Assembly (NCBI GenBank): GCA_017409405.1
Contig: JAFQSU010000024.1
Location: forward strand, 1 to 35,351
Length of the DNA: 35,351 nt
Source of the DNA: Oscillospiraceae bacterium
GTDB lineage: Bacteria > Bacillota > Clostridia > Oscillospirales > JAAYXM01
Direction: 5' to 3'
In this document: positions 1 to 35,351 of the stretch, piece after piece
How positions within the stretch are numbered: the first letter of the stretch is position 1
How the letters are laid out: each line of letters opens with the position of its first letter
Translations under genes and position numbers: made by a program
The notes under the pieces: generated by a model
What the model saw: the letters and a program-made list of their open reading frames with translations, nothing else
The model's database searches: none
Told to the model about the DNA's origin: nothing

Positions 1-21
1 CCAGAGTTAGTCCTGCTACAT

Positions 22-53
22 TAAAAAAGAACCTGGCGTTGATCAACGCCAGG
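22..53 (-). terminator. Rho-independent terminator after mscL
   Basis: Positions 32-53 form a perfect 22-bp palindrome (CCTGGCGTTGA and its complement). Read on the minus strand it is followed by GTTCTTTTTTAA, the U-tract of an intrinsic terminator. It lies about 90 nt beyond the mscL stop. A second small hairpin (7-bp stem CTAAGTG/CACTTAG, loop TTG, 109-125) sits between the stop and this terminator but has no U-tract. Nothing else is recognisable in 1-140. Confidence 0.85.
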
Positions 54-140
54 CCCAAGAAGGTTTTACATTATCAAAAACCAGCTGATTTGTTTGAATT
101 CTCTCTGTCTAAGTGTTGCACTTAGTTTGACAATTCATCT

Positions 141-569
141 TTAGTTGTTCTTTTCTTTTAAAAGATCGCGGATTTCGGAAAGAAGCTTTTCTTCTGCAGA
201 CGGTTCGGGAATCGGGGCAGGAGCCGGAGCGTCTTCTTCCTTTTTTCTGCGTGTTTTGTTTATAACCTTAACAACACAGAACAGGCAGAATGCGATGATA
301 AGAAAGCTTATAATGCTGTTTATAAACTTTCCGTAGAGAATGGCATTTACTACAACACTGCCGTCATCTGCAATCTTTTCTGAAAGCTTGAATGCATAGC
401 TTGAAAAATCAAGACCGCCGATAAGCCAGCCTACAACGGGCATTATAATGTCATTTACAAGTGAATCAATAATAGACTTGAATGCAGCACCGACAACAAC
501 ACCGACTGCCATGTCAATTACATTTCCGCGAGAGATAAATTCTTTAAATTCCCCAAAAAACTTTTTCAT
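141..569 (-). CDS. mscL: Large-conductance mechanosensitive channel MscL
   Basis: MscL is a homopentameric inner-membrane channel that opens under extreme membrane tension and releases solutes during hypo-osmotic shock. The 142-aa product has the family's usual length and layout. The amphipathic N-terminus (FFGEFKEFISRGNVIDMAVG) leads into TM1 at about residues 16-45, which carries the conserved AVGVVVGAAF pore helix. TM2 lies at about 84-106, followed by a basic KTRRKKEE segment, a short proline/alanine linker and a C-terminal amphipathic helix (about 122-141). It is the last gene of the nfeD-SPFH-mscL transcript, 29 nt after the SPFH stop, and is followed by a strong terminator. The grouping suggests a membrane-integrity operon (inference). 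Identification is secure. Confidence 0.96.
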   Translation of the reverse strand: MKKFFGEFKEFISRGNVIDMAVGVVVGAAFKSIIDSLVNDIIMPVVGWLIGGLDFSSYAFKLSEKIADDGSVVVNAILYGKFINSIISFLIIAFCLFCVVKVINKTRRKKEEDAPAPAPIPEPSAEEKLLSEIRDLLKEKNN

Positions 570-598
570 TTTGTCAACCCACCTAAATTGATTATTTT

Positions 599-1513
599 TT
601 ATTTATCTGTAAATGTTTCTTTTAACGAGCCTGCAAGACCGGCAAGACTCTGGATTTCTGACGGGATAATAAGCTTTGTTGCCTTGCCGTCAGCGGCTGC
701 CTGGAAGGCTTCAAGAGCTTTGAGCTTTATTACCGAGTCACTCGGGTTTGCATCATTGATAAGAGTGATTGCCTTTGCAAGTGCCTCCTGTGTTTTCATA
801 ATAGCGGCTGCCTGACCTTCGGCTTCAAGTATCTGCTTTTCCTTTTCACCCTCGGCATCAAGGATTTTTGACTGCTTTGCAGCATCCGCACGAAGAATAA
901 CAGCTTGTTTTTCACCTTCGGCTTCAAGTATCTGTGACTGCTTGACACCCTCTGCCTTGAGGATTGCCTGACGGCGCTCACGCTCGGCCTTCATCTGCTT
1001 TTCCATGGCATCCTGAATCTCACGCGGAGGAATAATGTTTTTGAGCTCAACTCGGTTGACCTTGATTCCCCACGGGTCAGTAGCTTCGTCAAGAATTGTG
1101 CGCATCTTGGTGTTTATAGTATCACGGGAGGTTAGTGTCTGATCAAGCTCAAGATCACCGATGATGTTACGGAGCGTTGTCGCTGTGAGATTTTCAATAG
1201 CAGAAATCGGACGCTCAACGCCGTACGTATAGAGCTTGGGGTCTGTTATCTGAAAATAAACAACCGTATCAATCTGCATTGTGACATTATCCTTTGTGAT
1301 GACAGGCTGGGGAGGGAAGTCTGCAACCTGTTCCTTGAGCGAAATCGGACGTCTGACACGCTCTATAAAAGGAATCTTGAAGTGCAGACCGACATTCCAT
1401 GTCGTGCGGTAGGCACCGAGTCTTTCGACCACTCTCGCTGTTGCCTGTTGGACGATAACGATGTTTGAGATTATTACGACGAGTGCAAGGATAAGAAGAA
1501 TAGCAATTATCAT
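599..1513 (-). CDS. SPFH/band-7 (stomatin-like, QmcA-type) membrane protein
   Basis: This 304-aa protein has one N-terminal membrane helix (residues 1-22) and an SPFH/band-7 domain (about 22-170) with the typical VVERLGAYRTTWNVGLHFKIP opening, clipped here to its key segment ERLGAYR...PGLHF-like GLHFKIPF. A long charged coiled coil (about 170-240) repeats the unit ILEAEGEKQ several times with variations, as in stomatins and flotillins. Such proteins form large oligomeric cages at the membrane and organise microdomains or modulate proteases. The gene starts 21 nt after an NfeD gene; SPFH-NfeD pairing is a well-known conserved association, and the C-terminal OB fold of NfeD is thought to dock to the SPFH oligomer. 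The ATG at 1513 is preceded by an AAAGGA-type ribosome-binding site. Family assignment is secure; the physiological role is not known. Confidence 0.93.
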   Translation of the reverse strand: MIIAILLILALVVIISNIVIVQQATARVVERLGAYRTTWNVGLHFKIPFIERVRRPISLKEQVADFPPQPVITKDNVTMQIDTVVYFQITDPKLYTYGVERPISAIENLTATTLRNIIGDLELDQTLTSRDTINTKMRTILDEATDPWGIKVNRVELKNIIPPREIQDAMEKQMKAERERRQAILKAEGVKQSQILEAEGEKQAVILRADAAKQSKILDAEGEKEKQILEAEGQAAAIMKTQEALAKAITLINDANPSDSVIKLKALEAFQAAADGKATKLIIPSEIQSLAGLAGSLKETFTDK

Positions 1514-1534
1514 TTTGAATTTTCCTTTCTTAAT

Positions 1535-1966
1535 TTATTTCGAAAGCTCGCATATGAGCTTTACGCCCTCTATTCGTATGATAGTTACGGTACTTTGTGC
1601 CGGAAGGATTTCTCCGTTTGCGCTTTTGGCACTCCATATTTTACCCTGGATTTTAACAGAGCCTTTACCCTGTAAGTTGTCTATATCTTCCTCGACAATA
1701 CCCGTTTCACCGATAAGCATATCAAAGTTCGTCGGTGTGGGATTTAAAAGGATTTTCTTTTTGATAAGCGGTCGGGTAAGAAATAAAGCGATTGAAGAAG
1801 TGCCGAGAAAAACGATTACTTGAATATATTCCGGAGCATGCAGGGCGGCAGCAATAAGCGCACAAAGTGAACCGAATGCAAACCAGATTGAAACAATTCC
1901 CACAGTAAAAGCTTCAATAAGTGAAAATACAATTATTGCGGCAAGCCAGAAATAAACGGCAGTCAT
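1535..1966 (-). CDS. NfeD family protein (short, membrane helices plus OB fold)
   Basis: The 143-aa protein has two to three N-terminal hydrophobic segments (about residues 4-64) and a soluble C-terminal part (about 80-143) beginning LIGETGIVEEDI, the beta-barrel OB fold of the NfeD C-terminal domain. It lacks the ClpP-like protease domain of long NfeD proteins, so it is the short form (NfeD1b-like). It is the first gene of a three-gene minus-strand operon and lies directly before its usual SPFH partner. The ATG at 1966 is fixed by an AAGGAGG site at 1977-1983. Its usual inferred role is as a membrane partner of the SPFH assembly. The call is firm as a family; no enzymatic activity is expected. 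Confidence 0.92.
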   Translation of the reverse strand: MTAVYFWLAAIIVFSLIEAFTVGIVSIWFAFGSLCALIAAALHAPEYIQVIVFLGTSSIALFLTRPLIKKKILLNPTPTNFDMLIGETGIVEEDIDNLQGKGSVKIQGKIWSAKSANGEILPAQSTVTIIRIEGVKLICELSK

Positions 1967-1990
1967 ATAATATCAACCTCCTTATAAAAA

Positions 1991-2019
1991 ATTATACAGA
2001 ACACTTGTATGTATGTCAA
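1991..2019 (-). promoter_or_regulatory. Consensus sigma-A promoter of nfeD-SPFH-mscL
   Basis: On the minus strand, TTGACA (2019-2014), a 17-nt spacer and TATAAT (1996-1991) match the vegetative consensus at all 12 positions. Predicted initiation is near 1984, leaving a leader of only about 18 nt with the AAGGAGG ribosome-binding site at its very start. The -35 lies just beyond the 3' end of the upstream lipoprotein gene, so the operon has its own start. Confidence 0.9.
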
Positions 2020-2026
2020 GATGCAA

Positions 2027-2605
2027 TCAGCTTCGATAAAGTGCTACATTGCTGATTACGCCGTTTTCTGTATGCATCATGAAATTGGATGAATCCTCGT
2101 TGTACCAACAGTAAATTTTAGCCATATCAAGCGGTCCTTCGGGATTGTAGGTACAAGACAGTTCAAGCGGTGTTGAGTTCATCAGCTTTACAGCGTCTTC
2201 GACGGTCATGTTGGATTTAATTTCCGGGACAAGTGCGTCATTAAAACGGCCTGAAAACGGGACGAGATTTGCTTTTTTGTTAAAATAAAGCATTTTTGTT
2301 TCAACTATATCGTTTTTATAGATTATTGAAACTCCTGCGGATTTTTCGGCGTTATAGTAGTTGAAAAATTTTATATCACCGTATTCATCGTATGAGGGAG
2401 AGCCTTCACCGAATTTTTCTTCAAGCTCTGCCTTTGTCATATCGCGCTGTACAAAATCATAGAGGGAGTAGAGCTCGTCATACGTCTGCGGTGCCGGAAG
2501 TGTTTCGTCGGGAATATCGTTTACGTTTTCGTAATCCGACGGAAGACATGCCGTAAGCAAAAGGGTAAGTAAAAGTGCGTTTAAAATTAAGATAAGCTTT
2601 TTCAT
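2027..2605 (-). CDS. Predicted lipoprotein of unknown function
   Basis: The 192-aa product begins with a lipoprotein signal peptide: MKK, a leucine-rich core, then the lipobox LTAC with Cys20 as lipidation site. The mature protein is therefore probably anchored on the outer face of the cytoplasmic membrane. The body contains two short segments of similar shape, MTKAELEEKFGEGSPSY (about residues 55-72) and MTVEDAVKLMNSTPLE (about 133-149). These recall the helix-turn and glycine/proline pattern of BamE/SmpA-like folds, but this is a weak visual resemblance, not an assignment. The ATG at 2605 has a GGAG site (CAGGAGACAAAAA) ahead of it. It appears monocistronic: the next gene downstream has its own promoter, and a plus-strand small gene lies upstream. 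Confidence 0.8.
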   Translation of the reverse strand: MKKLILILNALLLTLLLTACLPSDYENVNDIPDETLPAPQTYDELYSLYDFVQRDMTKAELEEKFGEGSPSYDEYGDIKFFNYYNAEKSAGVSIIYKNDIVETKMLYFNKKANLVPFSGRFNDALVPEIKSNMTVEDAVKLMNSTPLELSCTYNPEGPLDMAKIYCWYNEDSSNFMMHTENGVISNVALYRS

Positions 2606-2695
2606 TTTTTGTCTCCTGTATTTTTATTTTTCCACAAACTACCGCGAAAGAAAGCGATTATTTGGGGATAATATTAACGAAAGGGAAGTGGTGTT

Positions 2696-2869
2696 ATGAA
2701 TATGAGTCCGTTTTGCAAGGGCATGACGGCAGGATTGATAGTAGGAACAACTCTGGCAGTTTCGATTATGCCGAAGAAAAGCAAGTCTTGCAAATGCATT
2801 AAGCACAATACAGGTAAAATCCTGAAAGGTGCAGGGAATGTTATAGACAGCCTTCAATCAATCCTGTAG
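2696..2869 (+). CDS. Small 57-aa membrane-anchored cysteine-containing protein
   Basis: An open frame of 57 codons runs from ATG at 2696 to TAG at 2867-2869 on the plus strand, preceded by an AAGGGAAGTGG purine-rich ribosome-binding site. The protein begins MNMSPFCKGMTAGLIVGTTL, giving one short glycine-rich hydrophobic helix (about residues 8-25). A basic stretch with Cys32 and Cys34 (KSCKCIKH) and an amphipathic tail follow. The layout of a GxxxG membrane helix followed by Pro-Lys and a charged helix recalls small YtxH-like proteins, but it is not identified. It is the only plus-strand protein gene between two minus-strand genes. The coding call rests on the ribosome-binding site, the sensible protein layout and the lack of a better opposite-strand gene. 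I see no convincing promoter. Confidence 0.7.
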   Translation: MNMSPFCKGMTAGLIVGTTLAVSIMPKKSKSCKCIKHNTGKILKGAGNVIDSLQSIL

Positions 2870-2893
2870 CAAAAAGGCGGAGAGCTCTCCGCC
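2870..2893 (-). terminator. Intrinsic terminator of the corrinoid-activator gene
   Basis: GGCGGAGAGCTCTCCGCC at 2876-2893 is a perfect palindrome. On the minus strand it is followed by TTTTTGC, so it ends transcripts of the gene whose TAG stop it touches. On the plus strand the hairpin lies 6 nt after the small gene's stop but lacks a U-tract, so it is at best a weak end there. Confidence 0.75.
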
Positions 2894-4389
2894 TAATACA
2901 TAGGCAGAAAACTTACAAATGCGTCACTGAAAACATCGTTGTCCGAAAGCTCAATGTGACGTGTGATGTCCGTAACATTAACAGCTTCTTTTCTGTAGTA
3001 GGAGGAAAGTAACATAAGCTTTGCGCCCTGAAGTGAAGTGTTGCCGCAGGGTACGCATTTGAAGAGAAGTTCATTGGGGATAAGCCCTATTGCGGCGGCG
3101 TTTTCTTTCTTTATGTTCGTGCCGAATGCACCTGATAAATACACGACGTCTATATCCTTTTCACATACGCCGGCTTCCTTCATCAAGGCATGAAGTGCTG
3201 CCCTTATTGCGCTTTTTGCAAGCTGAAGCTTTCTTACATCACCGGCGGACAGGTAAACATCTTCTGAAAGGCGAAATACGACCTCACCGTTAACGACGCA
3301 CAGTTTGTCTGTTACTGTAGGGGACTCGTCCGGCGGAAGCATACGTCCGCCCCTGTCGATTATTCCAACGTTTAAAAGCTCTGCAACAAGATCAATCGCA
3401 CCGCTGCCCGATATGCCGACCGCACTTTTGTTATCAACCGTTTTATAGGTCTTTCCGTCATAAGAGACAATTGCACCGGGTACGGCACCAATACCGCACG
3501 AAAGCTCCGCACCCTCGAAGGCAGGACCTGCTGCAGCAGATGCAGTGAGTATTCCCGAAGAGCTTCCGAGTGCCATTTCTCCGTTGGTGCCGATATCAAG
3601 CAGGAGAGAAAGCTTTTTGCTTTTAGCCATTCCTGTTGCAACGATACCGGAAGCGATATCGCCGCCGACAAAGCTGCCCAAAGACGGAGCGATGAAAACA
3701 GTTGCATTTTTGCACTTGATTCCAAGCGCTTCTGCATCGTATTCCTTTCCGAAGGTATCCGCAGAAACGAAAGGGAATGTCTTCAGTCCGTCCGTCGGTA
3801 AGCCTGTGATATAATGAGACATAACGGTGTTTGCGGCAAAAACAATGCGTGAAATCTGAGACTTTTTCGGGTAAAGGTGAGCAATTATCTCGTTTATCTG
3901 AGAAATTAAAATATCCGAGAGCTTTTTGTGGTCATGTGATAAACGTGACATAATATCTGCCCCGAAAGAGCTTTGCTTGTTCTTGCACGTAACGGTTTTC
4001 AACTCTTCTCCGGTTGCCATATCGCAAAGCGTTGCGCATATTGATGTTGTGCCTACGTCAAAGGCAATACCGAGAAGGTTGCCGTCATATTTCGTTTCGG
4101 GAAAATTCACGACAGGTATTTTGTCGGAAAAGTCAGAAATCCATACTGAGCAGTCTCCGCAGGGATAAGCCTTGCAGACGGGGATTTTTTCTTTTCTTGA
4201 TATTTCTCCGTAAGGCTTTCGAAAAGCACCGTAGACGGGCAAAAGACATTTTCCGCATTTTCCGTTTCCGCCGCAGGGTGCGGAAACAGCAAATCCGTAT
4301 TGCAACAAAATATTATATAATGATACACCTTCGGGGCACATAAGTATTTCTGTTTTGTCTTCAATATGGACAGATACTTTATATCTCAT
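2893..4389 (-). CDS. [2Fe-2S]/ASKHA reductive activator of corrinoid enzymes (RACE, RamA-like)
   Basis: RACE proteins use ATP and a low-potential electron to reduce inactive Co(II) corrinoid on methyltransferases back to Co(I). The N-terminus is a [2Fe-2S] ferredoxin-type domain with Cys39, Cys45 and Cys48 (PCGGNGKCGKC) and Cys72 (KIPVCKAYPC). From about residue 100 an ASKHA-fold domain of the DUF4445 type follows, with GIAFDVGTTS, LLLDIGTNGEMALGS and GISGSGAIDLV nucleotide-binding motifs. At 498 aa it is shorter than many RamA-type activators. I use ATG at 4389, because the upstream GTG (4398) lies inside the AAGGTGAG ribosome-binding site. It sits upstream of metF, separated by a plus-strand tRNA, so a role in reactivating cobalamin-dependent methionine synthase is plausible (inference). 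No corrinoid protein is visible here to confirm the target. Confidence 0.88.
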   Translation of the reverse strand: MRYKVSVHIEDKTEILMCPEGVSLYNILLQYGFAVSAPCGGNGKCGKCLLPVYGAFRKPYGEISRKEKIPVCKAYPCGDCSVWISDFSDKIPVVNFPETKYDGNLLGIAFDVGTTSICATLCDMATGEELKTVTCKNKQSSFGADIMSRLSHDHKKLSDILISQINEIIAHLYPKKSQISRIVFAANTVMSHYITGLPTDGLKTFPFVSADTFGKEYDAEALGIKCKNATVFIAPSLGSFVGGDIASGIVATGMAKSKKLSLLLDIGTNGEMALGSSSGILTASAAAGPAFEGAELSCGIGAVPGAIVSYDGKTYKTVDNKSAVGISGSGAIDLVAELLNVGIIDRGGRMLPPDESPTVTDKLCVVNGEVVFRLSEDVYLSAGDVRKLQLAKSAIRAALHALMKEAGVCEKDIDVVYLSGAFGTNIKKENAAAIGLIPNELLFKCVPCGNTSLQGAKLMLLSSYYRKEAVNVTDITRHIELSDNDVFSDAFVSFLPMY

Positions 4390-4468
4390 AAATCTCACCT
4401 TATATAGTATAACACATCTTTACCAAAATAGGTTAGAAAATTTTTTGTTAAAAATTTTAAAAAAAGGC

Positions 4469-4497
4469 TTGATTTTTCCTTTTTGGTGTGTTATTAT
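4469..4497 (+). promoter_or_regulatory. Promoter of tRNA-Arg
   Basis: TTGATT (4469-4474), a 17-nt spacer and TATTAT (4492-4497) precede the tRNA. The predicted start is near 4504, about 17 nt before the mature 5' end. The region between the activator gene start and this promoter is a very AT-rich stretch with nothing else recognisable. Confidence 0.8.
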
Positions 4498-4520
4498 ATT
4501 TAAGCTGTTTACGGCAATAT

Positions 4521-4597
4521 GCGCTGTTAGCTCAGCTGGATAGAGCGTGTGGCTACGGACCACAAGGTCGGGGATTCGAATTCTCCACAGCGCGCCA
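4521..4597 (+). tRNA. tRNA-Arg (anticodon ACG)
   Basis: The sequence folds as a complete cloverleaf. The acceptor stem is GCGCTGT/ACAGCGC with discriminator G. The D arm is GCTC/GAGC. The anticodon stem is TGTGG/CCACA around loop CTACGGA, giving anticodon ACG at 4555-4557. The T arm is GGGGA/TCTCC around TTCGAAT with one G-U pair. The 3' CCA is encoded (4595-4597). ACG, with A34 normally edited to inosine, reads the CGU/CGC/CGA arginine codons. No integrase or duplicated 3' end suggests use as an attachment site. Confidence 0.97.
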
Positions 4598-4638
4598 AAA
4601 AGGTTTTCAGAGTTTTTCTCTGAAAACCTTTTTTCGTG
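4598..4638. terminator. Bidirectional terminator between tRNA-Arg and metF
   Basis: AAGGTTTTCAGAG and CTCTGAAAACCTT form a 13-bp stem with loop TTTTT. On the plus strand it ends in TTTTTT (4629-4634), 5-10 nt beyond the tRNA stem. On the minus strand it ends in TTTTT, directly after the metF stop. One hairpin therefore serves both convergent units. Confidence 0.88.
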
Positions 4639-5526
4639 CTATATCAGTTTTTTGCCCAAAATGTCGGATAAATTGCTCTGTATTTTTTCGGCAACATCCG
4701 GCTTGTTCATGGAATAAACGTGAACGTTTGTTATTCCGTTTGCATAAAGGTCTATAATCTGGTCGGTTGCATAAGCAATACCTGCCTGCTTCATCGCATC
4801 GGGGGAAGAGGCGAATTTATCAACAAGGCTTTTAAATCGCTGGGGCATAAATGACCCTGAAAGCTTTATTGCCCTCTCGACCTGATTTGCGTTGGTGATA
4901 GGCATGATTCCCGGAATGACGGGGACGGTGATACCTGCCTCGCGTATTTTGTACAAGAAATTATAGAGCAGGTTGTTGTCAAAAAACATCTGGGTTGTGA
5001 GAAAATCACAACCGGCATCAACCTTTTCTTTGAGATACCTGATATCATCGTTCTGATTCGGGCTTTCGGGATGCACCTCCGGATAACATGCACCTCCGAT
5101 GCAAAAGTTCTCATCGGCACATTTCAGCTCATAAATCAGCTCTGTTGCATGACGGAAATCCCAACGGCTTCTGTCTTCGTTTTCAAGCTCTTTGGGGATG
5201 TCGCCGCGAAGTGCCATTACGTTTGTTATTCCGGCGTTTTTGATTTCACGTATCTTTTTTTGAACCGTATCCTTTGTTGAAGAAACGCATGTCAGATGTG
5301 CAAGAGTGGGAACGTCATAAAGCTGCTTGATGTTTTTTGCAATATCAAGAGTATACTTGCTTGTTCCGCCGCCTGCACCGTATGTAACGCTCATGAAAGC
5401 AGGGCGGAGCTTTGCTATTTCTTCTGTGGCGGTTTTTACACTTTCAAAGCCGGTTTCCGTTTTTGGCGGAAACACTTCAAAGGATATCGATAAGGCTTTG
5501 TCGTTTAACAATTCCGAGATTTTCAT
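4639..5526 (-). CDS. metF: 5,10-methylenetetrahydrofolate reductase
   Basis: MetF reduces 5,10-methylene-THF to 5-methyl-THF, the methyl donor for methionine synthase. In anaerobic Clostridia it can also serve one-carbon (acetyl-CoA) metabolism. The 295-aa protein spans the whole FAD-binding TIM barrel: SFEVFPPKTE at residues 15-24 holds the catalytic glutamate, followed by FMSVTYGAGG, AHLTCV, MALRGDIP, GGACYPEVHPES, TTQMFFDN and PVIPGIMPI. Length and motif order match bacterial MetF. The gene starts 28 nt after the ECF S-component gene and is probably cotranscribed with coaX and that gene; the shared terminator ends the unit. The ATG at 5526 is immediately followed by KISELL. Identification is secure. 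Confidence 0.96.
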   Translation of the reverse strand: MKISELLNDKALSISFEVFPPKTETGFESVKTATEEIAKLRPAFMSVTYGAGGGTSKYTLDIAKNIKQLYDVPTLAHLTCVSSTKDTVQKKIREIKNAGITNVMALRGDIPKELENEDRSRWDFRHATELIYELKCADENFCIGGACYPEVHPESPNQNDDIRYLKEKVDAGCDFLTTQMFFDNNLLYNFLYKIREAGITVPVIPGIMPITNANQVERAIKLSGSFMPQRFKSLVDKFASSPDAMKQAGIAYATDQIIDLYANGITNVHVYSMNKPDVAEKIQSNLSDILGKKLI

Positions 5527-5554
5527 ATCGTCAAGACTCCAGTAAGTAAATATG

Positions 5555-6244
5555 TTAAGCTTGCTTGTTTTTTATGTTCAGAAGACGGACGACAATCGGG
5601 CTGAGTATAATGTTTGTTGCAAGCTCAAAAAGGAAGTTTGCACCGATGAGTCCGAAAATTATATAGTGAATCAAGCCACCGCCAAGTCCGGCAGCAGCCG
5701 CCCATGCGCTGATTGTATCCATGAAGAAAACGAAGCAGCCGAGCAGAAAGACACCTGTGTTTGCAACAGGACAGACGATTGCGGCGATGAGAACTGATAA
5801 ATAACGGTTGTTTCGGGAGATGTATTTATATACTCCGGGTTCGCATTGTTCACAAAGTCCGTATTCCTTCTTCATCTTTTGAATGTGCTTGCTTGAGCGG
5901 GTATCGAGAAATCTCAGCATGCCCTTGTATGCAAGGGATGCGAAAAAGCCGCAGGCAACACCTTTTGCAATAACCGTGATAATTGTGCCGGGTACGTTAA
6001 CTGCGAGAAATGCCGCAGCATCTCCGCTGAGCAGAACGGCAATGCCGAAAACAAGACCGAGCCAAGTGCTGATTGCAGTTCCGCAGGTAGCGGCACCGAT
6101 AACGATCGGGATGAGAACGAGAGAGACCGAAAACGGGCCGAAACGGATGAATGCGCCCATTAGCTGCAGAATGATAACAAGTGCGGTAAGGATTGCTCCG
6201 AGAACCATTGTTTCAACTGCTTTTCTGTTGTTTGCTGAATTCAT
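5555..6244 (-). CDS. ECF transporter S component, probably for pantothenate
   Basis: The 229-aa protein has six or so hydrophobic helices and the general build of an energy-coupling-factor substrate-binding (S) subunit. It starts NRKAVETMVLGAILTALVII, where the TM1 AxxxA-type helix contacts the ECF-T subunit. A charged cytoplasmic loop containing KKEYGLCEQCEPG lies between the membrane segments (about residues 115-140). S components bind one vitamin and share a common energising module encoded elsewhere. I choose ATG at 6244, since AGGAGGA stands just upstream; an in-frame start 15 codons earlier has no such site. The gene follows coaX by 91 nt, so pantothenate (PanT-like) is the most likely ligand. 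That is context inference; folate or another vitamin cannot be excluded. Confidence 0.85.
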   Translation of the reverse strand: MNSANNRKAVETMVLGAILTALVIILQLMGAFIRFGPFSVSLVLIPIVIGAATCGTAISTWLGLVFGIAVLLSGDAAAFLAVNVPGTIITVIAKGVACGFFASLAYKGMLRFLDTRSSKHIQKMKKEYGLCEQCEPGVYKYISRNNRYLSVLIAAIVCPVANTGVFLLGCFVFFMDTISAWAAAAGLGGGLIHYIIFGLIGANFLFELATNIILSPIVVRLLNIKNKQA

Positions 6245-6335
6245 AAAAAATCCTCCTTGCTGTCGTCCGCAAAGTGCGGTACAACGCATAAATTATTTAT
6301 ATATTCTCCCAAACGGGAGTAATATACCGAAGCAT

Positions 6336-7100
6336 TTATTTGTTTTTGTTGTAAAGAATATTTAATCCCTTGAGAACAAGGTCACGGTCAAGCGTAATTT
6401 CGTGCTTGCAGTGGCAGACGATAGTGGAGGCAAGTCCACCCGTAGCATATACCTTGAGATTTGCGTTCATTTCTTCATTGAAGCGGTCAATCATGCCGTC
6501 AAGCATGCTTGCATTGCCGAAAACAACTCCGGAGCGCATACAGTCTGCGGTGTTCTTTCCGATGACTGATTTAGGAGCCTCAAGGCTGATTTGCGGAAGC
6601 TGTGCAGTGCCGCTTGAAAGTGCTTTCAGCGCGATGTTGACACCGGGGATTATTGATACACCTACAAAGGTACCGTTTTTGTCCATAAGCATCATTTTGG
6701 TCGCTGTTCCCATATCAATAATAAGCGACGGGCTTCCGTAGATGTGGTGCGCTGCAACACATGCACAAATAAGGTCCGCTCCGACTGAAGACGGATTGTC
6801 GCAGTGGATGTTGATGCCTGTTTTTATGCCTGGTCCTACTATTATCGGTTTTACTCCGAATGCGATTTCTACAGCCTGTTTCATTACGGAATTCAGAGGC
6901 GGAACAACAGATGAAATTATGGCACCGTCAACATTGTTCAAATCAGCATTACGCAATTTGAGAACGCTGTTTATATATGCGGCATATTCATCCTCGGTTT
7001 TAGAGGTGTCGGTTGCTATTCTGCAAACAAATGACAGCTCGTCTCCGTAAAAACCGCCGATGACTATATTCGTGTTTCCTATATCTATTGCGAGTATCAT
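6336..7100 (-). CDS. coaX: Type III pantothenate kinase
   Basis: CoaX catalyses ATP-dependent phosphorylation of pantothenate, the first step of coenzyme A synthesis. It is the feedback-insensitive ASKHA-fold enzyme that needs a monovalent cation. The 254-aa sequence shows the family motifs in order: MILAIDIGNTNIVIGG (phosphate 1), GADLICACVAAHHIYG (catalytic aspartate and pantothenate site), IDMGTATKMMLMD (phosphate 2), PGVNIALKALSSGTAQLP and ATGGLAS (adenosine region). The gene is first of a minus-strand unit with the ECF S component and metF and is divergent from thrS. No other CoaA/CoaX gene is in the window. The call is secure. Confidence 0.96.
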   Translation of the reverse strand: MILAIDIGNTNIVIGGFYGDELSFVCRIATDTSKTEDEYAAYINSVLKLRNADLNNVDGAIISSVVPPLNSVMKQAVEIAFGVKPIIVGPGIKTGINIHCDNPSSVGADLICACVAAHHIYGSPSLIIDMGTATKMMLMDKNGTFVGVSIIPGVNIALKALSSGTAQLPQISLEAPKSVIGKNTADCMRSGVVFGNASMLDGMIDRFNEEMNANLKVYATGGLASTIVCHCKHEITLDRDLVLKGLNILYNKNK

Positions 7101-7136
7101 AAAATAACATTCCTCTCAGAAAAACTTCCTGTAAAC

Positions 7137-7166
7137 AGTATAATATTATAAATGTTCACTTGTCAA
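7137..7166 (-). promoter_or_regulatory. Promoter of coaX operon
   Basis: On the minus strand, TTGACA (7166-7161), an 18-nt spacer and TATACT (7142-7137) precede coaX by about 37 nt. A GAGAGGAA ribosome-binding site follows. The thrS promoter starts 55 bp away on the other strand, so the two units are divergent with separate promoters. Confidence 0.8.
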
Positions 7167-7220
7167 GTATTGCTATGGTTACATAATAGCATAAAATTGA
7201 GAAAAACTCAAATAAAAGCA

Positions 7221-7250
7221 TTGACAATCAGACCTTGTTTATTATACAAT
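7221..7250 (+). promoter_or_regulatory. Promoter of thrS
   Basis: TTGACA at 7221-7226 is followed by TATACA (16-nt spacer) or TACAAT (18-nt spacer) at 7243-7250. The resulting leader is about 53 nt, too short for a T-box riboswitch, and no T-box specifier stem or antiterminator is visible. Confidence 0.75.
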
Positions 7251-7309
7251 ATATAAATAAAATTGGCGTATTATGTCAAAGTTTTTTATCCGAAAAGAGG
7301 GTATGGAAT

Positions 7310-9073
7310 ATGAAGGTAATTTACAATAACGGAACGGTCGGAGAGTGTCCGAAGGAAGAGGAACTCCACGTCTTACGACACTCGGCCGCTCATATTATGG
7401 CGCAGGCTATCGGAAGGCTCTATCCGAATGCCCATTTCGCATACGGACCGGCTACGGACAAGGGCTTTTACTATGATGTTGACCTTGGTGACGAAAAGCT
7501 TACAGATGAAGATCTTCAGAAAATCGAACAGGAAATGCGCAAAATCGTGAAGGAAAATCTTCCGATTAAGCCCTACATTCTTCCGCGTGATGAGGCTATT
7601 GCTCTCATGGAAAGCAGAGGCGAAAAATATAAGGTAGAGCATATCGGCGACCTTCCTGAAGATGCGGAGATAAGCTTTTATCAGCAGGGAGACTACATTG
7701 ACATGTGTGTGGGACCCCACCTTTGTTATACAAAGGCACTCAAGGCTTTTAAAATTACCGATCAGTCGGGTGCATACTGGAAAAACGACAAGAACAACAA
7801 GATGCTCACCAGAGTTAAGGGTATAGCCTTCTCTTCCCAGCAAGAGCTTGAAGATTATTTGAAGCTTTTGGAAGAGGCTGAAAAGCGTGACCATCGCCGT
7901 ATCGGTAAGGAAATGGGTCTCTTTATGTTTGCGGATGAAGCTCCGGGCTTCCCGTTCTTCCTCCCGAAGGGTATGCTTCTTAAAAACACACTTATTGAAT
8001 ATTGGCGCGAGCTTCATACACGTAACAACTACGTTGAGGTAGCTACTCCGCTTATTATGAACCGTCATCTCTGGGAGACCAGCGGTCACTGGGATCATTA
8101 TAAAGACAATATGTATTCTACCACTATTGATGAAGAAACATTCTGCGTAAAGCCGATGAACTGTCCGGGCGGTGTTATGGTATACCGCTCACAGCCGCAC
8201 AGCTACCGTGATCTTCCGATTCGCATGGGAGAGCTCGGTCTTGTTCACAGGCACGAGCTTCGCGGTGCTCTCCACGGTCTTTTCCGTGTTCGCTGCTTTA
8301 CTCAGGATGATGCACATATCTTCATGCGCCGTGAGCAGATTACCGATGAGATTGTCGGTGTTGTTGATCTCATAAATGAAGTTTACAGCAAATTCGGCTT
8401 CAAGTATTCCGTAGAGCTGTCTACACGTCCTGAGGACAGCATGGGCAGCGACGAGGATTGGGAGGCAGCAACAAACGGCCTTCGCGGTGCGCTTGAAAAA
8501 CTCGGTCTTCCGTATACAATCAATGAGGGCGACGGTGCGTTCTACGGACCGAAGATTGACTTCCATCTTGAAGACAGCCTCGGAAGAACATGGCAGTGCG
8601 GAACAATCCAGCTCGACTTCCAGATGCCGCAGAACTTCAATCTTGAATATATAGATGAAAACGGCGAAAAACAGCGCCCCATTATGATTCACCGTGTATG
8701 CTTCGGCTCTATCGAGAGATTTATCGGTATTCTCACAGAGCATTTTGCAGGTAAGTATCCTGTATGGCTTGCTCCGACACAGGCAAAGGTTCTTCTCGTT
8801 TCTGAAAAGAGTGCTGAATACGGTAAGAAGGTATACGAAGCTCTCCGTGAAGCGGGTGTCCGTGTTGAAATGGATAACCGCAACGAAAAGATTGGTTATA
8901 TGATTCGTGAAGCACAGACTGTTGGCCGCGTTCCGTATATGGTAATTATCGGACAGCAGGAGGTTGAAAACGGTACGGTTTCAATCCGTTACCGCGATAC
9001 GGCACAGAATGAAACAATGACGCTTGATGCGTTTGTTGAAAAAATCACTGCCGAAATCCGCGACCGTGTTTAA
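7310..9073 (+). CDS. thrS: Threonyl-tRNA synthetase lacking the TGS domain
   Basis: ThrRS charges tRNA-Thr and edits mischarged serine. I place the start at ATG 7310, 8 nt after GAGGG, giving 587 aa. After only about 15 residues the protein enters the N2 editing domain (HSAAHIMA, the HxxxH motif, and MCVGPHLCYT), so the roughly 60-residue N-terminal TGS domain of the E. coli enzyme is absent. The class II core has WETSGHWDHYKDNMY, the zinc-site FCVKPMNCPGG, motif 2 VHRHELRGALHGLFRVRCF and motif 3 HRVCFGSIERFIGIL. The anticodon-binding domain begins near PVWLAPTQAKVLLVS. It is monocistronic with its own promoter and terminator. TGS-less ThrRS forms are known in other bacteria, so this is unlikely to be damage. 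Confidence 0.96.
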   Translation: MKVIYNNGTVGECPKEEELHVLRHSAAHIMAQAIGRLYPNAHFAYGPATDKGFYYDVDLGDEKLTDEDLQKIEQEMRKIVKENLPIKPYILPRDEAIALMESRGEKYKVEHIGDLPEDAEISFYQQGDYIDMCVGPHLCYTKALKAFKITDQSGAYWKNDKNNKMLTRVKGIAFSSQQELEDYLKLLEEAEKRDHRRIGKEMGLFMFADEAPGFPFFLPKGMLLKNTLIEYWRELHTRNNYVEVATPLIMNRHLWETSGHWDHYKDNMYSTTIDEETFCVKPMNCPGGVMVYRSQPHSYRDLPIRMGELGLVHRHELRGALHGLFRVRCFTQDDAHIFMRREQITDEIVGVVDLINEVYSKFGFKYSVELSTRPEDSMGSDEDWEAATNGLRGALEKLGLPYTINEGDGAFYGPKIDFHLEDSLGRTWQCGTIQLDFQMPQNFNLEYIDENGEKQRPIMIHRVCFGSIERFIGILTEHFAGKYPVWLAPTQAKVLLVSEKSAEYGKKVYEALREAGVRVEMDNRNEKIGYMIREAQTVGRVPYMVIIGQQEVENGTVSIRYRDTAQNETMTLDAFVEKITAEIRDRV

Positions 9074-9104
9074 AAACAATCCTTGCAAAAATATATAAAA
9101 GAGG

Positions 9105-9143
9105 GCAGATACATGGAAACACCGTGTATCTGCTTTTTGTTTT
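9105..9143 (+). terminator. Rho-independent terminator of thrS
   Basis: GCAGATACATGG, loop AAACA and CCGTGTATCTGC form a 12-bp stem with one G-U pair, followed by TTTTTGTTTT. It lies about 30 nt after the thrS stop. Confidence 0.88.
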
Positions 9144-9179
9144 GCCACACAACTTTTTTTATAAAATTTAAGGAAATTC

Positions 9180-9208
9180 TTGTCTTTTCCTCGCGCTTGT
9201 GCTATTAT
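9180..9208 (+). promoter_or_regulatory. Promoter of NSS transporter gene
   Basis: TTGTCT (9180-9185), a 17-nt spacer and TATTAT (9203-9208) stand 30 nt before the start codon. This gives a short leader containing GAGGAGG. Confidence 0.7.
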
Positions 9209-9237
9209 TAAGATAATATTCTGAGGAGGTTTATAAG

Positions 9238-10608
9238 ATGAAAGAAAGAGAAAAGTTTTCCTCGCGTCTCGGCTTTTTGCTTATCTCTGCAGGTTGTGCA
9301 ATAGGTCTCGGTAACGTATGGCGCTTTCCGTATATAACGGGTCAGTACGGCGGTGCTGCTTTTGTTTTGGTGTACCTGTTTTTCCTTGTTATATTCGGTC
9401 TTCCGATTATGGCAATGGAGTTCTCCGTGGGAAGAGCAAGCCGTAAAAGTGTTGCTGCGTCCTTCCGTGAGCTTGAACCTAAGGGCACAAAGTGGCATAT
9501 CTTCAGCTATTTTGCAATGGCAGGCAATTATCTTCTGATGATGTTTTACACTACAATCTGTGGCTGGATGTTTGCATATTGCATCAAAATGGCACGCGGC
9601 GAGTTTGTCGGTGCATCCACCGATGCCGTCGGTAAAATCTTTTCAGACTTTACGGCAAATCCGACCGCCCTTGTGTTCTGGATGGTTATTGCGGTTTTTG
9701 TAGGCTTCTTTATATGCTCGCTCGGTCTGCAGAAGGGTGTAGAGAAGATAACAAAAATAATGATGTCAAGCCTTTTTGTCATTATGCTTATACTTGTTGT
9801 ACGTTCAGTTACGCTTCCCGGCGCAGGTGAAGGTCTTAAGTTCTACTTAAAGCCTGACTTTTCCAAGATGGCTGAAAGCGGAATTTTAAATGTTGTTTCG
9901 GCGGCTATGGGACAGGCGTTCTTTACTTTAAGTATCGGTATAGGTTCAATGGCGATTTTTGGAAGTTATATTGATAAAGACCGTTCTCTCATGGGTGAGT
10001 CCGTAAGTATTCTCGGACTTGATACCTCAGTTGCTCTCATGTCAGGTCTTATTATATTCCCGGCATGCTTCTCGTTTGGCGTTAATCCGGGTCAGGGACC
10101 GGGTCTTGTGTTTGTCACACTGCCTAACATCTTCAACGTAATGGCAGGCGGAAGAATATGGGGAACTCTGTTCTTTGTATTCATGTCCTTTGCGGCACTG
10201 TCAACTGTTGTTGCGGTATTTGAAAACATAATTTCTTTTGCTATGGACCTTCTCGGTTGGTCACGAAAGAAAGCTGTGTGGATAAATTTTGTTGCAATAA
10301 TTATTCTTTCAATTCCGTGTGTGCTCGGCTTCAATCTTTGGGATGGCATTCAGCCGTTTGGCGCAGGCTCGAATATAATGGATCTTGAGGACTTTATTGT
10401 AAGTAACAATCTCCTGCCGCTTGGCTCTCTTGTATATCTTTTCTTCTGCGTTACAAGGTACGGCTGGGGCTGGGATAACTTTATTGAAGAAGTCAATGCC
10501 GGCAAGGGTATGAAGTTCCCCCGTTGGATTCGTGTTTATGTAACGTACATTCTTCCGCTTGTAGTTCTGTTCCTCTTTGTTCAGGGCTATGTAAGCAAAT
10601 TCTTCTAA
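9238..10608 (+). CDS. Sodium-dependent neurotransmitter:sodium symporter (NSS/SNF) family transporter
   Basis: NSS transporters (LeuT fold) take up amino acids or related amines driven by sodium. The 456-aa protein opens with the unwound TM1 signature GCAIGLGNVWRFPYI (about residues 20-34), which forms the sodium and substrate site. Conserved TM2-3 residues FGLPIMAMEFSVGRASRK follow, and there are about 11-12 hydrophobic helices, the usual bacterial number. TM6 and TM8 regions (AAMGQAFFTLSIGIGSM and FAALSTVVAVFENIISF) are present and uninterrupted. The ATG at 9238 follows GAGGAGG at optimal spacing. It has its own promoter and a strong downstream hairpin, so it is a single-gene unit. Substrate cannot be told from sequence; a hydrophobic or aromatic amino acid is the usual guess. 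Confidence 0.94.
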   Translation: MKEREKFSSRLGFLLISAGCAIGLGNVWRFPYITGQYGGAAFVLVYLFFLVIFGLPIMAMEFSVGRASRKSVAASFRELEPKGTKWHIFSYFAMAGNYLLMMFYTTICGWMFAYCIKMARGEFVGASTDAVGKIFSDFTANPTALVFWMVIAVFVGFFICSLGLQKGVEKITKIMMSSLFVIMLILVVRSVTLPGAGEGLKFYLKPDFSKMAESGILNVVSAAMGQAFFTLSIGIGSMAIFGSYIDKDRSLMGESVSILGLDTSVALMSGLIIFPACFSFGVNPGQGPGLVFVTLPNIFNVMAGGRIWGTLFFVFMSFAALSTVVAVFENIISFAMDLLGWSRKKAVWINFVAIIILSIPCVLGFNLWDGIQPFGAGSNIMDLEDFIVSNNLLPLGSLVYLFFCVTRYGWGWDNFIEEVNAGKGMKFPRWIRVYVTYILPLVVLFLFVQGYVSKFF

Positions 10609-10611
10609 ATT

Positions 10612-10651
10612 AAAGGGGCTGCAGCAAAATTCATTTTGCTGCAGCCCCTTT
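10612..10651. terminator. Bidirectional hairpin terminator between convergent genes
   Basis: AAAGGGGCTGCAGCAAAA (10612-10629) pairs with TTTTGCTGCAGCCCCTTT (10634-10651), a very stable 18-bp stem starting right after the NSS stop. It ends 6 nt before the 3' end of the convergent pseudouridine synthase gene. No long U-tract follows on either strand beyond the stem's own T runs. Confidence 0.75.
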
Positions 10652-10657
10652 GCGACT

Positions 10658-11608
10658 TTAGAAAAACTTATTTTTAAAAGGAATATTTTTAATTACGAAG
10701 GTTTGACGGTTTAAGTATTCAAGACATCCTGACGGGGTTTTAAAATCAAATACAAGCTTGTATGAGCAAAGTGCCTGGTGCTTCATACCGAAAGCTTTGT
10801 TATCGGCGTTTTTGCCGTATTTTCCGTCTCCGATCAGCGGATGTCCGGCATTTGCCATTTGTGCTCTTATCTGGTGCGTGCGACCGGTTATAAGCTCACA
10901 TTCGACGAGAGAAAGTCTGTCATTTGTTTTGAGAGTTTTATACTTTGTTATTGCCGTCTTTGCTCCGGGACACGGATTCTGTCGAACATAGACTCTGTTT
11001 TGCTTTGCGTCCTTGAAAATGTATCCTTTTAATGTGCCGCTTGCAGGAGTGAGTCTTCCTGAGACAACACACAGATAGTATTTTGACAGCTCACGGTTTT
11101 TAATCTTGTCATTCATAATCCGAAGTGCTTCGGCGTTTTTTGCGGCGATTACAATGCCGGAGGTGTTGCGGTCTATTCTGTTGCAAAGCGCCGGTATAAA
11201 CGAGTTTTCCTCTTCCGGATTCCATTCTCCCTTTGAGGAAAGATAACTCAAAATCTGAGCAATAAGCGTTTCGCCTCCGAAATCGTCATCGTGAACGGAA
11301 ATTCCGGCAGGCTTGTTGGCAAGAAGGATGTTTTCATCCTCGTAAATGATATTCGGGAAAGAAGCATTAAGCTTCGGCACCGCTTTTTTGGAACGTGAGC
11401 TTTCAAAAAACTCGTCGTTTAAATACATTGACACAACATCGCCCAAAGCAAGGCGTGCATCGGGTTTTGCACGTGATGAATTTACCTTGATTCGTTTGAG
11501 GCGTATGTACTTTTGTATGAGATTCGAGGGAAGTGACGGAACCGCTTTTGAAACGAATTTGTCAAGCCGCGTATCTGCATCGTTTTTTTCTATAATAAAC
11601 TCTTTCAT
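10658..11608 (-). CDS. RluA-family 23S rRNA pseudouridine synthase (RluC/RluD-like)
   Basis: These enzymes isomerise specific uridines in 23S rRNA to pseudouridine. The 316-aa protein starts at ATG 11608, chosen because CGGAGGATAAAC precedes it; an in-frame extension of 42 codons upstream has no ribosome-binding site and is implausibly aromatic. An S4 RNA-binding domain covers about residues 1-75 (DTRLDKFVSKAVPSLPSNLI, KRIKVNSSRAKPDARLALGD). The catalytic domain begins near IIYEDENILLANKPAGISVH and carries NRIDRNTSGIVIAAK, whose Asp in IDR is the catalytic residue (HRLDR in most members). GRTHQIRAQMANAGHPLIGD follows. The exact target uridine cannot be assigned. The gene is convergent with the NSS gene and divergent from rplS. 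Confidence 0.92.
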   Translation of the reverse strand: MKEFIIEKNDADTRLDKFVSKAVPSLPSNLIQKYIRLKRIKVNSSRAKPDARLALGDVVSMYLNDEFFESSRSKKAVPKLNASFPNIIYEDENILLANKPAGISVHDDDFGGETLIAQILSYLSSKGEWNPEEENSFIPALCNRIDRNTSGIVIAAKNAEALRIMNDKIKNRELSKYYLCVVSGRLTPASGTLKGYIFKDAKQNRVYVRQNPCPGAKTAITKYKTLKTNDRLSLVECELITGRTHQIRAQMANAGHPLIGDGKYGKNADNKAFGMKHQALCSYKLVFDFKTPSGCLEYLNRQTFVIKNIPFKNKFF

Positions 11609-11701
11609 GTTTATCCTCCGAGATATATCTGAGATAAGTATACCACAATAATGCCGGAAAGTACAATTAAACATAAAATTAAAGAAAATAAATAAAAAAG
11701 C

Positions 11702-11730
11702 TTGATTTTTTTTGCGGAATGTGATATGAT
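11702..11730 (+). promoter_or_regulatory. Promoter of rplS
   Basis: TTGATT (11702-11707), a 17-nt spacer and TATGAT (11725-11730) give a predicted start near 11737 and a leader of about 74 nt. Confidence 0.82.
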
Positions 11731-11736
11731 ACATCA

Positions 11737-11798
11737 GTCATATAACGGGCGGTCCTCTGTACTCGTCATTTTGAGGCAAGAACGTCTATGAAGAAGGG
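11737..11798 (+). promoter_or_regulatory. Possible ribosomal protein L19 leader (autoregulatory RNA)
   Basis: The rplS leader can form a two-part hairpin: ACG (11745-11747) with CGT (11783-11785), and CCTC (11754-11757) with GAGG (11773-11776), separated by an asymmetric internal loop. Firmicutes rplS genes are known to carry such a leader that binds L19. The stems here are short, so this is tentative and needs a covariance-model match. Confidence 0.35.
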
Positions 11799-11810
11799 AG
11801 GAGTGCATCA

Positions 11811-12152
11811 ATGGATCTTATTAAGAATTTGACAGACAGTCAGATTAAAAAAGATTTGCCTGAAATAAGCATTGGTGACACTGTTCGTGTCCATGTCCTT
11901 ATCAAGGAAGGTAACCGTGAGCGTGTTCAGGTCTTCGAAGGTACAATAATTGCCAAGAAGCATGGCGGCATTCAGGAAACGGTTACAGTTCGTCGCTTGT
12001 CATACGGTGTTGGTGTTGAAAAGGTGTTCCCGATTCATTCACCGCATGTTGCAAAGTTTGAGCTTGTCCGCAAGGGTAAAGTCAGACGTGCAAAGCTTTA
12101 CTATCTGCGTGGCAGAGTCGGCAAGGCGGCAAAGGTCAAAGAAGATATCTAA
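11811..12152 (+). CDS. rplS: 50S ribosomal protein L19
   Basis: L19 lies at the 30S-50S interface and helps form an intersubunit bridge. The 113-aa product has normal length and the family's conserved path: [59 protein letters not shown], and the basic C-terminal [22 protein letters not shown]. The ATG at 11811 has GGGAGGAG a few bases upstream. It leads a group with lepB, rbgA and rnhB, an order common in Firmicutes, where L19 transcription often continues into the signal peptidase gene. No trmD/rimM precede it, unlike many genomes. Confidence 0.98.
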
Positions 12153-12158
12153 AAGGAG

Positions 12159-12189
12159 AAGGGGAGGGCTTAAGTGTCTTCCCCCTTTT
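12159..12189 (+). terminator. Candidate attenuating hairpin between rplS and lepB
   Basis: AAGGGGAGGG (12159-12168) can pair imperfectly with TCTTCCCCCTT (12177-12187), followed by TTC and later TTTT. The weak stem and short U-tract suggest partial termination, which would let the abundant rplS message outnumber the lepB-rbgA part. This is inference. Confidence 0.42.
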
Positions 12190-12213
12190 CACTTTTGAGG
12201 AGGATATTTGCTT

Positions 12214-12792
12214 ATGTCTGAAAATATGTATGTTGACGAAGGAATGGAACAGAATAACCCATCCTCGTCCGTTAAAAATGAAATCTTTGATTGGGTTCAG
12301 AATATCACCTATATTCTGAGCGCAATTGTTCTTATATTTATATTTTTAATCAGAATTGTTGGCGTAGACGGAGAGTCCATGGTTCCTACGTTGCACGACA
12401 AAGACTGGCTTGTTATATCAAACCTTTTCTATGAACCTGAGCAGGGGGACATTGTCGTCCTGTCAAAGGATTCCTTCCTTGACGGTAAGATGATTGTAAA
12501 ACGCATTATTGCGACTGAAAATCAGACGATAGATATAGATTTTGAAAAGGGTATAGTTTATATAGACGGTGAGGAAATTTACGAACCGTATATAGCTGAT
12601 AAAACGCACAGACAGTTCGATATGACTTTTCCGGCAACCGTTCCTGAAAACTGTGTGTTCGTAATGGGGGATAACCGTAATCACAGCTCCGACAGCCGTG
12701 ATGCAAGTCTCGGCATGGTGCATGAGTCCAACATTCTCGGTCGTCTGGTTCTGCGCCTGTTGCCGATTTCTGATTTCGGTACGGTAAAATAA
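12214..12792 (+). CDS. lepB: Signal peptidase I
   Basis: Type I signal peptidase removes signal peptides from secreted proteins on the outer membrane face. The 192-aa protein has a short cytoplasmic N-terminus, one membrane helix (about residues 29-48), then the catalytic Ser55 in GESMVPTL and the general base Lys96 in MIVKRIIA. The conserved GDNRNHSSDSRD box follows. Size and single anchor match the SipS-type Gram-positive enzyme. ATG 12214 is chosen over TTG 12208, because the GAGGAGGA site (12197-12204) is only 3 nt from the TTG. It probably continues the rplS transcript. Window proteins likely to be its substrates include the two secreted proteins near the end. Confidence 0.95.
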   Translation: MSENMYVDEGMEQNNPSSSVKNEIFDWVQNITYILSAIVLIFIFLIRIVGVDGESMVPTLHDKDWLVISNLFYEPEQGDIVVLSKDSFLDGKMIVKRIIATENQTIDIDFEKGIVYIDGEEIYEPYIADKTHRQFDMTFPATVPENCVFVMGDNRNHSSDSRDASLGMVHESNILGRLVLRLLPISDFGTVK

Positions 12793-12811
12793 ATTCAAAG
12801 GAGGTTCGGTA

Positions 12812-13714
12812 ATGGATATACAGTGGTATCCGGGGCACATGACGAAAACCCGTCGTATGATATCTGATAACCTGAAAATGGTTGATGCAGTATGTGAAAT
12901 ACTTGATGCCCGTATTCCCGTTTCGAGCCGCAACTACGATATAGCCGAACTGTCAAAGGATAAGCCCCGTCTGATTGTTCTGAACCGTGTTGACCTCGCA
13001 GACGATAAAAAGACAAAGGACTGGGCGGCTTTTTACAGAAGTCAGGGCTATTCGGTTTTGGAAACTAACTCCAAAAACGGAGGCGGCGTCTCTGCGTTCC
13101 CGAATGCAATAAGACAGCTTCTTTCCGAAAAGCTTGAGATGTATCGTAAAAAGGGACAGATTGGGCGCGGTGTCCGTGTTATGATATGCGGTGTACCGAA
13201 TGTCGGAAAGTCCTCGTTTATTAACCGTGTTTCAGGACGAAACATTGCAAAGGCTGAAGACAGACCGGGTGTTACCCGTGAAAAGCAGTGGATTCGTGTG
13301 GGTAACGGTATAGAAATGCTTGATACCCCCGGTATGCTGTGGCCTAAGTTTGACGATAAGCGAACAGCTCTCAATCTCGCCTTTACCGGTGCGATAAAGG
13401 ATGATATTCTTGATATAGAAACACTGGCATCATTGTTTATGGAGATTCTTTCCGAGCGTTATGCCGAAAATTTAAACGCAAGGTATAAAATTACCTGTAA
13501 TGATGAAGAGCCGGGATATGACATTCTCGAAAGAGCCGGAAGAGCACGCGGTTTTCTCGTTTCCGGCGGCGAAGTAAACACAGAGCGCATGGCAAAAACA
13601 CTTCTTGATGAATTCCGGGCAGGCTCTCTCGGAAGGATTACTCTTGAAAACGTTGAAGAAGCAAACCGTGAGCCACTTGAGTCCATTTCATTTCGCGGTA
13701 TGCTTTCGGAATAA
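12812..13714 (+). CDS. rbgA: Ribosome biogenesis GTPase RbgA (YlqF)
   Basis: RbgA is a circularly permuted GTPase needed for late assembly of the 50S subunit. The 300-aa protein starts with WYPGHMTKTRRMI, the family's N-terminal signature. The GTPase motifs come in permuted order: DARIPVSSRN, then NRVDLADDKK (G4), then GVPNVGKSSFIN (G1), PGVTREKQW (G2) and DTPGML (G3). A C-terminal ANTAR-like RNA-binding region follows (about residues 185-300). The gene is 19 nt after lepB with an AGGAGG site and is followed 14 nt later by rnhB. Identification is secure. Confidence 0.96.
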   Translation: MDIQWYPGHMTKTRRMISDNLKMVDAVCEILDARIPVSSRNYDIAELSKDKPRLIVLNRVDLADDKKTKDWAAFYRSQGYSVLETNSKNGGGVSAFPNAIRQLLSEKLEMYRKKGQIGRGVRVMICGVPNVGKSSFINRVSGRNIAKAEDRPGVTREKQWIRVGNGIEMLDTPGMLWPKFDDKRTALNLAFTGAIKDDILDIETLASLFMEILSERYAENLNARYKITCNDEEPGYDILERAGRARGFLVSGGEVNTERMAKTLLDEFRAGSLGRITLENVEEANREPLESISFRGMLSE

Positions 13715-13728
13715 GCAGGGGAATTTAT

Positions 13729-14349
13729 ATGGAACTTGATTTATGGTCAATTGAGTGCGGTCTGAAAGATAAAGGCTATTCTGTTATTTGCGGAGTGGAT
13801 GAGGCAGGCAGAGGTCCGCTTGCAGGTCCTGTGTTTGCCGCTGCCGTAATTTTACCGCACGGACTTGTTATTGACGGCCTCAACGATTCAAAAAAGATAA
13901 GCGAAAAAAAGCGAGAGCTTCTTTTTGATGTTATCTGTGAAAAGGCACTTGCGTACGGTATAGCTTCATCAAGCGAAGCTGAAATTGATGAAATAAACAT
14001 TCTCAACGCATCCCTGCTTGCAATGAAAAGAGCGGTGTCGAAGCTTTCTGTTTTTCCGGATATGATTATTGTTGACGGCAACAAGGTTTTTGAGACCGAT
14101 ACACATATCATGAGTGTTGTAAAGGGAGATAGCTTGTCAGCTAATATTGCCGCCGCATCAATCCTTGCCAAAGTAAGCCGTGACAGATTTATGCAAAAGC
14201 TTTCGCAGGAGTATCCGCAGTATATGTTTGATAAGCATAAGGGATACCCGACAAAGCTTCATTACGAATGTGTTGAAAAGTTTGGACTTTCAAAAGTGCA
14301 CAGGAGAAGCTTTTTTAAGAAGTATAAGGACGGTGCGCTTTTAAAATGA
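13729..14349 (+). CDS. rnhB: Ribonuclease HII
   Basis: RNase HII cleaves RNA in RNA-DNA hybrids and starts removal of single ribonucleotides from DNA. The 206-aa protein shows GVDEAGRGPLAGPV (catalytic Asp and Glu), DGLNDSKKISEKKRE, VDGNK (catalytic Asp) and KGDSLSANIAAASILAKVSRD with the fourth acidic residue. The closing HKGYPTKLHYECVEKFGLSKVHRRSF is typical. Length is normal. It overlaps the next gene by 4 nt (ATGA at 14346-14349), indicating translational coupling. Confidence 0.97.
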   Translation: MELDLWSIECGLKDKGYSVICGVDEAGRGPLAGPVFAAAVILPHGLVIDGLNDSKKISEKKRELLFDVICEKALAYGIASSSEAEIDEINILNASLLAMKRAVSKLSVFPDMIIVDGNKVFETDTHIMSVVKGDSLSANIAAASILAKVSRDRFMQKLSQEYPQYMFDKHKGYPTKLHYECVEKFGLSKVHRRSFFKKYKDGALLK

Positions 14350-14717
14350 ACACTCTTCTGCTCGGCAAATGGGGAGAGGCAAAGGCCTGCGAATATCTCA
14401 GGAAGAAACATTATAAAGTCATAGGCGCAAATTACAATTCAGGGTTTGGCGAGATTGACCTTATAGCGGAGAATAAAAAGGTTATTGTCTTTGTTGAGGT
14501 AAAGCTCCGTAAGGATGAAAGGTTTGGAAGCCCCGGAGAATTCGTAACATCTCAGAAGCAACGCAAAATCATTCTGGCAGCCAAAAGCTGGCTTGCGAAC
14601 AACAATACCGATAAAATTATAAGGTTTGATATCATAGAAATATATGCGCCGGAAGGCATCTCTGACAATTTCACGTTGAATCATATAGAGAATGCATTTT
14701 CCGGAAGTGAATTTTAG
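14346..14717 (+). CDS. YraN/UPF0102 family putative endonuclease
   Basis: This 123-aa protein has the restriction-endonuclease-like fold core of the UPF0102 (YraN) family. After KWGEAKACEYLRKKHY come GFGEIDLIAENKKVIVFVEVK, with the acidic D...EVK catalytic-type pattern, and conserved KQRKIILAAKSWL. The family is usually next to rnhB, as here, where the start codon overlaps the rnhB stop. The cellular function remains uncertain; a nuclease role in DNA processing is assumed from the fold. Length is typical. Confidence 0.9.
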   Translation: MNTLLLGKWGEAKACEYLRKKHYKVIGANYNSGFGEIDLIAENKKVIVFVEVKLRKDERFGSPGEFVTSQKQRKIILAAKSWLANNNTDKIIRFDIIEIYAPEGISDNFTLNHIENAFSGSEF

Positions 14718-14736
14718 TAATTCTGGAGGACTTAGC

Positions 14737-16233
14737 ATGAATTATTTCAGTACGCGCGACACGTCGCTTCGGCTTTCGTCTGCTGAAGCGATAGTAAGGG
14801 GTCTCAGTAAGGACGGCGGCTTGTTCTGCCCTGAGAGCATACCGAAGTTTACTGACGAGGAGAAGGCATTTTTAATTAGCGCAAGCTATCAGAAGCGTGC
14901 AGCCCTCGTTCTCGGAAAGTTCCTTACTGATTTTTCGGAAGAAGAGCTTATCTCTTTTGCCGAGAAAGCATACAGCAGTGAAAAATTTGATACGGAAGCT
15001 GTTGCACCGGTACATATGCTCGAAAAAAATCTGGGCATTCTTGAACTGTGGCACGGTCCTACCTGTGCGTTTAAGGATATGGCTCTTCAAATGCTGCCGT
15101 ATCTTCTCTCGTCATCCCTAAAAAAGACAGGAGAAAAGCGCACGGCAAGCATACTTGTTGCAACGTCGGGCGATACAGGTAAGGCGGCACTTGAGGGCTT
15201 TGCCGATGTTGAGGGCACAAAAATTGCTGTTTTCTATCCCAAGGACGGCGTAAGCAAGATTCAGGAGCGTCAGATGACAACGCAGTCGGGAGAAAATGTA
15301 TACGTTTCCTCTGTTGTCGGTAATTTTGACGATGTTCAGTCTGCCATGAAGGAGATATTCTCTGATGAAGAAATCCGCGGCAAGGCATCTGAAAATGGCT
15401 GCATCTTCTCATCTGCAAACTCTATCAACTGGGGCAGAGCTGTTCCGCAGATTGCCTATTATGTTTCGGGATACTTTGATTTGCTCAAAAACGGTGCAAT
15501 AAGCGAGGATGATGAGATTAACGTCTGTGTCCCCACCGGCAATTTCGGAAACATTCTTGCTGCCTTCTATGCCCGTGAGATGGGCATCCCGATTAAAAAG
15601 TTCATCTGTGCATCAAACTCAAACAATGTTCTGACAGATTTCTTCAAGGACGGAAAGTACGACAAAAACCGCCAGTTCCACGTAACTGCATCCCCTGCAA
15701 TGGATATTCTTGTTTCAAGCAACCTTGAACGTCTTATTTTCAACATGTCCGGCAATGACGATAAGACTGTCAGAAAGTACATGTCAAAGCTTCAGAGCGA
15801 CGGTGCCTATACTGTTAGTGCGGAGATTTTCTCACGTATTTCAGATTTGTTCTACGGCGGCTGCTGTGATGATGTAAAAACATTAAAAACAATTTCTGAT
15901 GTTTTCAGTGAACATAACTATCTTATCGATACACACACTGCAGTAGCGGTGAACGTCTACAAAAAGTATGCAGAGGAGACACAGGACGGTGCGGTTACCC
16001 TTCTCGCTTCGACGGCAAGTCCGTTCAAGTTTGCGGACAGTGTTCTTTCTGCACTTGGTATAGATATTTCCTCCGGCGGCGAAGAGCTTCTTGAAATTCT
16101 TTCAAAGACGACAAAGCAGAAGGTGCCGGCTCCGCTCGCTTCTATTTTTGAAAAAGAAGAGCGCTTCCTCAATACGGCAAACAGGGAAGACCTTGCCGAT
16201 GTAGTTCTTAAGTTCACCGAGGGTACGGTTTAA
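14737..16233 (+). CDS. thrC: Threonine synthase
   Basis: Threonine synthase converts O-phosphohomoserine to threonine with PLP. The 498-aa product is of the long bacterial class: MNYFSTRD...RLSSAEAIVRGLSKDGGLFCP at the N-terminus, LELWHGPTCAFKDMALQ with the PLP lysine Lys113, LVATSGDTGKAALEGF (phosphate-binding), and VPTGNFGNILAAFYA. The ATG at 14737 is preceded by GGAGGACTTAGC; an in-frame ATG 45 nt upstream lies inside yraN and lacks a site. It is followed without any gap by the metallophosphoesterase. No hom or thrB is adjacent. Confidence 0.96.
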   Translation: MNYFSTRDTSLRLSSAEAIVRGLSKDGGLFCPESIPKFTDEEKAFLISASYQKRAALVLGKFLTDFSEEELISFAEKAYSSEKFDTEAVAPVHMLEKNLGILELWHGPTCAFKDMALQMLPYLLSSSLKKTGEKRTASILVATSGDTGKAALEGFADVEGTKIAVFYPKDGVSKIQERQMTTQSGENVYVSSVVGNFDDVQSAMKEIFSDEEIRGKASENGCIFSSANSINWGRAVPQIAYYVSGYFDLLKNGAISEDDEINVCVPTGNFGNILAAFYAREMGIPIKKFICASNSNNVLTDFFKDGKYDKNRQFHVTASPAMDILVSSNLERLIFNMSGNDDKTVRKYMSKLQSDGAYTVSAEIFSRISDLFYGGCCDDVKTLKTISDVFSEHNYLIDTHTAVAVNVYKKYAEETQDGAVTLLASTASPFKFADSVLSALGIDISSGGEELLEILSKTTKQKVPAPLASIFEKEERFLNTANREDLADVVLKFTEGTV

Positions 16234-16923
16234 ATGGCGATTTACACAATCTCCGACCTGCACCTTTCAAAGGCTGTAAATAAGCCGATGGATGTGTTCG
16301 GTCCGTTGTGGGAGGATTACGAAAACCGTATTCTGCAAGGCTTTGAAATGCTGACAGACGATGACATCACGGTCATTCCGGGAGATATATCGTGGGGTAT
16401 GTCGCTTTCAGAATCACTTCCCGATTTCAAGTTCATCGATGCTCTGCCGGGCAAAAAAATCATTTCAAAAGGCAATCACGATTACTGGTGGGAGACGGCA
16501 ACAAAAATCAAGCGTTTTTTTGCAGAAAACGATATTACAACGATTGACCTTCTTCATAATAACGCCTATAGAGTGGGAAATACCGCAATATGCGGAACAC
16601 GGGGATGGTTTTATGAGGAAGAAACCGGGAACAGCAGAAAGATATATGACCGTGAAATAGGAAGGCTTCGCATGTCTCTTGAAGAGGGGAAAAAGCTCGG
16701 TGCAGATGAACTTGTGTGTTTTCTGCATTATCCGCCGATATGCAACGGATATGAGTGTGAGGAAATCACCGATATGCTCTCCCTCTACGGTGTAAGCAAG
16801 TGCTTTTACGGTCATCTTCACGGATACGGGCACAAAAGTGCGTTCTGCGGTATGCATAAAAATGTGGACTATATTCTCGTTTCTGCCGATTATCTTTCTT
16901 TTAAACCGTTTTTTGTAGGATAA
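16234..16923 (+). CDS. Calcineurin-like metallophosphoesterase
   Basis: The 229-aa protein carries all the dimetal phosphoesterase motifs: SDLHLS (Asp8, His10), PGDISWG, KGNHDYWWET, FLHYPPICNG and GHLHGYGH. The substrate cannot be told. Similar Firmicutes proteins are annotated only as cytoplasmic phosphohydrolases. Its ATG follows the thrC stop with no space, so it depends on translational coupling or a ribosome-binding site inside thrC. No terminator is visible after it; the next 150 nt is an A-rich stretch leading into the tig promoter. Confidence 0.9.
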   Translation: MAIYTISDLHLSKAVNKPMDVFGPLWEDYENRILQGFEMLTDDDITVIPGDISWGMSLSESLPDFKFIDALPGKKIISKGNHDYWWETATKIKRFFAENDITTIDLLHNNAYRVGNTAICGTRGWFYEEETGNSRKIYDREIGRLRMSLEEGKKLGADELVCFLHYPPICNGYECEEITDMLSLYGVSKCFYGHLHGYGHKSAFCGMHKNVDYILVSADYLSFKPFFVG

Positions 16924-17029
16924 AAGCACCAAAAAAACGGAGAAACAACGGAAGAAACTTCAACAAAGTAACAAAAGATATAAAAATTTTAAAAAAATAA
17001 AAAAATATGTGGAAAATTTGGTTAAAATC

Positions 17030-17038
17030 TGTTACAAT
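17030..17038 (+). promoter_or_regulatory. Extended -10 promoter of tig
   Basis: TGTTACAAT combines a TACAAT -10 (17033-17038) with an upstream TG one base away. The -35 region (about 17010-17015, TGGAAA) is poor, as is common with extended -10 promoters. No CtsR-type tandem heptamer or CIRCE element is visible. Confidence 0.6.
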
Positions 17039-17075
17039 AATTAGGTTATAACCGATTCGAAAGGAATGGTCTCAA

Positions 17076-18566
17076 ATGAAGTTGAAATCAACAGAAAAAC
17101 TCGAGAACGGAAAGGTTTGTCTCGAAATCCAGGTAGAGAAGCCTGAATTTGATGATGCAATGCAGAAGGCATATCTCAAGAATAAAGCAAAAATCTCCGT
17201 TCCCGGATTCCGTAAAGGAAAGGCTCCGAGAGCTATGATCGAGCGTATGTACGGCAAGGGTGTATTTACAGAGGACGCAATCAATATTGCATACCCCGAT
17301 GCTTTTGAAGCAGCTGTTAAGGAAAGCGGATACGAGCCGGTTGACTATCCGGAGGTTGAGCTTGTAGATATTAACGAAGACGGCTTCACAATGAAGGCAA
17401 CCGTTTCGGTAAAGCCTGAAGTTAAGCTCGGAAAGTATAAGGGCATTGAGGCTGCAAAGCCTGCTGTTTCCGTCACCAAGAAGGACGTTGATGCAGAGCT
17501 TAAGCTCATGCTTGAGAAAAACTCCCGTCTTATCACGGTTGACCGTGCAGCTAAGGACGGCGATACGGTTGTTATCGACTTTGAAGGCTTTGTTGACGGT
17601 GTTGCCTTTGAAGGCGGCAAGAGCGAAAATCACAGCCTGAAGCTTGGTTCAAATCAGTTTATTCCGGGCTTTGAGGATCAGCTTGTCGGCAAGAGCGCAG
17701 GTGAGGAATGCGACGTAAACGTTACTTTCCCGAAGGAATACCATGCAGATGACCTTTCCGGTAAGGATGCAGTCTTTAAGGTAAAGGTTCATGAGGTCAA
17801 AGAAACAGAGCTTCCGGCTCTTGATGATGAGTTTGCAAAGGACGTTTCTGAATTTGAAACACTTGATGAGCTTAAGAAGAGCATTGAAAAGAAAATCCGT
17901 GAGAGCCGCGAAAAGGTTGCAAACGATACTTTTGATGATGTTATTCTCAAAGAAGTTGTCAAGGGTATGAAGGTTGACATCCCTGAGGTTATGATTGATA
18001 ACCAGCTTGATCAGATTTGCTCTGACTTCGGTCAGCGTCTCCAGATGCAGGGCATCACTCTTGAACAGTACCTTGAAATGATGCAGTCCAACATGGATGA
18101 TTTCCGCAAGAACTTCCGTGAGCAGGCTGAAGCACAGGTTAAGTCACGTCTTGCACTTGAGGCTGTTTCAAAGGCTGAGGGTCTTGAGCCTACAGATGAA
18201 GATGTTGATGCAGAGTATAAGAAGCTTTCTGAGCAGTACGGGATGGAAGAAGAGCGTATTCGCGGTTTCCTCCCTGTTGAGGCTATGAAGAGTGACCTTT
18301 ACACAATTAAGGCTCTTGCATTCATCCGCGACAATGCCGTTGTTAAGGCACCTGCTAAGAAGACTGCTGCAAAGAAGCCGGCAGAAAAGGCTGATGCAGC
18401 TGAGGCTGAAAAGAAGCCTGCTGCTAAGAAGACCTCCACTGCCAAGAAGACAACAACAGCAAAGACCGCTTCTGCAGATAAGCCGAAGACTACAAAGTCT
18501 GCAACTGCTGCAAAGAAGCCGGCAGCTAAAAAGAGCACTGCAAAGAAAGCAGAGTCAGAAGAATAA
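17076..18566 (+). CDS. tig: Trigger factor with Lys/Ala-rich C-terminal tail
   Basis: Trigger factor is the ribosome-bound chaperone and prolyl isomerase for nascent chains. The N-terminal domain has the ribosome-docking GFRKGKAP at residues 44-51. An FKBP-type domain lies at about 155-245 (DGDTVVIDFEGFVDGVAFEGG, QFIPGFEDQLVGKSAGEE), then a helical chaperone domain ends near residue 423. The last 73 residues (424-496) are an unusual low-complexity tail of Lys, Ala, Pro and Thr with repeated AAKKPA and TAKKT units; I count 22 lysines by eye. Standard trigger factors stop near residue 430. The ATG at 17076 has AAAGGA upstream. It heads the tig-clpP-clpX-lon group. Confidence 0.96.
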   Translation: MKLKSTEKLENGKVCLEIQVEKPEFDDAMQKAYLKNKAKISVPGFRKGKAPRAMIERMYGKGVFTEDAINIAYPDAFEAAVKESGYEPVDYPEVELVDINEDGFTMKATVSVKPEVKLGKYKGIEAAKPAVSVTKKDVDAELKLMLEKNSRLITVDRAAKDGDTVVIDFEGFVDGVAFEGGKSENHSLKLGSNQFIPGFEDQLVGKSAGEECDVNVTFPKEYHADDLSGKDAVFKVKVHEVKETELPALDDEFAKDVSEFETLDELKKSIEKKIRESREKVANDTFDDVILKEVVKGMKVDIPEVMIDNQLDQICSDFGQRLQMQGITLEQYLEMMQSNMDDFRKNFREQAEAQVKSRLALEAVSKAEGLEPTDEDVDAEYKKLSEQYGMEEERIRGFLPVEAMKSDLYTIKALAFIRDNAVVKAPAKKTAAKKPAEKADAAEAEKKPAAKKTSTAKKTTTAKTASADKPKTTKSATAAKKPAAKKSTAKKAESEE

Positions 18567-18598
18567 TTTTCCAAAAACTGAGCATAATCTATACATAG

Positions 18599-18634
18599 GA
18601 TAGGCGGGAGGAGTTTTTCCTCGCGCCTATCTTT
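18599..18634 (+). terminator. Hairpin (attenuator-like) between tig and clpP
   Basis: GATAGGCGGGAGG pairs with CCTCGCGCCTATC (13 positions with one G-G mismatch, loop AGTTTTT) and is followed by only TTTG. It may reduce but probably does not fully stop readthrough from tig into clpP. Confidence 0.55.
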
Positions 18635-18663
18635 GAAAAATGAGAACAGGAGAGTGACCCCAA

Positions 18664-19248
18664 ATGAGTTTAGTCCCTATGGTAGTCGAACAGACAAATC
18701 GCGGTGAGCGTTCTTATGACATCTTCTCACGTCTTTTGAATGACAGAATCATTATTTTGTCCGAAGAGGTTAACGATACTACCGCATCATTGATTGTTGC
18801 ACAGCTTTTATATCTTGAATCCCAGGACCCGGATAAGGATATTGATTTTTATATCAATTCTCCCGGCGGCTCAATTACTGCAGGTATGGCAATATACGAT
18901 ACAATGCAGTATATAAAGTGTGATGTTTCGACAATTTGTGTGGGCATGGCGGCATCTATGGGAGCTTTTCTTCTTGCTTCCGGCGCACCCGGAAAGCGCC
19001 TTGCTTTGCCTAATTCCGAAATTATGATTCACCAGCCTCTTTCGGGTATGCAGGGACAGGCTACGGATATAAAAATTCATGCCGACCGCATTATCAGAAT
19101 AAAGTCGCACCTCAACTCAATTCTTTCAAGTGTTACCGGAAAGCCTCTTGAGGTAATTGAGCAGGACACAGAGCGCGACAACTTCATGACAGCAGAAGAA
19201 GCTATGAAATACGGTCTCATTGACCGTGTTATCACCAAAAGACAGTAG
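18664..19248 (+). CDS. clpP: ATP-dependent Clp protease proteolytic subunit
   Basis: ClpP forms the tetradecameric serine-protease barrel fed by ClpX. The 194-aa sequence holds the catalytic triad Ser98 (GMAASMGAF), His123 (MIHQPL) and Asp172 (TERDNFM). It also has the N-terminal axial loop [17 protein letters not shown] and [16 protein letters not shown]. Length is typical, and the propeptide is very short. The start at ATG 18664 is followed by SLVP. It lies 97 nt after tig and 29 nt before clpX, whose product is its unfoldase partner. Confidence 0.98.
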
Positions 19249-19277
19249 TTTAGATTATTTTTGGAACGGAGTATTGT

Positions 19278-20528
19278 ATGTCTGACAGTAAAAAACAAAT
19301 TATCTGCTCGTTTTGCGGAGAAGAGATAAAGCCGGGCACACAGGTGCTTGCCGGCCTTAACGGTTATATCTGCGAAAACTGTGTTGATGCATGTAAAGAA
19401 TATCTTGACTCACTTGAGCAGGCTGAGCACGCCGAAATGGGTGGAAAGGCAAAGTCCTTGACAGTGCTTAAACCGCGTGAAATACACGAAAAGCTTGATG
19501 AATATATTGTCGGTCAGGACAGTGCAAAGCTTACGCTTAGTGTCGCTGTATATAACCATTACAAAAGAATTCTCAACGATGAGCCCAACGATGTAGAGCT
19601 TCAGAAAAGCAATATACTTATGATAGGACCTACGGGCTCCGGAAAAACTCTTTTTGCACAAACCCTTGCAAAGATGTTGAACGTTCCGTTTGCCATTGCA
19701 GATGCGACCACGCTTACCGAAGCCGGATATGTAGGTGAAGACGTTGAAAACATTCTTCTGCGCCTGATTCAGGCTGCTGATTATGATATCGAGGCGGCAG
19801 AGCGCGGAATTATATTTATTGATGAGATAGACAAAATAGCCAGAAAGAGCGAGAACACATCAATCACTCGTGACGTTTCGGGCGAGGGTGTCCAGCAGGC
19901 AATTCTCAAAATTCTTGAAGGAACCGTTGCAAATGTTCCTCCGCAGGGCGGAAGAAAGCATCCGCACCAGGAATTTATACAGATTGATACAAAAAATATC
20001 CTGTTTATATGCGGCGGTGCATTTGATGGGATAGAAAAGGTTATATCAAAGCGTAAAACCCAAAAGGGAATAGGCTTCGGTTCCGAGGTTGTTTCCAAAG
20101 CAAAAGAAGACAAGGCATCACTTCTTGCAGATGTCCAGCCGCACGACCTTTTAAAGTTCGGTATTATTCCTGAGCTTGTGGGAAGACTTCCTGTTATTGC
20201 ACCACTGACTCCTCTTGATAAGGATGCAATGATAAGCATTCTTACAAAACCGAAGAACGCACTTACAAAGCAGTATAAGCGCTTGCTTGATATGGACGGT
20301 GTCAAGCTTGAGTTTGAGCCGTCGGCACTTGAAGCAATAGCAGAGCTTGCTATTGAACGTGAAATCGGTGCGCGCGGTTTGCGTGCTGTTGTTGAGGGCG
20401 TCATGCAGAAAATAATGTATGAGGTTCCGTCTGAGCCTGATATTATAGGTGTAACTGTAACCGAAGCATCTGTCAGAGAAAAGGCAGAGCCCGAAATTTT
20501 ACGAAAAGAAAGAAAACTTGCACAGTAA
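19278..20528 (+). CDS. clpX: ATP-dependent Clp protease ATP-binding subunit ClpX
   Basis: ClpX is the hexameric AAA+ unfoldase that feeds substrates to ClpP. The 416-aa protein has the N-terminal zinc-binding domain with Cys10, Cys13, Cys32 and Cys35. It also has Walker [13 protein letters not shown], Walker [12 protein letters not shown] and the pore-loop/sensor region [13 protein letters not shown], where the IGF loop is seen as KGIGFGSEV for ClpP docking. The arginine-finger/sensor 2 region is [11 protein letters not shown]. It is normal in length. An ATG at 19278 with ACGGAG upstream is used. It is separated by 13 nt from lon. Confidence 0.98.
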
Positions 20529-20541
20529 AGGAGAAACAAAA

Positions 20542-22971
20542 ATGCCTGAGAATACAACGAGAAGAAGCATAATGCCGGTTCTTCCGCTTCGTGGGCTTAC
20601 GGCATTTCCGCATATGATGCTCAATTTTGACGTTGGGCGTGATAAGTCGATGAAATCTCTTGATGATGCAATGGCAAAAAACCAAAACATTTTTCTTGTT
20701 GCACAGAAAGAGATAAGAACTGACAACCCGACAGCGGATGATATATATTCAATAGGAACTGTTGCAAAGGTAAAGCAGGTGCTTCGTTTTCCTGCAAATA
20801 ATGTAAGAGTTCTCGTTGAGGGCATTTACCGTGCAAAGATAGTAAATGTCACCCACATTGACCCTTTTATTGAAGCTGAAGTTGAAGAGCTTATAACTCC
20901 GAAAGCCCGTGAGAACAGTGTTCGCTGTGAGGCGCTCATGCGTTCTGCACAGGAGCTTTTTTCGGAGTATCTTGAGTATGCGCCGAAGCTCGCTCCCGAC
21001 GTTATGCTGAATGTAATTTCAGCAGAAACCATGGGGGATCTTGCAGACTATATCGCACAGAGCATCCCTGCAAAATTCACAAACAAGCAGGAGGTGTTAG
21101 AGGAGCTTCATCCATACAAACGCCTTACGCTTGTGAGCAAGCTGCTTGCACGTGAGCTTGAAATCTTCAAGGTGGAGAGCAATATCGCAGGTAAGGTTCA
21201 GGAGCAGATGGATAAGAATCAGCGTGATTACTTCCTGCGTGAACAGATGAAGGCTATCCATGAAGAGCTTGGCGATGACGATGATGTCGAAAACGAATAT
21301 GAAGGATATCTTAAGAAGATTCATCAGGCAGCCCTTCCGGATGAAGTAAATGAGAAGCTTATAAAAGAAGCCTCAAGACTTCGCAAGATGCAGTATAACT
21401 CTCCGGAAAGCTCTGTTGTCAGGACCTATCTTGATACAGTGCTTGAGCTTCCGTGGAACAAAGCCACCAAGGACAAACTCAATATTGAAAGTGCGAAAAA
21501 AGTTCTTGACCGTGACCACTACGGTATGGAAAAGGTCAAAGAACGCATACTTGAGTTTCTTGCAGTAAAGAAGCTCAATCCTGAAAGCTCCGGTCAGATT
21601 ATATGTCTTGTCGGTCCTCCGGGTGTAGGTAAAACCTCCATCGGCAAAAGCATTGCTCAGGCAATGGGAAGAAAGTTTGCCCGTCTGTCCCTCGGCGGTG
21701 TGCGTGATGAGGCAGATATCCGCGGTCACAGAAAGACATATATCGGTTCAATGCCCGGACGCATAATGAACGCCGTCAAGACTGCCGGTTCAAAAAATGC
21801 ACTGATTCTTCTCGATGAAATAGATAAAATGTCAAGCGATTTCAGAGGCGACCCGTCTGCGGCAATGCTCGAAGTTCTTGATACGGAGCAAAATGTTGCG
21901 TTCCGAGACCACTATCTCGAAATCCCGTTTGACCTTTCTGATGTTCTGTTTGTCACAACTGCAAACACTACATCTACCATTCCGCTTCCGCTTCTTGACC
22001 GTATGGAGGTCATTGAGCTTACGAGCTATACGGTTGAGGATAAATTCCACATAGCTAAAAACCACCTCATTAAGAAGCAAATGAAGAAGAACGGAATAAC
22101 GTCTTCAATGCTTAAAATCTCGGACGACGCGGTGTATAAGATTATCTCTGACTACACGCGCGAAGCCGGTGTGCGAACGCTTGAGCGGGAAATCGGCACA
22201 CTGATGCGCAAGGTTGCAAAAGCTGTTGTGTCGCAAAATTTAAATAAAATTAAAATAACCGCCCAAAATCTTTCGGACTATTTAGGCGTTGAAAAGTATA
22301 AGGATGAAAAGCTTTCTGACGGAAAAGAGGCAGGCGTTGTCAACGGGCTTGCATGGACATCTGTCGGCGGCGAAATTCTTGAGGTAGAAGTAAATGTTGT
22401 CGAGGGCTCAGGCAAGCTTGAAATAACAGGCAATCTCGGTACGGTTATGAATGAATCCGCAAAAGCGGCACTTACCTATGTCCGAAGCCGCGTAAACGAA
22501 TATAACATAGCACCGGATTTTTATAAGACACGTGATATTCACATCCATTTTCCTGAAGGTGCCATCCCGAAGGATGGACCGTCCGCAGGTATAACTATCG
22601 CTACAGCCCTTGTTTCTGCTTTGACTCAGGTTCCGGCAAGAAATGATATTGCAATGACCGGTGAGATTTCCATCAGAGGCAGGGTTCTTCCCATCGGAGG
22701 ACTTAAGGAAAAGACTATGGCGGCATACCGTCACGGTATAAAAACTGTCATTATCCCAGAGGACAACATGAAAGACCTTGAAGAAATTGACACAACGGTT
22801 CGTTCTGCATTATCTTTCTGTACTGCAGCTCATGCAGATGAAGTTATCAGGTGTGCACTTGATCTGTCGAAGGTAAAAAAGTGTACCCAAAAGGAAGAGA
22901 ACACGGCATATACCTCTGTTGTTGAAAAAACTCAACCGCAGCAGGGGAGTGTATCACGTATTCGCCAGTAG
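20542..22971 (+). CDS. lon: Lon protease (LonA type)
   Basis: Lon is a soluble hexameric AAA+ protease that degrades misfolded and regulatory proteins. The 809-aa product has the N-terminal substrate-binding domain (LPLRGLTAFPHMML onward) and a coiled helical section. Walker A is GPPGVGKTSIGKSIA and Walker B LILLDEIDKM, and the C-terminal protease domain carries catalytic Ser in KDGPSAGITIATAL and Lys in GGLKEKTMAAYR. The last 30 or so residues form a polar extension beyond the usual end. ATG 20542 is chosen because AAAGGAGAAACAAAA precedes it; an in-frame ATG 24 nt earlier overlaps the end of clpX. Confidence 0.97.
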   Translation: MPENTTRRSIMPVLPLRGLTAFPHMMLNFDVGRDKSMKSLDDAMAKNQNIFLVAQKEIRTDNPTADDIYSIGTVAKVKQVLRFPANNVRVLVEGIYRAKIVNVTHIDPFIEAEVEELITPKARENSVRCEALMRSAQELFSEYLEYAPKLAPDVMLNVISAETMGDLADYIAQSIPAKFTNKQEVLEELHPYKRLTLVSKLLARELEIFKVESNIAGKVQEQMDKNQRDYFLREQMKAIHEELGDDDDVENEYEGYLKKIHQAALPDEVNEKLIKEASRLRKMQYNSPESSVVRTYLDTVLELPWNKATKDKLNIESAKKVLDRDHYGMEKVKERILEFLAVKKLNPESSGQIICLVGPPGVGKTSIGKSIAQAMGRKFARLSLGGVRDEADIRGHRKTYIGSMPGRIMNAVKTAGSKNALILLDEIDKMSSDFRGDPSAAMLEVLDTEQNVAFRDHYLEIPFDLSDVLFVTTANTTSTIPLPLLDRMEVIELTSYTVEDKFHIAKNHLIKKQMKKNGITSSMLKISDDAVYKIISDYTREAGVRTLEREIGTLMRKVAKAVVSQNLNKIKITAQNLSDYLGVEKYKDEKLSDGKEAGVVNGLAWTSVGGEILEVEVNVVEGSGKLEITGNLGTVMNESAKAALTYVRSRVNEYNIAPDFYKTRDIHIHFPEGAIPKDGPSAGITIATALVSALTQVPARNDIAMTGEISIRGRVLPIGGLKEKTMAAYRHGIKTVIIPEDNMKDLEEIDTTVRSALSFCTAAHADEVIRCALDLSKVKKCTQKEENTAYTSVVEKTQPQQGSVSRIRQ

Positions 22972-22982
22972 GAGATGTTACC

Positions 22983-23585
22983 ATGACCATGAAGCCTAAT
23001 CTCAATCTGCATATTGCGGAGTTTGTCAAATCTGCGGCAAGCCCCGAAGGTTTTATTGATACTGACCTTCCGCAAATTATATTTGCAGGAAAGTCAAATG
23101 TCGGCAAGTCGTCTGTCATCAACAGAATACTCAACAGAAAAAACTTTGCAAGAGTTGGTGCTTCTCCCGGAAAAACGATACACATAAATTATTTTCTTAT
23201 TGACCAAAAAGCTTATTTCGTAGATTTACCCGGATACGGATACGCAAAGGTTTCAATGAGTGAGAAAAAACGTTGGGCAAAGCTCATTGAAACCTATCTC
23301 GGCAGAGACGAAGCCTTTTCGCTCGGCATTTTCATAGTGGATATTCGCCATAAGCCCACGGCAGACGATATGGTTATGGCAGAGTGGTTCATAAACTCGG
23401 GTATGCCGTTTTATATCGTGGCAAATAAGCATGACAAGCTCAAAAAGAATCAGGTAGAGCCTGCGATAGAGCTTATTGCCGATACCTTTAACGTACCTAA
23501 AGGTATCATCATCCCGTTTTCAGCAGAAAAGGGAACGGGGAAGGATGATCTTGTACGCATAATACAGAACACACTTGAAGAATAA
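22983..23585 (+). CDS. engB: Ribosome biogenesis GTP-binding protein EngB/YsxC
   Basis: EngB (YsxC, YihA) is an essential small GTPase for 50S subunit assembly. The 200-aa protein shows FAGKSNVGKSSVINRI (G1), SPGKTIHINYF (G2), VDLPGYGYAK (G3), VANKHDK (G4) and FSAEKGTG (G5), in normal linear order. It follows lon by 11 nt; the lon-engB pair is typical of Clostridia and Bacillus. The first of two nearby ATGs (22983) is preferred because TAGGAG overlapping the lon stop is 8 nt upstream. Confidence 0.96.
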   Translation: MTMKPNLNLHIAEFVKSAASPEGFIDTDLPQIIFAGKSNVGKSSVINRILNRKNFARVGASPGKTIHINYFLIDQKAYFVDLPGYGYAKVSMSEKKRWAKLIETYLGRDEAFSLGIFIVDIRHKPTADDMVMAEWFINSGMPFYIVANKHDKLKKNQVEPAIELIADTFNVPKGIIIPFSAEKGTGKDDLVRIIQNTLEE

Positions 23586-23608
23586 TTCGCCGATAAGGAG
23601 CCTCGCAA

Positions 23609-24910
23609 ATGTTTATTTCCGATTCACTCACAATCAACAACAACGGACATCTTGCCATTGGCGGTGCAGATGTTGTTTCTCTTGCAGAAAAATACGGAAC
23701 ACCCCTGTACATAATGGATGAAGATAAAATAAGACGTACCTGCAGAGAATATAATAATGCACTTAAGGAATGCTATGGAGATAATTTCCTGGTTTTTTAT
23801 GCGAGCAAGGCTTTTTCCTCAAAATACATTTACAAGGTTATAGATTCCGAAGGTTTTGGCACAGATGTCGTTTCCGGCGGCGAGCTTTATACGGCACTCA
23901 AAGCAGGTTTTCCTGCCGGGAAAATTGCTTTTCACGGTAACAACAAAACACCTGCAGAAATAGAGTTTGCGCTAAAAAACAACATTCGTGATTTTGTTGT
24001 TGACAATGTTTTTGAGCTTCACCTGCTTGATGAAACGGCAAAAAAACTCGGCGTGCGTGCAAAAATTTCATTTCGGATAAAGCCCGGTGTTGATGCTCAT
24101 ACGCATGATTTCATAAAAACCGGACAGATAGATTCAAAGTTCGGTGTGGCACTTGAAAATGGTGAAGCTTTTGATATAATTAAAGAAGCACTGACACTTT
24201 CCAATATCGAGCTTTGCGGTGTTCACTGTCACATCGGTTCACAGATTTTTGATGCAGAGCCCTTTTCTCATGCAGCGGAAATCATGATGCAGTTCATGGC
24301 AAGTATAAAAAATGAATTTGGCTATGAGCTTTCCGAGCTCAATCTTGGCGGAGGCTTCGGTATACGCTACACAGAAAAGGATGACCCGAACAGTATTTAT
24401 GAATCCGTAAAGAACTTTACCGATACTGTTAAGTGTGAAGCGCAAAAACACGGCTTAAAGCTTCCGTTTATTTCCATAGAGCCGGGACGCTCAGTTGTCG
24501 CAGAGTCAGGTATAACTGTTTATACCGTCGGCTCGGTAAAAAACATTCCCGGTGTACGCACATATGTTTCCGTTGATGGCGGTATGACTGACAACCCAAG
24601 GTATGCACTGTATGGCGCAGAATATATGATGCTTCTGCCCGAAAGACCGTCTGCAAAGCCTTCAGGAAAAGTTACTGTTGCAGGAAGAAACTGCGAAAGC
24701 GGAGACCTTCTTGGCGAAGATGTGCCGCTACCCGAGGTTACTCCCGGTGACCTTCTTACGGTTCTCACAACCGGCGCATATAACTACTCGATGGCATCCA
24801 ATTATAACAGAGTTCCCAGACCCCCGGTTGTTATGGTAAACCACGGCGAGGACAAGCTTATCATAAAGAGAGAAACATACGAAGATTTAATAGCAAATGA
24901 CCTGATGTGA
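23609..24910 (+). CDS. lysA: Diaminopimelate decarboxylase
   Basis: LysA performs the final step of lysine synthesis, decarboxylating meso-diaminopimelate with PLP. The 433-aa protein is a fold-type III TIM-barrel enzyme with PLP Lys67 in FYASKAFSS. It has HGNNKT, GVHCHIGSQIFD, NLGGGFGIRY (phosphate-binding glycines), EPGRSVVAESG and, from the partner active site, GRNCESGDLLGEDV with the catalytic cysteine. Length is typical. AAGGAG precedes ATG 23609, 23 nt after engB, so it is probably cotranscribed with the protease operon. Confidence 0.96.
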   Translation: MFISDSLTINNNGHLAIGGADVVSLAEKYGTPLYIMDEDKIRRTCREYNNALKECYGDNFLVFYASKAFSSKYIYKVIDSEGFGTDVVSGGELYTALKAGFPAGKIAFHGNNKTPAEIEFALKNNIRDFVVDNVFELHLLDETAKKLGVRAKISFRIKPGVDAHTHDFIKTGQIDSKFGVALENGEAFDIIKEALTLSNIELCGVHCHIGSQIFDAEPFSHAAEIMMQFMASIKNEFGYELSELNLGGGFGIRYTEKDDPNSIYESVKNFTDTVKCEAQKHGLKLPFISIEPGRSVVAESGITVYTVGSVKNIPGVRTYVSVDGGMTDNPRYALYGAEYMMLLPERPSAKPSGKVTVAGRNCESGDLLGEDVPLPEVTPGDLLTVLTTGAYNYSMASNYNRVPRPPVVMVNHGEDKLIIKRETYEDLIANDLM

Positions 24911-24937
24911 GTTACGTATTAGGGGAGCGTGATTTTA

Positions 24938-25810
24938 ATGGATTCTAAGAAATTACACGACAGACCTATATTCGAAAGACAGGATTTTCAGATTGCACAT
25001 TACCGAAGCAAAAGGTTCAACCCGGATGACCTCACTATGGTTTCAAGAACCTGGCACGAAGAAATTGAAATCAAGTACTTTGTGGAGGGAAGCTCGACCG
25101 TGCTTGTTGACACAGAGGCAATAGTCACCAAGCCCGGAGATATTATACTTATAAATCCCTATGAGTTTCATTCAACTCTTGCCGTTGGAGAAAACACGGG
25201 CAAATACAATCTTCTTATGATTGGTATGGATCTTTTTTCAAGCAAGAATTTAGACAACTTTGATATGAAGCATCTTTTGCTCGGACGAAGAATAAGATTC
25301 AACAATCTCATCCGCAGCAATGCCAGAATAAAGCAGGTTGTTCTGAATATTATTCAGGAGCTTACCGAGCGGGAATCATCTTATGAGCTGGTAGTCCGTG
25401 GTCTTGTGCTTGAGCTGTTTGCACTCCTTCTTCGTTCTGAGGTAAAGGACGTTGTTTCTGAAGAATGCATAAATGATAACATTCGGTTTTACGACTCCAT
25501 TGAGCCTGCGATAGAGTACATACGTACAAATTATGATAAAGAGATAACTGTTGATTTGCTTGCAGAGCTTTGTAAAATGAGTAAGTATCATTTCTGCCGT
25601 ATTTTTAAGCGCGCTACCGGTATGACTGCAATTCAGTATCTTACTGAATATAAGCTCAGTATTGCGGATGTAATGCTTCGTAACTCCGACACGAGTATAT
25701 CTGAGATAGCACATATTGCAGGCTTTGATGATGAAAGCTATTTCAGCAGATGCTATAAGAAATCGAGAGGACTTTCTCCAAAGACCATAAGAAGTAAAAA
25801 CACAAGATAA
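24938..25810 (+). CDS. AraC-family transcriptional regulator (cupin sensor plus HTH)
   Basis: The 290-aa protein has a cupin-like ligand-sensing N-terminus (HEEIEIKYFVEGSSTVLVD, KPGDIILINPYEFHST, about residues 38-85). Its C-terminal double helix-turn-helix (about 190-288) contains ITVDLLAELCKMSKYHFCRIFKRATG and ISEIAHIAGFDDESYFSRCYKK. This architecture is typical of regulators of sugar metabolism. ATG 24938 lies 10 nt after AGGGGAG; a GTG 9 nt earlier is too close to that site. The gene follows lysA by 27 nt without a visible promoter, yet the neighbouring downstream genes look catabolic, so it marks the border of the accessory block. Its ligand and targets are unknown; the downstream amidohydrolase or Gfo/Idh gene are candidates. 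Confidence 0.92.
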   Translation: MDSKKLHDRPIFERQDFQIAHYRSKRFNPDDLTMVSRTWHEEIEIKYFVEGSSTVLVDTEAIVTKPGDIILINPYEFHSTLAVGENTGKYNLLMIGMDLFSSKNLDNFDMKHLLLGRRIRFNNLIRSNARIKQVVLNIIQELTERESSYELVVRGLVLELFALLLRSEVKDVVSEECINDNIRFYDSIEPAIEYIRTNYDKEITVDLLAELCKMSKYHFCRIFKRATGMTAIQYLTEYKLSIADVMLRNSDTSISEIAHIAGFDDESYFSRCYKKSRGLSPKTIRSKNTR

Positions 25811-25812
25811 AC

Positions 25813-25848
25813 AAAGAAAAATCAGTGCGTTTGCATTGATTTTTCTTT
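25813..25848 (+). terminator. Terminator of the lysA-AraC unit, overlapping the next promoter
   Basis: AAAGAAAAATCAGTGC pairs with GCATTGATTTTTCTTT through a GTTT loop (16 bp including one G-U), right after the regulator stop. The U-rich right arm acts as its own tract. The right arm also contains the TTGATT -35 of the amidohydrolase promoter (25836-25841). Confidence 0.75.
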
Positions 25849-25864
25849 TGTTGTGTGGTATATT
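25836..25864 (+). promoter_or_regulatory. Promoter of the amidohydrolase gene
   Basis: TTGATT (25836-25841), a 17-nt spacer and TATATT (25859-25864) match the vegetative pattern and place initiation near 25871, with a 27-nt leader carrying GAGGTGA. Confidence 0.75.
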
Positions 25865-25897
25865 TAATCACGTAAATAAAAAATGAGGTGACACACA

Positions 25898-26791
25898 TTG
25901 AAAAAGATTGATATTCACTGCCATGTAATTGCATTCCCCGAATTTTCCACAACAAGACCTAACGGTCAGAACTTCCTGTCGGCTGAAGAGCAGATTGCCA
26001 TTCACGACAAGGCTGGCGTAGAGCTCGGTGTTCTTCTTCCGCTTATTTCACCGGAGGCTCGCTGGTCGTGCATGAGTAACGAGGAAACCCAGTATGTTGT
26101 AAGCAAGTACCCCGACAGGTTTACATGGTTCTGCAACGTAGACCCGCGTCAGGGAAGGTATAACGCAGAATCTGACCTTCTTCATCTTATCGGTCAGTAC
26201 AAGGAAAAGGGAGCAAAGGGTCTTGGCGAGCTTACCGCAACTCTTTATGCAGATGACCCGATGATGCAGAATCTTTTTAGTTCATGCGTCCAGCTTGACA
26301 TGCCCGTTCTTATCCATATCGCACCCCAGCACGGTAATACATACGGTATTGTTGACGAACTCGGACTTCCGAGAATCGAAAAAATGCTTAAAAAATTCCC
26401 TGATTTGAAGCTCATCGGTCATTCTGCCGCATTCTGGGGCGAAATCAGTGCAGACCTTGTCCAGGAAAACAGAAACGGATATCCGACAGGCAAAATAACA
26501 GAGGGAAGACTGCCGAAGCTTATGCGTGAATACGGCAACCTCTACTGCGACCTTTCAGCAGGCAGCGGTTCAAACGCTATGATGCGCGATCCTGAATATG
26601 CCGCTAAGTTCCTCACAGAGTTTGCAGACAGGATTTACTACGGTGCTGATGTTTGCGCACCGACTCAGACCTTCCAGTATGACTTTATCGCGTTCCTTGA
26701 AAATCTCGTTAAGGAAGGCGGACTCAGTCAGGAAAACTATGAGAAGATTATGCGCAAGAACGCAGTAAAGCTTCTCGGTTTGTCGAAGTAA
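25898..26791 (+). CDS. TIM-barrel amidohydrolase (amidohydrolase_2 family)
   Basis: The 297-aa protein has the metal-dependent TIM-barrel hydrolase layout: DIHCHVI (first HxH metal pair), VLIHIAPQHG, LKLIGHSAAFWGE and the late aspartate in YYGADVCAP. Members hydrolyse lactones, amides or decarboxylate aromatic acids; in sugar clusters they are often lactonases. The start is TTG at 25898, six nt after GAGGTGA (25885-25891). It is the only non-ATG start I needed in this window. It has its own promoter and terminator and precedes a Gfo/Idh oxidoreductase, which would fit hydrolysis of a lactone made by a sugar dehydrogenase. That pathway role is inference. Confidence 0.88.
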   Translation: MKKIDIHCHVIAFPEFSTTRPNGQNFLSAEEQIAIHDKAGVELGVLLPLISPEARWSCMSNEETQYVVSKYPDRFTWFCNVDPRQGRYNAESDLLHLIGQYKEKGAKGLGELTATLYADDPMMQNLFSSCVQLDMPVLIHIAPQHGNTYGIVDELGLPRIEKMLKKFPDLKLIGHSAAFWGEISADLVQENRNGYPTGKITEGRLPKLMREYGNLYCDLSAGSGSNAMMRDPEYAAKFLTEFADRIYYGADVCAPTQTFQYDFIAFLENLVKEGGLSQENYEKIMRKNAVKLLGLSK

Positions 26792-26802
26792 TTACAGAAA
26801 AG

Positions 26803-26838
26803 ATAAAAGTCAATGCTATGCATTGGCTTTTATTTTTT
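26803..26838 (+). terminator. Rho-independent terminator of the amidohydrolase gene
   Basis: ATAAAAGTCAATGC and GCATTGGCTTTTAT form a 14-bp stem with one G-U pair and a TAT loop, followed by TTTTTT. The core resembles the terminator at 25813-25848. Confidence 0.85.
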
Positions 26839-26861
26839 AATTAAAATATAAAAATACAATA

Positions 26862-26913
26862 TAAATTTTATCAATTTGAGCAATATTATGCTAAATTTTA
26901 TCAATATGATGCA
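26862..26913 (+). repeat. Two 30-bp-spaced direct repeats, candidate activator operator
   Basis: TAAATTTTATCAAT occurs at 26862-26875 and again at 26892-26905. The similarity continues as TTGAGCA in copy 1 and ATGATGCA in copy 2. The second copy ends exactly where the -35 (26914) begins. Spacing near three helical turns next to a -35 is the classical arrangement for an AraC-type activator. Which regulator binds is unknown. Confidence 0.6.
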
Positions 26914-26942
26914 TTGCTTTTTTTCTTTATAGGGGTTATAAT
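26914..26942 (+). promoter_or_regulatory. Promoter of the first Gfo/Idh gene
   Basis: TTGCTT (26914-26919), a 17-nt spacer and a perfect TATAAT (26937-26942) follow immediately after the direct repeats. The leader is about 57 nt and ends in AAAAGGTGA. Confidence 0.82.
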
Positions 26943-27005
26943 GTAAAATAGATTATAGTTAAATATATAAGAAAGGTAGCAATTATTTGCAAAAGGTGAA
27001 TGGTT

Positions 27006-28037
27006 ATGAGAAAGTTAAATTTTGCGCTTATCGGTTGCGGCGCAATTGCAGTTCATCATGTAGCTGCGATGGAATATGTTGACGGTGCTCAGTTTGTTGG
27101 TGTATACGGTGCGGTTATTGAGCAGGCAAAGGCTTTTGGTGAGAAGCACAATCTTAAGGTTTATGATACTCTTGAGGCTCTTCTTGCAGACCCGGATATT
27201 GATGTTGTCACTATCTGCACACCCAGCGGCTCACATGCTGAACTCTCAATAAAGGCTATGGAGGCAGGCAAGCACGTTGTTTGTGAAAAGCCGCTTGCGC
27301 TTACAAATGAAGACTGCATGGCTGTTGTTGAAGCTTCAAAGAAGTACAACAGAAAGTGTGAGGTTGTTTGCCAGCTTCGCTTTGAAGACACTTCAAAGTT
27401 TGTCAAGAAGATTGTTGACGAGGGTCACCTCGGAAAGCTTACAAGCGTAGGCATACATATGAAGTATTGGCGTACAGATGAATACTACGATGCTTCCGAC
27501 TGGCGCGGTACATGGAAGCATGACGGCGGTGGTGCTCTTATGAATCAGGGCATCCACGGCATTGACCTTCTCCGCTACTTCGTCGGTTCACCGAAGAAGA
27601 TCAGCGCTTTCTGCAAAACACTTGCTCATAACATTGAAGTTGAAGACACTGCTGTTGCGGTTATGGAGTTTGAAAGCGGAGCAGTTGGTGTTATTGAGGG
27701 TACAACCTCTGTTTACCCGGGATACGCCCGTCGTCTTGAGCTTTGCGGTACCAAGGGCAGTATCATAATGACTGAAAATGATATCACTACATGGGATGTT
27801 GAAGGCATTGAAAAGCCTGATTTTAATTTGGTAAAGGGCGGTAACAACGCAAGTGACCCCAATGCCATTTCCTGCATGGGACATGCAAAGCAGTTCAATG
27901 ACATTGTATATGCCATCAACAACGACGTTCCTGTTGCAAACGGACCGGAGGACGGTGCTGCAACAGTTGAGCTTATCCTCGGTGTTTACGAAGCTGCTCG
28001 CAAGGGAACACAGATAGATTTTAATTCAAAATACTAA
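27006..28037 (+). CDS. Gfo/Idh/MocA-family NAD(P)-dependent oxidoreductase
   Basis: The 343-aa enzyme has an N-terminal Rossmann fold (FALIGCGAIAVHHVAAM), ICTPSGSHAE, HVVCEKPLAL and a C-terminal substrate domain. The latter contains DWRGTWKHDGGGALMNQGIHGIDLLRYF, where the conserved Gln/His region and Asp form the catalytic patch. The family oxidises or reduces sugars, inositols and amino-sugar acids. Some features (DWRGTW...GGGALMNQGIH) are shared with enzymes acting on UDP-sugars and inositol, so the substrate is open. The start is ATG 27006, six nt behind AAAGGTGA; another ATG at 27000 touches that site. It is a single-gene unit with its own regulated promoter and terminator. Confidence 0.93.
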   Translation: MRKLNFALIGCGAIAVHHVAAMEYVDGAQFVGVYGAVIEQAKAFGEKHNLKVYDTLEALLADPDIDVVTICTPSGSHAELSIKAMEAGKHVVCEKPLALTNEDCMAVVEASKKYNRKCEVVCQLRFEDTSKFVKKIVDEGHLGKLTSVGIHMKYWRTDEYYDASDWRGTWKHDGGGALMNQGIHGIDLLRYFVGSPKKISAFCKTLAHNIEVEDTAVAVMEFESGAVGVIEGTTSVYPGYARRLELCGTKGSIIMTENDITTWDVEGIEKPDFNLVKGGNNASDPNAISCMGHAKQFNDIVYAINNDVPVANGPEDGAATVELILGVYEAARKGTQIDFNSKY

Positions 28038-28050
28038 TACGAAGCTTTTG

Positions 28051-28091
28051 AAAGAGCTGTAAAAAGTCAATGACTTTTTACAGCTCTTTTT
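28051..28091 (+). terminator. Rho-independent terminator of the first Gfo/Idh gene
   Basis: AAAGAGCTGTAAAAAGTCA (28051-28069) pairs with TGACTTTTTACAGCTCTTT (28071-28089), ending in TTTTT (28087-28091). The stem lies 14 nt after the stop. Confidence 0.85.
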
Positions 28092-28110
28092 ACTCAAAAT
28101 TGAAAGTCAT

Positions 28111-28162
28111 TACAAAGATACACCGCAGAAAGGATAAGCCTTTCGTGCGGTGTATCTTTGTA
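28111..28162. terminator. Long hairpin between convergent transcripts
   Basis: TACAAAGATACACCGCA (28111-28127) pairs perfectly with TGCGGTGTATCTTTGTA (28146-28162) over 17 bp. An inner GAAAGG/CCTTTC stem with loop ATAAG stacks on it with one bulged G. It ends 8 nt from the 3' end of the minus-strand AraC gene. No good U-tract follows on the minus strand (ATGACTTTC), so it may block or stabilise transcripts rather than be a classical terminator. Confidence 0.6.
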
Positions 28163-28170
28163 ATTTTACC

Positions 28171-29013
28171 TTACATTTTATTTTTATACAAATTTCTGTA
28201 TTCTCTTATAGTCATTCCGTACTTCTTTTTAAAGCATTTCATAAAATAGAGCTCATCTGCAAAGCCTACTGCCTCACACACCTTCTTGAGCGGTAACGAT
28301 TCATCGCGAATGAGCTTTGCCGCACGAAGCAGGCGCAGCTCACACAAATATGCCACGGGAGTAACCTTCATCTTTTCCTTAAAAAGCCTCGACATGTATG
28401 TGTGATTGACATGCAAAAGATTTGAAATGCTGTTGATTGTGAACTCGGGATTTTTATAGTTGAGCTCAATTGTTTTTCTTACGTTTTCGACAAAGCTCGC
28501 ACCCGATACCGCAGTTTTGTAAGTAGCCTCAAACGTCTGAGTAAGCGTCAGTAATTGAAGAAGTGTTGAAAGCGTGGTGTGGTAAAGCTCCGGCAGCGGA
28601 ATATCCAAAGATACCAACTTATCAAACAAAGCATCTATGCTTTGCGAATTTTTTGTGCTTATAATCGGGCTTTCTTCCGAAACACCCAGAAGCGAGGCAA
28701 ACTTTTCTCCGAAATCATCTCCGAGATGGAAGAAGTAGTAGCTCCACATATTGCTGTCATCGGGATAATATATGACAGGGTTTCCCGGCGGAGTATAGAA
28801 CAAGTCACCGTTTTTTAAATTATAAGTCTTGTCCTTACTTATAAACACACCTTCACCGTCACGGACATAGTGAAAGGTATGGTCAATCTTGAGCTGAACA
28901 AGCTTATTTCCTCCGCCAATGCGCGAACTGTAATACCCTACACTGTTCAAGTCTAAAAAATTTCCATATTTACCCTGAAAGGCAAATCTTCTGTTTTCGG
29001 AGGGAACTGCCAT
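28171..29013 (-). CDS. AraC-family regulator divergent from the DegT gene
   Basis: The 280-aa protein has an AraC sensor domain (FHYVRDGEGVFISKDK, LKNGDLFYTPPGNPVIYYP, WSYYFFHLG) and two C-terminal helix-turn-helix motifs: FTINSISNLLHVNHTYMSRLFKEKM and LPLKKVCEAVGFADELYFMKCFKKKYG. This is a different subgroup from the regulator at 24938. ATG 29013 is used because AAGGAGTG precedes it; the GTG at 29022 is part of that site. Its promoter and that of the DegT gene flank a direct-repeat array, so it very likely controls itself and the DegT operon (inference from layout). The ligand is probably a sugar or sugar derivative. Confidence 0.92.
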   Translation of the reverse strand: MAVPSENRRFAFQGKYGNFLDLNSVGYYSSRIGGGNKLVQLKIDHTFHYVRDGEGVFISKDKTYNLKNGDLFYTPPGNPVIYYPDDSNMWSYYFFHLGDDFGEKFASLLGVSEESPIISTKNSQSIDALFDKLVSLDIPLPELYHTTLSTLLQLLTLTQTFEATYKTAVSGASFVENVRKTIELNYKNPEFTINSISNLLHVNHTYMSRLFKEKMKVTPVAYLCELRLLRAAKLIRDESLPLKKVCEAVGFADELYFMKCFKKKYGMTIREYRNLYKNKM

Positions 29014-29036
29014 AATAATCACTCCTTATATGATGT

Positions 29037-29065
29037 ATAATAACACATTGTATGCAAAAAGTAAA
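29037..29065 (-). promoter_or_regulatory. Promoter of the divergent AraC gene
   Basis: On the minus strand, TTTACT (29065-29060), a 17-nt spacer and TATTAT (29042-29037) stand about 23 nt before the start. The -35 overlaps a degenerate inverted copy of the neighbouring repeat motif (AATTTAC...TTTGCA), which would allow autoregulation. Confidence 0.65.
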
Positions 29066-29070
29066 TTCCA

Positions 29071-29143
29071 CTAAAAAATTTACATGTAATGCAACTAAAA
29101 AATTTACATGTAATGCAGTAGAAAATTTACATATATGTTTGCA
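29071..29143 (+). repeat. Tandem direct-repeat array, candidate AraC operator
   Basis: Two identical 23-bp units start at 29071 and 29095 (core AAAAAATTTACATGTAATGC, ending in A). They have a 24-bp period. A third, diverged unit at 29119-29143 shares GAAAATTTACAT and TTTGCA. A partial copy in inverse orientation lies at 29053-29067 (TGCAAAAAGTAAATT). The array fills the space between the divergent promoters of the AraC and DegT genes. The sequence identity is seen directly; its operator function is inference. Confidence 0.75.
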
Positions 29144-29155
29144 AAAGCATTGATA

Positions 29156-29161
29156 TATAAT
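29156..29161 (+). promoter_or_regulatory. -10 element of the DegT operon, no good -35
   Basis: TATAAT at 29156-29161 is perfect, but the bases at the -35 position (29133-29138, ATATGT) do not resemble TTGACA and lie inside the third operator-like repeat. That pattern is expected for an activator-dependent promoter. Confidence 0.6.
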
Positions 29162-29214
29162 TGAGATGTTAAAGTATCCACATTTAGAATATACAAACAC
29201 GGAGGTACAAAACC

Positions 29215-30567
29215 ATGTCACAACTTGCACTTTTAGGAGGACCCAAGGCCATTACCTATGAGGGTACAGGCAAACACGACGGCTCAGACGTATTTGCATG
29301 GCCGATAGTTACAAAAGAAGACGAGGATGCAGTCCTCGAGGTTCTTCGCAACGGAAATATGAGCGGAACGGACGTAACCAAGGAGTTTGAAAAGGACTAC
29401 TGTGCATGGTCCGGCTCGAAATACGCTCTCGGCGTACATAACGGCACAGCTGCTCTCCACGCCGCCATGTACGGCTGTGGAGTAGGTCGCGGAGATGAGG
29501 TCATCTGCCCGAGTATCACATACTGGGCAAGCTGCACAAGCGCACTTTCTCTTGGTGCAACGGTAGTGTTTGCGGATATCGACCCGTACACACTCTGTCT
29601 TGACCCGAAGAAGATTGAGGCAAAAATTACAGACAGAACAAAGGCTATTATCGTTGTCCATTACTTGAGCTACCCTGCCGATATGGATGAGATTATGGCA
29701 ATCGCAAAGAAGCATAACCTTAAGGTTATTGAAGACGTCTCCCACGCTCAGGGCGGTATGTACAAGGGCAGAATGCTTGGTACAATCGGCGACGTTGGCG
29801 CCGCGTCCCTTATGTCAGGAAAATCCTTCGCCATCGGCGAGGCAGGCATTATTCACACCGATAACCGCGAGATTTACGAGCGTGCAATAGCTTTCGGTAC
29901 ATATGAACGCTTCAATAAGGCAAACATCGAAACAGAATATTTAAAAGAAGGCGCAGGTCTTCCGTACGGCGGCTTCAAGCACCGCATGCATCAGCTCTCC
30001 TCTGCAATGGGCAGAGTCCAGATTAAGTACTACGACGAGCGTTGCCGTGAAATTAATGAGGCTACAAACTATTTCCTTAGCCTTATCGGCGACCTTCCCG
30101 GCATCGGCATCCGCCGCTGTGATTACAGCACAGGCTCTACCATGGCAGGCTGGTATGCAGCTGTAGCTTTCTATAAGCCGGAGGAGCTTGGCGGTCTTTC
30201 TGTCACTCGCTTCTGCCAGGCACTTGTCGCAGAGGGCGCATGGGCGGTCAAACCCGGGGTAAACCTCGCTCTCCACACACATCCGCTCTATAAGAATATA
30301 GACGTTTTCGGAGATGGCAGACCGACGCGTATTGCAAATTCGAATCATGATGTGAGAGAGCTTGACTGCGACCTTGAGGTTTCAGAAGCAGTCGGCGCAC
30401 GCACCTTCCGCCTCCCGTGGTTTAAGAAGTTCGACAAAGAGGTTATCGAGCAGTATGCAAACGCATTCCGCAAGGTCTGCGAAAACTATAAAGAGCTTCT
30501 TGTTGATGACCCCGGCAATCCTGAAAATATCGGCGGTTGGTTCTTCTTCAGCCATACAAAGAAGTAA
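29215..30567 (+). CDS. DegT/DnrJ/EryC1/StrS-family PLP enzyme
   Basis: These fold-type I PLP enzymes mostly transfer an amino group to keto-sugars, with a few dehydratases. The 450-aa protein begins with the family's LALLGGPKAI...WPIVTKEDEDAVLEVLRNG and shows HNGTAALHAAMYGCGVGRGDEVICPS and VIEDVSHAQGG. The PLP lysine is in LMSGKSFAIGEAGI. It is about 50-70 residues longer than standard sugar aminotransferases, with extra C-terminal sequence. GGAGG precedes ATG 29215. It sits beside Gfo/Idh enzymes and AraC regulators rather than nucleotide-sugar genes, so a catabolic amino- or keto-sugar role is as likely as a biosynthetic one. It is probably cotranscribed with the next Gfo/Idh gene. Confidence 0.92.
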   Translation: MSQLALLGGPKAITYEGTGKHDGSDVFAWPIVTKEDEDAVLEVLRNGNMSGTDVTKEFEKDYCAWSGSKYALGVHNGTAALHAAMYGCGVGRGDEVICPSITYWASCTSALSLGATVVFADIDPYTLCLDPKKIEAKITDRTKAIIVVHYLSYPADMDEIMAIAKKHNLKVIEDVSHAQGGMYKGRMLGTIGDVGAASLMSGKSFAIGEAGIIHTDNREIYERAIAFGTYERFNKANIETEYLKEGAGLPYGGFKHRMHQLSSAMGRVQIKYYDERCREINEATNYFLSLIGDLPGIGIRRCDYSTGSTMAGWYAAVAFYKPEELGGLSVTRFCQALVAEGAWAVKPGVNLALHTHPLYKNIDVFGDGRPTRIANSNHDVRELDCDLEVSEAVGARTFRLPWFKKFDKEVIEQYANAFRKVCENYKELLVDDPGNPENIGGWFFFSHTKK

Positions 30568-30568
30568 T

Positions 30569-30655
30569 AGTCACGAATCAAGATATAGCGATGCGTTATT
30601 AGAAAAGCTCACATACAAAAACTTTGTAAGAGTATTTTCTGAATGCTTAAGATAA
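30569..30655 (+). pseudogene. Possible C-terminal remnant of an M19-type dipeptidase
   Basis: In the 113-nt gap after the DegT gene, one frame encodes 28 residues ending RYSDALLEKLTYKNFVRVF plus SECLR and a stop. The pattern GYSxxxLEKIxxKNFLRVxxE is how membrane dipeptidase (M19) proteins commonly end. There is no start codon with a ribosome-binding site in this frame, and no upstream part survives. I read it as the tail of a gene lost by deletion. The match is from memory and short, so chance is possible. Confidence 0.4.
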
Positions 30656-30680
30656 TTTAGTTTAAAGAAAGGATGTCTTT

Positions 30681-31910
30681 ATGAAGACCATTCGATTCGC
30701 TGTGTGCGGAACAGGTCGTCGCGGCACGTCTCTTGCGAAGGATACGATTCTTGCTCTTCCGGATGTCGAGATTTGCGCGGTCTCCGATCCGTACATAGAT
30801 AAGGCGGAAGGCTGTGCTTCTGCGATAGAAGAAAAGGCAGGTTATCGTCCGAATGTATATCGTGACCACGTAGAGCTGTTTGAAAACGAAAAGCCCGATG
30901 CGGTTTTTGTTGCGACAGGCTGGAAAGAGCACGCAGCTGTTGCAATTCATGCAATGGAAAAAGGTGTTGCGGTTGCATGCGAGGTTGGTGCGGCGTTTTC
31001 CGAAGACGAGTGCCGCAAGCTTATCGAAACCTACGAGAGGACAAAAACACCGTTTATGCTGCTTGAAAACTGCTGTTTCGGGCGCGAGGAGCTGCTTGTT
31101 ACGGCTATGGCGCGTGACGGACGCTTCGGTGAGATAGTTTACTGCCACGGTGCATATATGCACGACCTTCGTGAGCAGGTATCTCACGGCGAGCTTCGCC
31201 GCCATTACAGAAACGGCGAATATTCAACCCGAAACCGCGATAATTACCCGACTCATGACCTCGGTTCCATAGCAAAGCTTCTCGGTATCAATAGGGGAAA
31301 CCGTATGGTGTCTCTCTCAAGCCGTGCTTCAAAGGCAAGAGGTATTCATGATTACATAGTTCGCAGTGAAGATGAAGATATTAAATATCTTGCGTCCCGT
31401 GAGTTCGCCCAGGGAGATATAGTTGAAACCCTCATCACCTGCGAAAACGGTGAGCTTATAAACCTCAGGCTTGACACAACGCTCCCTGCTTACTATTCGC
31501 GTGAGTTTACCGTGCGAGGAACGCGTGGGTTATACAAACAGGACACAAATATGGCGGTGTTTGACGGTGAGGATGTTGACCACGGCGGAAAGATTGAATA
31601 TATGCTCCGCGAAATCAATAACGCTGTTAAATACCATGATGAATATCTCCCCGATATGTGGAAGAACATCACACCTGAGATAGAAGAAGCAGGGCATGGC
31701 GGCATGGATTACTTTGAATTTGAAGTTTTTTGTGACTGCCTGCGAAACGGTAAAGAAATGCCGATAGACGTATACGATGCTGCGGCGTGGATGAGCATAT
31801 CCTATCTCACCGAGCAGTCTATAGCGCAAGGCGGTGCTTCTGTTGACATCCCGGATTTCACCAATGGCAAGTATAAAACACGTCCGTTAAAAGACGTTGT
31901 AAAATTATAA
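30681..31910 (+). CDS. GH109-like Gfo/Idh/MocA-family protein
   Basis: The 409-aa protein has an N-terminal Rossmann fold (FAVCGTGRRGTSLAKD) and motifs I recognise from glycoside hydrolase family 109: CEVGAAFSEDECRKLIE, MLLENCCFGREELLV, GRFGEIVYCHGAYMHDLR and NYPTHDLGSIAKLLGINRGNRM. GH109 enzymes cleave alpha-N-acetylgalactosaminides by an NAD-dependent oxidation-elimination route. The usual YPTHGLG reads YPTHDLG here. Unlike many GH109 members there is no Tat or Sec signal, so it acts in the cytoplasm on an imported sugar. AAAGGA precedes ATG 30681. It is likely cotranscribed with the DegT gene (113-nt gap, no terminator). A plain oxidoreductase role remains possible. Confidence 0.87.
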   Translation: MKTIRFAVCGTGRRGTSLAKDTILALPDVEICAVSDPYIDKAEGCASAIEEKAGYRPNVYRDHVELFENEKPDAVFVATGWKEHAAVAIHAMEKGVAVACEVGAAFSEDECRKLIETYERTKTPFMLLENCCFGREELLVTAMARDGRFGEIVYCHGAYMHDLREQVSHGELRRHYRNGEYSTRNRDNYPTHDLGSIAKLLGINRGNRMVSLSSRASKARGIHDYIVRSEDEDIKYLASREFAQGDIVETLITCENGELINLRLDTTLPAYYSREFTVRGTRGLYKQDTNMAVFDGEDVDHGGKIEYMLREINNAVKYHDEYLPDMWKNITPEIEEAGHGGMDYFEFEVFCDCLRNGKEMPIDVYDAAAWMSISYLTEQSIAQGGASVDIPDFTNGKYKTRPLKDVVKL

Positions 31911-31932
31911 TTTATCTAAGGAGGAAATTCAA

Positions 31933-34443
31933 ATGAAAAGAGTATTATCAATCATTCTCGCAATCGCAATGTGCATCTCATTACTCCCAACCTTCGCATC
32001 GGCGGCGGACAACAGCGTAGACTTTAAATTTATCGGCAACGGCATAAAGCTTTCTTCCGCCAGCCGCGCCGGTAACAGAGCGTCTAATTCAACCTCGGTC
32101 GGTCATGTTCCGGTTATCGAGTCCGACACGGTCCACCGTATTATCACGTTTAAGAACAATACTTCAAAAGAAATTGCCTACACCCCCGGTGTTGCAGACA
32201 GCAGTGACACCATCCTCATGGCAGGCACATGGGAGGTAGAGGTTCCGGCAAGCGGCACTTACGTTCCGCAGATTAACTACATCGGCTGCAAGTATTCGCC
32301 GAAGTGGGAAATCTTCCTCACGAAAAAGCCTGAAGCGGTTGACGAACAGCTGAGCTCAGACCGCCCGACTTATGACTGGCAGATAGACGCGCTTGATTCG
32401 GCAGATTATGTCGGTACATACGACGGCTACAGTACATCTGACGGCGCACTTCTCTCAAAGAAGTTTATCGACAAGTCGCTCACCGCAGGCACATACTATC
32501 TCACGATTATTGCAAACGGAGAAAATGCAGGAAAAGAATTATATTCCGAAGATGATAATGCAAGCTATTTAATTCCGCTTCTTATTGAGTCCTTCACCCT
32601 CACACCTGCAACCGCACTGGCAAGAGACCATGATTTTGTTATTAAATCAACTTCACTTACATCGACCGCACTTACCGATTATGATGTAAGCAAGTACTTC
32701 AGCAACGATTCTCTTGAATACGTCAGCTGGGTTCCGAAAAACGGCAAATCTGTTGCGGCACTTAATCCCCTCGCAACAGACGGCTATGAGCTTCCACCAC
32801 GAGCGAAAGTGGGCGGTAACGCTGACAACTCTCCTAATCTGTATGCCGACGGATTTGTTTCACAGTTTATAGTCGGAAAGTGGGACAGCACTCAATCCGA
32901 ACAAACTATGTACCAGAAAAACTATGAAGGAACTTCATTTGATGCAAGACCCTCATACGCGATACGCATAAATGTAGAAACAAGCGGTATTTATTCCGTA
33001 ACACTGAAAAATGACTTTACACTTAAAAGTGACGGAGTTAAGAGTTCGAATTTCCTGGAGGATGGCGCACTCACAAGAGCGGCAGTTCCGAATGTTTATA
33101 TCGTAAAAGCAACGGACAAGGCTTCCGAGAATACATTGGCAACCACTCGTGCTGATGTAGCAAAAATGATTGCTGCAAACGGAATTGTCAAGGAACTTGG
33201 CTTGTTTGATTGCGGCACTCTTTCTGATAAAACATTTGAAGAAAACGTCACACTGGAAAAGGGTGAGTATTTCGTCATATTAGATGTATGTGAAAAAAGT
33301 CTTAATGCAAATTCGAACTGTTACTGGCGAGTATATAATGCCGGATTAGAGACTGACTCTGTCTATCAGCTCTTCCTCCTCTCCGGCATTACGCTTACTC
33401 CTGTTGTAACAGCCGAGGACGAAGCTCTTGCAGCAGAGCAGGCAAAGTATGATACGGTAAAGACCGCTAAAGAAGGCGCAATCGCATCCGCAACAGCAGT
33501 CGGTCTTAATGATTCCGCATACATCAATATTATCGGCGCAGATGTAGCTGATAATTCATCTGTAGAAGGAGCAACAGACAGAGTAGAAACAACTCGCGGA
33601 GCAGAAAAAGAAATAACGGCAAAAGAAGTTGACGGTTATGAATTCCTCTACTGGGCAAAGGGACTTGGCGCTGACCGCCGCGTAGTATCAACCGACCCGA
33701 CATACACTGTTAAGGCAACCTCGGGCGGCACATGGCTCTATGCATACTATAAAAAAACGACATCAAATGATGTTTCCGTTATGTTCTATAACGCAGACGG
33801 TTCTGTTATCAGACAGGAGCTTGTGGCAGAGAATGACGATATCACATTCCCCGATGACCCGTCATTTAACAGCTACACCTTCAAGGGCTGGGCGCTCGGC
33901 AATGTCGACAACATCATCACTGAGGCAACGGCAAGCGGCAAGCAGATGCTTTTTGTTGCACAGTACAACGACCCGTCAGATACCGAAAAGGTATACAAGG
34001 TAACGGTAAACGGATATGATGACTATCACGCATACGGCGAATCCGTAACGGCAGTAGCCGCAGAGCGCGACGGAACGGACGTATTCGTATACTGGAAGAA
34101 GGGTGAGGAGATAGTCAGCTTTGATAAGGAATATACCTTCAATGTATTTGAAAACTGCACACTTACAGCGGTATATGCAGCATACAAGCCGGTAACAGAT
34201 GCACTCCGCAAGATTATCATCAGCGGAAACGGTGAAAACATCATGGCAGAGTTTATCGGACTCGGCAGTGCAGTAGAAACAGGTATACTTTTCCACGAAA
34301 CAGCGGAAGCTATAACTCTTGCAAACGCAAGCCACAAGATTGCAATGACGACAAACGGCAACCACCTTGCCGCGCTCAATGACGTCGGAAACTGCATCGG
34401 CTATGCAATCCTTTCAAACGGCAACGTAATTTACGATAAGTAA
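31933..34443 (+). CDS. Secreted protein with duplicated unknown module and InlB-type repeats
   Basis: The 836-aa protein has a Sec signal peptide (MKR, hydrophobic core, ASA cleavage after residue 24). Two related modules of about 155 residues follow (about 68-226 and 338-491). Each shows a VxVxxSGxYxxx strand, a LTKK/VKATD segment, LxxGxYYLxI and a closing FTLTP or ITLTP. Three stretches (about 558-608, 613-678, 687-750) resemble Listeria-Bacteroides (InlB B/Flg_new) repeats with GYEFLYWAKG, SYTFKGWALG and VFVYWKKG. A C-terminal domain (757-836) ends in NGNVIYDK. No LPXTG, choline-binding or SLH anchor is seen. AAGGAGG lies 22 nt or less after the GH109-like gene. Function unknown; surface glycan binding is a guess. 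Confidence 0.85.
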   Translation: MKRVLSIILAIAMCISLLPTFASAADNSVDFKFIGNGIKLSSASRAGNRASNSTSVGHVPVIESDTVHRIITFKNNTSKEIAYTPGVADSSDTILMAGTWEVEVPASGTYVPQINYIGCKYSPKWEIFLTKKPEAVDEQLSSDRPTYDWQIDALDSADYVGTYDGYSTSDGALLSKKFIDKSLTAGTYYLTIIANGENAGKELYSEDDNASYLIPLLIESFTLTPATALARDHDFVIKSTSLTSTALTDYDVSKYFSNDSLEYVSWVPKNGKSVAALNPLATDGYELPPRAKVGGNADNSPNLYADGFVSQFIVGKWDSTQSEQTMYQKNYEGTSFDARPSYAIRINVETSGIYSVTLKNDFTLKSDGVKSSNFLEDGALTRAAVPNVYIVKATDKASENTLATTRADVAKMIAANGIVKELGLFDCGTLSDKTFEENVTLEKGEYFVILDVCEKSLNANSNCYWRVYNAGLETDSVYQLFLLSGITLTPVVTAEDEALAAEQAKYDTVKTAKEGAIASATAVGLNDSAYINIIGADVADNSSVEGATDRVETTRGAEKEITAKEVDGYEFLYWAKGLGADRRVVSTDPTYTVKATSGGTWLYAYYKKTTSNDVSVMFYNADGSVIRQELVAENDDITFPDDPSFNSYTFKGWALGNVDNIITEATASGKQMLFVAQYNDPSDTEKVYKVTVNGYDDYHAYGESVTAVAAERDGTDVFVYWKKGEEIVSFDKEYTFNVFENCTLTAVYAAYKPVTDALRKIIISGNGENIMAEFIGLGSAVETGILFHETAEAITLANASHKIAMTTNGNHLAALNDVGNCIGYAILSNGNVIYDK

Positions 34444-34459
34444 GACCGGATTCTTCGAC

Positions 34460-34605
34460 TGCGCCCCCCAAAAAAAGCCTCCCTCATAATGTGGATAATA
34501 CCATTAACCTTGTAGGGGAGGGTCTCTGCACCCTCCCGGTCTCTCAAGGGTCGCGTAAAGGGGGTGCCGAGGCAACAATCCCTCAGTCGGCGAAGCCGGC
34601 ATCAC
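34460..34605. repeat. GC-rich intergenic element with hairpins
   Basis: Between the two paralogous secreted-protein genes lies a stretch unlike the rest of the intergenic DNA. GGGAGGGT/ACCCTCCC (34516-34537, loop CTCTGC) and GTCGGC/GCCGGC (34586-34600, loop GAA) form hairpins. The phrases CCTCCCTCA, GGGAGGGTCT and AATCCCTCAGTCGGC resemble the dispersed GC-rich intergenic repeats I recall from gut Clostridia genomes. It contains no reading frame. Its repeat nature needs a genome-wide count. Confidence 0.5.
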
Positions 34606-34647
34606 ACAACAAACCACACTCACGCACTTTTATACCAAGGAGGATAT

Positions 34648-35351
34648 ATGAAAAATAGGATTATTTCTTTCATACTCACGGTATGTATGGTAATATCCCT
34701 TCTGCCTGCAAATGTGCTTGCGGCATCAGGGATTACCATCGAATATGCATTTGCAGACAGCGGTGCAATAGGACTGTATCACAGCTCCGCCATAAGAGGA
34801 GGCAATGCAACGTCCGATAATGCTTCTTTATCCGCATGGCCTGTACCTACGGATAAGGTTGACGGAAATTACCGCCTTATTACATTCAAAACCACCGGAA
34901 AGCCTGTGAGCTTCACACCCGGAACTGCTACTCCGTCAGGGTCTGTGCTTGCGGCAGGTACATGGGAGATAACAGTGTCAAAGGACGCTACGTACACACC
35001 GACGGTATCACTCCTTGCGGCGGCATCTTCCCCTGTTTACGACGTGTATCTCACAAAAAAAGACACGGCTAATCCGCAGTTTGCACAGGGCAAAAAGCTT
35101 GATGAGCCGTACCTTTCTGCAATCAGTGCTGCGGACTATATCGGCACAATTGACGGCTATGGCGCAAGTGACGGCACGGTTATAACCGAGACGTTCTCGG
35201 ATAAACCACTCACAGAGGGTACATATTATCTCACCCTTGCGGCAAACGGCTCAAACGCGACGGAGATATTCAACACAAACTATGTTCCGCTTCTGCCGGT
35301 AAGGTTTAAGCTTGTTGAGTATAAAGCACCGGTTGTGGTGTACCCGTCAGA
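34648..35351 (+). CDS. Secreted paralogue of the preceding protein, truncated by window end
   Basis: An open frame starts at ATG 34648, after AAGGAGGA, and runs off the window after 234 codons. It begins with a signal peptide (MKNRIISFILTVCMVISLLP, cleavage near VLA after residue 25). The mature part aligns by eye with residues 68-224 of the upstream protein: RLITFKTTGKPVSFTPG, LAAGTWEITV, VYDVYLTKK, ADYIGTIDGYGASDG, PLTEGTYYLTLAANG and YVPLLPVRFKLVE. It is therefore a tandem duplicate, diverged but colinear. The rest of the protein, including any repeats or anchor, lies outside the window. The gene is unbroken as far as it can be seen. Confidence 0.88.
   Translation, partial: MKNRIISFILTVCMVISLLPANVLAASGITIEYAFADSGAIGLYHSSAIRGGNATSDNASLSAWPVPTDKVDGNYRLITFKTTGKPVSFTPGTATPSGSVLAAGTWEITVSKDATYTPTVSLLAAASSPVYDVYLTKKDTANPQFAQGKKLDEPYLSAISAADYIGTIDGYGASDGTVITETFSDKPLTEGTYYLTLAANGSNATEIFNTNYVPLLPVRFKLVEYKAPVVVYPS

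Follow-up and report, generated by a model that had tools for sequence, protein, structure and literature searches.

The araC–DegT intergenic region and its repeats

The 201 bp (25% GC) that separate a minus-strand araC gene from the sugar-enzyme genes facing it, of which a plus-strand DegT gene is the nearest, in this Oscillospiraceae bacterium contain a short tandem repeat array, which raises the question of whether the array serves as an operator for the adjacent regulator and how it compares with the operators of related regulators. The locus was analyzed within its surrounding DNA (35,351 bp in full, hereafter the window), and the features identified are collected in Table 1.

Table 1 Features of the araC–DegT locus (positions within the window).
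Feature	Position	Strand	Basis or remark
AraC-family regulator P0001	28171..29013	-	cupin-type AraC_binding domain and two HTH
Candidate extra half-site ATGGAAATTTTTTAG in araC coding sequence	28953..28967	-	uncertain; matrix score 10.6
araC ribosome site AAGGAGTG	29020..29027	-	sequence
araC -10 TATTAT	29037..29042	-	17-bp spacer to TTTACT
araC -35 TTTACT	29060..29065	-	promoter TTTACT-17-TATTAT
Half-site 1 (araC-proximal) ATGTAAATTTTTTAGTG	29069..29085	-	distal half-site matrix score 10.5
24-bp tandem unit, copy 1, ACTAAAAAATTTACATGTAATGCA	29070..29093	+	direct comparison
Half-site 2 (central) ATGTAAATTTTTTAGTT	29093..29109	-	matrix score 10.5
24-bp tandem unit, copy 2, ACTAAAAAATTTACATGTAATGCA, identical to copy 1	29094..29117	+	direct comparison
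Half-site 3 (DegT-proximal, third unit) ATGTAAATTTTCTACTG	29116..29132	-	matrix score 10.9
Third unit, degenerate, GTAGAAAATTTACATATATG	from 29118	+	23 bp on, ~75% identical
DegT operon -10 TATAAT	29156..29161	+	perfect -10
DegT ribosome site GGAGG	29201..29205	+	sequence
DegT/DnrJ/EryC1/StrS-family aminotransferase P0002	29215..30567	+	Pfam DegT_DnrJ_EryC1 5.6e-73
GH109-like Gfo/Idh-fold protein P0003, downstream of DegT	30681..31910	+	Pfam Glyco_hydro_109_C 4.9e-49

P0001 exhibits an N-terminal ligand-binding/dimerisation cupin domain (AraC_binding, PF02311, 1.7e-11) and a C-terminal AraC/XylS-type double helix-turn-helix (HTH_AraC, PF00165, 4e-19, in two stretches; HTH_18, PF12833, 9.4e-19). 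Against the curated arabinose AraC model NF007860 it reaches 69 bits, short of the cut-off of 208, so it does not qualify as an E. coli-type AraC. The ATG at 29013 is preferred as its start over a GTG at 29022 because the ribosome site overlaps the GTG. On the other side of the intergenic region, P0002 finds its top PDB match in 8gyh (2.5e-49), and P0003 matches 2ixa (1.1e-75). Two consecutive secreted proteins with similar N-terminal regions are encoded downstream of the GH109-like gene (31933-34443 and 34649 to the window end); both exhibit a signal-peptide-like start, and weak List_Bact repeat matches are seen in the 31933-34443 protein.

Tandem repeats as long as these are not expected by chance: no exact direct repeat exceeds 13 bp in any of 1000 dinucleotide-shuffled versions of the intergenic region. 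A sequence-only reading of this DNA had described two identical 23-bp units with a 24-bp period, a diverged third unit and an inverse partial copy. Its coordinates and description are right apart from the unit length: the two copies are indeed identical and tandem, but they are exactly adjacent and the same over 24 bp, and the unit is therefore 24 bp rather than 23 bp plus a 1-bp gap. The diverged third unit is found as described and retains the half-site core ATGTAAATTTT, and the stretch TGTAAATTTT is found in each of the three units. The inverse partial copy is weak, consisting by eye of a minus-strand AATTTAC-N4-TGCA around 29068-29052 together with 79% inverted matches that stem from the palindrome TTACATGTAA. 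One further copy of the repeat core, CTAAAAAATTTCCAT, had been missed and lies within the araC coding sequence at 28953-28967. Exact direct repeats of 22 bp (18351-18550) and 21 bp (751-1000), each within 200 bp, also occur elsewhere in the window.

A genome-wide search for the array unit returned no other copy, the single 3-mismatch match (at C85) looking chance-like. The idea of a genome-wide regulon was dropped, and the confinement of the unit to this site fits a local regulator.

Both promoters can be assigned, although only approximately in such AT-rich DNA. The araC core promoter aligns significantly with the promoter of the paralog L046 (0 of 200 shuffles as good). The DegT promoter has, as had been reported, a perfect -10 without a -35: the hexamer 17 bp upstream of the -10 (ATATGT, 29133-29138) is unlike any -35. 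The sequence TGATATATAAT could serve this promoter as an extended -10. Another promoter-like match upstream of DegT is TTGAGA-18-TAGAAT (29161-29190).

A predicted operator shared by related AraC regulators

Because none of the genomes searched keeps the AraC-DegT pair, relatives of the regulator were compared instead. The comparison set comprised 16 paralogs from the same genus, with 30-38% identity to P0001, together with 5 loci of the class that belong to other families (~21 loci). A box, WATGTSTTTTTNNGACAT or a near variant, is found in constant orientation upstream of the 16 genus paralogs, and leave-one-out scores for a second half-site upstream of the box peak at an offset of 21 bp. The half-sites are direct repeats, ATGTSTTTTTT-like and usually 21 bp apart, one ending just 5' of the araC -35 and the other abutting a weak divergent -35, the sequences of which are poor. 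From box start to araC -35 the distance is 21±1 bp in 14 of the 16 genus paralogs, most with a 17-bp spacer, and the box lies about two helical turns farther out in the L049/L044 pair. The divergent -10 likewise keeps a constant place, at +43 relative to the box (equalled by none of 500 shuffles) and ~22 bp past the distal half-site. One subgroup (L042, L048, L051 and L039) has its second half-site, which reads ATGTCAAGAATTGACAT on the divergent strand, by eye 32 bp, or three helical turns, from the first; it still abuts the divergent -35, and the divergent -10 has moved by 11 bp. The five loci outside the genus (L141, L142, L143, L144 and L146) share a TGTGTTTTTTT box, and in each the second half-site lies upstream of it at exactly 21 bp.

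In a genus and family scan that allowed two mismatches, all five of the exact matches to ATGTSTTTTTNNGACAT among those listed (two in G004 and one in each of G000, G001 and G003, four genus genomes) sit in the promoter of one of these regulators or of its operon; at G000:C71 a small cupin-like gene stands between box and araC. The divergent gene is a P0003 homologue (62-76%) in nine genus loci, and four of the class relatives also adjoin one. The window locus is thus an AraC/GH109-like cassette in which DegT lies between the two. A limited literature search found no published description of this widespread divergent pair. At one locus (L045:5620-5694), an oxidoreductase-araC operon is preceded by two 34-bp copies (94%) 41 bp apart, where the close relative L050 has one; L045 shows a recent operator duplication directly and is a precedent for operator growth by this route. 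For the AraC subfamily encoded next to GH109-like genes in different families of one class, the comparison predicts an operator whose geometry is constant at both divergent promoters.

The DegT arrangement itself was sought in the relatives, in 394 genomes of the order, in 391 of the class and in one genome-collection scan, and none of the genomes searched keeps the AraC-DegT pair. The best P0001 relative in those searches is 38% identical, and the genome-collection scan gave only distant HTH matches. Genus DegT homologues are 67-77% identical, but none adjoins a P0001 relative, and upstream of them a different element is found and no such repeats. L086, L087 and L094 have a common element, approximately TTGCTCRAAACTTGAAAATTCTTGTT, then TTTGTTATACTTTG, upstream of DegT, and probably belong to a different regulon.

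The array matches the family in half-sites and promoter distances

The scoring matrix for the array came from the distal half-sites of the relatives, with the window excluded. This matrix was adopted after the proximal half-site matrix, ungapped or gapped, had given no significant result on the array (p = 0.17). With the distal matrix, the three units outscore every other intergenic position (10.9, 10.5 and 10.5; next 4.9), a match that depends on the choice of matrix and has an AT-rich core. None of 1000 shuffles reaches the third-best score, and 1.8% reach the best. Among all positions of the window on either strand, the units rank 2, 4 and 5; a high match at 35066 falls within a coding sequence and was put down to chance. 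Pairwise alignments to most single relatives are not significant, among them the alignment to L045/L050 with its shared TTTTTA(G)TTGCAT (p = 0.5-0.8). The sequence-only reading had proposed a motif with a TGCA end; the part shared with the family is instead ATGTAAATTTTTT, read toward araC.

Geometric agreement at both array ends is independent of matrix choice. Half-site 1 starts 20 bp from the araC -35 (21±1 in the family), with a spacer of 17, and lies 72 bp from the araC ATG (mostly 66-77 bp in the paralogs). At the other end, the edge of half-site 3 is 24 bp from the DegT -10, 2 bp longer than the ~22 bp of relatives. The third unit, which the sequence-only reading had placed over the -35 position, abuts the -35-less DegT promoter, as the distal half-site does in relatives. 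The array departs from the family in having three units rather than two and periods of 24 and 23 bp rather than 21 bp. With two units' worth (47 bp) taken out, 82 of the 129 bp between box and DegT start would remain, a value inside the range of most relatives (74-98 bp) and in keeping with growth by duplication. The family tree gives P0001 a long branch that lacks support, and its DNA specificity may therefore differ.

Taken together, half-site scores, placement at both promoters and departure from the 21-bp two-site norm support the earlier proposal of a local AraC operator with an unusual multi-copy layout. On this comparative evidence, the array is quite probably the operator of the adjacent protein P0001, enlarged by tandem duplication and controlling both promoters.

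Proposed mechanism and alternative explanations

Under this predicted operator, each unit would be a half-site bound by one AraC monomer, contacted through its two helix-turn-helix motifs. A two-half-site operator of the family type would have given rise, by tandem duplication of a 24-bp segment, to three half-sites at 24/23 bp. Lying just 5' of the araC -35, the araC-proximal half-site would control the araC promoter, and its geometry suggests autoregulation. On the other side, the DegT-GH109-like operon lacks a -35, and the DegT-proximal half-site lies directly against that position; there, ligand-bound AraC may recruit RNA polymerase in a class II-like activation. AraC-family dimers bind direct repeats because a flexible linker joins the dimer and DNA-binding domains (PMC9723621); by analogy, such a linker could tolerate 24 instead of 21 bp at this array. 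The central half-site would be able to pair with either neighbour. A more speculative extension, to which we give a rather low probability, is that this half-site is shared, a dimer occupying sites 1 and 2 (araC side) or 2 and 3 (DegT side) at the out-of-phase 24/23-bp spacing, so that the array would act as an either/or araC-DegT switch, possibly with an intragenic fourth site.

The extra copies may have arisen by neutral tandem duplication, through slippage in AT-rich DNA, and have no regulatory role, with one or two units alone counting. We regard this as a possibility of about one part in several, well short of likely. In its favour, the identity of the copies over all 24 bp, spacer included, points to recent duplication, and the 24/23 period departs from the 21-bp norm. 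Retention of the half-site core in the third unit, the position of the outer units where the family has its half-sites and the occurrence of a duplicated operator in L045 argue against it. Neutral duplication is in any case compatible with the operator reading of the outer units.

A looping switch as in E. coli araBAD is unlikely; in it the array would pair with the copy inside araC (28953-28967), which would serve as a fourth, O2-like site. That copy has one mismatch to the repeat core, where no such copy is expected by chance in the window, ranks 3 of ~70,000 positions with the distal half-site matrix and lies 118 bp (11.2 turns) downstream of half-site 1; however, the paralogs have no intragenic half-site, and the copy encodes NFLDL, similar to the KFLKL of the paralogs, so coding constraint may account for it.

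It is somewhat less plausible still that another regulator, such as a dimeric repressor, binds a palindrome repeated 24 bp apart. The perfect 10-bp palindrome TTACATGTAA does occur twice (29080-29089 and 29104-29113), with an imperfect third, TTACATATATGTTT, but it spans the unit junction (TTAC/ATGTAA) and is missing at the araC-proximal end, and half-site match, orientation and both promoter distances all agree with an AraC-family operator. Phased A-tracts or a UP-like element that bends DNA in place of protein half-sites, suggested by the A6T3 tract in both identical units, can be largely set aside, since a 24-bp spacing (~2.3 helical turns) leaves the tracts out of phase and the conserved ATGT edge and the family match would go unexplained.

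Comparison with known systems

The AraC-family operator favoured here has a close parallel in E. coli AraC, a cupin-plus-HTH protein with divergent genes, whose araI1-araI2 site consists of two direct-repeat half-sites at 21 bp beside the -35 of the regulated promoter. P0001 is likewise a cupin-plus-HTH protein whose gene is one of a divergent pair with direct-repeat half-sites beside a -35, but the window has three (possibly four) half-sites, spaced at 24/23 bp and of other sequence. AraC-family rhamnose regulators of Bacillales, Bacteroides and Enterococcus also use direct-repeat operators, with unique motifs and a common 21-bp periodicity (PMC3870299). The genus paralogs share this periodicity, whereas the window array has three units at 24/23 bp, and the target genes here are DegT and GH109-like genes.

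Further counterparts are the GH109-adjacent genus and class relatives (L040, L042, L048, L049, L051, L053, L054, L141, L144 and L146), which have divergent AraC/GH109-like genes with a half-site beside each promoter; promoter distances, measured in the genus loci among them, agree with the window. They differ in having a pair of half-sites, 21 bp apart or, in one subgroup, 32 bp, and in lacking DegT between the two genes. The L045 operator (G003) resembles the array as a tandemly duplicated AraC-family operator, but its 34-bp copies, which lie 41 bp apart, precede an oxidoreductase-araC operon and do not sit between divergent genes. The array is a variant of a well-known gene switch and no new kind, and it overturns no rule. 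Set beside these systems, it offers a natural test both of operator growth via tandem duplication and of how far an AraC operator can leave the 21-bp rule, here with three half-sites at 24/23 bp.
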